From positions 488,764-552,763 of the forward strand of contig NW_022985076.1 of NCBI RefSeq assembly GCF_010015585.1: a DNA stretch of 64,000 nt, read 5' to 3'. The DNA comes from Eremomyces bilateralis CBS 781.70 (Eukaryota > Ascomycota > Dothideomycetes > Eremomycetales > Eremomycetaceae). Below the pieces are notes generated by a model. That model was not told where the DNA came from, ran no database searches, and was given only the letters and a program-made list of their open reading frames with translations. This document shows, one piece after another, positions 1 through 64,000 of the stretch (its first letter is position 1; the number at the start of each line of letters is the position of its first letter). A program made the position numbers and the translations under genes.

Positions 1-809
1 CTATTCTCTAGGGAGGCTTCCTCGTCACTGCCATCATTAAGAAGATGATAATCAACTCTCTCGGAGCGAAGACGGCGCTTCCCAAGAGACATGGATAAGT
101 CATCCATATTAAGAAAGAAGTTGCAACATATTGATATGCTTTGTATCTCTTAGAGCTCAAATCCTCTAGTTGGAGCATGTTGGGTAAACAAAAGTCGCGA
201 CTGCTGGGCATTCATTCATTGGCTCGGCTTTTGCCGAATAAGTCTTGGCATTATTTACGAATATTCGCGAATAATACGAATAAAACGTCTCGAAATTTAG
301 TCGAATACGAATAATCGTTCCCAGGGAAAAGTCGAATACGAATAGCCAAAATCCTTATTCGTGTCCAGCCCTACAACTGGCCTCAAGAGACAAATGAATA
401 GGACGAGAAGAGCATAAAAGAGTTATACTATATCAGCCACCGGGGGGATCATCAGTTCATCACACTTTACTAGCACCGAACCCCGTGACGCGTGCATTTA
501 CGGTATCCCACCCCGGTTGGTCTCTCCGTCAGGTTTGTTTTCATGCTAGCTTGCGCCATTTTCGACCACAGCCTCACGCCGAGAACTAATGTAGGATCCG
601 GATATCGGAAACTAACTTTGGAGGGGAGAGATTTGGAAAATGCCTCACAGTCGAGGTGATGGCGACGTCGCCAGGTCGAGAGGGATTCTTCCACTCCTTT
701 TGACTTACTCCAACTATTCATATACTATCAAATTATTGCCATAGTGGTTGTTGTACCGCGCTTCCGCCGATTCAATTCACTTGTTGCACGATTAGTTATA
801 TTCGAGAGG
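1..809. other. Intergenic left edge
   Basis: No coding region could be supported here. The stretch is fairly AT-rich. It includes a block of CGAATA-type motifs near 240-373 (entered separately). Short ORFs on both strands lack conserved-looking sequence. The 3' part is the presumed promoter and 5' UTR of the potassium transporter that starts at 810. Confidence 0.6.
240..373. mobile_element. Possible hAT-like DNA transposon terminus
   Basis: Read on the minus strand from 373, the sequence opens with TAGGGCTGGACAC and then carries several copies of TATTCGTATTCGAC-like motifs and a CGAATATTCGCGAATA palindrome. A short GGGCTGG-type end followed by repeated subterminal motifs is reminiscent of non-autonomous hAT elements. 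No transposase, second end or target-site duplication was identified, so this may be a solo remnant or simple low-complexity DNA. Confidence 0.25.
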
Positions 810-3386
810 ATGGGCTGGAAAGATTGGACGCCGCCGATTAATTTCGTGACATTACATTGTACCGTGACCATATCAACGTCTGGTCACATCTCGCTAATTG
901 CGTCCGTCGTGAAGATGCGTATATCATTAGCTTCGGTTTTCTAGGCTTGATCATCCTCTATCCCCATGGCAATCTTGATGCTGTCGATGCATATTTCTTT
1001 GGCGTCAGCTCCTCGACAGAGTCAGGTTTGAATACGTACGTTGAGTCGTTGACCCCTAGTTCCGTCCCATGCTCTCGCCAACTGACTGACTGATCGGCCA
1101 GTGTTGATATCAAGGACCTCCCAACATATCAACAGCTCTTCACCTACTTCGTTCCGATGGTTACAAACTTGGGCTTTATCAACATCATTGTAGTTGCTGT
1201 CCGTCTTTACTGGTTTGAGAAGCATATCAAACGCGCTGGTCAGTTCGATAGACTGAACCCTTGGTCCCTGGAAGGGCGAAATTGAATCCCCTTCTAGTAC
1301 TAGTTGGGTTGGTAGGGTGGAGGGGTATTCAATTTCGTTCCCGGAGGCCGCCTGCTTCTTGTGCTGATGACAGCGTAGCTCCATCCTTGCTCCAGGGGAA
1401 ATCTTATCGGAGTAGACAGACTGCGGGCAACGAGGACACTCTTGCTCCGCCTGACGTGCAACAAACCCAGAATATTGCCAAAGACGGCATTACGACCGGC
1501 ACAGATGCACATGCCAGTACTCCTTCGCCTCCACCGCAAGAGAAAGTCGCGGGAAGTGAGAATAGGTACGTCGTCATCCGCAACCACCTGGACTGGTACT
1601 GATACTAGTGCAGTGTAGTGGTAGGTGAGAAGCATGCCACAACCGTGGATGCGACGAAGAATCAGTCCACTGGCCGACATATCATTTTCGATCCTGCAAC
1701 CAATCTGCCCCGGGATGAACAAAAGAGTCTCTATATCCCTCCGCCAAGGGACCGGGACAATGGTCACCCCATCGTGCAGCTTGACGAAGATGTGATGAGC
1801 GATGAAGATCCGGATCTGATCAAACCCGACCACTCCGCATCCGAGCAAAGCGGAACGCTCCGCCGACGACTCCAAGACGGCCCGATCATGGCAACCGCGG
1901 TTTCCATGGAACGGGCCGCTGGTGTGGCGTCATCCATGTTCGTCCTCGGTGCAGCTCCAAGTCATCGCGAGAGAAAACGACGTCCATCAGAGCGCTCGAC
2001 CCCTTCGATGAACGATATGCCGTATCTTTCGTCCCAAGCCACTCTGGGACGGAACTCGCAGTTCCACAATCTAACCGTGCAGGACCGAGAGGCGCTTGGA
2101 GGGATCGAATATCGGAGCTTGAAGCTGCTGCTGAAGATTGTTCTGGGTAAGCGAACCCTTTCTTTAGATGGAACATGGCGCGACACTGACACTTCCATCA
2201 GCATACTTCTTCTGTCTCCACCTGTTCGGAGCCATTTGCCTAGTGGGTTGGGTTCAGAATGCGAGTCGAAAGTATCTGGATTGGTTGCAAGAATGCGGAC
2301 AAAACAAAAATTGGTGGTAGGCTTACCCTGGTTTCGGCATGCACTGTTCGCACTGATGGAATATGCAGGGCATTCTATTCCGCGCAAACAATGGTTGACA
2401 ACCTCGGATTCGCACTCACTCCGGACTCGATGGTGACGTTCCAGGATGCAACCTTTCCGCTTCTGGTCATGACGTTCCTAGCCTTCGCTGGAAATACCTG
2501 TTATCCAGTCCTGCTCCGCCTTCTCATTTGGACGATGTCGAAGATCGCCCCGAAGGATTCCTCTCTTCGAGATCCGCTGAACTTTCTCCTCAATCACCCA
2601 CGCCGCTGCTACACTCTCCTGTTCCCTAGCCGACCGACCTGGATCCTCTTCGGTGTTCTCTTTTCTCTCAACTTCGTGGATGTCCTTCTCATTATCGTCC
2701 TCGACCTCGGCAATCCGGCCGTCAACAACCTTGCTCTTGGGCCGCGGATTCTTGCGGCTCTCTTCCAATCGGCTTCATCGCGTCATACAGGTACAGCGAC
2801 TTTCAACCTGGGAGCAGTGAACCCAGCGGTACAGTTCAGTCTGTTGGTGATGATGTACATCTCCATCTTCCCCATCGCGATCAGCATCCGAGCATCGAAC
2901 ACGTACGAGGAAAAGTCGCTCGGGATCTATCCGCGCCGGATGGACGGAGACGAATCCCGGCCGGGCTCCTATGTTCTGACCCACCTGCAGAACCAGCTCA
3001 CCTTCGACCTATGGTATATTTTTATCGGCGTGTTCTGCATCTGCATCGCGGAGAGCAAGAAGATCATGGACGCGAACAACCCGGCATTCGCCGTCTTCCC
3101 CATCTTCTTCGAAGTCGTGTCCGCCTATGGCAATGTTGGTCTCAGTCTCGGCCACCCGGATGTCCTCACCTCTTTGTGTGGGCAGTTCACGCCGTTCGGC
3201 AAAGTCGTCGTCTGTCTCATGATGATTCGTGGCCGTCATCGTGGTCTACCATATCAGCTCGACCGCGCCATCATGCTTCCGAACGAGCGGACCATAACGG
3301 ACAAGCCTCCTGAATCGCTTTTTCAGGATGAGAAGCCGAAGGAAGTACGAGGCTTGGCGAAGCTCAAACACTCTTTGACTCAATGA
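810..3386 (+). CDS. TRK1: TRK-family potassium transporter
   Basis: Plasma-membrane K+ (possibly K+/Na+) uptake protein of the fungal TRK family. Model: 810-877, 931-1035, 1102-1238, 1316-1565, 1614-2146, 2202-2316, 2369-3386, giving 741 aa with every intron phase consistent. The four pore-loop regions are visible: STESGLNT near residue 50, DNLGFALT after the long hydrophilic loop, GTATFNLGAVN, and GNVGLSLGHP near the C terminus, followed by the fungal MMIRGRHRGLP motif. The large intracellular loop (roughly residues 105-380) is low in complexity, as is usual in the family. The start at 810 (MGWKDWTPPINF) was chosen because it is the first ATG ahead of the conserved first membrane segment. 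The frame appears intact. It converges on the HET-NACHT-WD40 gene. An upstream non-ATG extension was rejected. Confidence 0.9.
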
Positions 3387-3796
3387 GATTTATTGGGTCT
3401 CATTGAGACCCGCTCTCGCTCATTTGGAACGGTTTTGTAGCCGGCCATGAGATCTAAAGTTTTGCATCATCACGGTTCAGTCGCTTGTTTTGTCGGTATG
3501 GATAGCCGCGTCAACTATCATTGGGTTTCTTGACTGCCTGATAATCTGGCGCCTTTAGCCACACAGAGTCCTAAGTTCTTGCCACCCATTCACCAATTAC
3601 TCGTTAGATACGATAAATAGAGCTCGTTCTGAAATTTTGATGGTTATTTAATAGTCACATGTGTAATACGAGGCCGAGCTTATCAGCGATCCTGAAGGTT
3701 CCCAAATGTTCGCCATAGCAAGTTGCCGCACCATTTATTCACACTCAACCCCAGACCCTTCTACGAAATAGAGATAGTTATAATAAAATAAAATAA
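3387..3796. other. Intergenic, convergent 3' ends
   Basis: This 410-bp spacer lies between the stops of two convergent genes. It is AT-rich with an A/T run near 3781-3800. No ORF or repeat was recognised. Confidence 0.6.
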
Positions 3797-6700
3797 CTAA
3801 TTAACAAATTTTTGACTACAATGCGAGTCGTTCTTAATATTGAAGCTGCACATCCATACCTTTCCGGACCCTGCGCCGATGCCAACAGTCTTTCCTGACA
3901 GGGATGAACATGACGGACGATATTCTGAGGGTAGCAACAAAACGTTCTCAGAATTATATGTGATCCACGCTCCTTCTGAACTTAAACCCCCGACCTCATA
4001 TTGGGGATGTTGAGAGTCGGTTACTATCATGCTTAGGGCGGAAGCGGACGACGCGCTAATAGCGAGAGTACCGATTTCAGTTTGAAGAGAAGAACTAGTG
4101 GCATCGAACGATATGTTATGGGTTGTCATCCTAACCTCGAGTGTCTGGAGGCAGGCGCCGATAGTAGTATCCCAGATCTTGACTGTCCTGTCGTCCGACG
4201 CTGACGCGAGCCGGGCCGAGTCGGGCGAGAAGGCTACCAAGTTGACGTGACTGCTATGACCCTCGAGCGTCTGGAGGCAGGCCCCGCTACTGGTATCCCA
4301 GATCTTGACTGTACGGTCGTACGACGCCGACGCGAGCCGGGCCGAGTCGTGCGAGAAGGCTACCGAGAAGACGTAGCCGCTGTGGCCCTCGAGCGTCTGG
4401 AGACATGCATTCCATTCTGCTGGCATCGATGGTTGTATAGTGATCCATTCCAGCTCTTCATGTCTAAAAAGACCCCTTATCAGGCTGCAGACTGGACTAA
4501 ACAGGAGCGCAGATGCATATGCCTGAAGAGGACTATTCTCTATCGCTAGGTTGTAAGACATGATAAATCGACGCGCATCTTTAACGAGGTTGAGCAATCC
4601 CGATACGTCTGCTCTTGCCTATTTATGTCAGCATATGGTATTCACGACCGCTGGGCTATGGATTACTTGGGATAGAGCCTCGAGTTTTGCCATTGATACT
4701 ACCCCTTCCGATATACTTCTGCAGAGGCTTAGAGCCTCGAGCCAGTAAAGGTAGCTCTGACGCAGAAACTGGTCGACGGATCCACCATCTTGGAGATCGT
4801 CTGTGGCACACGTGCTAGGATCACAGTGAAGAAGGTGATTAACCCAATAGGCACACGAGTATCGTGCTTGGGATAGCGGATCTGGACTGGGTTGTTTGAC
4901 TTGGTCAATAGGAAATCCGGGAGCACTTAGGCCGAAGATATCGCGTCGTAGTGTCTTCGACATGACCTGTAGCGATCGCGAGAAGATGGTGTGATGTATA
5001 TATTCTATCCCAGACGGAAAGATCTCGTTGTATGTCTTTTCGACCAAAAAGTCACTCGCTGACTGATGAACGAAGGAAATGGTGCGTTCTCGGAGCGTTA
5101 GAAAAGAGCCACAAAGCCCTATGATCTCTGATAGAGCTTCGAATGCGCCGGAGGGTATGTCCACGAGAGACTCCAGCTCGCACAGCGTGAGAGGTCGGTA
5201 CACGGCCGAAACCACAGCCAATATACGTTTACAGAGTTCAGCATCCTCCGAATCCTCGATCTGCTCCATCATTCGGCTGTAGAGGGCATCGAGTCCCGGT
5301 GGAAACGCTATCAACTTCTGCTGAGCCTTCCATCCCGAGGTTTTGGAGAGTTCCTGGCAGACCAAGGCCACCCAAAGAAAAGTGCCGTGTGCATTTTGCA
5401 ACAAGTAGCGCTGGACAATGCCCCGTGTATTGCTGCTGTATCTGTTTCGCTCCGCTAGCCGATCCACCTTAAACTGGATGTATGACGTGACGGCAGCGGA
5501 GACGGAGCTCTCATTAAGCTCAAGAGACAGTCTCACCTTCTGAGTCGCTGCATCGAGATCCTGTTCGATATTCGGCCAGTTTCGGCTAGAGATGATCCAT
5601 TTAACACGAGAAGATACAGAAGACATCCGCACGATGAAGTCCAACAATTTTGGCAAGCCTTCTATGCATTCGTCTAGTGCATCGAAAATTAAAAAAGGTG
5701 TTGTCCAAATTTTGGTCTTGAAGAATGTTAATAAAGATTTCGGACAAAGCAACCCAAGCATTAGAGTCTTCAAAGAGCGTTTTACCAGCTTCATCGTACT
5801 TCCTTCGTACATGCAAGATGAGGTATGGTTGTTGGTCGACAAGCAGATAGATCAGACCCCGCATCACGGCCGTGGCGTTGTTGATGCTGGAGTCAGTCGC
5901 CTGGCAGAAGAAGTAGGATAGAAGATCCGAGTCGGCTATAGACTTCTTAAGCTCGTTGATAATACCGCAGAGCAGCATCGTCTTGCCCTTTCCGGGATCG
6001 CCCTTGATCCATAGCAGCCAATTTTGCTGGCTGTAACGCCATTGTTGGAAGTCACGGTTTTCAAGAATCCAGCGGTATGAACCCTCAAGCAAGCCACCCT
6101 TAGACTCTTCGATACGCTTTTTGTCATCGCGGGGATCGGTAAGGCGGAGATCTCGTGTACATTTCTCCAGCTTGTTAATCTCATCCTCGAGGCGTTTGAA
6201 AGCACTCGTCATCCCCTCGCCGTACCGAGGGGGGATGTAGACGCCGAAAATGCCTAGTAATGAGTAGGCTTTGTCTTCATCAAGTTTGGTCTGGCGAGAA
6301 TTTATCCGCGACATTCGCTCATTGACGCTGAACTGAGATAAAGGGTCTCCACGAAGCGATGACTTTGAAACGCCCGTTATCTCGTGGATCTGTTGCTGTA
6401 GCGAGCTTTTGTCTCCAAGTCGCTTGCGTTCTCGGGAGAAGAATTCGACCGAAGCTGGAGCAAGGAGCTCCTGAAGCGTCCAGCCCCGAGTGAACCATCT
6501 GCTTTCCCGGAAATGCAAGTCCCAAGTGTCCTTTGCGCTCCTATCTCTTTTCCTCTTCTTTGGCGGAACATCGGACAGGTACACGTAGCATCGAGTTGTT
6601 TTACGGGTACCAGCGGAACATGGACCCTATTGCGTGTGAGAGTTCGGCGTAGTTCTTCTTATTGATACAACATGTATCAATCCAAAAGTATTGCAAGCCA

Positions 6701-6909
6701 TCCTCTCTAGCCTGTTCTCCACAGAATCGAATCTTCTCATAGCCAGCCTTTTTCTCGCTAGTGCCATTCGTCATATCCTCAAAGGTAACTTCCTCGGTAT
6801 CCAGTCCCCATGTATGAGATAGTATGGCGTAAGAAGGAATTGGATCGTCGCCGACCAAGTCCTTGGTGAGACTAATATCACCAGTCTCGTTACATTGGAG
6901 AAGGCGCAT
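3797..6909 (-). pseudogene. HET-NACHT-WD40 (NLR-like) protein, short WD array, frame disturbed
   Basis: Member of the HNWD/fungal NLR class (relatives of Podospora het-e, het-d and het-r), which controls allorecognition and regulated cell death. Order from the N terminus at 6909: HET domain (AILSHTWG, WIDTCCINKKN, GWTLQELLAP), a linker, a NACHT NTPase with Walker A GDPGKGKT near 6000 and Walker B LIFDALDEC near 5680, a helical region, then WD40 units and a conserved fungal C-terminal tail. A 48-nt intron at 4619-4666 (GTAATC..TAG with a CTGAC branch site) restores the frame between the helical and WD parts. Two other frame changes, one inside HET and one just before Walker B, have no intron signals. 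They could be real lesions or homopolymer sequencing errors, so the gene is called a pseudogene only provisionally. The WD array has only two full units, against ten or more in active relatives. It is divergent from the esterase, 629 bp away. Confidence 0.8.
4135..4392 (-). repeat. 126-bp tandem WD40-encoding repeats
   Basis: Units begin at 4135 and 4261, and the start of a third is visible at 4387, giving a spacing of exactly 126 bp (42 codons). Each unit encodes ACLQTLEGH...VAFS.DSARLASAS.DRTVKIWDT. The two complete units are almost identical in DNA, as seen in HNWD genes whose repeats are shuffled by concerted evolution. Confidence 0.9.
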
Positions 6910-7538
6910 GGTTGGGTGTGGGGATCTACGCTAGCAAATGGTGGAATCGGGATCGGTAGGGCTCAGATGGGCAGGCATCGGCGAGGGTTCCGTCCCTAGC
7001 GATGGAGATACCAAATGCAGAGCTAAAGCGAGAACAAATATCGCATCATACAGTACCGAAAGATTCATCTCCCTAAAGGCTGGTGTGGGCGGCTCCCTGG
7101 GTGCCTGAAGTCCGGCTGTACAGCCTGACAGCCCAGATCTTGGCGTAGTGAGGCTGGACAGGACTGCTGCAGGTGCAGAGCCCAGCGATTCTTTCTTGCA
7201 CAGAGGGCAGGCCAGTTTAATGAAAAGTCAACGTACGCCGTACATATGATTACTTAAATTTTCTTTCACTACACAGGAAGTCCTTGAAAGTTTGAATGGC
7301 GCAGAATGGAATAATACGTTAATACTATAGTTTTACCCCTAGGAGGGAGGGATTTGGTGACCAGGTCGTGTAGAAACGCGGCCAAAAACGGAATCACCAA
7401 CCACACTCTCGACATCAACCTCATAAGTATGAGGTTCCTAAATTTCCACCTGTATTAAATATCATTCTCATCCTTCATGTATACCACTGTCCTCCGCTGT
7501 AGCACATAGCACCCCAACCTCTCCCAATTGCTCGCTCC
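6910..7538. other. Divergent intergenic region
   Basis: This is the shared upstream region of the HET-NACHT-WD40 gene (-) and the carboxylesterase (+). It contains AT-rich patches near 7230-7340 but no ORF or repeat that could be supported. Confidence 0.6.
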
Positions 7539-9297
7539 ATGGCATACCTTCCCACCCCCCACCTCCTCCACCTCCAATCCCACGGCTTCATCCGCGGCCA
7601 CCTCCTCACCTCCCCCACCACCCACCGCCCTCTCTGCACCTACTACGGCGGCGTTCCCTACGCCTTGCCTCCCACTGGCGAGTTCCGCTGGCAGGTCCCG
7701 CGCGCGCTGCCGCCGTGCTATGCGTATGGGACGCGGAATGCGCCGGGGGAGTTTACGGAGGGGTGCGGGGTGTGTCCGCAGGTCGGGGGGGAGGGGGAGC
7801 AGGAGCAGGAGGAGGACTGTTTGGGGTGTAATGTGTGGGTGCCAGTGGGGGAGGCGCCGGTGGGTGGTGAGTGATTGCCTACCTACTGCCTACCGATAAC
7901 GGGGGCATTGGAGATAATAGGGGCTAATGCGTTATTGAAGGATGGCCGGTATTGTTCTATATCCGTATGCGAAATTCTTAAGATGTGTTGCTAGAAGGAA
8001 GCTGAATCAAGTAGATGGAGGCTTTCTCCAATTCGGCGACCCCAATTCAGGAGACGTCGTGCCGCTGATATCGGAGACGGAGGTCAAATGTATCATTGTT
8101 AAGCCCGGCTACCGGCTGAATGTCTTCGGGTTTCTGTCTCTCGAGCATGCGCGTCCGGAAGGGTCGAATAGCATCGCCAGCAATTTCGGGCTGTGGGATC
8201 AGCGGATGGCGCTCATGTGGACGTATAAGAATATCAGTTACTTCGGCGGGGATCCGGCGAACATCACGCTGGCGGGATACTCGGCGGGTAGGACATCTCC
8301 GAAAGACGGGATTTTATAAGTTTTCTAACTAGCATCAGGCGCATACTCCGCGTTCCACCAGCTCGCGTACGACCTCTGGCAACCGCAGCAACTTATCCGC
8401 CGCTGCATCATGTGGTCCAACGGCCCCGGCATCCAGCCCAGACCCCCTTCCGAAGGCCATACGCAATTCAACGAGCTGCTGACCGCCCTCCAGATCCCCA
8501 CCACCCTCGACATAGAAACCCAGATCCAGAAACTGCGCGCCGCCTCGCCATCCGCCTTGCTCACCGCCACCCGCGCCATTCAACGCCACCAGTTCCGCCC
8601 CGTCACCGACGGCCGCTTCGTTCGCCGCGAGCTGTTCGCTGACATCGACCGCGGTGAGTTCGCGGCGCGCATGCAACGCCGCAACATCGCCCTGATGATT
8701 GGTGAGTGCGAGCACGAGCGCCACGTCTACGGGACGTACATCCCCCCGGCGAACTCGTACATTGGGCTCCGCGACCGGCTGGAGGTCGACTTCCCCGGGG
8801 TCGCGGACCGGCTGATGGGGTACTATTTCCCCGCGAAGCGGCTCCCCGCGCAGTGGGGGGATTGGCGGGAGGCGTTCGGGGCGGTGTACGCGGACGTGCA
8901 GGTGTATTGTCTGCAGCGGGGGTTGGTGGCGCGGATTGCGCGGACGGCGCCGGGGTTGGTGTGGCGGTATCGGGTGGAGTGGCGGGCGGGGTGCGTGGAG
9001 TTGCCGGTGGAGTGGGGGGCAACGCATACGACGGATTTGGCGATTTGGTTTTGGGGGGAGGGGCGGTTGACGGGGAGGGAGAAGAGGGTGGTGGAGGAGG
9101 GGTTTGTGAGGGGGTTGGCGGCGTTCGTGACGGGGAAGGAGGGGGGGTGGGGAACGCGGACGGAGAGGGAGGTGAGGCGGCTGCGGGCGGATGGGAGGGT
9201 GGAGATTTGGTTGGACGAGGAGTGGGATCGCGGAGTGGAGCTTTGGGAACTGCTGAGGAGCGGCGACGTGGGAACGACGGCGAGAGCAAATCTATGA
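7539..9297 (+). CDS. Type-B carboxylesterase/lipase family protein
   Basis: Alpha/beta-hydrolase of the carboxylesterase family, expected to cleave carboxylic esters. Model: 7539-7866, 7941-7964 (a 24-nt exon), 8015-8287, 8339-9297, giving 527 aa. Family landmarks: YYGGVPYALPP at the N terminus, FYIHGGFLQFGD (oxyanion-hole HGG), the IVKPGYRLNVFGFL strand, FGLWDQRMALMWTYKNI, the nucleophile elbow GYSAG split by the last intron, and a C-terminal ATHTTDLAIWF that probably carries the catalytic His. The acidic triad member may lie in IGECEHE. No clear signal peptide is seen, so a cytosolic enzyme is likely. The second half is very GC-rich with long G runs, like its neighbours. Physiological substrate unknown. 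It converges on iec3. Confidence 0.88.
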
Positions 9298-9585
9298 TTA
9301 GGGTTTGGGTGCTGCCACTGCGAGGAACGTTGCTGGCGAATGCACTATCGAGAGTGCTTGATAATGGAGTGCTGGGTTGACATTAGCTTCGAGCTTCGTC
9401 ACCGACTGAACACGTCCAAAGGGACTTGCTGCTCTCCTGCAGTTGCTCCCAGGCCGCACGTAATGCAAACGCTCCTCGCGGATGGGTATATCGTGATCTC
9501 CACATCTATGCGTCCGAAAGCTCATGAATCCCCCTCCCATCCCAGCCAGGAACTCCATGTAATCGATTCTTCCCATGAGCGCCAC

Positions 9586-10560
9586 TCACTCCTTATGCGC
9601 ACCACTCGCCACCGAGCCCAGCGATGCTCTCGCCTTCTTCTTCCCCCCTCGTTCCGAATCGCCCGCGTCGCGTTTCCGCTTCGACGACTTCCCGCCCTTC
9701 GGCCGATATGGCTCGTCCTCGATGCTCTTCCGCGACCGCTTGGCCGGTGCCTTCTCCTCCAGGACGAACCCGATCTCGTCATCCAGCAGTTCGGGCTTGT
9801 AGGTCGAGGGAAGCGCGTGCGTGAGGCTTCCCCGCTTTCTGCCGATGCCGCGCGTCGATTTCTCGGAGCCGTTTTCGTGCGGTTCTTTGGGGTCTTTGGG
9901 TTCTTTGGAGGGCTTGTCTTGGAGGAATACTTCGGGTTGGTTGCGTCGCAGCCAGTTGATGACGGACATGGGGTTGCGGAGGGCGAGGTCTTTGTCGGTG
10001 AAAGACTTCTTGACGGGGCGACTGGGAGGGGCGTCGGGAGTGGGCGCGTCGGTGGACGGGTCGATTTGGTCGAGGGATGCGAGGAATTCCTCTTCGTGAT
10101 CGATGTCGAGGATGGCGGACGCGTACTCTCCGGGGGATTCCATGCGCGTCCGGATCTCCGATCGACTCAACCCGAATGTCGTGGGATCGGAATCGATGAG
10201 GTTGAGATTGAAGGCTTGTTCGGGGGGGATGAGGTCGCTTTGGTTGACTTCCAGGAGGATCTCTCGGAGTTGGCTTGGACGAGGTCAGCTGTCGATTATC
10301 GATGATATCGCGTCGCATTAGGGGACTCACTCATTCTGTTCTTGCAGACGCTTCGCTAGGCTCAAGGCCTTTTGTTCATCGGTATAGAGCTTGTTGCTGT
10401 CCTCCATCGCGTTCTCGAATCGGATCTTCAGCTTGCGGTATTTCTTCCTATAGAACCGCATTGATATCAGTTATGCAAAGCGACACCGGAGAGATAGATC
10501 CTACCTCCATGATCGTAGTGGTGTCTTCTCCTTGGCTGCGGAATCCAGAGGATGAGCCAT
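9586..10560 (-). CDS. iec3: INO80 chromatin-remodelling complex subunit Iec3
   Basis: Nuclear accessory subunit of the INO80 ATP-dependent nucleosome remodeller. Model (minus strand): 10505-10560, 10331-10447, 9586-10273, giving 286 aa. The N-terminal KYRKLKIRFENAMEDSNKL and the coiled QKALSLAKRLQEQND segment match the Iec3 family, followed by ILLEVNQ, the LIPPEQAFNL motif and SRSEIRTRMESPGEYAS. The C terminus is basic and of low complexity (KSSKRKRD), suggesting nuclear localisation or DNA contact. The intron at 10274-10330 ends in AAG and was chosen over an earlier CAG because only it gives the correct phase. Divergent from ORM1. Confidence 0.82.
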
Positions 10561-11295
10561 CGCGTCGGGGAGATGGAAGGAGGCCATCGGAATTAGGAGG
10601 AATCAGGAGGGGGATGAGAGAGGAGAGGAGAACGAAGGAGAGGGGGATGTATATAAGTATCGGTTGATCGGATCAAGATGAAAAGGCGAAGTATTGGATT
10701 AATTGTCTTATTATCGGACTGCTGTATTCACTGCTCTCCATTCATCTGCCGCTCGGACCCATGGCGCGTGTTCGTCATGCAAGCAACAAGTGAGAGACTC
10801 ATGTGAGAGAGAGATTCATAGAGAGGATCCAGAACCGATTTTCCGTTTCCGTCAATCCAATACCTAGACCATCTATCGGCTCTTTCTTCCCTCTACCACT
10901 CAACTTCCTTCACTTGACTTCCGTTCTCATCTTCTATTCCTTAATTAATTTCTTCCATCACCCTCGCTCCTGCTCATCGCCCTTATTCTCTTCCCCGAGT
11001 GACAGCTATTTTTCGAGGTGCGCGTGGTTCTCTCCCTCCACCTCTTACTCCCTAGGTAATTAGGCGTATTACTATCTTATACACTTACGTGTCTTTGCCC
11101 GTTTCGTTCCGTGCCACAGGTGGAGACATGCAACACTAACGGTCTCCAAAGATAAATCCCCTTCTGCCTACCGGAGTTCCTCTCACTGTCGCCTTCTGTT
11201 AGAAGTACCTGGGGAAGTTCACGATCGCGTGCCGTTCCTCCTCCGAATGCGCCTCTAAGATACCGACCGTCCATTCCACCCCGAACAGGCTCGCC
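10561..11295. other. Divergent promoter region iec3/ORM1
   Basis: This 735-bp spacer holds pyrimidine-rich stretches around 10870-11040 that look like a 5' UTR or promoter of ORM1. No other ORF was supported. Confidence 0.55.
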
Positions 11296-11948
11296 ATGCC
11301 TAACACGCTCACCGTGAGCAAGAATGGCAGGCGGAGGAGATCCAGCAGTCTCATGTACACCGAGCCTCCGGAGTCGCTGGAGCAGCTCAGCGACCAAGCT
11401 TCCCTCCCCAACCTAAATGCGGAATGGGTCAACGCGAAAGGTCAGTCATGCCGGTGATAGCAAAGTCCTCGTTGCTGATCTGAAATGTCAGGCGCATGGA
11501 TCATCCACCTCGTCCTCATCTGTTCCCTCAAGATCTTCTTCGACATCATCCCCGGAGTCAGTCAAGAAACCTCATGGACCCTCACCAACATCTCCTACAT
11601 GTTCGGCTCGTACATCATGTTCCACTGGGTCCGAGGCGTCCCGTTCGACTTCAATGCAGGAGCATACGACAACCTCAACATGTGGGAGCAGATCGACGAC
11701 GGTGACCAATATACGCCGGCGAAGAAGTTCCTGCTGAGCGTCCCGGTCATCCTCTTCCTGATCAGTACCCATTACACGCATTATGATTTCACATATTTCA
11801 TGATCAACTTCCTTGCGACGCTTGCGGTTGTCCTACCTAAATTACCATGGGTACGTTCGATTCTTCCTAAGGAACGATGGATGCTAATATCACACAGAGC
11901 CATCGGCTACGATTTGGATTGTTCTCGGGTCCTCCTGAAGATAGGTAA
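11296..11948 (+). CDS. ORM1: ORM1/ORMDL family sphingolipid regulator
   Basis: ER membrane protein that restrains serine palmitoyltransferase and so sets sphingolipid synthesis (established for yeast Orm1/2). Model: 11296-11440, 11492-11850, 11898-11948, giving 184 aa, the usual length. The N terminus has RRRRSSSL, matching the basophilic kinase sites by which yeast Orm proteins are inactivated. The core shows the family block WVNAKGAWIIHL, TNISYMFGSYIMFHWVRGVPF and an N-terminal half of four hydrophobic segments, ending LPKLPWSHRLRFGLF. All exon junctions keep the frame. Divergent from iec3 and followed in the same direction by the U1-C gene. Confidence 0.95.
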
Positions 11949-12612
11949 CGCAATGGAGAGGTGGACATGGAGTTTGGTGTGCTGGCTCATATTGCATTGT
12001 TTGGCGTTTTAAAGATACAGTCCATGGGAACGGTCCAGCCGAAGTGATGGAGAGGGATAGGACGTGTCTGACCTCGAAACTCACCATCACACCCTTGACG
12101 CTCGGTGTACGGACACTGGGTGGGACGTGGACAGATTGGCAATGGTCTGGCTCCTCGCAACCTACATGGGGGGCACATTGGTTGTCCTTTGTTCTTCTTG
12201 GCTCTATTGTAACATGCGAATGGACAATAGTAGCTGAGGGCGAGCCAAATGGACTTGCGCTTTGATAACTGGACACCTGGGTTATTATTGGCGCTCCGAT
12301 GTGGCATTTACATGTAGCTTTCCACCCTAAACAGTGTGAACTCTTTCTTAATGCAATATATAATGTATGGCGGTGGCTATTCTCTGCGGAATATTGGCAG
12401 CAGCACCTCCTCAAACCTCCTTTACGAATATTCAGCCATGCACGTGACAATCCCGTTTCGGCCAATCAGATCTCGCCATTCCTCACCTCCAAACTTTCGA
12501 TATCCAGAGTCGCGAGAGAGGGAATCCTGATATACTGCCCATCAGCCCATTCGACTTCAAGCCCTTCTTTCCAAGCCTATTAAGAAGTTCACGTCATAGC
12601 GATCAATTCAAG
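11949..12612. other. Intergenic ORM1-U1C
   Basis: This 664-bp spacer covers the ORM1 3' UTR and the U1-C promoter. Short ORFs here show no family resemblance. Confidence 0.55.
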
Positions 12613-13404
12613 ATGCCGAAATATAAGTCTCCCCTCCCTTCTCCTCGATCGCTACTAACAACCTGCACTCTTCTGTAGGTGTTCTCCCACGACGGCGACG
12701 CGATATTCTAACCCACGCAGGCGACTACTGCGATGTCTACCTCACCCACGACTCCATGAGCGTCCGCAAAGCCCATAACAGCGGTCGCAACCACCTCCGC
12801 AACGTCGTCGACTACTACAACCGTGCGTCCCTCCCTCCGCCCTTCACCGCCTTGTCGCGATTGCTAACACCTCCGCGCGCAGAAATCGGCCAGGAGCAAG
12901 CCCAAACCGTCATCGACTCCATCACAAACTCCTACGCCGCAGAAGGCCAACAGGCCTCGAATCCCCTCCTCCAAGCCCCCGGCGGCCTCGCCGGTGTCGG
13001 TCCCAGCGCAGGAGGTTTCCCACCACCCTTCTCCTTCCCCGGTATGCTCCCCCCCTCTCTCTATGTTTCCTATCTAACGTCACCCAGGTCACCCAGGTAT
13101 GCCACCCCCTCCCTTCGGAATGCCCCCCGGTCCCGGCGGCTCGCACCCGAACCTCCCGCCGAACCTTCCCTTCCCACCCCCGAACATGCCGCCGGGCGCA
13201 CTACCCTTCCCGCCGCCGTTCCCGCCCAATAGCGCGGGGTCGCCGGGCGCGGGGATGCCGTTCCCGCCGCCGCCGGGCGGGCTGCCGCCGGGGTTCCCGA
13301 TGCCGCCGAATATGGGGATGGGAGGGCCGGGGATGCCGCCGGGGTTTCCGCCGGGGATGATGGGAGGGCAGCAGCAGCAGCAGCAGGGGCCGCCGGGGTC
13401 ATGA
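12613..13404 (+). CDS. YHC1: U1 small nuclear ribonucleoprotein C (U1-C)
   Basis: Splicing factor of the U1 snRNP that helps recognise 5' splice sites. Best model: 12613-12626, 12679-12680, 12721-12822, 12883-13041, 13097-13404, giving 194 aa. The matrin-type zinc finger reads [22 protein letters not shown], with all four ligands (2 Cys, 2 His) present, followed by [15 protein letters not shown] and a Pro/Gly/Met-rich tail ending in a Gln run encoded by CAG repeats. The zinc-ligand Cys at residue 6 is formed only if two introns separated by 2 nt are both removed (see findings). The last intron has two in-frame acceptors (13087 and 13096), predicting forms that differ by 3 residues. It lies tail-to-tail with the next gene. 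Confidence 0.9.
12627..12720 (+). other. Paired introns separated by 2 nt in U1-C
   Basis: Intron A is 12627-12678 (GTCTCC...GCTACTAAC...TAG). Two nucleotides (12679-12680) remain, then intron B is 12681-12720 (GTTCTC...TTCTAACC...CAG, 40 nt). Removing both gives codon 5 (AAG) and codon 6 (TGC). Single-intron alternatives leave the zinc finger out of frame. Confidence 0.65.
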
Positions 13405-13753
13405 GGTGGATGGGGGATTGGGTAAGGATGAATATCACTTGGGGTGGATGCCGCGAGGCGGGGGAATCGTGCCGTCGAGAGGAGAGGGAAGGATGGGTTG
13501 TCGAGATGGCGACGTGAGCACGATATGTATCAGGTTGTACCAAACAGGGACCCTGCGCGCGGTGATACGACGGGCAGGCGCAGAAGGATGCCACAATGCG
13601 AACCATATGCTGGAGATGCAGTGGAGATGGGCTGAAAGCAAAGGGTCTCAACCCCCTTCATTAACACCAGCAGACCACGAATCTGCAAAGAACCCTAATC
13701 TTACGAACCCCCAAATAATACAACCACTTCCAAGCAAACTGACAGAGAAAACC
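13405..13753. other. Convergent 3' spacer
   Basis: This 349-bp spacer lies between the stops of U1-C and the following minus-strand gene. No feature was recognised. Confidence 0.6.
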
Positions 13754-14349
13754 CTACAACCCCCCCTCCCTCAACTTCTCCCTCACCAACACATTCGCCA
13801 CCGGCGGGCTCGGCCCCTGCTGGACCCCCTGCCGCGCGTAATCCTCCATCGTCAAATTCACCCACAGTACCTCCCCCCGCTGCTCCTCCGACACCGCCGC
13901 CTTCACCTGCGCCACCTCCTCGTCGGGGATCCCGCCGCCAAAGATCACCGCCTTGGGGGTACGCAGCGGCTCGTTGGCGGCGGCGCGGGCGGCGTTAGTG
14001 CCGAGGGTGGATGCGGGGGAAGGGGGGGTAAGGGTGAGGATGAGGGGGATTTCGTGGAGGGCGGTAGGGAGGTCTAGGATGATGTGGACGACTGCGGGGG
14101 ATTAGATTTTGGCGGAGTTGATGGTGGGGAAGGGGTAGTTTTGCGGGTGGGTAGGGACATACCGTCGTATTCTGGAAGTAGCAGCTTTTGAATCGCCGTC
14201 GCGATCTCTGCCCTTCGTCCATACGTGACGACGGGGATTGACTCCATCTTCGGTGCTCCGGTCCGGATAAATCGTCGAGTTAGGGGCTGATGATATCGGA
14301 TCGTGAAACTGCGGGCGGAAAGGTAGCCGGTTTGACGGAGGATGTTCAT
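13754..14349 (-). CDS. Small fungal protein of unknown function
   Basis: Not assigned to a named family. Model (minus): 14163-14349 and 13754-14091, giving 174 aa, with a GT..CAG intron that joins EYD to VVHIILDLP in phase. The body begins IPVVTYGRRAEIATAIQKLL, followed by an alternating hydrophobic segment (HIILDLPTALHEIPL) and a VIFGGGIPDEEV motif, which together suggest a small alpha/beta fold. The first 36 residues are basic and rich in Arg/Ser/Thr with few acids and could be a mitochondrial presequence. Alternatively translation starts at the internal Met before ESIPVV. The C terminus (GPSPPVANVLVREKLREGGL) looks helical. No function is proposed. Confidence 0.65.
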
Positions 14350-14993
14350 GAAAATCACTAGACGATGATAATTGAATAGTCAACTGTTGGCCAATTCAAG
14401 TAGACAATCAGTAGTAATGTCAATTATATATATACTAATTCGGTGTTAGCGTCCTTAAATACGAGCCTCGCGGTGAGGGGTTTGGGGCCGATTTCTAATT
14501 CGGACCTAGATTCGAACAAGAGCTGATGACGGGTTCTGGATTCTAGAGCTTTGTAAACGAACTGGAGCTCATCCCGGCATTCGAAACCAATACTGAGCTC
14601 TGAGAAGCATGTCTCAGTCTCGGCCTCGGTCTCGGTCTTGCGGACGAAGCGAATTAATTTGGGGAAGGTAAATTCGCCTTTGAAGCTTCGACTGGGAGAC
14701 GACGTCATTCATGGATTTCCATCGCATGTTCAAAAAGGTAGTATATAAATGTACTGTACTAGGGTAGGTACAGGTATTCTTCACTCTAGAGGAGGGTATA
14801 TACAAGCCGTCTCCTCTCATCCCTCCCCCCAACTGAACCACATCCCTGAAGATGGTTAAGCTCATGGATCTTCAAGACATCGAGCGGAAAGCCGCTATGT
14901 ATGTGTAAAAGTCTTCGCTCAAGAGAATCAAAAAGTCGTGCGTATCATAACGTCGTGATGGCCACCCATCTATCTCCATGTTTACATCCCCGC
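14350..14993. other. Intergenic region
   Basis: This 644-bp spacer has an AT-rich stretch around 14410-14460 and alternating TCTCGG-type motifs around 14610-14640. A short plus-strand ORF starting near 14851 (MVKLMDLQDIERKAAM) abuts a GTATGT and might be a first exon, but no continuation was found. Confidence 0.5.
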
Positions 14994-17900
14994 TCACCTC
15001 TTCCCCCAACCCCACCCCCACGATCCCGACGCATACCCCGTTCCACTACCACTCCCACTCCCAGCACTCCCCTCCTTCCGCTCCTCCGGCGGCGTAAACG
15101 TTCCCACGCTCACCGCCCCCCTCACATGCCCATCCCTTCCCACCCCCACAGACCCCACGTCCGCCGTCATCGCCTTCCGCAGCGCGTTGAATTTCTGCCG
15201 CATCTCGTCCACCTCCGCCTGCGCCGCCGCCTCCGACGCCTTGCGGTTCGCGAGCTCGCTGACCGCGTAGGATTCGGCGGCGCGCGTATTCTCGAGTTCG
15301 GTTTTGAGGCGGTTGAGCTCGGTGAGGAGGGCTTCGGGGTTGAGGAGGGAGGAGGTGCGGGGGGGACGGGCGTCGTTGGGGGTGGTGGATGTAGGGCTGG
15401 AGGGGACGGGGACGGGGTCAGTAGGGGAGGACGGGGTGGCGAGTGATGCGGTGCTGGATCGACCGAGTTGGAATGGGCGGAGACCGGATTTAGGGCCGGT
15501 GGTGGTTTGGCGCTTCATGGCTGCGGTCTCCTTGATGCTGGAGTTGGAGGCGCGCCGGGCGTCGGAAATCAGGCGCTCGCGGTCCGCTTTGAGTTCTCGG
15601 ACCGTGGCTTGGAGTTTCTCGTTTTGCGCGCTGCTGTTCTTGTATAGGTCGCGGCAGCGGTTGAGGTCATCCTTGAGGCTGGACGCTTCGGTGGTTCGGG
15701 TGGAGAGTTCGGCCATGGCGCCTCGGAACTCGTGTTCCACAGCTTCGATCCGCTCCGTTGCGGTGGCCAATTGAACGGTGAGATCCTGGGAACGAACCAT
15801 TTCGTTGGAGAGGGCATCGCGGGTGCGGGAAAGGCTTGTCGTAAGTTCCTCCTTGGTTTCATGCATGGAGACGCGGTGGGATGACTCGGTTGCCGCAATG
15901 CGTGCTGCGGCAGCCTCGATCAGAGAAAGAAGATGCGGTGTCAACGGAGACGCAAGCTGAGTTGGTGGTGGTGCTAGTCGTTTCGGAGGACTCGGTGCGG
16001 TGGTCAAAGATTGAAGTGACGGGATTGATAGAAGGGATGATATTGCGCTGGATGATTTCGAGCGTGCATGGGAAGGGGCTGCGGACGTCGGAGGGGCAAT
16101 GTCGTTGAAGCCGTCCACAATATCCTTCATCACTCGGCGATCCTCCTCCCGCTCTTCTCGCTCCCGTTGTAGTTCCAACGCAAGGGAAGAATGAGAGACC
16201 TGCATTTCCCCCAGCGCTTTGAGAAGATCCTCAATCTGCGTATGATAGGCTTTGTCTTTCTCGGTAGCGGCCATCTTGCCGGCAGACTCTTTTGATTTCG
16301 TCTGCTTCAAGGTTTCCCCGCTAGACTCTATATCCGAAAGCCGTTCAGATTGTTCAGTGATAGCGGTGCTCGCAAGACTCGTGACGCTGTCAGAATTGGA
16401 AGAGGTCGCCTCGAATGAATTCAAAGTCGAGGCCAAGCTCTGTTTCGAAGGTGTCCTTTGCAAGTAGCTGCTGGGCCGCGATGGCGCGGTCAGCCCGGGA
16501 GAGAGGGAAGAGGATTTATTAGAAGACCATAACCGGCCTAGGAATCGGGTAGCTGATGCCTGAGCTTCGGGGACATATCCTGCTGATGTACTACGCTTCT
16601 GCGCTTCGGTAAACGAGGACTCCAAGGCGGTTAATGACTCTCGAGTCACGGCGCTGGAGAAGCCGACAAAATCCGCAACTAGCTCATCCGCAGATTGAGC
16701 ATTGAGGCCGTATGAATCCCACAGTTGACGGGAAAGGAGGAGGTGCATGACATCTTCAAACTCTGAAGAGCCTAGAATCTTTGCTTCGTTCCGTTGCATG
16801 ATTGCTAGGGCAACCCGCATGATGGTTTCACTAGCACCTTCGGCAAAGATGACGTCGTATATCCGGAAGAGTAACGGAAGCGGGCAGGTGACGGCGAAAA
16901 ATGACAGGAACCATTGTGACAGATACGATCCTTCAACCTGCAGTTTGTGGAGATGTGCAGCGAGCTTCGGAAGATGCTGCTCGAGCAAGCACTGGAACTG
17001 ATAGATCCGCAGATGCAGACCAGAAAGATCGGGAAGAAAGCAAGCACGCAGGTCATAGTCTTCCATGAGCCTAACAGGGATCAGCATGAGGATAGAAGCT
17101 CAAGACAAAGGATACATACCGGACCAAGACACAGAACGCATCTCTCTCTCCCATCTGCATCAACAGAGGGCCAACAAGGAACCCCAAACCTTGACAATAC
17201 CCAATCTTCTCATCATAGAGACTGAAGCACTTCAAGACGCGACCCAGCATTCTCTGGCCTTCGCCATTCGCCTCGCGGAACATCTCCACCCCAGGAAAGC
17301 TTCGCCCGATGTCTTTCCCAATCATGTTCTCATAGGGGCTGGATTCGCCGCATAGACGATCGAAGGCATCCTCCAACACCTTGTCCGCGGCCCCCGCCAT
17401 GCTGACCCATACAACGCCTCGGAGGGGAGCGGGGATACCGCTTCGGACTTTGTTGGCTGTGAGGGTTGGCAGACGCTGTGCGGTGTTCGGGTAATCTTGG
17501 ACTAGGGCGGCCCAGAATTCGAGTTCGGTCATTTGCGGTGTGGGAAGCTGGGAGAGTCGGATGGAGGCCGGCCGATTGTTGAGGACCAACTTTTTGAGTT
17601 GTTGCACCGACGCAGGTCGGGAATTTTTGCGTAACCGATCTTTCGTCCGCACGGTAGCTTTTGGATCATTTGCGAGGGAGTTATTCTCCTGCTCCAATCG
17701 AGCGAGCAGCATAGCGACGTGCTGCAGTACCGTTAGCGATATGGACTCAACTGCTCTCCAACCTGCACGTACATCATCAGAACCTTCATCTTGCGCCTCC
17801 TTCTCTTCCGACTTATCCAGAGCATCCCAGTCCACAGGATTGCTAGACTTGGAGCTGTTCGTGCTACTACGCGAGCGTATTGACACCTCTATTGACTCAA

Positions 17901-18210
17901 CCGACCCATCCAAAGTGTCGACTGGAGAAGGGTGGGCCTCCTCTCCCCCTTCCTCTTTGGAATCCAGCTCTTGTTGTAGATTGTTCATTAGGTCTAGCGA
18001 GCTCGGACGGGACGCTGGGGAGTCGGGAGGTGGGGAAGTGATGGTATCGGGCGACCCAGGAACCGACAAGATGATCGGAGGAGGGTCGTCGAGCGTTTCG
18101 CGGGTCGAACTGGCCTCCGACAGGCTGACGGTCACCATTGAATCGGTCGGTAATGGTTTACTATCCGGTCGGGGTCTCGGAGCGTTGCTATGTGCTTCAT
18201 TTTCCTCCAT
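14994..18210 (-). CDS. gyp5: TBC-domain Rab GTPase-activating protein, Gyp5-like
   Basis: RabGAP expected to act on Ypt1/Sec4-type GTPases in secretory traffic. Model (minus): 17120-18210 and 14994-17070, joined by a 49-nt intron within VR|LMEDYDLR; 1055 aa. An acidic, Ser/Pro-rich N terminus (residues 1-190) is followed by the TBC domain (about 255-480) with SGIPAPLRGVVW, the catalytic-finger region KDIGRSFPGV, and YCQGLGFLVGPLL with the conserved Gln of the YxQ motif. The Arg finger of the IxxDxxR motif is at DIGR. Downstream come a Ser-rich linker and a long coiled coil (about 620-960) with repeated heptads, ending in a Gly/Ser-rich tail. This order matches yeast Gyp5 and its filamentous relatives. 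The frame is intact. Confidence 0.9.
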
Positions 18211-19606
18211 CTTGCCCGGTCCCGACGGGGACGTGTTTATATACTATGCTCGCTTATATGGCGCGAGTTAGATGCAAATGAGGGTTCTGCATGCGTGTGT
18301 AGAGACCACTGCCAATGTCAATGATGGACAGCTTCCAGGACAGGATGTATATAAGGAGGGATAATAAAGGAAGGACCAGTATGTCGGATGCCTAGGAAGA
18401 CGTAGAGCACTGATTATGGTAATGACTGATATCGCACAGCGACAAACGCGAGGAGGGAGAACGAGCAGCACGCGGTCCTGACGTCCTAAACATCAACAAG
18501 AGGGGTGGGATGGTTTCAAAAGGATTGTGATCTGCCTAGAGACTGAGGACGCGTATGAAGTTGACGCAGGATGTCTCTCTCTCGGGAAGGCAGCACCCAA
18601 AAGGAGCTTAATGACAGGCAGACAATCGAATTGAGCAAATCAATCGAGTTGCCTTGGGGTAAAAACTTCAAAGAATGGCGAAGGCGAGATCGATTACCGA
18701 TCACCAAAGGATAAGACACGACGAAACCCCCGGTATGGATTGTGAAGACACCAAGACATGAAGAAAGAGGAGAAAGCGCTGAAGATTGCGGTATATCGAA
18801 GATGACCAGGGCGAACGACTGGGGATCCTCGTTTCAATGCCCTAAGGATGGCCCGGTTCAGGAGAAGGTGAAGCTTGGGGGTTTGGAGCGGACGCTATCA
18901 CTCTTTTGGTGTCTCGGATCTCTTTGGGTCTGTTCTGGAGGTAAGACGACCGCCACTCACCCAATCAGCCTGGACCCTCAAATGAAGCGAAGGATCGACG
19001 GGGCATTTCGGTTGCATGTTCATTGGGTCTGATTGGATGATTGGTGAAGAAGAGACTCCTTCAATAATCAATATTATGGACAATTCAATATCGGACAGAC
19101 AACGGAAACGACAGCCGAGAGGGTGAGAATACAAACGCAGTACCGTGATGATGCGATGAACTACCCGGTGACTAATACAAAGATAGTAGCACTTGTGGGA
19201 CCAGTACGGCTGATCTCGTTGCACCGCATGCTTTAATGAGATGCTGATGTTTGAAGGCGATCCATTGTGAGGCTATTTCAACGTCGGCAATGGCGTTTAG
19301 GACTTTGGGATTCTCCCAGAGCCGATTCATGGTTAGGAAACGCCGTCTGCGTTGACCCGGCTTAGATAAATCAGATGAGCCTCAGATCGAGTCATGACTG
19401 AAAGTGATGCATCAATGCAGCATTGGTTCATCCAAATTCTTTGTCTATCATATAAGACTCCAACTCGATCTGAGTCGACTTTGAAATCGGAATCATCCAA
19501 CTCTAAACGAGCAAACATGATATAGCCTGATGTGTTGACCCTTAGACAATGACCCGACGCCTCGCTATGATGCACATATGGCGGTGAATTCCATTACCCC
19601 CCAACC
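18211..19606. other. Intergenic, about 1.4 kb
   Basis: Upstream of the RabGAP and downstream of UTP15. Only short, unrelated ORFs are seen. Nothing could be supported. Confidence 0.55.
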
Positions 19607-21318
19607 TCATTGCCCCGACCCCAAAAGATCCAACATCCCCTTCGTCGCCCATGCCTGCTGCGCCAACTCCACGTTCTTCCGGACCCCCTCGTACAGTGCC
19701 ATCAACATCGCGTCGATCTCCTCGCTCTGCCCCATGTGCTGCGCGTATTCGTCCAGCATGACCAGCGCGATGTCCGTGGTCAGCTTCACGTGTCGGGGGT
19801 CGTTGATCGCTCGGTTCAACCAGCGTAGTATAGGCTGTAACGTCACTTCGTCCCGGTTGGCGAGCGCGCTGCGGAGTGCCGATCGGTGGCGGAGAGCGGT
19901 GAAGAGGGTGAGGGAGTCGGTTTTGGATGGGTTCTAGATCGAAGGTCAGGAACAATACGGGGGTGAATAGGACGTGAACATACCTTGGGTTCTAGCACCA
20001 CGTCAAGCGCCTTTGCGAACTCGCCACTCCGCAGAAATCCCTCCCACTCCGGCAACTTCTTCTGCTTCGACCGCACGTTGCCCTCGATGACCAGATCCGC
20101 ATCCTCGCCCTTATAATCCTTCCCGCGTATCCTCGCCTCCCACCCGCGCGTCCGCGCCTGCTTCTGCTTCTTGCGGTCGTACTCCTCGATCGTACCGGCC
20201 GCCAACGCCTCCATTTCCCGCTTCTTCTCCTTCTCGCGCGCCTTTTCTTTGCCCGCGGTACGCGTGCGGATGGACAGCAGCCCGGACTGGAGCCCGACCG
20301 CCAGATGATGGTCTTCGCCATTGCTGGCCGGCACCACGCCGACAGACAGCACCGGGGCCGGGTATTTGAACCCGGCAACGACATTCCACTGTGTCGACTC
20401 GAACACTTTGACGTGTCCGTCCAATGCACCGCTTAGGATCCGTGTGCCTCGACTCGCTGACCCTAAGCTCACTACCGTTCGTTGATGGTTCTTCAGGAGC
20501 GTGACCGGCTTGGCCGCGACAAGGTCGAGCACTGCAATTTTGCTTCCGGCAGCCGCAACCACTTGCGTCGACCCGGGCAGTGGCATGACTGACTCGACAG
20601 GATCCGACATCTTAAACGCCATAACCGCCCCACGATTCCCTGCGCCTCCTCCTACTCTCTGATCCCACACTCTCACCACCGAGTCATAACCCCCCGTGAC
20701 CCACGTATTCTGACTCTCCGTCCCCGGTGTGCCCCCTTCATCCGCCCTTAACCACTCCGCCGCCCGCACATACTCACCCCCCTGCGTCCCCCACGTCCCC
20801 ACACTACTCTCCTCGCTCAGATCCCAGATCCTCACCGTCCCATCATCGCCGGCGCTCAGCAATGTCGTCGCGCTGCGCGGATGCCATCGCGCCACGCGCA
20901 CCGCCTGCTTGTGTTCCTTCCACGTACGCAGGATCGCGCGCGATGTGGTGTCGAAGACCTGCAGGAGGGCGCTGGAGGTGCCGGCGACGACGAGGCGGGA
21001 GTCGGTCGGGCGGACGTGCGCGCTGTGGAAGGAGGCACCGGGGGCGACGCGCGCGATGGTGCGGGAGGGTTGGTGGGGGGTAGCGAAGAGGTGAATGCGG
21101 GGCGCGGTGGTGACGGCGAAGAGGGGGTTGGCGGTGCGGGAGGCGGAGGGGAGGACGGGGCTCCAGTGGGGGACGGTGATGCTGGTGACGGGGGCGGAGG
21201 AGGCAGAGGGGACGGAGATGGGGTTGCGGAAGGAGGACCAGTAGCGTTGGTCGGGGGTGAGGGGTTCGGGGCCGGCGGGGGCAGTGATGGGTTGGAGGGG
21301 GAGGACTTCGGCGGCCAT
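19607..21318 (-). CDS. UTP15: U3 snoRNP / SSU processome WD-repeat protein Utp15
   Basis: Nucleolar t-UTP subcomplex protein needed for 18S pre-rRNA processing and rDNA transcription. Model (minus): 19984-21318 and 19607-19933; 553 aa, close to the family length. The N terminus (RYWSSFRNPISV) is typical of Utp15. About seven WD units follow (VTSITVPHWSP, HSAHVRPTDSRLVVAG, TWKEHKQAVRVARWHP, SAGDDGTVRIWDL, TGGYDSVVRVWDQ, LLKNHQRTVVSLG, SGALDGHVKVFE). The C-terminal Utp15 domain spans about residues 390-553, with YFxR-type FLRSGEFAKALDVVL and ALRHRSALRSALANRD. The intron falls between EPK and NPSKTDSL in phase 0. Divergent from MED1 with a 608-bp shared upstream region. Confidence 0.93.
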
Positions 21319-21926
21319 GGCGAATGGATGGACTGTATCGGAAGTCTTGAATGAAGAAAGGTTGGACTAGTAGCCTGTAGGATGTTAGATTCGCGATATG
21401 TCACAAGTAGAGGGGAGTACTCACTCATTCTGAGTCGAATTTGAACGGGAAACAGTTAGGAAACACCGCAGAAACCCCTTGAAGAGTAACTCTGGCCTTA
21501 ATTCGAGCGACAAGCACAGTTTTGGATTCGTCTCGTCAAACTTAGTCAATTCTAGTGAAACGGAATAGATCTTCGTCTTCAATTTCTTGAAAAATTTCGA
21601 GACGTCGAAGATCCCTGTCAGTATTATCCCCTCGGTCACGTGATCAGGTGAGAGCTTGACGCGAAACACGTCTCTCAGTTTCACTTCAATATAATTTCTA
21701 CCTGTCACTTGCTATTGACCATTGACACCCGCTTTGGAACAGTGGCGGTTAGAGAACTTAAAACATGCTTAAGTTCACCATCGATCTCAGATCCTCCGCT
21801 GTTTCTCTCCAACCATGAGTCCTTCCGAATCATCAAACCGTCACATCTTTTCCCACTGATGACTTTAAAGAGCATTAACCCACAAATCCACACAATCACG
21901 ACTTAAACTCCAATCAACCACCGACC
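21319..21926. other. Shared divergent upstream region UTP15/MED1
   Basis: This 608-bp region is AT-richer than the flanking genes. A 95-codon minus-strand ORF at 21421-21708 has no recognisable family and was not annotated. Confidence 0.55.
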
Positions 21927-24144
21927 ATGGCGACACCCACCGCCTCCACCACCCAAAAACACCCTCCCAATGCCCCCACCCCCACCCCCATCGCCCATCT
22001 CGGCCCCTTCACCTCCCCCGCCCCCCGCAGCGTCCCCTCCCCAGCAACCCACCGCGTCGCCGGCAAATCCCCCCGCCCCATCACCACCGTACCCACGGTG
22101 GCCCCCCTCCCCGCCAACAACCCCACCGGCAGCTCCAGCCGCATCGGCAGCTCGCCCGCTCCGCACCTGCTGAACTTCGAGTCGCCGGGGCTCGGCAACC
22201 TCGCGGGCATGGACGGCGGCGTGGGCATGGGGATCACGATGAGCGGGATGAGCGGGATGGGGTTGGGGCTGGGCAGCTCGTTCGGGGGACGGGGCGACGA
22301 GGAGGAGCGGCGGCGGCGGCTGGAGGCGATGATTGCGGCGTTGGCGACGCGGCCGGGGCGGGTCGGGGAGGAGTCGTTGGAGAAGTTGGCGCAGACGACG
22401 GGATTCGCGGTGTTGTGGGATCCGCCGAAGAATGAGCCGCCAAGAAGGGGGGGTGGGAGGACATTGACGTTGGCGGGGACGAGCGTCATGGTGGATGTGG
22501 AGTTTGGAGGGGCGCAGGGGCGGAGGGGGGAGACGCAAATGCCGAAGAGGGTGACGGTGGCCTTCCCAGACGTGGAGGAACGGTGGGATATGAAGGCGGA
22601 GGAGACGGCGCGGTTGCTGCAGGACGATCTGACGCCACCGCCGGGACGGGCGGCGATGAATTGGGGATTGGAGCGGTTCGCGGGGAACCTGGAACGGCTG
22701 GCGCGGTTGGACCGGTTGAGTACGTCGAACTCGAATTGCATGGCGGCGGTGGTGGGGGTGTATAAGAGCTTGCGAACCCTTTACGAGCACGAGAAGAAGG
22801 CCGTCTTGGCCCTTCATGACACCGAGGCGGGGAAGGACGATGTGGCCGCGAGTGTCGAAGTCATTTGCAAGAAGAGCGGTCGTCCCCGACTGAACGGCGG
22901 CAAACGCGTCGGCGTATCTCTAGAATACTGGATCAACCGCCGCCATATGGCCGTCGAATCCGCACGGAAGAAAAAGGGGGAAACCACCTCCAACGACGCC
23001 ATGGACGTCGACCACCCTCCTTCCGAACCTGACTTCCCCCCCTCCACCATCCACACCCTCTCCATTGAATGCGAACCCAGCCCCCCCAACGACATCATCC
23101 GCCCCCTCCGCATCAGCGCCACCTGGCTCGCCTCCCCCATCGAACCCCCCCTCGATCACCCTAACCTCTTCCCCACCCCCACCCCCACCGTCAACTGGAC
23201 CGATCCCCCACACACCGACGCCGACGACATGGACCTCTCCACCGCAACCGACAAGCCCCCTGCCGTCCGCTTCGTCGCGAAACTTCATCCTCCCGTTGTC
23301 GTGCCGTGGCACGTCGCGCATCATCTCTATACGGCCGTCGAGGCGCCGTTCCCACCGGAGAATAGCGGTCGATGCGCACTATTCGAGGACCTCGTGGTGC
23401 AGGCGGACGCGGGGGATGCGTCGGGCGAGGGGGACGGGATGGAGGCGGTGACGACGGTGCTGACCCAAGGAGCGAGCAGAGAGACAGAGGTGCGGCACCG
23501 TAACGTGCTGAGTTCGGATCGCAGCGAGTTCGGGTTCGTGGTGGAGAGTCTGCCGTTTTCGCATCCGAAGCAGCTAGTGATGCTCCTCCCGGTACGTGCC
23601 CCCCTATCTTCATAAGTCATCCACTAACGAACGCCAGATCCTCCGCCAACATGCCCTCCTCTCCCACCTCCTCCGTACCGCCTTCCCTAACCCCACCCCT
23701 CAATCCCCACCTACCTCCGCCCCGATCAACGCCCCTCCGTCCTTCCTCTCCTCCCTCCTCACTCCCCCTACCTCACCTTCTCACGCCACCTCCGCCAACC
23801 CATCCCCATCCCCATCTTCATCGACCCCATCGCACAAAGTTGAAATCAACCTCACCCCCACCACCGTCAGCGGAAGCGCGCAGCTATCCATCAAATTCGG
23901 CGTCAGTCCCCGGGTTCCGTCAACGGGAGCAAAAGGAGAAGTGGCGCGGCGGCGCGCTATAATAGGGTTTAGCATTGAGGCGAACGCGGACGTGACGTGT
24001 GTTGGAGTAGGGGTTCCCGGGGGGAATGGGAGGGAGGGGGAGGGGGAGGGGGAGGGGAAGGAGAGGGCGGTGGGAAGGGCGTTGGAGTGGGTGGAGGATG
24101 TGGGGTTGGTGGTGGAGTGGGTGAATGGGCGGTTAGGGGGGTGA
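21927..24144 (+). CDS. MED1: Mediator of RNA polymerase II subunit 1 (Med1)
   Basis: Middle-module subunit of the Mediator co-activator. Model: 21927-23591 and 23638-24144 with a phase-0 intron; 723 aa. The Pro/Ser/Thr-rich N terminus (about 1-125) is followed by EEERRRRLEAMIAALATRPGRV and SLEKLAQTTGF, then FPDVEERWDMKAEETARLL and MNWGLERFAGNLERLARLDRL, which match the fungal Med1 domain. The C-terminal half contains KRVGVSLEYW and VVVPWHVAHHLY. The last exon holds a Gly/Glu repeat encoded by a run of GGGGGA units. Base composition is strongly biased to C on the coding strand early and to G later. It converges on glutamine synthetase. Confidence 0.88.
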
Positions 24145-24763
24145 GAGCGAGATCGGAGATCGGAGACAATTAGGTAACGTGGCAGACGCGAGGTTTTACC
24201 TATTATATGCGACCATAGCATACGAACTCAGCGTATCATTCACATTCATCAATCGCAAGCATCGGCACATATCATGGTCTTTGGAGCACGGTTGCGTGTC
24301 ATTGGCTAGCAGATACAAAAAGAGCCCTCGAACGGCCTTGGTTCTCTCCCGCAAATGGAGAAAAAATAAATGCGACAAATGTTCAACCTGGACGATGTTA
24401 CGTCGAGGTGAAAACATGGCGGAGAAACTCCCGATCCCGATTCCTAGTGTGGACTGGGGCCGGGTGGTGATATATTGTGTGGTGTGTAGGTGTGAACTCC
24501 GAATCCTCCTCCGTCGCGGCAAAGGGGATGGAATAAAACATATGAGATCGTTGGATACCAGGGGGTTGGGTTGGAATGTCGTGATCGCAGAGGTATCGTG
24601 ATCGTTCGCTGTCTCTTCTCGCTTCCTCTCTTCCTCGGGTCATGTACAGTGTGTGTGAAGGTAGGGGGGTAGGGGAAAATAACGTGCGGAGTGTTCTAGT
24701 TGGATATCTTCGCAGTTGGAGCGGCGATGATTCTAAAGGGAAGGGAAAGGGGGAGACGACCAG
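24145..24763. other. Convergent 3' spacer MED1/glnA
   Basis: This 619-bp spacer contains probable 3' UTRs of both flanking genes. No other feature was recognised. Confidence 0.6.
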
Positions 24764-26896
24764 TTACGACTTGGTTGTCTCAACGACGGCGTCCGGTGTT
24801 GATGAGGCCACCGAGACGGCCTTCCCGATGTTGACACCCTCGACGTTGCCGCAGAGCTATCGATCGTTAGCATTGGTGTTCGATAGACGATGAAAAGGTA
24901 CACATACCGTCTGGACGATGATACCCGTGATCTGATACGGGTCGGCATTGGAAGCCGGGCGACGGTCCTCAAAGTATCCCTTGCCCTCCTCGGCGACGGC
25001 GCGGTTGACACGCACCGACGCACCACGGTTGGCCACGCCCCATGAGAACTTGTCGTAGCTGGCCGTCTCGTGCGCACCGGTCATACGGAGCTGATTGTCC
25101 TCGCCGTAGACCTCCATGTGCTCCGCATGTCGGGTGCTGAGCTTCTCCATGGCGGCCTCGATGGCCTTGATGCCACCCTCCTCACGCATCTCCTTGGTGG
25201 AGACGTTGGTATGCAGGCCCGCGCCGTTCCAGTCGCCGGGGACGGGCTTGGGAGCGAAGGTGACCTTGACGCCGAACTCTTCGGCGACGCGGTGGAGGAT
25301 GAATCGAGACATCCACAGTTGATCGCCCTCTATGAAAACGTTAGTCATCGGCGGATTTGGTAAGGGGTCGCGTGACTTCTTGGCATTGCGCGAGTGGCGA
25401 ATTGATCATCGGGACAATCATGAAATAATGGGTTACACTTACGTGAAATGCCGACGCAAGGCCCGATTTGGTACTCCCATTGGCCGGGCATGACCTCAGC
25501 GTTGGTGCCGGAAATCTGAATGCTGGCGTACAAGCAAGCTTTGTAGTGGGCATCGACGATGTCACGACCAAAGACCTTGCCGGCTCCCACCCCGCAGTAA
25601 TACGGGCCCTGAGGCGCCGGGTAGCCGTTCGTAGGCCAGCCCAGCGGCCAGCCGCTGGGGTCCAGAAGAGTGTATTCCTGTTCCAGACCGAACCAGAACT
25701 CGTGACTGGCGTTGGCGTCCATCAAGACGGCGGAATCGTGACGGTAGTTGAATTTGTTGGGGGTGGCGTCGGACATCCATGTCTCACACATGACGAGGAC
25801 ATTGTCACCCAGACGGAAAGGATCGGGGTAGTAGGCGACAGGTCGGAGGTAGACGTCCGAGTTGTCGCCGGGAGCTTGGCCGGTGGATGAACCGTCGAAG
25901 TTCCATTCGGGAAGATCGTCGACACTTGTGATTGGCTTGTTGATGGTCTGTTGGGATTAGGAGAGTTAGCAAGAGTCCGATGATGTTATTCATAGAACAA
26001 TATGCCAATAATATGCGTGTGGTGATAAATGGTGGCGGGGGAGTGAGCAACACGCGAGTCTCAATAGCAAGGAATGTTCCTCATGAATTGCTGTTTGTGT
26101 GCGTCCACAGCGCCAGGCAATCAGGAAGGTGCGGGGCTATCGTCAGTGTGGCGGTTGACATGGTCGGCGGTGAAAGCGAGGATGCCTCATGGCCTTGTGG
26201 CCTTGGGGCTCATCAATCCAGGGTCGGAACCGCGGAATTGCGTGTGTGCGTCCGCGTCTCCGCGATTGTGCGCCGGCGGCTGTTGGTGGCTTGGGGGTGC
26301 ACCAATTTCGGTTTTTCGCCTCTTTCGCTTCCAGATTGGAGGCGGTGCTTCGGCTTGCTGCAGGCCGCCAACGCCATGACCCACGCCTTATCGCACACCT
26401 CCGACTGGTGTCGTTTTTGGCGCTGTTGCAGTCGATAAGAGCGGGCCAAGCATGTAGACTATCAACCCCTCCAAAAATTGCAGAAGCAATGGATCGTGGA
26501 ATCGTCGTATTGCAGCGATGCTGGGGGGGTCCATCGTAAGGGAGCACGCATGCTCGAATTGTGCTAGAGGGAATGGGTTGTGGGAAAGAGGATAGCCGAA
26601 TGAAGTCATGGCAAAAAATGAGTGTAATGAAGTCATCAACGTACCTTGCACTTTGACCGACAACCGCCGGCGCCATCAATCCACACGTACTCAGCGATGA
26701 TGCTGCCTTTCTGGTCCAAATCAAGATATTTCTTGAGCTGTGGGAAAAGTGGCTGTCAGAACTGGTGCTGTGCAATTCCTGTGCGGGACAATATTAAGAC
26801 ATACATTGGCGGTATTGGATGCGGAGTTAGCCTGTCTCGTGGTTAGCACCATTGTCACCCACAGTCGCATGAAGCGCAGGATGTTAGATATACCAT
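24764..26896 (-). CDS. glnA: Glutamine synthetase
   Basis: Cytosolic ATP-dependent ligation of ammonium to glutamate, central to nitrogen assimilation. Model (minus): 26894-26896 (ATG alone), 26805-26831, 26645-26737, 25443-25947, 24908-25329, 24764-24856; 380 aa. Eukaryotic type-II GS landmarks: [92 protein letters not shown], the NRGASVR active-site loop and [10 protein letters not shown]. The protein is about 20-25 residues longer at the C terminus than most fungal enzymes. Two oddities are an initiator exon of just three bases and a 697-nt intron (25948-26644) in a genome where introns are usually 45-115 nt. Expression is presumably nitrogen-controlled, but no site was verified. Confidence 0.95.
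25948..26644 (-). other. Unusually long glnA intron (697 nt)
   Basis: Bounded by GTACGT at the 5' end and CAACAG at the 3' end, between CRSKCK and TINKP. It contains short ORFs on both strands but nothing with family resemblance. Confidence 0.75.
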
Positions 26897-28184
26897 GATC
26901 GCGACTGTTGATGAGAGGATGAGGGTGGTGGGTTGGTAGGAATGTGCGGTATCGGGAGTGAAGTGGCGAGGTTGCGAAAGGAACACGACAACGCTAGAGG
27001 TCGAATTGCAAGAAATGGAAGAGTTAAAAGGAGGTACGGATGGTACGTGAGTGGGAGGATGAGGAAGAGGAAATGGAAGAGATGAGAAATGAGTGGAAAC
27101 GGAGAGGGCGGAGAGTCGAGATAAATAACATTTCGAAAGAATTATTATGGCGCGGTAGGTTACTCGTGGACCGGGATTACCGTGGAGGCGTGGAACTCAT
27201 GGAAGTAGAAGAGTGGACTGTGAACACTGGACAGCCTCCGAGTTACGAGATCGGAGAGTTCAGGGTTGGGGGTGCGCCAGTATGAACAACAGGAACAAGG
27301 ATGCCGATAATGGTCAATCAATGCCTCAATAGACAGGAATCTCGCCCCAATCATGTCGGGCATGCTGCACTCATCCGGGAGAAAAAGAACGCGGCCAGGC
27401 ACCGCCAATTGTTCGCTGCCCCCGTCGTCGATCCACATCCCACTATTTGCCCCCCCTTCCTTTTCCTCCCCCGCTGCGGTTGAGAATTGAAGATTCCATT
27501 TCCTTTTTTAGGACGGCATGTTTGGGACATTGGTACAACATAATGTATTAGTTGTGATTGGAGACCTAGAGTCGTGGATATGAATTATGTAGCCTCATCA
27601 TTGAGCGATTATCTCTCATGGGATAAGTGGTTACTAGGGACGCCTGACGATGACTCCTTTTGTTCCAGGCTCTATTCACTGCCACACAGTATGGCCACCT
27701 CTCTTTGTTTAGTTTGTTAGAACTCGATTCGGTTCTTTGTTCCATGGGAGTCGATTCGGAACCTGGATCTACTAGATGACACCTATTCCCAATATCAAGC
27801 CAATGTTGGGAACGGGTCCCCGGAAACCCCCACAATCCAAGTCGCTCCTACGGATGTCGGAACTGGGTGTCTCAACCGCCTAGGGCTGAATTGTCCCCTT
27901 CATCGATGGGATATTGAGATATCGACCCTTTACTCCTCTAAAAGCATCGGTCACACGAGCTGAAGATCAACCACAAAGAGTCCGATCTTGTCTGACAACC
28001 GCTTCGTTTCGATTGGTGAAAGGAGCAAGACCAGATCGATTGGGGAGAAATGCCTCATGCATGGGGTGATGGGGGAGATATGCAAGCCACACTCAGACCT
28101 CCATCTCAATCCACATCCAGGTGTCAAGCAGATGTCTCCCACAGTGTTAACGGGCCAACTGTTCTGGAATATCCCATGCGAAAA

Positions 28185-28215
28185 TAGACTCCACGCTCTA
28201 GGAGCGTGGAGTCTA
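28185..28215. repeat. Perfect inverted repeat (14-bp arms, 3-nt loop)
   Basis: The arm TAGACTCCACGCTC is followed by the loop TAG and the exact reverse complement GAGCGTGGAGTCTA. It is not T-tailed and lies far from any confident gene. Confidence 0.85.
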
Positions 28216-28524
28216 GAGCAGACCCTGAATCCTGCGGGATTTACCCCGATGGTAATGTAGCATTCAGGCTGAGCTGCTGCGATATGTATGTACTATGGGA
28301 GAACAACCGAGAGTCCTTATCGAAGACGGTCTAGAAGGCAGTATTGACTCTTTTTAGAAGAGCGAACCAAACTCGATACCTTCAATATTACAATCCATAC
28401 GAGAATAACACCTCAGCCAAGTAAATCGTCAAAGTGAGATCCCCCTCACCGCGACGACGTCCAGAACCACGAATCCCTGCGCATCGCCCATCCCAATTCC
28501 CACCACGCGATTCGAATTGTCAAA

Positions 28525-28745
28525 ATGTATCCCCCCAATCCACCACTCTCAACCCCGCGAAAGCATCCCAATCTCGAAACCAACCATTCTCCAGAGTCCA
28601 GCGCTGGTGTCCCTGCAGGATCCACGGACGTTGGATCAAGCGACATCGCACATCAGGTCAGCACCCTTCGAACGTGGGGTCTTTCATATGTTCGGCTATC
28701 GTGACTTTCGGAAATCAGTCAGACCGCGGTCATTGCAGCGACTGA
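28525..28745 (+). CDS. Doubtful small ORF
   Basis: ATG at 28525 opens MYPPNPPLSTPRKHPNLE, a Pro/Ser-rich stretch whose codon use resembles coding DNA. Unspliced it stops at 28704 (59 aa). A possible GTCAGC..CAG intron (28657-28718) would give 52 aa ending at 28745. No family was recognised, and it may be chance. Confidence 0.2.
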
Positions 28746-30735
28746 GAACTGAGCTATTCGGGTAATAATAATAATCACGATGTCCCCTCGGCCTCCTTCT
28801 TTCAACCGACGAAAGTCCAGACGACCAGAATTTGTGCCGGATCACCGGCAGTCGACTGTCCCCGCGGCACCCAACATTTCTGGACCGCCGCGGCCCCTTT
28901 CCCAGCGCCTCGTGCCATCAACAAATCAACAAATCAACAAATCGCCTTATCAACCACCATGTCAAATCTCCCTTTCCAGTTATTAATGGGTGAGCGATTT
29001 CCGATGATAAGGAATTTCCAGAATCCTGACGACCCGAACGCTAATTAGCGGGATTGCGCCTGCATGGTCCCGCCACGCCGATGGTGCCCGCTGGTGCAGG
29101 GGAAAAGGGCAGGGGTGAGGACTGTTGGCGGCGATTTGCGGGCGATGGGAGGATGGGTGCAGGGGGGTGGGGCAGTTCCGGGCGCTTGGGGTGGCGCTAG
29201 GCTGGTTTGGAGGATTGCTTATCGGGAGACGCTGATTGGTGGAGAGATGGTTGTGGTCTGTGGATGATCTCGTGAGCTGTGATTGAAAAGGTGAGATCTG
29301 GAATGGTGGATGTGTCAGCGTGGAGAATACCATGTGGTAAAATGTTCAGTTGGAATGCGCGTCGGTAGATCATCACGGGGTGGAAGCTGACTGTGGGATG
29401 CGTTGGTTCTCAACAGTCAACAGCCAACAGTCAACATTCACAATACCGTAATGTCACAGCTGGTAAGGAATCCAGGGGTTGGAGGCCGTCAGTGCGTCCT
29501 TGTGTTTGAAATCACTCCTCCACACTCCACCCCTGACTCTCCAGCACGACACCACTCAAAGATCACAACGGACCGTCTCCTACTCAGAAGCAAAGGGAAA
29601 GGACTGACCATGATGATTACCTGTAGCAATCTATTCATACGGGCACAAAGCTCGTCCTCATCAGCCGCTGCCATCCATCGGTGCTTTCAGCCCTACAGAC
29701 GCCAATGGACCAACTCAGTCCACGGCTTTCACCAGATATCCTGATCCCCCGCACGTACTATTAGCCTGGTTTCCATACATCTCACAGCATCAGACTCCCT
29801 CTACTAGCCGGACTATCCTGCCATCGGCATCAAAACCCGGGGAATCTCAAGCAACCGCGAACGATGGGAACCGCCGTCTGCCACCCAGTCGATCCAGTGC
29901 GTCGTCGCCTGTCTGCGGATGCTTCCCGCTCTTGATGATCATCTGGCAGAGCCGCAAGACATGGTCCGGTGCCCGATGGTGGTTCCTGCGCCGTTTACAT
30001 AACGAGGAGGGCAGGGGTGTGTCATCGGCCGTTGCTCGTAAGGGGCCTGCGGGTGGTGCTTGGACCTGGGAGAGTTGTAGGGGGTGGTGGTCTTTGAGTC
30101 CTAGGCTTAGGAACGCTGAGGGAATTTCTGTAGGGCTATGGTCTTCGGTCAATGGTCCTGAAGTTCGGGTCTTAGAATGGAGACGGTACTGCTTCTGCAC
30201 ATATATCATCCAGTTCTTCCCCATGGGGAGACATGCAGGTAACCTTGGCGAAGGACGCATTCATTCTCTCCTTCCTTTTCTTGAATTTCTGCGAGTCTTT
30301 GATTTCTTACATTATGCGAGTCTAGTCTGTTCCCCATCCCTTCGATTTTCCTATCGTGGATATTCCCTTTCAGACTCCCTGTCGCCAGTCCTTTGTTCGC
30401 TGCTCCAAGTACCATTGAATGCCTCACCCTACAATGTCCATTATATGTCCTCGGAACAAAGGCCTCGAGTACAATGTTTCTTTACCCTCCGTCTCTACAA
30501 TGGGGTTGTCCCCCTTCATTGTTCTCCATACAATACACCTCTCCCGCGCCTCGACTCCGCATTCAAATACCCCCTCATTCTCCTTCTATCGTCTTTTCCT
30601 CCTTCAAGCAAGCGAGCACCGGCCCCCAAGTTTCCAGCGTACCGCGTACCAGAAATCCCCCCCTACCAGTCCTCCGCTCGCTCCCGGCCCTCCCCACCCC
30701 ACTCCAGACAGCGCCCTCCCCCGCTCCCCCCCAAA

Positions 30736-31254
30736 ATGTGCGAGTGGACCGACGTCTACCACCGCCGCTGCGGCCACTGGTCCATCCCCACTCTCCTAAA
30801 CCCCTGCCCCGCCTGCCGCCACGTCAACGGCCACCCCGTCAGCTGTCTCTTCCCCATCAAGAACGGCATGGTCACTCACGAAGGGAAATGCCCCGCCTGC
30901 GAAAATAAGCGCACCGGGCTCGCCGTCTTGCACCATGCGCTCAGGAAGATCGTCGTCCGTCGACGCGTTCGGAAGATGGTTCGTGTCGAGTGGTCAGATG
31001 CGTTTCCGGCGGATACCGCGGACACCGCCGCGGACCGCGATGTGGCGGATACGGCGCTGCCGCGCTGCTGGGAATCGAGCGGTTCGCCCCAGAGGGGGCG
31101 GAAGCTTAGCTGCTCGATTAATTGGCGGGTGGTGTCGTTCCCGACCTCGAGACCGGAGCTGCAGACATCGTCGTCGACGCGCGCGGCGGCGATGAGGTTC
31201 GATATGGATGTTCGGAAGCATATGCGAGGAATTCGACGCGAGAAGACCTTGTAG
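30736..31254 (+). CDS. Small Cys/His-rich protein of unknown function
   Basis: Single ORF of 172 aa. The N-terminal 75 residues contain regularly spaced Cys and His (MCEWTDVYHRRCGHW, NPCPACRHVNGH, CPACENKRTG), suggesting one or two small zinc-binding knuckles. The middle (VLHHALRKIVVRRRVRKMVR) is strongly basic. The C-terminal part is low in complexity and could be misread if an intron is present. The open frame extends upstream to about 29932, but that part looks non-coding, so the ATG directly after the pyrimidine-rich stretch was chosen. Function unknown. Confidence 0.45.
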   Translation: MCEWTDVYHRRCGHWSIPTLLNPCPACRHVNGHPVSCLFPIKNGMVTHEGKCPACENKRTGLAVLHHALRKIVVRRRVRKMVRVEWSDAFPADTADTAADRDVADTALPRCWESSGSPQRGRKLSCSINWRVVSFPTSRPELQTSSSTRAAAMRFDMDVRKHMRGIRREKTL

Positions 31255-32370
31255 ATTTCCCTGGATTCCCTTCTCCGACTCACGATTTCCGAGACGTCTC
31301 TAATCTCCTTAGGTTCCCCTCCCGAAATTTCCCCTATGCTATGTATCCCTATCACAGTCGTAGGTCCGATCCAACAGCCAAGACCAAGCGTCAGTATTCA
31401 GAATTGAAAAACGTAGTTAGTTATAGACATGTTGAAGAATCTTTAAACCTAGACCTTCGGATCTACAGTAAGTTGAAGATGATTTTCAACCTATGTTGCG
31501 CCATGGTGATATGAGGCTGAGGGTATTCTGTTTCTACGAGGCGCTGTTCTGCGTGTGCTGTCTGCGATCTGCAGCTCCTTATCAGATCTACCCGCGAAGC
31601 CGCTCGAGGCGGCGAGGGGTGACTAGGTGCATGAAATTCATTTGCGCTTTGCAGTCACAAGCACAGCCATAAGATGGTGCCAGAGGCTTGGGTGGATACA
31701 AGCCTCTTCGTGGCGTGCAACGCGCTGGCTGCCGCTTGTCTTTCCCTTGGCCATCCGTTAATGTCGTCATTGCCGCAGACATTTTATTGATTATTTTATT
31801 GATTATTTTTTGCGTGTCTTTTATTTTACTATCTGTTGCTCAAACACCTCACCTTGTAGTCCATCTAGGACTTCGAACAAGGTACGTATGCAAGCTCCAC
31901 AGGAGAAGGGGATAATGGAAGGCAAAAGTCGCTGATCTTGCTCATCCATCAGGCACTGAAGCTGTGATTTTTTCTGATTGCTAGATCTAGAATATTGTTT
32001 CATTCCGTTTATTTGCATATTCACCGATATGAGTTTTGACGGGCCTGTCTATTGGGCGTTAGAAACTCGGTCGATGATATGTCGCCAAGACAACATTGCT
32101 GTGGCTTATGCAGACTGCAGTATTCCATAGAGGAGACGACACGACCACCTCTCCATGCAGAATCTCAGAACGGAATCGCTCCATGCAACGTTATCAACAA
32201 ATCATAAGATTCATGCCTAACACTGGAAAATCAACCGAGCGGGGTAGACCCAAACTTATAGCCAGCCTATTCTCGTCTCGAACATTCCGACAAGGCTACA
32301 TGTCTAGCGGAACAAAGATTCGCTTCCAGTCGTAACTCTGAGTAATCACTATACAGCAGTATATCGCCTC
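31255..32370. other. Intergenic, about 1.1 kb
   Basis: AT-rich spacer with a direct TTGATTATTTTA duplication near 31788-31812. No gene was supported. Confidence 0.55.
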
Positions 32371-35300
32371 ATGGGGTCCGGCGAGAAAGAAGAATCCAAG
32401 GCGAGCGAAGCTGCGAAGCCTGCGAAGCCTGCGAAGAACAGCAGCAAACCCGATAATGCCTCCAGCGATTCAACGAAGCCTGCCGCTCCGACTCCAGCTA
32501 GACCCGGAAACTCCGAAAAACCTGTCCACAAGGACGACAAAGATCACCAGGCTTTGAGGGATGCTCTCCGAAAAACGAATGAAGTTGACGTGAAGACGAT
32601 TCTGGAGCAGCACCCCGAGTTCGTCAACCGCAAAATTGGCATCGATAAGGGGAACGTGGTTCACTACATCCTCCGAAATGTCAGAAGCCGCGACGGCTCT
32701 CAAGACGAGAAGGCAAGTCTCCGTTGGCTACAAATCGTCAAAGGGCTGTATGACCCTGAGGGGTTGATCAAACCCGACTGGAGTGCGAAGGATAGTCACA
32801 ACAGAACGCCGCTGCACTTAGCCTGCTCACACACGAGACAACATTTAGAAGTCGCGAAATTTCTTCTCGACAACGGAGCCCGGCCGGATGTAGTCGACGA
32901 CACGCCCTCATCGCCGCTGCGCGACGCCATACACCAACACCGCACGGACATGGTGCGGGTCCTCATCCGAGGAGGAGCCAGTCCGGGGTTTGCGGTCAAT
33001 AATAGCATGCCGCTACACACGACTGCATATCGAGGCTATCGCGATATCGTCGACTTCCTTCTTGCCCAGTCCGGCGTACAAATTGACGCAAGGGACGGGA
33101 AAGGTTATACCCCCTTGCACCTTGCTTGCTGGCAAAATTATCCCCTCGTGGCGCAAAAGCTGCTCGAAAATGAAGCAGATCACACCGCTAAAACAACGGG
33201 GAATAAATGGACGCCGTTACACCTGGCAGCGTATCATGGCTCTCTTCAGTGCGTTCAGGAGCTCCTCAAGGCTAATGCGCTGTGGTCTGCGCGGACTAGG
33301 CAGAAAAAGACGGCTGAAGAGCTGGCGCAAGAGCAGGGCCATATCCAGATCGTTGAGCTTCTGAGAAAGCAAGGCGAAATTAATGGGGCCTATGAACTTC
33401 AAGTGTGCACGCCAAATGAGGACCAGGAAAATCTCAGTCGGGATTGTGGTGGGATTGTCTGGCCTTCCATGGAGCACACACAAGTATGGGACATATTGAC
33501 TGTGTGGGATATGCTTTACATAGACGGCCCAAAGCTAAAAACGGGTAGGGAGGGCGTCGAACCCAGGTGGATTCATATTCCATCCAACAATGTAGGTCCA
33601 AAATGTGTCATCATTGTCTAGGCACATGTTAACACTGTTACTTGATAGATTGAATGGATGAAGGTATCACGTGTTGTCATTACATCGCATGGCAAGCACT
33701 GATTGCATATAGGATGTCTTCAGAGTTCTCTACTCGGCTGCTGTCACCGAGCTTGGGAGTATTCATGGAGGCGGCAAAGGTAAAGGCAATGCTACGGACG
33801 ATGCGCAACTATCCAAGGCGCAGAAGGCAAAGCAGTCATTAGAAGCAGTTCTTGAGTTCATTGATGCCGAATTTGGCAAGCAGAGACGGTCTCACTGGGC
33901 GGTAAGATTCAAGTCTATGCCGCAAACGCTCGATAGTTTCACGCCTCGCAACTGCCACAGAAAACCTCTTTTTAACCCCTTTATTCAACCCCTCTTAAGA
34001 TTTCATAAAGATTTCATCGTGATGCTGATTTCGGTTTAGGCATCATACGGTGGAAGAACCAAGAATAAAGACAATCAGATGCTTTCGCTCATGGTATGTG
34101 AATGCGAATCGACTTCCAAACTCCACGCCTTCAAATAGTCGAATCATGAGTGGAAATGAAATGGCACTAATTATCCCACAGTTTCCAGTTCTCGATGTCG
34201 ACATGCGGAAACCTTACTACAAGCCGCCAGACACCAAGGAGACACATCCAGTGAGCGCCCCTGAGGGTCCCTCGAAACACCGAGAGCGTCTGGCCAGAGC
34301 GGAGATGGAGCACCCGAGGAAGCTGGAAGACTTGGCAAAAGCCTACAAGGGCATGGTATCTTCCACCTGGACGCTGGACGGGTACTTCCACGAGTTCATC
34401 CAGGAGGATAGTCTGAACTCCCGGAATGGTGATCAAGTCGTCTCACGGTACATCGCACACCACATAGAAGAAGAAGAAGAAGAAGCCAAGCGGCAGGCGA
34501 CGACTGTGAAAGAAGCAAGTGATACGTCCCTTAAGGTGGACTTGGATTCCCCCAAGACACCGCACGTCCAGTTTCAAGAAGCCAGCGGTGAGGAAACAAC
34601 TCCTTCTCAGCTCGAAAGCCAGCATGACCAGGTGAAATCTAAGGTTTGCAGATTGACCGGCCTCAAGCGCATCTGGTCGGTCCCCCCTCACGATTCGACG
34701 CCAGGTGAGCAGAAGGAAAAGGACGGCGAAACCAGTGACTCTGAGTCTGTGAGAGGAAAAGATGAGTCTCTCGATCATGTCGAGGATGGACACGGAGCCC
34801 ATGGGAAAGGAATTCCACAGCAAATCATCACTGTTCCGCAGCTGTGGCTGTTGCAGGTCGACAGTAAGTGCTCTCTTGGCTATATTTACCTATTCAAATG
34901 CTACTTATGTACGCTCATGAAAAGCTAATGAAGGGTGCAAATACGAAACAGATATTGTATTAACGTCATTTCCCGAGCGATGGGATAACAACATCCTCCC
35001 GGATATCATTCTCGAACGACTTATCGAACTACGTAGGAGAAAAGACGAGAGCGGCCCTGACAAGGCGATGACTACTGACGACATCACCAGTGAAATTGTG
35101 GAGGCCTGTCTGGATTACGAGCCGTCCTTGACGACGTATAGCGGAGCGCGGAGCTATCTTGACGCATTTGGTATCGAAATTGCGCATTTGGTACGTGCCC
35201 ATTCATGACGAGCAACAACGAGGAATAGCTAATCCTGGTTCTGCACAGTCCAACAAAACGACGGAGTGCTACGAAAAGTTCAAGGAATCGCTAGGTGAAG

Positions 35301-36207
35301 CTATCACGGTGTTTCCCGAGGCGATTAAGGGTGAGACAGATCACCTTGTCAAGATTGATGATGTGTTGAGCGAGATCGGAATGCTTAGAAGAGTACACGA
35401 GGATCAAATTTACATCTGCATGCTGATAGAAAGGAGTCGTAATAGCGATAAAAGCCCGAAGAAAATGAGTAAGTTAGACTTCGAGTCAGAAAGTTTTCAG
35501 GGGCTTACATCCGGATACAGGCTTCGGGCTTCATGAGGACGGCGGGGAGTTTGGCTACTATGAAACGAGACGGCGGAGAACTCAATTGACGGCTAAGATA
35601 AACAGACTGGAAGCCGATGCCACGAAAGTCCGACAATCGGTGAGCATCGTGTTCCAGCCAAATATTCGGAGGGCTGAACGCTGACTTACCACAGATCCGA
35701 ACCCTGCTCGACCTGAGGCAACGCCAGGCAACGACTGAGGACGCCATCGAGTCAAGCAAGCATTCGGCAATTCTCTTCGCTCAGTCCAAGGTGTTATTCA
35801 TCTTCACTTTGGCTACAGTGATATTTGTACGTTTACTCTCTCCAGACCCTCACTGATTTGCGCTTTTCTTCTCAGTTGACGCGGCAAAAAAAGGGACCTC
35901 TCCAGTGGGTCACAGGTTTGATGGGGATGAATATCGAAAACTTTTCTCGCGAGACGTGGTCTCGAGGCGATGTTGCTGAGGCTTCTGGTAAGTAAAAGCG
36001 TCACGAGTCAGCTGGCGGTCCAGGGCTAGATGCTAACAGACATATACAGTGGCAGGTGTGTTTGTTACGATCATCGTCAGTGTTGTTGGTGTGATTGTCT
36101 ACGATCTTATTGAGGAGAAGAAGTTGCGGAAGTTTTGGAAAACCTCAGTAATGGGCTGGTGGCTTAAGCAGGCTGAGACATGGAAGATCAAGCGTGTCAA
36201 GCAGTAG
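32371..36207 (+). CDS. Ankyrin-repeat protein with C-terminal CorA-like membrane domain
   Basis: Fungal protein combining ankyrin repeats with a CorA/ZntB-like module. Model: 32371-33591, 33649-33663 (15 nt), 33713-33901, 34040-34093, 34182-34863, 34952-35190, 35249-35468, 35521-35639, 35695-35826, 35876-35987, 36050-36207; 1046 aa, all phases consistent. An Ala/Lys/Pro-rich N terminus with KPAKPAK repeats is followed by about six ankyrin units (residues 145-355: TPLHLACSHTRQHLEVAKFLL, TPLHLAAYHGSLQCVQELL and others), then RWIHIPSNNIEWMKDVFRVL, FPVLDVDMRKPYY, a Glu run from a GAA repeat, and TVPQLWLLQVDNIVLTSFPERW. A long helix precedes two membrane segments (KVLFIFTLATVIF and AGVFVTIIVSVVGVIVYDL) with GLMGMN between them, where CorA carries GMN. 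Its role in ion transport is unproven. The 35876 acceptor has an in-frame alternative. Confidence 0.8.
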
Positions 36208-36734
36208 CGACGCATGAAGTCATCTCTCGCTTATTATGCTCCAATGATGACTCCTAGCGGTATTTAGGGGATATCATTTTTGTTTTTGTGAGCATTGCAG
36301 CTCAGGGTAAGTTAGAATCAAGGTCATGTTGGCCACGGTAGGACGTACTTGTTCGTCTGGTTGGCTGGTGATTTGGAGGCAAAGAGTCCAGTGGTGGGTG
36401 ATAATCAGGCTTTGGTATGTCTACGGTGGGTCAATCCCTACCCCATTTATCAGTGACCGCTTCTGCTTGGAAAGCATCAGGTATGCTTTCTCTCCAGCTG
36501 GTGGAGACGATATTACAAGGTCATGGCAATGTCACCCTGTAAATTGTAATATTTACACGTCCTTGTAGAAGCTAAGGGATCATCCCCAGCTACCTATGTC
36601 TCAAGTCGTATTGCAATAAAATCTGCCCACTATACCAATGTACCACGTTCCTAAGACAAACGCCATGCCATGCTATGCTTCATGATTACGCTCGACCCAA
36701 AGTAGACAAGAAAAACATTACCAAAACGCCTAAA
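36208..36734. other. Convergent 3' spacer
   Basis: This 527-bp spacer lies between the ankyrin-CorA gene and the RCR-like gene. No feature was recognised. Confidence 0.55.
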
Positions 36735-37320
36735 TCACGGCGCGGCGGCATTGCTCCCCTGCGATGGACCCCCGTTATTCGTCGGCGCGGGCGGCGGCGG
36801 CGGCGACATCGTTGTTCTTTGTGGAATATTTTGATTCGGGTTTATCTTCGACGCCCCTGCGGGCGGTTGATATGTCGGCGGCAGATCATTCGAATACACT
36901 GTATCACAAGTCAGCCATTTCTCCCAAAATCCACCTCTCAAGTTAGGGGGTCTCATACCCGGCGGCGGCTCCACATGCCGCCCATCCATCCGATAGCTCC
37001 ACCCATACGGTTGCGCATGATAATACGCGCCCGGGCCCGGATCGAAGCGCGCGCGCTGCGAGCGGGAGAGCAGCCAGCGGTGGTAGCGGAGGGGAGGCAG
37101 GCCTTTGCGGACGCGGTGGCGGGCGTGGAGGTAGCCGCCGACGATCCAGGTGAGGAGGAAGAAGAAGATGGTGCCGACGATGACCCATTTGGCGACGTAG
37201 CCGGCCTGGAGGTGGTTAGTGGCGGGGTGAGGGGGGGAGGAGGGGGTTACGCACGGGGGACCACCAGAAGGAGTCGGAGTAGTAGTGGTCGTGGACGAAG
37301 TCGTCTCGTGGAGCGAGCAT
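36735..37320 (-). CDS. RCR-like single-pass membrane protein with PPxY motif
   Basis: Resembles the fungal RCR group (chitin deposition and Congo-red resistance; plasma-membrane or endosomal adaptors). Model (minus): 37255-37320, 36959-37205, 36735-36898; 158 aa. A short tyrosine-rich N terminus (MLAPRDDFVHDHYYSDSFWW) is followed by one strong membrane segment (VAKWVIVGTIFFFLLTWIVG), then an Arg-rich stop-transfer stretch, a cytosolic YHRWLLSRSQRARFDPGPGAYY region and a proline-rich tail with PPTYQPP. The PPTY motif could bind WW domains of Rsp5-type ubiquitin ligases, as known for yeast Rcr1. Family placement is by architecture and motifs. Confidence 0.65.
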
Positions 37321-38828
37321 CTTGGTGATGGATGCGTATGGTTTTCGCTAGTACTGCGATGATGCACACCAGGCAAGCTGGGTCGAGGTACGGTGGATTC
37401 GTCAACCAAACCTCGATCAGAAGATCACCAAGCGAGACTATGGACGAGAATGGGTTCGAGAGAATACTGCAGGAGGGAAATGCCGTGCGATGATCGGAAG
37501 CTTATGTGGATTTGGTGCCGACGTGATGCTCTGCTAATGTCTTGCAGTCACAGGGCTGCGTCGATTTGGATGCAGCACGACATGCAGGCACCCGGATCAG
37601 ATGTGTTTGTCGTGAGGTCGGCAGCGTTTCAGATGGGCTAACTGCCGGTACGGGGATGGACAGTAGTGTTAGTTCCTGGGGTGAGGACTTAATAGTGCCG
37701 TCGTCCTGTCGCAAGGATGAATTAGGGGAGACGGCAGGTGACGAACCGTGCGGATCGGACTTCCAACTTCTTCTCAAAGAATGCAGAAGTGCAGAACAAA
37801 GGCTTCGAATTCTGTGCTCCAGGAGAGTCTGATAAAAAAGACTCAAAGGTCACGTTGTACCATCGTTGCACAATTGAAACCACGCATCCAAGAAGACAGC
37901 CGACAGGATGATGAATTAACCACTTCAGAAAGCACATGGACATCAGCAGCACTATTTCATCTATCCTTCGCGAATTAATTAAATCTCTCTACTTTCCAAT
38001 TCTTGGCCCTCTCTATCCTCAACATACAGCCCAACAAGACTTCGGACCGTACCATCTGGACTCCGGCTACTATGCGCGAATTGGATTTGGTCGAGATTAG
38101 CTCGACCTTGGCTGGCGCATGGCGTGGATGGGTTTCGGCTTAATTGGACGACGATGCCCTATCGATCGACAGGATTCCGAGTCCATATGAGCGGGGTATT
38201 AATACAATTTGTGCATCGATTCTGCATTTTGGGTATCGATCTTTTCAACCCTCCGAGGAGGTCGCCATTCGCCCATATCGACTGGACAAGGTTAGCCCGA
38301 GGATTTGGCCGAATAGAGGCAGAAGTTGGCATGAATCCCATCCGTTGAGATCTAAAGTTGAAAATGTTTAAGTGAGTATGGTTTGAAGTGGTCTTTCATT
38401 TATGTTCTGGTTTGCGGCTGAAGTTTCGTCCCGATTTGGTACTGAAACGGTAAGGACCATCTCCTTATAGTCGTCCTACACAAGCAAATGATCTTCTCAA
38501 GGGGTACGCTTTTGATTATACTCATTGTCGACTTAATTACTATACATGTCCGAAGGGCGAAGCAAACGGCGTATAATACACCAGGCACTATCCGATCTGC
38601 TGCAAGGCTTGCTAGATACGTCCGACCGTTGCCTTTTCCCCAAACTCATCCCTAAACTCATTCCAAACCCATCCTGACCAACGCCAATATTTACCTTCCC
38701 CCCAATCCATTATGTTCTCAGGTACCGTCATCATCCAAGTGAGGGACAGGCCACCAAACCTGTGAGGCCCGCATCCACATTCTAAACATATCCGTCATTA
38801 CACGGTGTTAATCAGCTGGCCTCATGAT
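37321..38828. other. Intergenic, about 1.5 kb
   Basis: This is the promoter of the RCR-like gene plus the 3' side of NCE102. Only short unrelated ORFs are present. Confidence 0.55.
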
Positions 38829-39443
38829 CTACACCTGGCTCATCGACGGCCCACCTCGACGGGAACTCGGACCTCGGAGATTGGCGGAGCCACGGCCGGA
38901 CATGAAGGAGAAGAAGATGGAGGCCGCCCAGCAGGCGAATCCGAACCACAGGAATGCGGTGGATGCCTGGCCCTCGCGGCAGACCTTCTCGGAGCCGACG
39001 GAGACAGAGTTGTGGTCCAGGTAATGCTAGATGATGTTAGGTCCGGGAGGTAATGCGATCACACGGAAAGAGAATGGTCTCACCCTATCGGAACAGCTGT
39101 GGACCCTCAGATACGACGCGGTGGCCACGCCGCCGCAGAAGAAGAAGATAGTGTTGAGGACGTCCAGGACGATGTTCAGGGCAGGATGCACTGTGAGGTT
39201 TTCTTTGATCGCCGATGGAATGAGGTAGAGGAGCGACAGCATGGCGAAGGCGGCCACGAACATGTCGTAGTTGACAACTGAATGGTTGCCCTTGTGGGCC
39301 AACATGTTACCGATTAGAGACATGATGAGGATCGTCCAGAGGAACTGCGAGCTGTTAGCGTCTTTCACGAGGTGTTGTCCGGATGAAGTATGATTTGCAC
39401 ATCTTACCTGGAGTCCTCGGAGAATGGTTTGAACCAAATTCAT
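38829..39443 (-). CDS. NCE102: NCE102-like MARVEL-domain eisosome protein
   Basis: Tetraspan MARVEL protein of plasma-membrane furrows (eisosome/MCC). In yeast Nce102 senses sphingolipids and affects furrow formation. Model (minus): 39408-39443, 39084-39344, 38829-39026, phase 0 throughout; 164 aa. The N terminus MNLVQTILRGLQFLWTILIM, the loop GNHSVVNYDMFVAAFAML, and the FCGGVATASYLRVHSC and EGQASTAFLWFGFACW motifs are characteristic, with four hydrophobic segments. The tail is short and basic. Divergent from the Zn2Cys6 factor, 1.2 kb away. Confidence 0.9.
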
Positions 39444-40654
39444 GGTGCGTCAGTGGATGGATATGTTTTCCGTGATGGATGCTAGGTTGAGCGGGGTTGA
39501 TGGAAAGTTGGAAAGCTTCAGGTGTCAGTCGTTGTGCACGAAGTGTGAACAACTTGCGAGAGAATTATTTGTTGATGAGATGAAGCAAGACTGCAGATGT
39601 TGATCTCAATAAAAAGCTGTGTGCGGGAGGGATGATGAACGGGCAGAACGGCGCATGGCGGATGTTTGATTCATCGATTGTGTCTTGCTGATGTCTTTTC
39701 CTAGAGACGATGATGACGTTACGGCGTCAGGGCGTCGCGCCAGCAACGCCCCTCCACACGCAATCACGCCCTCATTCGCTCCTTCCTCCCCAGTCCCACC
39801 CCACATCCCTACTGACTCAGCCCGACTCCTCATCACTTCTACGCAACCGCAATTGCTGCAATTGATGCAATGGGTGCTCGTCCCGGTGAGTTCTCGCGTA
39901 GTGTGATCATTTCGAATGTATATCACGGGAACTGCAACGAAAATCACACCAGACGAAAAGTCAGGTATATGAGGGATTATGTGTCGTCCATTCTTCCGAT
40001 CTAAGCGTCATTATTGTCCAGATACCATCGTCGTGTTCGCGTCACTGCATCAGTACCTATCCGTTGGACCGTTCTCAGGAGGGTGACGCTCGTGACATGT
40101 GCGTCCCTATTATGGTGCCTTTGGGCATGAGCTATCTGTCAAAAAGACTCAAAAGGCTGTTTCAGCCTTAAACTGAGGTGAAAGTTGAAGGCCAGTAGCA
40201 GAGAGCAGGAGTGGACAAATGAAACGCATCCTCCACAATTCGCTGCGGTAGCTATGTCTGAGCCTCATCGTTCACGCAGCAACCTTGTAGTCTGGAGTCT
40301 GGATAGCCAACAGGATATCAGCCACGCAGAAGGGACAGGTCGCTCGCTTCTCTTCCTTGCTTCTACTTTTCTTGTACTTATACCTTGTAGAGGGACAGTC
40401 AAATACTCAAATGCCAATGAAGGCTAACCAGGGTGCGGCAGCTATCATGCACTGATAAAGCTCCTTCGGTTGGTCCCGCCAGTAGCCGCAAGGTACGCCG
40501 CATCGGGAATAAGCATATCCCATGGTATACGTCAAATACGAGGCGTCGCAAGCCATTACTAAGCGATGCTGACGCTTGTGAAAATGCATCGCGCAACAGC
40601 TGAGAGATATCTAATAAATGGATATCTTCATTGAGAGATGGGAAAGTGGATGAG
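39444..40654. other. Divergent intergenic region, about 1.2 kb
   Basis: This is the upstream region of both NCE102 (-) and the Zn2Cys6 factor (+). No further gene was supported. Confidence 0.55.
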
Positions 40655-42040
40655 ATGTCACGATTTGATCAAGAAGAGATGGACGATCCCAACTTTTGGC
40701 TGGTTTCCGGCGATATCCCGTCACGAACAGTATCCCCGGGATCCGGCAGCTCGTTGGACCATGCGAAACCGCGTCGCCGACCGATCCCGCGGAAAGGCCA
40801 TACCAAGTCGCGAAAAGGATGCTACAGTTGCAAGAAACGGAAGATCAAATGCCAAGAGGGCGTCCCGGAATGCTACCATTGCGCGAAAGCCGGACTCGTC
40901 TGCGTCTACCCGGTGACAGAGAAGACATTGGCGTTGGCGGTCCCGCGACCAGGATTGCAGTCGACGCCCACGACCTTCACGATGCAGGACTTGCGGTACT
41001 TTCACCACTTTCTGGTAGGCGCGTACCCGCACCTGCCGGTCAAGGGGGATGATATATGGAAGAATCGGGTCGCGCAGATTTCTCACAGCGTTAGGACATT
41101 CGAGGACATCCTGGATACATTGAACTGATCCTTGGTAGTACGACTTCCTCATGCATTCCATGCTGGCGTTGGCAGCGTCGCATCTCAGCCTGTTCGGCGA
41201 CGAAGACCGTGGCTCGGCCGCGCTCTCCCATCGTGTCGCGGCCATCAACTCGCTCAATGCGTCGCTCTCCCAACCATGCCAGGACGGGGCCGAGAGCGAT
41301 GCGCGGTTCGCGACGATCATGGCGTTGACCTTCCAATCTAGGTATATACCGGATGGCATGAAAGACTTCTTGACAATGATCCGGGGCTGTACGGTAGTGG
41401 CGCAGACGGCGATGCTACCCTTTGAAGAGTCCTCCTTCGGCTCGTTTACTCATGAAGGACATGTCTCCACCATAGCGAGCCTGATTCAAATGGATATTGT
41501 TGTGTCTTTGGACGGTGACGGCTGGAAGAATGCAATAGATTCATTGCGCGACCTTAGACCGCTTGTTCAGACACCTTTTGAGCAGCAATATCTTGCAGCC
41601 TTGGAGAATGCCCTGCAACTAGCGAAGACGGCGCCTATTGACGGTAAGTGTTGTATCTCTCACATTCAACATCCATACCCCCGTTTCTGACATATATAGC
41701 CTACACAACGTTTACCATGTTGTACGTGTCCCCCGCCGACATCTCCCACGAGGAATTCCTTCGGTTCCTGGAACCGCAAAACACCACGGGCCAGCTGCTC
41801 CTTGCGCACTTCTTCGCGCTGGAGATCCTGCTAGGTCCGATCTTATGGTTTGAACTGCAGCACCGGAACGAGATGTTGTCGGTGCTGCGCCAGATCTCCT
41901 TCCATTGGGTCGAGAAGATGTGCGTGGGTCTACCGGAATCGCATCAATCGTTCGCGCGGTGGCCGTTGGAGTATAGTATAATGTGGCGGAGATCGCTAGT
42001 GTCTAACAAGTCGAGTTTTATTGAAGTTGTTGACTCTTAA
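40655..42040 (+). CDS. Zn2Cys6 fungal transcription factor (sterol-regulator-like group)
   Basis: Nuclear DNA-binding regulator. Model: 40655-41089, 41139-41643, 41700-42040; 426 aa. The binuclear cluster CYSCKKRKIKCQEG..ECYHC...LVC (about residues 57-84) has the canonical C-x2-C-x6-C-x6-C-x2-C-x6-C spacing, preceded by the basic KGHTKSRKG stretch. The rest is a helical regulatory region with LMHSMLALAASHLSLF, as found in Upc2-type and many other fungal factors of this size. The first intron has a weak GTTAGG donor but is needed to avoid a stop and to join ISHS to YDFL. It lies tail-to-tail with the RTA1-like gene (111 bp between stops). Target genes are unknown. Confidence 0.85.
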
Positions 42041-42151
42041 TCTCGTTCTATACTCATGCCTCTTGTGTCTATTCCAGTTGGCTTCCCACGATGTCTCTCT
42101 CCCATACAATTTCGTCCCTTTCCAAATGTCGCCTCATTACCATGTCGCCTT

Positions 42152-43144
42152 TCACACTTCAAGCACCCCCCCATCCTGTCTCCGCTCCGAGCTAGCCGAC
42201 GAATCCTGCTCCCTCTTCGCAGCGAGTTCCACATGCTGCATCCCCCCGCGGCGACCCAGGAATCGACTGGGATGATACAGGCAGAAGATAGAAATGGCGA
42301 TGAGCATGGGGATAGCCTCGAAGACCCAGAAGATCCATTCATGCGTGAAGGCGTACCCGTGGATGCCCTGGGCGAACTCGATGACGCGATAAACCGAGCG
42401 GACCTAGCGAGCGAGGTCAGAGCGAGGAAACAGAGCCAAGGTGGTGTACTTACCAAGATCAGCGACGACGAAACATACACCGCCAGAATCACCTTCCGCC
42501 AACCTGCTGGCGTGTCCTCGACCTCCATCCGATTCGCTAACCAATGGAACCGGCTGAAGATGCACATATACACGGTAAACGTTGCCACCTGCAGACTCAG
42601 TCCCCCAATGAGCACGTTCGTGCCCGTCTCCACGGTACTCCCCTCCCAGTCATTCGAGCTCGCGATCCCGGACCCGGACGCCTGGATCAAGCACGAAAGT
42701 ACGTCGAAGGCGACGAAGATCCTTGTCAGCAGGCGTGCGGGGACGCGGAAGATCCGGTGGTGGGTTGGGGGCAGCACGGCGCGGATGAGGCGGCCGATCA
42801 GGAGATAGTTCCCCGCGGCAATGAAGACGGGTGCGATGACGATGAAGGTGGATTGGATGGCGAAGGGGGCCTGGGGGGTGAAGAGGTGGTTAGACTCGTG
42901 TGGGGGTTGGTGGAGGGTAGGGAGAACTCACTACTTCGTATTGGAATTTAGCAGAGTAGCTACGGGCGGCGTAGCCGGCGACTTCCATGGCGGCGCCGAA
43001 GACGACGCAGGTGAAGAACCAGGCGCGGTACTGGATTATGGTTTGGTAGAAGATGATGAGGAAGGGGATGGCATAGACGATGGCTCCGATGATGGATAAG
43101 GGGAAGGAGGGGGAGGAGAGCCAGACGCGCTCTTCTTGGGCCAT
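42152..43144 (-). CDS. RTA1-like seven-span membrane protein
   Basis: Member of the fungal RTA1/RSB1 family (lipid translocation or stress and drug tolerance). Model (minus): 42932-43144, 42454-42870, 42152-42403, all phase 0; 293 aa. Seven hydrophobic segments are visible. Typical motifs are GAAMEVAGYAARSYS, FIVIAPVFIAAGNYLLIGRL, LPPTHHRIFRVPARLLTRIFVAFDVLSCLIQ split between segments, IRSVYRVIEFAQG (here VRSVYRVIEFAQG) and GYAFTHEWIFWVFEAIPML. The C terminus is polar and cytosolic. Adjacent to the Zn2Cys6 factor, which might control it (inference only). Confidence 0.92.
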
Positions 43145-43963
43145 GGTGGAATTGGTTCGTGGTCAGGGGCAACTGTATGAACAAGATGTGTTGCAGTATG
43201 TTTCACTACACGTTCTCTAGAGGGAGTTGAAGACTTCATTGTGCCAGTTGGAGGATCCATCTCTTATATAGACATTGTTACACTGCTTGAAGCACCTCTC
43301 GTCGGTCTTGAACCATAAACACCGAAAACAACGAATCCGAAAATGCGAAAATGCGAAACGCAATGCTGACGCGTCTTCATTATACATTCAATCTTCATTC
43401 TATCCACTATTCAGGCTCGCATATTCTTAAATAGGGGTCGGTCAGGCTAAGCCCCCAAACCGAAGAATGCGAGGCGGAATTGTCGTGGTATGGAGACGAA
43501 TTCGGCACGGCGATTGGCTAATGGTCGATGTCGGATTGCTCGCATTCGTGCGGTATAGATGATAAAACATGGACGATCCCGTTAGCTCGAGGTTGATTTA
43601 CTTGATTGGTAGAATGCTGAAGATGGCCAGATGGGTCAGCAAGAGACAGCCTCAAGTCCTCCCTAAGTATTATTATGATGCAGACAGACGAGCAGACCGC
43701 AAGTTGCCAGTTGGAGAAAGGGGAGAATCGAGCCTCAAGGTCCAAGCTCGTTGTAGCAAATGGACACTTGGACAGGACAATTGGACATTGGACATTATTG
43801 GACCCTTGCAGTGTTCGGTCCAATGCCGAGTTTGACCTCAACTTTTCTCGACTGCAGTTCATACAATTCATTTTCCATGTATCCCGACACCGAGGCCGCT
43901 CATTTCTCTCTTTAATTACCTCTTTGGTTGGTGAGAAGTTTACTGAGGGGATATTAGCCCACG
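43145..43963. other. Divergent intergenic region
   Basis: This is the upstream region of the RTA1-like gene and of the mitochondrial-protein candidate. Near 43765-43803 the motif TTGGACA recurs three times. No ORF was supported. Confidence 0.5.
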
Positions 43964-45288
43964 ATGAGGCTCTCAAATTCAATATTGCGGCAGTCAAGAG
44001 TGCTGCCGTCGAAGTTATATGCGCAACGAACCTTTTCGACCAGCCCCCAATGGCTGCAACGTACGAGCACCCAGTTCTAGGAAGAATGATTCCGCTTCAA
44101 TGGCTAACATTTGAGATCTAGGAACTCTCCCGGTCTTCGAAGAGTCATCATCACCGGAACTCCATAACCTCCTCCAACTCGCTCGGGAGAAGATCATCCC
44201 CATCGCGGCCCTGAATATGGACCAAAAGAAATACCTCTTCTCGCCCCGGAACAAAACCACTCTCGAGAGCGATCCGCTATACATTGAATTTGCCAACGAT
44301 GAAGCGGTCCAATTAGGATACACCAACCCTCTCACCGACCTCCCGGGCAAGTTTCGCCTGTTCAACGAAGCGACGGATCTAGCTACGACGAAAGAAGACT
44401 GGCAGAATGTGTCCAGGCTGCTCAAGGGGATCGCACAAGGGGAGCGCCTCCAGGCCAAGCTCCAGGAGCGGTACATCCGACTAGGCATCCAAGCCGGCCA
44501 TCCATCCATCGTCCTAGGCACCGTGGAGGCGGTCGAGGGCTCGAAAGTGTCGTTGAAAGTCGGGGAGAACCTTCTCTACCTGCTCGAAGGGTTGCGGAAG
44601 TACGGGTTCTGGTCGGCGGAGGATCCGGAGGAGGCGTCGGCATGGCTCGTGGGCGCATACACGCGGGTGATCACCATGATGGAACATCGGAAGCATTGTG
44701 GAGCGAAGAATATTGCGAAGGACGATTTGCGGCGGCAACCGTGGGTGTTGGCCCCGTTGGTAGAGATCCTGGGTCTCCGACTCAAAGCAGGATGGGACAG
44801 TGCTGAGAAGAGCGCGTTTGGGTTGTATGCGGCTAGGCTGGTCGATATGTTGGATGTGGAAGCGATTGAGAATGCCAGCAGCTTGCCGGTATGTCACCAC
44901 ACTTATCGTTTGATCACTGCTAACAAGGTCCCTACAGGATATTGATCTCTCCATTCCGAAGAACCGAGCTGTTGCAAAGCGGCTATTACTCCGCTGGGAG
45001 CCCGTCTACTCGGCTTTGGAGCTGATCCAAGAATTTCAACCACAAGGCGTTCAATTAGAATCCGTCCCACTTTCGCGCCTCATCGAGAGCCTCTCCACGA
45101 ATCTCGACAGGACACTTGCCCGTAGCAAGGAGGTTGCCTCGCGAACCGTCGAGCGCGATCCACCTGCGTCATGGTTGAGCCCTGAAGTGGTTCGATGGAC
45201 TCGATATACTACGCTTGGTCGAAATATTAGTGACGCAGAAATGCCGACCACCGCAGCGCGAGACTCGGTTCTCGGTTTCTCCGAATAA
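43964..45288 (+). CDS. Probable mitochondrial protein of unknown function
   Basis: Model: 43964-44060, 44122-44888, 44938-45288; 404 aa. The first exon encodes a textbook mitochondrial presequence (MRLSNSILRQSRVLPSKL, then AQRTFSTSPQW; no acids, many Arg/Ser) and joins in phase 1 to RTLPVFEESSSPELHNLL. An alternative start at the ATG at 44050 was rejected because its phase is wrong. The mature part is mostly helical: AREKIIPIAALNMDQKKYLFS, a polar stretch around EFANDEAVQLGY, LFNEATDLATTKEDWQNVSRLL and further helical pairs reminiscent of TPR/PPR-like solenoids. It resembles an uncharacterised fungal mitochondrial family that I cannot name with confidence. Confidence 0.75.
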
Positions 45289-45691
45289 AGGGAAGGAGTG
45301 GAATCTGCCAAGGAGGCGTCCGGAACGCTCTTGCCGAAACAATTCCAATCCGAATCCATCGGCAGGTGCGAAGCGGACCGGCAGTGCGACCTGTAACACG
45401 ACCCTCCCCCTCTTTCTGCTTGTTTTCACGATTATCCCTTGAACGGTTTCATAAATCACTCGAATCTCACATCCCCCATATTCAACCGGATCGATGTATT
45501 ACATTGACCAATACCCCCACTCTCCCTTGACGAACATTTCTTATCCAACCTAGCTAGCAGGCATTGGCGGCCACGACTCCCAACTGATCGTGCACAATGT
45601 GCAGCTTACACGACTATAACGGAACACGACCGCCGAAGCCGTCGCTGTTCACCTATCTCCTCTCACCTTCCCCTGAAACGAACACTCGACT
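45289..45691. other. Short intergenic region
   Basis: This 403-bp spacer lies between two same-direction genes. It is a presumed terminator and promoter, and no specific site was recognised. Confidence 0.5.
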
Positions 45692-47209
45692 ATGGCAGAC
45701 TTCGGTCCCACGGGGATCGGCTCGACCAACATCGGTCCGTACCCTTTTGCGTTTTCTACTGGCCGGCACACGTCCGAGCCGTTCGCTGGCCAGCTTCGAC
45801 GGCGCCATCGCACGGAGGTTCCACACGATTTTTATACCGGGCGCAGAATCGGGGCGTTCAATGCGCGACGATACCGCACCGAGCCGTGGCACGCCGACAC
45901 CACGCCCCCGAGCAGGCCAGCCATCACCCCCAACTTTCCTGCACATCGCAGCACAAGCACCGTTATCCGAGGCGCACAGCCTGTTCGAAGAAGAATTGGA
46001 ACTCATCATCTGGATGACAGACCTGAGACAAATTTACTTGGTCCAACTCTGTTTCGTGAACGACTTTTCACCGATACCACAGAGGAATCTTACCCGACCC
46101 TTACCAATGGCCTTCGTAATCGACGGTTGTACTACTCCGAACCCTCTCCTCGCGACCGTACTCACCGCAACGGGCCAATAACCACTGGTTTCCGACGTCC
46201 ATACCACTCCGAAGAACTACCATGCCAATGCGCCCCTCTCATTGACCATGATCCAAGCGACACATCTTCGGCCGGAATCCCGATATCCTGCTCGTTCTGC
46301 GGCGCCCCTTTCAGTCCCGTCACCTCGTTGGGGCCACCCGGCTTCTGCAACACTTGCGCATTCCCATCGCCACCGACCCGCCCACCTAAAGGCGCGAAGA
46401 TTGCACGAATGCTTCCGGAACGGTTACGCGCGTGGCAGCAACTCATCCTGATATTCATATGGTGCCTGTTAATGTGCACGATGGAGTGGGTGACCAGAAA
46501 AGACGGGCAGCCCGGAACGCCACCTGTGCTGGTTTCCCTGTCTCCGCGGACCCGGGCGATGGGCTTCACCCTGGTGTCTCTCATGATCCTCAAGAGCTAC
46601 GATATCATCGTCGAGACACCACCGGCTGTCACCCTGCGCCAGTACACGTTGGGAGCGATGGTCATCTCCCGCACGGTTCGGACGCTGCTGATCGGGATAC
46701 AGATCCTGTACGTCGCATTCTTCACGTACATGGTGATCTGGCTGGTGGAGGTCCGACGGGAGAAGGGCACGTTTGCAGAGGTGGTGTCGACGTTCATGCT
46801 GCAGGTGGTCTTGGATTTCGAGCCGCGGCGCGTGGTCGATCTGTACCTGTACGTCATCTTGGGCGTGCTGAACGCGCTCGTCACCAACTCGTTCTTTGCT
46901 CTTGTCATGGCGGTGGTGATGGCGTGGGATGCCACGCCTCGTTGGGTGGGTGGGAGCGTCCTCGTGCTTTTACGGCGACGGGTTGGGTTTCGGATCGTGG
47001 CGATTGCGCATTCCGTGGCGGGGTGGGTGTGGTTCCTTCTCATGTATGTCCTCTTCACCATGTTGATCATTTTGGATGTTCTGAGCCTGGGGGTGGAGTT
47101 TTGGCACCTTCGGTACGATTGGTATCAGCATGTAACACCATGGGGTATTGCGGGTGGGACGGAAATAGACCCGATAATCCCCGCCGCACCAGCGATGGTG
47201 ATGGTTTAA
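45692..47209 (+). CDS. Intronless multi-spanning membrane protein with CxxC pairs
   Basis: Single 505-aa ORF with no family recognised. Residues 1-185 are hydrophilic and rich in Arg/Thr/His. At about 186-225 two Cys pairs (ISCSFCGAPFSP and GFCNTCAFP) form a possible zinc ribbon, with a nearby ELPCQCAP. Residues 250-490 contain about six to seven hydrophobic segments (LILIFIWCLLMCTMEW, LLIGIQILYVAFFTYMVIWL, DLYLYVILGVLNALVTNSFF, WFLLMYVLFTMLIILDVLSL). The C terminus is short and hydrophobic. The layout suggests an endomembrane protein with a cytosolic zinc-binding N-terminal domain. The stop codon is only 41 bp from that of SLX1 on the other strand. Function unknown. Confidence 0.75.
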   Translation: MADFGPTGIGSTNIGPYPFAFSTGRHTSEPFAGQLRRRHRTEVPHDFYTGRRIGAFNARRYRTEPWHADTTPPSRPAITPNFPAHRSTSTVIRGAQPVRRRIGTHHLDDRPETNLLGPTLFRERLFTDTTEESYPTLTNGLRNRRLYYSEPSPRDRTHRNGPITTGFRRPYHSEELPCQCAPLIDHDPSDTSSAGIPISCSFCGAPFSPVTSLGPPGFCNTCAFPSPPTRPPKGAKIARMLPERLRAWQQLILIFIWCLLMCTMEWVTRKDGQPGTPPVLVSLSPRTRAMGFTLVSLMILKSYDIIVETPPAVTLRQYTLGAMVISRTVRTLLIGIQILYVAFFTYMVIWLVEVRREKGTFAEVVSTFMLQVVLDFEPRRVVDLYLYVILGVLNALVTNSFFALVMAVVMAWDATPRWVGGSVLVLLRRRVGFRIVAIAHSVAGWVWFLLMYVLFTMLIILDVLSLGVEFWHLRYDWYQHVTPWGIAGGTEIDPIIPAAPAMVMV

Positions 47210-47250
47210 TCATATGTACAGTATCTGCATTTCGGGTGTGATTGTGCGTG

Positions 47251-48529
47251 CTACATCCAGGAAATGTCGGATCCTTCGTCTTGGCTGTCGGGGATGACCA
47301 TTGCATCATTGAGCTTTGCTTTCGGTGGGGTGTGGGTATCGGTCCGCGGTAGAGGCGAGGACTGCAAGTCCTCAATATCCAGGAACCCATCATCGTTCGC
47401 CTCTGCGGCCAGATTTGACTGCATTTCCTGAATCCCTTCCATGTCGTCCTCACTGTCCTCCTCGACATCCACCAGACCCACCGATTCCGCGCCCACCAAC
47501 GCCGATTCACCCCCTTTCCACTTCTTCCCCCTCCCCCTCCCCCTCACCGCCGTCTCCCCACCCCTCCTCACGCTCAACCCCCTCACCACCTCTTCCCAAT
47601 CCATCCCCTCCCCACACCCCAAACACTCCCCCCACCGCGGCACCACCTCACCCCCCTCCCCCCTCCTCTCCCCTTCCTCCAAAAACCGCCTTCCTAAACA
47701 CCCCACACACGCCACCATCGTGCACTCCCCTCGCGGACACCCCACCGCATCGTGATCTTTCGCGTTGATCTCCCGCGCACACACCGCGCACCGCGTCCCG
47801 GGCGTTGAAATGCGCTGTGTTGTCTTCTCCACCGCTGGCGCTAGCGGCGCGAGGCTGAGATCCCACTTGTCTATCGGCCCGACGAGATGCGTCTTCTCCA
47901 CGACCTCGACGCCGACATCCCATCCGGCACCCGTGGCCCCTCCGCCAGTCGGCACGCGCCTGTCACGCGCGAACACCTCCCAGGCATACTGCTGATGCTT
48001 CCCGAGGCGTTTGCGGGCGATGGAGGCCCATTGGGTGGTGAGGAGGGGGGTCTGGGGCCGGACCACGAGGGGCCAGCGGCGGAAGGCGGGGGCGTGGAGG
48101 AGGAGGCGGAGGTCGTGGAGGTAGGATGGGAGGGAGAAGGAGGTGCGGGGTTTGGGTTTGGGATGTTTGCCGGGGGGAGGGGGGGGAGTGGGGAGGTGAG
48201 GAAGGAGGCGGGTGAGGAGGGGGTGTTGCCAGGCCCATCTGGGGGGTTTAGTTGGGGTGGGGAAAAAGAAGGGGGGGGGAAACTCACTCGAATTGGAGGG
48301 CGGCGTGTTTGGAGGGGAAGCCAGTGACGAGGAGGACCATTTCCCAGGGACGGTTTTTGTCGGACTTGGTCCTTTCGGCGCCGCCTTCGCCGTTGTGTTG
48401 GTCGGTACGGCGTCGGGGATGGGGGGTCGAGCCGACGTATAATAGATTGGACATAGTGGATTGAAGGAGATAGCAGCAGTAGAAGGGGACTATGGGGTTT
48501 TGGACTTTCGAGACATTCATGGCCGGCAT
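47251..48529 (-). CDS. SLX1: Structure-specific endonuclease subunit SLX1
   Basis: Catalytic GIY-YIG subunit of the SLX1-SLX4 nuclease that cuts branched DNA in repair and rDNA maintenance. Model (minus): 48288-48529 and 47251-48238; 409 aa. The N terminus has [27 protein letters not shown] with the catalytic Arg, [14 protein letters not shown], and FEWAWQHP, with the intron splitting the catalytic Glu codon. A C-terminal RING-like zinc domain ([28 protein letters not shown]) and an acidic tail ending [13 protein letters not shown] follow, as usual in fungi. The start is ambiguous among in-frame ATGs at 48586, 48529 and 48520. 48529 was chosen because about 15 residues precede the GIY core. 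Divergent from the demethylase. Confidence 0.92.
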
Positions 48530-49824
48530 GATGGGCTGTTTTGAGGGGTTGTTTACACGAGTTGGGAAGGTTGGCAAACCAACCATACTCTGGATTGATT
48601 CCAGTAATTTCTTATCCAGAAATTCAACCTGGACTTTAAATGCAAGGCCGCTCGTCTGTTCTATTGCAGTTCTCTGGGATATGATGGATGGTTGATGATG
48701 CTATTGTTAATGCTATTCATTGGGATATCGAGGACACCAGCCTATGTAGGGCAGCGACGGGGATGGACGTTATGAAGCGCGTCTGACGACATGAAACTTC
48801 CTTCGTTCCGCAGCAGGGGGTGGGTGTTCCGATCGGTAGTTTCGTATGGAATGTTCATTGGCTTTTGATCGATCATCCACTAGTTAGCCCGGAAGTCTCT
48901 TTATATTGGACAAGTTCGGTCCCGGGGAAGGTGAAGTTTGGAAGGTCGGACAATGCGGGCACAAGGGACACACGGAAAACTGAAGGGGATATCCTGATGT
49001 CTGTACCCCTGGCCATTACCTGCTCTTATGAAACATATACGCTGACAATCAATAATCTTCCCCTGTTCCGGACAATATTAATATCCGATTACAGGTGATG
49101 GATGAAATGAAGCCTGGGTCTCATATCAGCCGTGGTCACGTGGACAGGATGTGCATTTGTTTCAGCACATGACTTTAACCAGGACCTGGCATCTTTGATA
49201 GACAATGATTGGTTGAATTTATGATCAAGGTGCTTACTTAGCCAGTTTTCATGGATCTTATAGCCAATAATACTTAAGTAGTGACCGAAAGAAGCCAAGT
49301 GGTATTCCAGCAACACCACCGCTTTCACCACCACTTTCAGTTCACCACCCGCAGCCCATCCTTTACATCTTCTCCTCCACTCTTTTCCACTCCAATCCAA
49401 CCGAATATATACCCTCGTATTCCCCTCCGTCCCTTTCTCTCCATTGCTCCTATACTGTTCACCTTGTCATGCTTTCCTCCACTTTCATTCACTTCTCTCC
49501 TTCCGCTGCATGTCCTTTCCTCGACGTCGGTTCATTCTTGGTTCGTCCTTGATAGTCCGACCTGCATCAAGTTCCTAGGTACTCCGTACCATACCCTGAC
49601 ATCCATACGGATGATTGACTGAAGCCACCACCCATCATCCCCCATTTTCATCCACTTCACATGGGCCACTCCGTCTCGAGTATTCAGCTTCAGCCCACCT
49701 CTTTCGCTTCTCCACCTATCGTCCATCTCACCCATCTCGATATCGGCTCCTCCGCGCATTCGAGCGCATCGTGGACCCTCGACACTCGACCTCCCCACAC
49801 TCTCGACTTCGTCCATCCGCTTGC
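48530..49824. other. Divergent upstream region, about 1.3 kb
   Basis: The 3' half (49270-49820) is pyrimidine-rich and probably a long 5' UTR or promoter of the KDM5-type gene. No separate gene was supported. Confidence 0.55.
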
Positions 49825-52800
49825 ATGGTAATCCCACCATCTACCGGCGGCGCGAGCAATGCGTCCGCTTCCCTCGCGCCTGCCGTTTCGTCCTTCCGCG
49901 CCGTCAATGCCCCTCAACCCGCCGTTGCACACGATCCAAATCCTGTCGTCGAAGGATGGCGCACCATGTCACCTGCCAACGGCTTTACCTCCATCCAGGC
50001 TCAAGCTGCCGCCGCTGGAGCGACCCCGAACGGCATATCAACACCGACGGGCTCGGTCCAGGGATCGTCGCAAAAGCAGCACGTGAACGGATCCGCGAAT
50101 GCCCCATCGAGCGCAGGCCAGCGAACCCGCGTGGGGAACCTCATCCCGGTGAATCCTCAAGCACCGCCGAATAGCACGGGCGGAGGGTTTCCGTTGAGTT
50201 CAAGAAAGGCTCTTCCTCTAGATCTGGCTACGGTCGAACGACGATTGCCGCCGCAGGATGGGCTCCCGCCCGGGTCGAATGGGCGCGCAATGCCGGAACC
50301 GATTAAGATGTCGAGGCATTTCGGACTGGATGAGGCACCGACGTATCGGCCCACCGAAGAGGAGTTCGCGAAACCGTTCGATTTCATACGAAGCATCGCC
50401 GAAGAAGGCCGGCGGTATGGCATCGTGAAGATCATTCCACCGGACACATGGAATCCACCATTCACGATCGATACAGAAGTAAGGATCTCGCATGGCTGTC
50501 TCACGTGAAATAACCATACTCACCACTCGCAGAAATTCCATTTCCGGACTCGAAGACAGGAACTCAATGAGGTGGAAGGGAGCAACCGAGAAAATGTCAC
50601 ATATCTCGAAGCACTTGCCAAGTTCCACAAGCAGAACAGCAACACCAACCTCAATCGATTTCCTAGCGTCGATAAGCGTCCCCTCGACTTATATCGCCTC
50701 AAGCGCCTCGTGGAAGAGAAAGGAGGTTTCGACACCGTATGCAAAGGCAAACGATGGGCCGAGATTGGCCGAGACTTGGGATACAGCGGCAAAATCATGT
50801 CGTCTCTGTCGACGAGCTTGAAGAACTCCTACCAAAAATGGCTGCAGCCGTTCGAAGAGTATATCCGACTCAACAAACATACCGTGCGATATCAACAAGA
50901 ACTCGACAATGGCGGACCCTACACTCCGAGTCCTGGACCGAGTCCCGTCAAACAAAGCCCCCCGACAGCCATAACCGGCATGTCTCCCGCTGCACGAGCA
51001 TCACAGGCACTCCATGCGACTCTTCAAAACGGAGCTCCTCCTGCTTTCGAACCACAACCCCAAGAAGTGTCTCACGAAACCCCACCTCGACCATTCCCGT
51101 CCTCGGGATTTACAGCGGTCAACTCCGGGTTCACTGCCGTTAATGCTCCCCAACACTCCCCACCTGCACCTGCGCCCACCCAACAAAGCCTCACCGGCTC
51201 CTTCCCCGCCATCAATTTCCCCAACGGCATCACCAACGGCGGCGACACTGGACGCTCTACCCCAATGACCACCGGCAGTCCAATGGGTAGCGCAAAAGGC
51301 ACTCCGGATCTTCGCGATGCCTACGGTGTCGGCCACATCCCCAACGGCCACCTCAACCCCCTCAAACGGACCGACTCCGAATTAAGCAACGAAGACCCCT
51401 CTGGGCGACGAAGCAAACGAGTGAAGCGGGAAAACGCACCCACCGTGGTCGGCTCGTTCATGTCGCAGCCGAAGCAGCCTATCAAAACGCCTGGCCTCCG
51501 CGACCGGGTCATCACCCCTGGTGAGGCTTGTGAAATATGCGGGAAGATGGATACACCACTGCACGGGTGTGACGGCTGCGATAGCGTGTATCATGAGGGC
51601 TGTCTCGACGAGAAAAACCGCCCAGCTTCGGACGGCGAATGGCATTGTCCGAAGTGTCTGGTCGGAACGGGAGAGTACGGGTTCCAAGACGGATATATCT
51701 ACTCGCTGAAGCAGTTCCAAGAGAAGGCACGCTTGTTCAAAGAGAATCACTTCGCGTCGAAGATGGTGTTCGATCCGATCGCGAACAAGAAGCGAGACGT
51801 CCCGGAAGATGAAGTGGAGCGCGAGTTCTGGAGATTGGCCGAGAGCTTGACGGAGTCGGTCGAAGTCGAGTATGGCGCGGACATCCACTCGGGTATCCAT
51901 GGAAGCGGGTTCCCGACGATCGAAAAATTCCCTGACGAGCGATACTCGCGAGATCCATGGAACCTGAACAACATGCCCTTGGACAAGGAATCGCTTTTCC
52001 GACACATCAAGTCCGACATCTCCGGCATGACTGTGCCGTGGGTGTACGTGGGGATGTGCTTCTCGTGCTTCTGCTGGCACGCCGAAGATCATAATTCCTA
52101 CTCCATCAACTACCAACATTTTGGAGATACTAAAACGTGGTATGGCATACCCGCCGACTCGTTCGAGGCGTTCGAGCGAGCCACCAAGGAGTTGGCACCA
52201 GATTTGACCGAGAAGCAACCAGATCTGCTCTACCAGCTGGTGACGCTATTCACGCCAGACAAGCTGCGTAAGTACGGTGTCAACGTCTACGCAGCCGATC
52301 AACGAGCTGGACAATTCATCGTTACCTTTCCACAGGCCTATCATGCCGGGTTCAATCATGGCTTCAACCTCAACGAAGCGGTAAACTTCGCACCGAGTGA
52401 CTGGGAACCGTACGGCGAGACCGGCGTCCTCCGACTCCGCGACTTCCGACGACCGCCATGCTTCTCCCACGATGAATTACTCGTGACGGCCGCTGCACGC
52501 GACCATAGCATCAAAACGGCACGGTGGCTTGGCCCTGCGCTGGAGCGCATGCTGGAACGGGAGCTCCTCGCGCGGGAGGATTTCAAGACGCGTCACATGG
52601 CGGCGATGAAGGAGCGTTGGGAAGACAGACGATTGGAGCTGGGGCTATACAGCGATCCGCAACCCGGGGTCAATCGGCCTCTGGAACTTCTAGGTGGCCC
52701 ACCTGAAGGTCTGGAATTGCTCGACCATGTCTGCAAGCTTTTTGACAAGGATCATGTCCCGGTCACGACAAGTAGTTGCTCCCTGCTGTTCGCCAAAGAA

Positions 52801-55595
52801 GATCCGACGGTCAGCGAGGAAGACTACGTGTGCTCATACTGCAACTCGTACTCATTCCTGTCAAGGTTCTACTGCGCAACAGCGAAAAAGTCCTTCTGTC
52901 TCATCCACGCTGGAACGGTCGAGTGCTGCGGTGAGACGAACTGGCTATTTACGTCGCGATCCCTGTATGACTCGGAGATCCCGGCACATGGCACGGAGAT
53001 CGGGCATCACATCGCCTTCTTCCGACACCAAGACGACGCGTTGAAAGAGATCGTGCAGAAGGTGGTCGACGTCGCCATCACTCCGAACAACTGGGAGAAG
53101 AAGCTCGAGAAAGTGTGCCACGAGACTGCGACCCCCCAATTACGGACGCTCCGCAGCTTGCTTGCTGAGGGCGAGAAGATCAACGCGCAATGGCCGATTG
53201 GCGAAGAATTGACGCATCTGAAGCGTTTCGTCGAGCGATGCAATGAATGGGTGGACGAGGCCACCGGATACGTTACTCGCAAGCAGCAAAACCGCCGAAA
53301 GAACGAGAAGGTCTGGCGTCGCAGCACGATCGGCAGTCGCAACAAGTACGACGACGACGATCGAGACAAGGAGTACCGGAACGTCGATCACCTGACGACT
53401 CTGCTGTCGCGGGCGGCTGAGCTCGGATTCGATTGTTCCGAGATCGGGCAGCTGCAGGAGCGCAAAGAGCGGATTGAGGAGTTCCAGGACAACGCACGAA
53501 AAGCCCTGGCGGATCCCCGCTCGCAGGACGTCAAGGACCTCGATGACTTGCTGGAAGTTGGACGAAGTTTCGGTTTGGACATCCCCGAAATGGAACGGCT
53601 GGATCGACTGGTGCAGCAGATCAAGTGGTGGAACCGAGCGCAGGACCTGACAAACAATATCGAAAACTTGACGCTCGAAGACCTGGCGGAGTTCTTGAAC
53701 AAAGCCACCGAGGTGGGCATTCCAGAGGCGGACCCGGTGCTTTACTACATCAAGGAGTTGAAGAACCAGGGAGAGTTCTGGGAGAACAAGGCCAAGGAAC
53801 TCATGTCTGTCGAAAACGTGCACTACCAACAACTGGACGCGTTGTCGAAGCAGGCAGCCCAGCTCCCCGTATCCAAGACCACCTTGGCAAAGGTCGATGC
53901 GATCCTGAAGAAACAGCGCGACGCCCAAGACCAGATCCAGAATCTTCTCGATCGCAGCAAGAACCCCGACTTCCGCCAGCGACCCAAGTACACCGAAGTG
54001 CGCGATGCGATGGAAGCGGTCAACCAGCTCAACTCGAAGCCCGCGGGGACGATCGACCTGGAGAAAGAGCAGCGACGCCACGAAGACTGGATGCGGCGCG
54101 GGAAGAAGCTGTTCGGGAAGGCGAACGCGCCGCTGCATATCCTGCTCCAGCACATGAAGTACGTGGATGAACGGAACAAGGCATGCTTCGACCTGAGCGA
54201 TCAGCCACGCATGCCCGTGGAGCCGAGCAGTCGCGAACACACGCCGAACGAGGACCAGCCGCAGAGCCAGAGGGATGTGTTTTGTATTTGCCGGAAGCCG
54301 GAGGCGGGGATGATGGTGGAGTGTGAGCTGTGTCACGAATGGTGAGTCGATATCCACAATCTCAATTTCGTCCTAACGTCCGCAGGTATCACGGTCGCTG
54401 CTTGAAGATCGCTCGCGGAAAACTCCGAGAAGACGACAAATACACCTGTCCTATTTGCGATCACCGCGTCACCATCCCCCGCGATGCGGCGCGACCCAAG
54501 CTCGAAGACTGCGTTGACTGGCAAGTCGAGATTCCGGGCCTCCCTTTCCAACCGGAAGAAGAGGAGTGTCTGGCATCCATCCGTGACACCGCCACCGCCT
54601 TCCGCAACTTCATGCAGTCCTTCATGAACCCGATGCTGAGCAACCCCGACGAGCTGACCACGCAGCGCTTCTATCTCCGCAAGCTCGAAGGCGCCGACAT
54701 CCTCCTCTCCGCAGAGATCAACTTCTTCCGCCAGGAACTGCACAAATGGGCCCCCGTCGCCCCGGACCCGCCCCGCATGATTGCTGCGAGCCTGTCAACC
54801 CGCAAACCGCGACCGACCAAGCAGCAGAAGCTCATGCAGCAGTACGGCGTCTCCACCCCGGATGATCTGCCTGCGCACATCCGCATCCGTGGCTCGGGCC
54901 GCGGACGGAAAGCATCCGATGCGCACAGCGTCACGCGGCCCCAGTCGGCGGGAAGCTCGCACGCTAGTGCCCCGCCGTTCGGAGGCACGCCGATCCCCGG
55001 GGCGGCTGCCGGTGCCGGCCGTGGGCGCGGCGGCCATTACCAGTCCGAGGGTCGGCCTCACTCGAACTCCATGTCCGCCTCCGGAGACCACGCCATGCAA
55101 TCACCCAGCGTGACGTACCACCATCACCACCATCACCGACCGTCACTAGGCCTCGTGGGCCACCCCGACGGCGCGGATGGACCCGCGGGGATGCCGAGCG
55201 ATGGACTCGGGCCCGCGCATGCACACCAACCCCCGCGCGACCAAAGCCCCCCGCTGTTCTTCTCGGCGTCCAGCGAGACGCACCCCCGCGACCCCAGCGT
55301 CGCCATGTCGATGCCCCTGCCGCCGACGACGCTCTCGCACGTCGACGACATCGTGATGAACGACGGGCCGTATTTCTCGGGGCACTACGCGATGGGGGGA
55401 CCGAGCACCGGGGGACGGGGGGTCGGGGCGGAGGAGGCGGTGGATCCAATGATCGATCCCGGGTTGATGGAGGGGCAGGGGCCGGAAGGGGAGGGGGGGA
55501 ACGAGGATAGTTTCGTGAGTGGGGGGAGTGGGGATATGTTTAAGGAGATGATGAATATGGAGGAGGATGGGGATGGGGAGAAAGAGAGGGGGTGA
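49825..55595 (+). CDS. kdmB: KDM5/JARID1-type histone H3K4 demethylase
   Basis: Nuclear Fe(II)/2-oxoglutarate-dependent lysine demethylase expected to act on H3K4me. Model: 49825-50478, 50533-54341, 54386-55595; 1890 aa. Domain order: JmjN (about 172-213, PTEEEFAKPFDFIRSIAEEG), ARID (about 235-345, YLEALAKFHKQ..GGFDTVC), Pro-rich linker, PHD1 (about 549-598, CEICGKMDTPLHGCDGCD), JmjC (about 700-865) with CWHAEDHNSYSINY (His and Glu iron ligands) and the third ligand in AYHAGFNHGFN, C5HC2 zinc finger (about 967-1020), PLU-1 helical region (about 1040-1420), and PHD2 (about 1466-1515) interrupted by the second intron at CHEW|YHGRC. The C-terminal 300 residues are low in complexity, with a His run and a Gly-rich acidic tail. 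It looks fully intact. The upstream open frame lacks an earlier ATG. Confidence 0.96.
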
Positions 55596-56580
55596 GGGTT
55601 GCATCCCCCCGAAACGAAACGAATCGCCCTCGATGTCTTCATCATTTCTTCTCTTTCCCCTTCAGCACTTCCGTGCTTTGCATTGCTGCGGCGTTCTCCC
55701 CTTTCGAGATGATGATCTTTTCTATTCGGTCCCTCCCGCTCGGAGCAAGGACCCGCATCTTCCTTCGATCTGATTACCGATCTGATCACCGAAGATCTGG
55801 CATCATTCATCGTGCATCAACCATCAAGATACATGTATCCGGGTTTCCTACCTATCGGAGCACCCCAGGAGACTCATCACCATCTGCGACTTATCGCGTG
55901 CTGCGACGTGTATCATGGTGCATTCTCGGGTGGCACGCAAAATACTTTCTTCGCCTAATTACAGATTTTCTCGGGACATGGGACGGGGCGTCGACTTCAT
56001 GGGTTCCCTCAGCGTCTATCTGTAGGGATCAGGATGGGAACTGCGATCGGCGCATAATAATGTTCCATGGTTTCAATGCTTCTTTCCCAACAAGCCATGT
56101 TCGTGCTTTATCGCATGTACTTCTAGTTCTGCTTAATGGACGTAGACATGCTACGGTCAATTCTACCGTTTCTACTTGCTGTGCCTGATCCAGCCTTCTG
56201 CAAAGCGTGAACCCGCCTAACCTTTTACCATGTCTATGTTAAATTCGAGTGACACCGATCTGGGTGGATTGGGATTTGAGCGACGGTAAGATCTGAGTGA
56301 TGTGGAATTATGCGATCGGTTCATGGCTCGAATCGGGCCTTAGACGTCTATGGATCACTTTCAGCCGCTGTAATCACGGTTTAATGAATTTTGAACATAA
56401 AATAGCAGTGACGGTAGACGATTCCAGCGGGCGGTAAACACTTCAACGATTTCAAAATGAAATAAGTGGCAATGGACAACCCTAGCAAACCTACTTTGGA
56501 TTGGCTGCGACGGGCAGTTTCGATAATTAGCTGACTTCTTATTCTCTACTGATTCTGACTACTCATCTCTCACGACGTCT

Positions 56581-56661
56581 CCTAATTGTCACTTTGATGG
56601 TCATATCGCGTCATATAGTTAAAATTGCACTGATCAGGACTATAATTGGGCAGATTTGATC
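56581..56661 (+). repeat. Diverged dispersed repeat, copy A
   Basis: Aligns with 61284-61358 from CCTAATTG to GATTTGATC. Most mismatches are transitions in which this copy has the A or T. It also carries a 5-nt indel relative to copy B. Confidence 0.7.
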
Positions 56662-57538
56662 AGCACCTATGAGTATGCTCTTTAATAGTGGCCTTTGAGC
56701 CTGAGGCCTACAAACCGTTCCGAGTGAAATCTACCAACGGTCCCAGTGACAATCCTGGAGTAGAGTAGTATAACCCAGCCAAGCCGAAAACCCTCCAAAA
56801 ACGGTGCTAGAAACATGTTTTTTTGGAGGCAATTTCGGTAGCATACAACGTTACTCCTTAGCATGGTAAAGATAAAAGATGTTGCATACGTAGTACTAGT
56901 AGAGTTCCCAATCAGGCTTAACTCCTTCCTGTCAACAGTGAATGGGCCAAACTCCGTCCCCTGAGCGATTGAGGCCTGAGCCACGCTATGGTAGGATTTG
57001 AGATTTCTGGATTGGTTATTGGTACTCTAGCCCGACAGCCCGGCTCGGGCCGCTCAGAAGTGAGACACCAGACAACGCATAGTCGTCACGGTCGAGAATG
57101 GGTAGCGTTTATAATAATTCTTCATCTTTGCTCAATCATCAATGACCAATGTTAAATTCATATTAAGCTCTCTTGCCTAAAACCTAGGCCCAAAGCTCCC
57201 AATCTAGTTCGTGAGCTCCATTATAGGGGCGGAAAAGAGCTACATCAAGGATAATGACTAATTATAGCGCGCAGGAATTTCCCATATATATAGTAAGGCT
57301 GAGACTTGGCCAAGAAGCCCAAGAAGTTTTCACCCCTAACGGGACGCTCCGGACCAATCCACTGACACTAATAGCTAATTGGTGGCTTTGTGTAACTACT
57401 GTATAGAATTAGAGTTCAGGTTGCGTCTTTTACCTACGAATCCTAATTGAGTTCGAGAAGTTCTGTTGAAAGCAGTGTCGCTCACAGTCCCGCAGTGACT
57501 GATTTCGGTCAGAATTATTCCAAATGAATAACTATCGC

Positions 57539-57586
57539 GAGGGCTATGGTATGATCCTTCAAGAGGGCTATGGTATGATCCTTCAA
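57539..57586 (+). repeat. 24-bp perfect tandem duplication
   Basis: Two identical 24-bp units (GAGGGCTATGG.. through ..CCTTCAA) lie head to tail, with the first bases of a third unit following. Confidence 0.9.
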
Positions 57587-57720
57587 GAGGCCCTACTCTT
57601 GAAAATTTTGGAGGACGATATACTTACGAGTAAGCGTCGTGGGGCTCAAAAGGCTGAAACATCATGGAAACCTCCTTTTTCCATCCATAGCTTCGTCCTT
57701 GTTTTCCGCTCAATTGGATG

Positions 57721-57782
57721 GGCCAGTACAGACGCTGAGGCTTTCGTTCTTCAGATAGGCCAGTACAGGTGCTGAGGCTTTT
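57721..57782 (+). repeat. Short direct duplication
   Basis: Two copies of GGCCAGTACA(G)..GCTGAGGCTTT start at 57721 and 57758, about 37 bp apart and differing by a few transitions. Confidence 0.75.
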
Positions 57783-57977
57783 GACCCTTTCAGACTAGCT
57801 ATCTTGATTCGTCGACAGCCCGGTCTCATCTGGTAACGCAGCCTTGTCCTATTTCCGTTTATGCTATATTACTACCATCACTCAAGCGGTTTGCCTAGAA
57901 GTAATGTCTTTTTTCTATTTTCATTTTCTTGCCGTGTTTTCTAACTTAGCATCTCCTACTTAAACTCTATCTTCATT

Positions 57978-60299
57978 ATGTCCGGCCTAAGGCTGCCCCT
58001 TATAGGGTGGCTAGGGTACCTCCGCATCTTTCTTCGCACTATTGGGCTTCATGTGTTGAATTCTGTCGACCGCTGGTTCCTCCAAAAAGCTGCAGGCGAA
58101 CAGCCCAAAGCAGTCATTTACAAATCACGGTTCATCGCCCTTTTCCGATGCTGTATCCATATTGTGCCAGCGACGCTGTCCATTTTTCTCCTCTCAATAA
58201 CTTTTTGCGGATATTTCATAGGGTGGGATTTAGCAGGAACCCCTGGAAATTCAAGAACATATCTATCGGTTCTCCAAGTGGCAGCAAAGACACAGTAACT
58301 TTTGATTACGGGCTCTATCGCATCTATCGTCCTCCATAAGCTCCGTACGGATCTAGTTCGAGACGGAGTCCCTTTGGCCTCCTTGGCTCCGCACTAAGCT
58401 TCAGTCAACTGAGCTTCTTCTGGACCCAAGATTTTATTGGTGCAGTATCCTCGAAAGCCAACTGCAAAGCAAACCGAGGTCTCATATTTTACCTATTCAT
58501 CACCGGACTACTAGCAACTTCGACTGGCCCGGCATCAGCGATTTTGATGATCGCAAGAAAAGTCGAGATGCCGGCTGGAGGAACATCGTATTATGTCAAA
58601 GGGAGCGCTAGTCAACTTTGGCCCGATACCATTGGGATTGAACATTATGATCCGTTCCCTGAATTGAATTCGGGAGCCGGGAAGTTCCAGTGCATGTCGC
58701 ATCATGCACATTTGAGCTCGTTCTGCCCTAACGGAGGGTATCATTCACTGATGGAGCAATTTTCCTCTATGCTTGGCTCTTATTGTATCCTGGCGTTAGT
58801 CCAGACCGCCTGAATATCCGGGGAAATCGACAGCACACCACGGGGAGCCTCTCATGCTCCCTTCTGGTGTTGGCGTTTTGATTCGGAGCCTTGAGGGGAT
58901 GGTATCCTCATTTACAATGGATGGCAGAATTCGTGGCTCGCACGGCGAACGTGAGACTATTACAGTTGGTACGCACGCACCAACGATTCTTCTGCAACAG
59001 AGACTCAATAAGGACTGGACCGATGCTTTATATAACAAACACCTTCCGGGACCCAGTTACTCTCGACTCAAGTACTACGAAACACAACGAGCGGTCGTAC
59101 TCACTCGAGTGCCTGTTGTCCGATGTGTATGTGTGCTGCAAGACCCGAATGCCACGACTCGCAGGATTTTTATGCCTGTATTGCCAGAATTCAAACGCGC
59201 AACTTCGGAGGACAAATGGGTAAATGAGGTTGTATTGGTCACCATCTCCAGTTTAGCAACTCACACATTCTCCAAAGCGGCCCGAGTCTCCTGGGTCGAC
59301 CAGAATATAACAGGATTTCCTCCAGAACATCGTATGACAACTGGACTCCTCTTTGAGGCCCCTTGGGGAAGCAACCAAAGCCGAAGTGCATTTGGATGCT
59401 CTATCGATGCACGCTGGGCGAACGCAGATACCATTATTGAATATCCGGGCTTCTCCGAGTCTAGGATCACGGCCACGATGCGTGATAAGCCGGACAATGG
59501 GTTCATTAATAGTTTTCTTCCACATCCAGAGCCATCGGCCGGATGGAGTCGCATAAACGTAACCCCGGAGTGGCTAGAAACCGTGAATTTCAAGCTGCCA
59601 TCGAACTCTAGCGGCAAATACGAACCACGATGAACCGCTTTAAAGGCTCTTATCATTGCCCCTGTGGGGGATTGGTTGCAAAATGTGGCGAAGATCCCGT
59701 CAATATCAAATGACACTGCGGCTACCATGGAACATGTCATTGCCACTACGTTTGCCGATGCGTTACCCAGAGTTGGGAGTTTTCGAGGCTATGATACCTC
59801 AGAGACGATTAATGATACGGGAATCTCAAGGTCCCCCTTTAATTATCGACGTGAAGACGGCTTCTACCAGAAACCCCTAAAAGGGAAACGAGCACTCAAA
59901 GCTCCCGTCGTCTCTGGCCCTTATACGACTATGAATATGACTATTACGGTCACTGGCTATGGATTTCAGCTCCAAGCGGCCATAGATTACCTGGAGGTCG
60001 GAATCCTATGTATCTATATAGCGATAGCTTTCTACCACAGGATATACATATTCTGTAAGGGGGAGAATTCGGGTAGTTGGGATACAGTGCCAGAACTGAT
60101 TGCTCTGGCAGAGCAAAGTCGACCGACATCAAAAGGTCTAGCGAACACATGCCCTGGAATTGATTGTCTAAGTACCTTAAGACAAAGAGTCCGAGTTTGA
60201 CCGAGAGGTACAACTGGGGACCACCTGGCGCTACTGTTTGATGCAGACAACCCTCCTGAAAAAGAGGATTCTGTCATTGATGGACAACTCTATGGGTAA
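57978..60299 (+). pseudogene. Decayed fungal multi-spanning membrane-protein gene
   Basis: Coding remnants resemble a family of large, uncharacterised fungal integral-membrane proteins. Recognisable blocks in order are an N-terminal hydrophobic part (HIVPATLSIFLLSITFCGYF, LSVLQVAAK), then GSALSFSQLSFFWTQDFIGA, an extracellular-like domain around 58540-59630 (GPASAILMIARKVEMPAGG, HAPTILLQQRLNKDW, LFEAPWGSNQSRSAFGCSID), and a C-terminal part with a last membrane segment (YLEVGILCIYIAIAFYHRIY) and DHLALLFDAD. These blocks lie in more than one frame, and at least four or five breaks (in-frame stops and small shifts) are not explained by GT..AG introns. The gene is therefore most likely dead. At least one stop (TGA within CGA context) fits C-to-T mutation. 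It lies in an AT-rich setting between repeat copies. Confidence 0.72.
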
Positions 60300-60576
60300 A
60301 AGTCTAGTACTGTTATAGTCCCAGGCTTGTGGCCTGCACCCTTGGGAACATGTTATAGCTGATGCTACAGAGGAGTACCTGAAAGGATTATCACAGGAAG
60401 TGATCATGTGTATGGATTGGTTAGCACTGGAGGAGATGGATTATATCTCATGTATATATGTACGAGAAGACTTTCTCTCGTCTCTTCTTTTCTTTAGTTT
60501 GGATTAATGGAACTAGGTAATTGCGGACATCACAGTCTGAAACTGTGACAAGATTAGAGTATCTCTCTTACCGGTA

Positions 60577-60816
60577 GCAACCATATCAGGTATCTTCTCC
60601 TCTTACTTCTCTCTTCTGCTTTAATCTCATATTCTAACCCTTCCTCTCTTCCTCGCTATCGCACAATTAGCTAACTTATTTACTTACCATCTCGCCTAGC
60701 GCTCACCGAGATCTACACCGTTGTATGATCAGGCAAAATCTCACTCATATCATAATAGCGATCACATCAGGAATCTCCTCTCACTTCTCTCCTGCTTAAC
60801 TCTTATATTCCGAACC
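60577..60816 (+). repeat. Diverged direct duplication
   Basis: The segment at about 60577-60640 (CATATCAGG..CTTACTTCTCTC..CTGCTTTAA) recurs at about 60758-60816 with substitutions and small gaps, a spacing of about 180 bp. Confidence 0.55.
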
Positions 60817-61283
60817 ATAGCCTCTTCATCACCATCACCGAACTTACCCCTTTCGCCTTCCCATATATGGCATTCGCCCCGATCAACACGATCACGTCAT
60901 GGTTCGTACACGAAATCTCACTTAACCATCAGATTTGGAGCGCCGAGTCACCGCTTCTGCACGCATGTAAGGGGAAAGCACCCTCCTTCCTTCACTTCAC
61001 TTCTAACCAACCGTTGCACATCCCCCCTCAATCGCCAAACATCGAGAATTAGCAGGATGACTTGAGTCTCTGTTTGATAAGGAAGACTTCTCCTTCCTAG
61101 TATAGGATCCGAGCGTCGGGGGAATGGAGCGAAGCGAAATGGGGGAGGAATCCCCCTTAATCCTTGAAAGAGGAGGGCGGTAGCTGGATGCCTCAATCAG
61201 AAGGCTAAGACATTGCCTTAGGTAGCAGTGCGGCCACCTCTGATTTGAGATGAAGCCCCTCGACTACAAATTCTCTCCTTCCT

Positions 61284-61358
61284 CCTAATTGCCACCTCGA
61301 CTGTCACATCGTATGGTTGAAATTCCACTGATCACGACTGAAACGGGCGGATTTGATC
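61284..61358 (+). repeat. Diverged dispersed repeat, copy B
   Basis: Partner of 56581-56661 in the same orientation. This copy keeps more C and G at the variable sites and is probably nearer the ancestral sequence. Confidence 0.7.
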
Positions 61359-61663
61359 CACGAATTGTGTGTGAGTAGATGTAGACTTACCCTGTCCGAC
61401 CCCTCCAAAGGTCCCAAACCTGCCGGGAAACAAAAGTGAAGAGAGATCCGCCTTATGTACAATATGTTGACAACGGTGGAGGTCGAATGCCATAGCCCAA
61501 GCAGAAGGGCTTGTCCCCTTTTATCGCGCAATCCAAGTCGGCGCGTAGCGAAAGAGATTCCATGTTCCCGTTCGACGAACCTCCCGAGTAACGGCATTCG
61601 ACCCGCCCCACCCATGGTGTTCCATCCTCCACGCCCGATCACCACCACATCCCCTACCCCCGA

Positions 61664-62333
61664 TCACTTCTCAAAATCGCTCTTCTGCAAGTTCCGCGTC
61701 ATACTCGGCAACCGCACCACGATCCCATCCACCTCCTTACTCATCAACACCTGACATCCTAGCCGACTCGTCTCCGTCAGCCCGAACGCCAGATCCAGCA
61801 TGTCATTCTCGTCGTCCGATGGCTCCGGCAGTACGTCATAGGCAGCCTCGGAGTCCACGACCACGTGGCAGGTCGAGCACGCGCACGAGCCGCCGCATGC
61901 GCCCTCCATCTCGAGGTCGTTGGCTTGCGCAATGTCGAGGAGATTGTCGCCGTCGGCAACGGTGAAGGTATGGGAGGAGCCGTCTTTGTCGATGAAGGTG
62001 ACGTGGCGTCTGGAGAGGAGGGTTAGTGGATTGGTGGACGGGAAGTTAGGGAAGGGAGAGGTACTCTTCACCGGGTTTCGGGGGTGTGAGGTGGGCGTGG
62101 GAGCGGGTGGAAGAAGTGGTGAATGTTCTTCGGGCGGAACGCCATTGCGTGGAGGGTGTGGTTTGGGACGATGATGGGACTCTCCTGGCTCTTGAAGGCT
62201 GTGTTATCCGTGTTGCGGATTGAATGGTGGAATACATGGAGCGGAAGTGTTGGAAGGCATAGTGTGGTGGATTCGGCGCCGCTCTTCTTAAACGCGTCGC
62301 GGAGATATCGGGGACGATTCTTCGGATTGACAT
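61664..62333 (-). CDS. YAH1: Mitochondrial [2Fe-2S] ferredoxin (adrenodoxin type)
   Basis: Electron carrier of mitochondrial Fe-S cluster and haem A synthesis. Model (minus): 62065-62333 and 61664-62009; 204 aa. The first 90 residues form a basic, acid-poor presequence ending near RSARRTFTTSSTRSHAHL. After KPGEE the ferredoxin fold starts (RHVTFIDKDGSSHTFTV). The cluster ligands are C-x5-C-x2-C in GACGGSCACSTCHVVV plus the distal Cys in SRLGCQV. The acidic DDENDMLDLAFGLTETSRL helix is the reductase-docking region known from adrenodoxins. The C terminus KSDFEK is typical. The start at 62333 is the first ATG in frame, although a shorter presequence from an internal Met (RSMYSTIQ) is possible. 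Divergent from VMA1. Confidence 0.92.
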
Positions 62334-62653
62334 GTTCAATTGTCACAAAACCCGATCGTGCTATAACCGTCCACAGCGGCAATCGTCGAGAAGATCCGAA
62401 TGTGAGTGATGGTCCTGACGGATGTTAATAAATCTTCCTGTCAGTGACGATGTCGGAACTTTTCCAGCGCGGAAAGATTAGCCGCAGAGAGAGAGGGCTT
62501 GGTCATCGTCTAAAGTTGCCGAGATTCCCGTGCATAGCTCCCCTCCCTTGACAGTTGACTCTCTCCATCAAGAGCAACGTCTTACACCATCTATTCCAAC
62601 ATCTCCACTAACTACGGCTCTGTTACCTCAGGTCCTCTTGTCCTGACAAGTGC
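62334..62653. other. Divergent promoter region YAH1/VMA1
   Basis: This 320-bp spacer is the shared upstream region. No specific regulatory site was verified. Confidence 0.5.
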
Positions 62654-62977
62654 ATGCTTCTAGGCATTCGTCCCCGCCTGAAAGCTCGTCCGTCTCTACT
62701 TGATTTGATCGAGAACGGAAGGTCGCACCGTTCCAATCCCCCTAGTCCGGAGGCTACGAGGAGCTCGACCTTTGGGAGACCCGCTGAGCTTTTCGACGTT
62801 GAATTCGCCATTGCAAGCGACGACCTCGAAGACCCGTTCGTCGAACTGCCGCCGTTGCCGGAGAGCCCTGTGAAGCCGGCCATCTCCCCTGGGATCCTTC
62901 CTGATATTGTTGTGAACGGCTCGGAAGTTGAGAAAGACGTCATTGAAGAGCTGCCTAAACAGAAGGAATCGGTCAAG
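62654..62977 (+). other. In-frame ORF preceding the V-ATPase subunit A start
   Basis: ATG at 62654 opens a stop-free 108-codon stretch that runs in frame into the MAP start at 62978. The sequence (LLDLIENGRSHRSNPP..., FGRPAELFDVEFAIASDD, LPPLPESPVKPAISPGILPD) has balanced composition and looks coding. Known fungal subunit A proteins begin at about MAP. It may therefore be an N-terminally extended isoform, a long 5' leader ORF, or chance. Confidence 0.4.
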
Positions 62978-64000
62978 ATGGCACCAGTAGGTCTACACTC
63001 AAGCTTCAGAACCCGGATTATTGATGGCTGATGGGTACTGTAGGCAGCGAATACAGCAGATGAAGAATACGATGGTATGTTGAGATATGTCCTTGGTTGA
63101 GCTCAAGCTAATCCATTGAATAGGCTCCGTTTTCTCCGTCTCAGGGTACGAGAACAACATCGCCCTGATCCACACGTGCTAATGTTTCGTAGTCCTGTCA
63201 TCGTGGCGGAGAACATGATCGGTTGTTCTATGAACGAATTGGTATGCTACTTCCCTCAGATCCTTACACGCTCTTCTGCTGATTCCGTAGGTTCGTGTCG
63301 GCCACGAGAACCTGGTTGGAGAAGTCATTCGTATAGAAGCCGATAAAGCCACGATCCAAGTCTACGAAGAGACAGGTATGGTCGATTGCACATGGACATA
63401 ATCTACGGGTGCTGACAGGCGGTAGCCGGAGTCAAAGTTGGTGATCCTGTCATTGGCTCGGGCAAGCCCTTATCGGTCGAACTCGGACCGGGCCTCATGG
63501 AGACCATCTACGACGGTATCCAACGGCCCCTGAAGCACATTGCGGACGTGTCGAACTCCATCTACATTCCTCGCGGCATCGACATTCCTTCCCTCAACCG
63601 TGAGAAGAAGTGGGAGTTCACCCCCGGCCAGTTCAAAGTCGGTGACCACATCACCGGCGGCGACGTCTTCGGTACGGTCTTCGAAAACTCCTTGCTGAGC
63701 GAGCATAAGATTCTGCTTCCACCGCGCGCTCGTGGTACGATCACACGACTTGCTGGGCCGGGCAGCTATACTGTGGACGAGAAGATCCTGGAGTTGGAAT
63801 TTGACGGCAAGAGGACCGAATACAGCATGATGCATAGGTGGCCCGTTCGAGTTCCTCGACCTTCCAATGAGAAGTTGAGCTCGGATCAGCCCCTCATCGT
63901 CGGACAACGTGTGCTAGACGCCCTGTTCCCGAGTATCCAAGGCGGTACGGTCTGCATTCCCGGTGCCTTTGGATGCGGGAAGACCGTGATTAGCCAGAGT
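62978..64000 (+). CDS. VMA1: V-type ATPase catalytic subunit A (5' part, runs off the edge)
   Basis: Catalytic A subunit of the vacuolar H+-ATPase V1 sector, which hydrolyses ATP to acidify vacuoles. Model so far: 62978-62986, 63044-63074, 63124-63145, 63193-63241, 63291-63375, 63426-64000+. The protein begins [20 protein letters not shown], then [40 protein letters not shown], the [17 protein letters not shown] motif, the A-subunit-specific insert, and [16 protein letters not shown]. The Walker A loop GAFGCGKT lies just before the window ends at HVISQS-type sequence. The 5' end is unusually intron-dense (five introns in the first 70 codons). The start was set by alignment with known fungal subunits, though an in-frame upstream ATG exists at 62654. 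Confidence 0.95.

Follow-up and report, generated by a model that had tools for sequence, protein, structure and literature searches.

A candidate U2-type AT-AC intron and a candidate 6-nt microexon among the first codons of U1-C in Eremomyces bilateralis

How are the first codons of the U1-C gene of the fungus Eremomyces bilateralis joined to the rest of its zinc finger? The gene lies at positions 12613–13404 of the forward strand of the stretch of DNA analysed here (64,000 nt; the window). An earlier note, which weighed GT-AG ends only, had excised two introns at 12627–12678 and 12681–12720 with a 2-nt exon between them. The analysis favours another arrangement, with a probability of about 0.9. 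In it, an AT-AC intron (12623–12668) and a GT-AG intron (12675–12720) would flank the microexon TCTTCT and would be removed independently by the ordinary U2-type spliceosome. The case for this AT-AC reading is built on splice signals and on protein conservation, and the two agree.

The identity of the gene, already proposed in the earlier note, was borne out by a match to Pfam zf-U1 (PF06220) over residues 1–38, which scored 77.4 bits (E-value of 6.9e-22) with the protein of the AT-AC reading and 71.1 bits with that of the two-GT-AG version. Of the six solved-structure sequences matched, five belong to U1 snRNP protein C; entry 2vrd, the human protein (PMC3985668), has the N-terminus MPKFYC. 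The zinc ligands Cys6, Cys9, His24 and His30, numbered as in PMC3985668, can be read off the translation. When the whole genome (26.6 Mb, 62 contigs) was searched at the protein level, U1-C was found at a single locus, with two exon matches.

The coding part of exon 1 (12613–12622) reads ATG CCG AAA T. The proposed AT-AC intron, 46 nt long and in phase 1, begins with AT at 12623–12624, within the donor ATAAGT, and ends with AC at 12667–12668, within CAC; its branch site TACTAAC (12653–12659) has the branch A at 12658, which leaves 10 nt to the end of the intron. The microexon (12669–12674) would complete Phe4, encode Phe5 and supply the first base of Cys6. The GT-AG intron that follows, also 46 nt long and in phase 1, splits the Cys6 codon as T/GC and has the donor GTAGGT, the acceptor CGCAG and a branch site TTCTAAC (12706–12712) with the branch A at 12711. 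Both branch-like sequences had been pointed out before and are present. Exon 3 (12721–12822) carries the remainder of the U1 zinc finger, as judged from the Pfam match and the translation. Downstream, the gene model places an ordinary GT-AG intron at 12823–12882 (GTGCGT...CAG), exon 4 at 12883–13041, a further ordinary GT-AG intron at 13042–13096 (GTATGC...CAG) and exon 5 at 13097–13404, which encodes a Pro/Gly/Met-rich tail and the stop. The intron at 13042–13096 has two in-frame acceptors, at 13087 and 13096, 9 nt apart within a doubled GTCACCCAG, and the choice between them would give U1-C proteins of 197 and 194 residues, three residues different.

Splice signals were scored with a home-made gene model trained on the window and 200 kb of contig C2 of the same genome (264 kb). 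Training gave 54 predicted genes and 76 introns of median length 58 nt, with G at +5 in 74 of the 76 donors and the branch A at a median of 12 nt from the 3′ end (middle half 10–15 nt, 95th percentile 30 nt). Because the training introns were forced to begin with GT and were partly picked by consensus, the set holds too few of the weak true donors. All parses from the ATG to GAC 12723 were then enumerated, with one or two introns of at least 38 nt and with GT-AG, GC-AG or AT-AC ends. Use of AT-AC ends was charged 12.4 bits for rarity, set from their frequency of 0.019% among annotated fungal introns (PMC7072748). RNA-seq of human fungal pathogens gives far higher figures, 0.09–5.19% of the splice sites used (PMC6176087), and the lower frequency was chosen as the harsher charge on the AT-AC reading.

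Twelve stop-free in-frame parses were found, two of which give MPKxxC. The AT-AC plus GT-AG pair scored 30.6 bits after the rarity charge and yields ATG CCG AAA TTC TTC TGC GAC TAC TGC (MPKFFCDYC); the pair of the earlier note scored 15.1 bits, and its product starts MPKYKCDYC. The frame arithmetic behind the latter is correct: ATG 12613 is present, each segment starts with GT (12627, 12681) and ends with AG (12678, 12720), and excision of both leaves 'GT' and yields MPKYKCDYCDVYL in frame. It is neither the sole nor the best parse. The nearness of two introns within the first U1-C codons also holds, but on this evidence the exon between them would be 6 nt and the first intron AT-AC.

The two parses differ in their donors. 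ATAAGT, with +1 read as G, scored 9.3 and equals or exceeds 54 of the 76 modelled donors, and GTAGGT scored 6.6 (at least as high as 16 of 76) and is used by four of the 76 modelled introns. GTCTCC and GTTCTC, the donors needed by two GT-AG introns, scored −2.9 and −7.8, where the lowest donor of the sample has −1.1, and equal or exceed none of the 76. The earlier note had called only GTTCTC weak; GTCTCC too falls below every modelled intron. The branch site TACTAAC scored 8.8, with 66 of the 76 modelled introns equal or lower; the distance from its branch A to the end of the AT-AC intron is 10 nt, and the first of the two GT-AG introns would need 20 nt.

The protein points the same way. In a zf-U1 probe, FF at positions 4–5 scored 82.0 bits and YK 75.8, with the four Phe/Tyr pairs at 81.8–83.0, so that Lys5 in the two-GT-AG model costs 6.2 bits. 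That model has merits: it is in frame, its acceptors and branch sites are good, and it needs GT-AG ends alone. It nevertheless demands a 2-nt exon, and it is very probably wrong because its donors lie below all 76 introns and its Lys5 fits poorly; we give it only a few chances in a hundred.

Other ways of reaching exon 3 fared worse. No single GT-AG intron of at least 30 nt gives a stop-free in-frame join, in keeping with the earlier statement that single introns are out of frame; that statement fails for a single GC-AG intron (12665–12720), which is in frame, yet adds 12 residues and scored 6.4 bits. The likeness to stwintrons suggested in the earlier note, in which an internal intron is removed first and so creates a splice site of the outer intron, did not survive enumeration. 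Stwintrons have been described in Pezizomycotina (PMC5639578), but ordered excisions with GT-AG, GC-AG and AT-AC ends, nested ones included, gave no MPKxxC parse, so that the defining feature is missing and a nested arrangement here is extremely improbable. With the start held at 12613, the gene score rose from 32.1 to 45.0 once AT-AC ends were permitted. A model with a free start and AT-AC allowed preferred ATG 12756 (51.9 bits) to 12613 (45.0 bits), because every added intron costs 20 bits; without AT-AC it likewise started at 12756.

Pairing with U1 in a fixed register gave seven pairs for ATAAGT, with an unbroken run of five from +2 to +6, and eight for GTAGGT; GTCTCC and GTTCTC form three apiece, which counts against the two-GT-AG model (sample minimum, five). 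ATAAGT has a weak unrestricted duplex energy with U1 (−2.5 kcal/mol; 9 of 76 donors are as weak or weaker). By this measure the donors of the two-GT-AG model, at −2.4 and −3.7 kcal/mol, are no worse, and the near-equality means that unrestricted energy does not separate the two readings. The ATAAGT site is thus plausible in register and weak in duplex energy, which is to be expected of a donor lacking the +1 and −1 pairs. The two U1 snRNA-like genes found both start ATACTTACCT; their E-values are 1.5e-13 and 3.1e-12, and both score under the Rfam cut-off for U1. These genes (L003, 1501–1634, and L004, 1501–1659) lie on different contigs and have diverged, with their first 12 bases identical (ATACTTACCTTG).

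The signals of the AT-AC intron fit the U2 type, with the donor at 9.3 bits (+1 as G) and the branch at 8.8 bits. Introns of the U12 type have ATATCC-like donors and CCTTAAC-like branch sites (PMC3033335); ATAAGT shares three of six bases with ATATCC, and the branch site is TACTAAC. A search for the minor snRNAs U6atac and U12 gave no hit in this one genome and was equally silent in control genomes, so by itself it says nothing about their absence; U6 was found. Rfam models gave no matches at gathering scores over the 64-kb window. According to a survey, convincing minor introns occur in neither Ascomycota nor Basidiomycota (PMC10639083). The U2-type spliceosome is thus the probable agent of removal. 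ATAAGT is the usual donor of U2-type AT-AC introns, whose first A and last C are compatible in the second splicing step. In U1-C, AUAAGU would be read by the U1 snRNP through the five contiguous pairs from +2 to +6 despite the A at +1, and the terminal A and C of the intron would be compatible at the second step, as in that class. Both 46-nt introns would be cut by the ordinary spliceosome with neither removal waiting on the other, to give a transcript joined at 12622/12669 and 12674/12721 with the predicted mRNA ATGCCGAAATTCTTCTGCGAC.

Chance was gauged with 20,000 dinucleotide shuffles of 12623–12720. An MPKxxC parse of any kind arose in 136 of them, and in 10 the parse put a pair of aromatic residues ahead of Cys6; no shuffle scored as high as 15.0 bits, let alone 30.5. 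Over 528 kb of strand, the U1-C intron is the only AT-AC candidate of its quality on donor, acceptor and branch together, and three GT-AG candidates passed the same cut-offs. With loose cut-offs AT-AC candidates are common in the same 528 kb (154 versus 219 GT-AG), so the case is carried by joint signal strength and the protein, not by AT-AC ends alone. An error in the assembly, hiding either a single intron or an ordinary GT-AG intron on each side of the 6-nt exon, deserves a thought given that the evidence is one assembly without reads. However, turning GT-AG into AT-AC would take two separate single-base errors at precisely the first and last intron bases, with the remaining splice signals left intact, and such an error is accordingly rated as improbable as the two-GT-AG model.

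A wider family of such introns was looked for in the genome. A strict AT-AC pattern matched 10 times at nine places (two matches overlap), against 34 matches for a reversed control pattern, and no AT-AC intron entered the gene models of the 10 pattern loci, both strands included, or of the 264 kb. This survey has little power, because the U1-C AT-AC intron is itself skipped when the start is free. None of the five forward matches checked overlaps a GT-only gene. The survey therefore speaks neither for nor against further AT-AC introns. Duplication as the source of the two 46-nt introns found no support, as their alignment score of 20 was reached by 176 of 406 pairs of 29 other introns of 42–54 nt. 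Searches of viral and prokaryote contigs confirmed no relatives.

Both U2-type AT-AC introns and microexons were known before, and the U1-C case would add a member to each kind. Wu and Krainer reportedly named U2-type AT-AC introns in a title of 1997. The U1-C candidate shares with this class its AT-AC ends and U2-like donor and branch, and differs in lying in a fungal gene next to a 6-nt exon and in being known from DNA alone. The class is also named in PMC7072748. Among fungi, 13 AT-AC introns have been reported in Ganoderma lingzhi, with one gene checked by Sanger sequencing, and AT-AC introns are listed for Fusarium graminearum (PMC11590231; PMC3577648). The Ganoderma case is alike in that these are rare AT-AC introns of Dikarya and that overlooking one of them had disrupted a gene model; it differs in that the checked gene is zf-C4pol, and no neighbouring microexon is described in the excerpts of those two papers (PMC11590231; PMC3577648). 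Microexons are internal exons of about 3–30 nt flanked by two introns (PMC11121469), and in the best parse TCTTCT at 12669–12674 fits both the size and the flanking introns. Fungal examples, in Trichoderma Xlr2 and in Schizosaccharomyces pombe, are very short and usually a multiple of three (PMC11121469), whereas the U1-C candidate sits between a non-canonical and a canonical intron. With stwintrons it has in common two U2-type introns within one short stretch of a fungal gene; unlike them, the U1-C introns are not nested and each has its own complete signals. No fungal U1-C AT-AC intron or microexon is reported among the matches listed from the open-licence literature, in titles and abstract openings.

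Retention of the first, second or both introns leaves open frames of 39, 39 and 21 codons, and the products are predicted to be non-functional. In yeast U1-C, Cys6-to-Ala is lethal (PMC3985668), so correct intron removal should be vital here too, if that requirement carries across species. Besides the main form, and compatibly with the AT-AC reading, the microexon might often be skipped by an AT-AG splice (12623–12720), which would give MPKCDYC. As the 6-nt exon is symmetric, skipping keeps the frame and loses Phe4-Phe5; the skipped form, however, leaves the first five profile positions unmatched (68.7 versus 82.0 bits), and AT-AG is described as a poorly spliced intermediate for introns of the U12 type, which belong to another spliceosome (PMC3584512). 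Frequent skipping is unlikely on balance.

If the AT-AC reading is right, a fungus can make a core splicing factor only by removing an intron that is among the rarest in type and borders a 6-nt exon, and this one gene would show how U1 and U1-C deal with a fungal 5′ splice site that lacks G+1. There would be a practical side as well, as gene predictors restricted to GT-AG can lose the U1-C zinc finger; the home-made model with a free start began at 12756, also when AT-AC was allowed.

The earlier note had raised the idea that failed splicing could let U1-C regulate itself. That idea is easier to motivate in altered form, because the AT-AC donor lacks the +1 U1 pair and U1-C reportedly adjusts the affinity for some 5′ splice sites with mismatches (PMC4383343). 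Human U1-C touches the U1/5′-splice-site duplex close to the junction and makes several mismatched sites, +1C and −1C included, better competitors; to a first approximation, the presence or absence of U1-C leaves relative affinities very similar, and +1A is absent from the mismatches reported in the excerpted text of that paper (PMC4383343). A donor without the +1 and −1 pairs might then need U1-C more than other introns do and act as a gauge of U1 snRNP quality, with the level of U1-C setting removal of its own first intron and unspliced transcripts ending after 21 or 39 codons. This gauge is an unlikely proposal and self-regulation of U1-C is speculation; neutral drift from a GT-AG intron is a simpler story. 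Were the loop real, a protein that steadies mismatched 5′ splice sites would be encoded behind such a site.

Two further genes were predicted in the window on the reverse strand. A small one at 13754–14247, convergent with U1-C, encodes 140 residues with no Pfam match at an E-value of 0.001. The other, at 8335–10461, matches Pfam Ino80_Iec3 (INO80 complex Iec3) with 85.4 bits and has an Iec3-like middle region.
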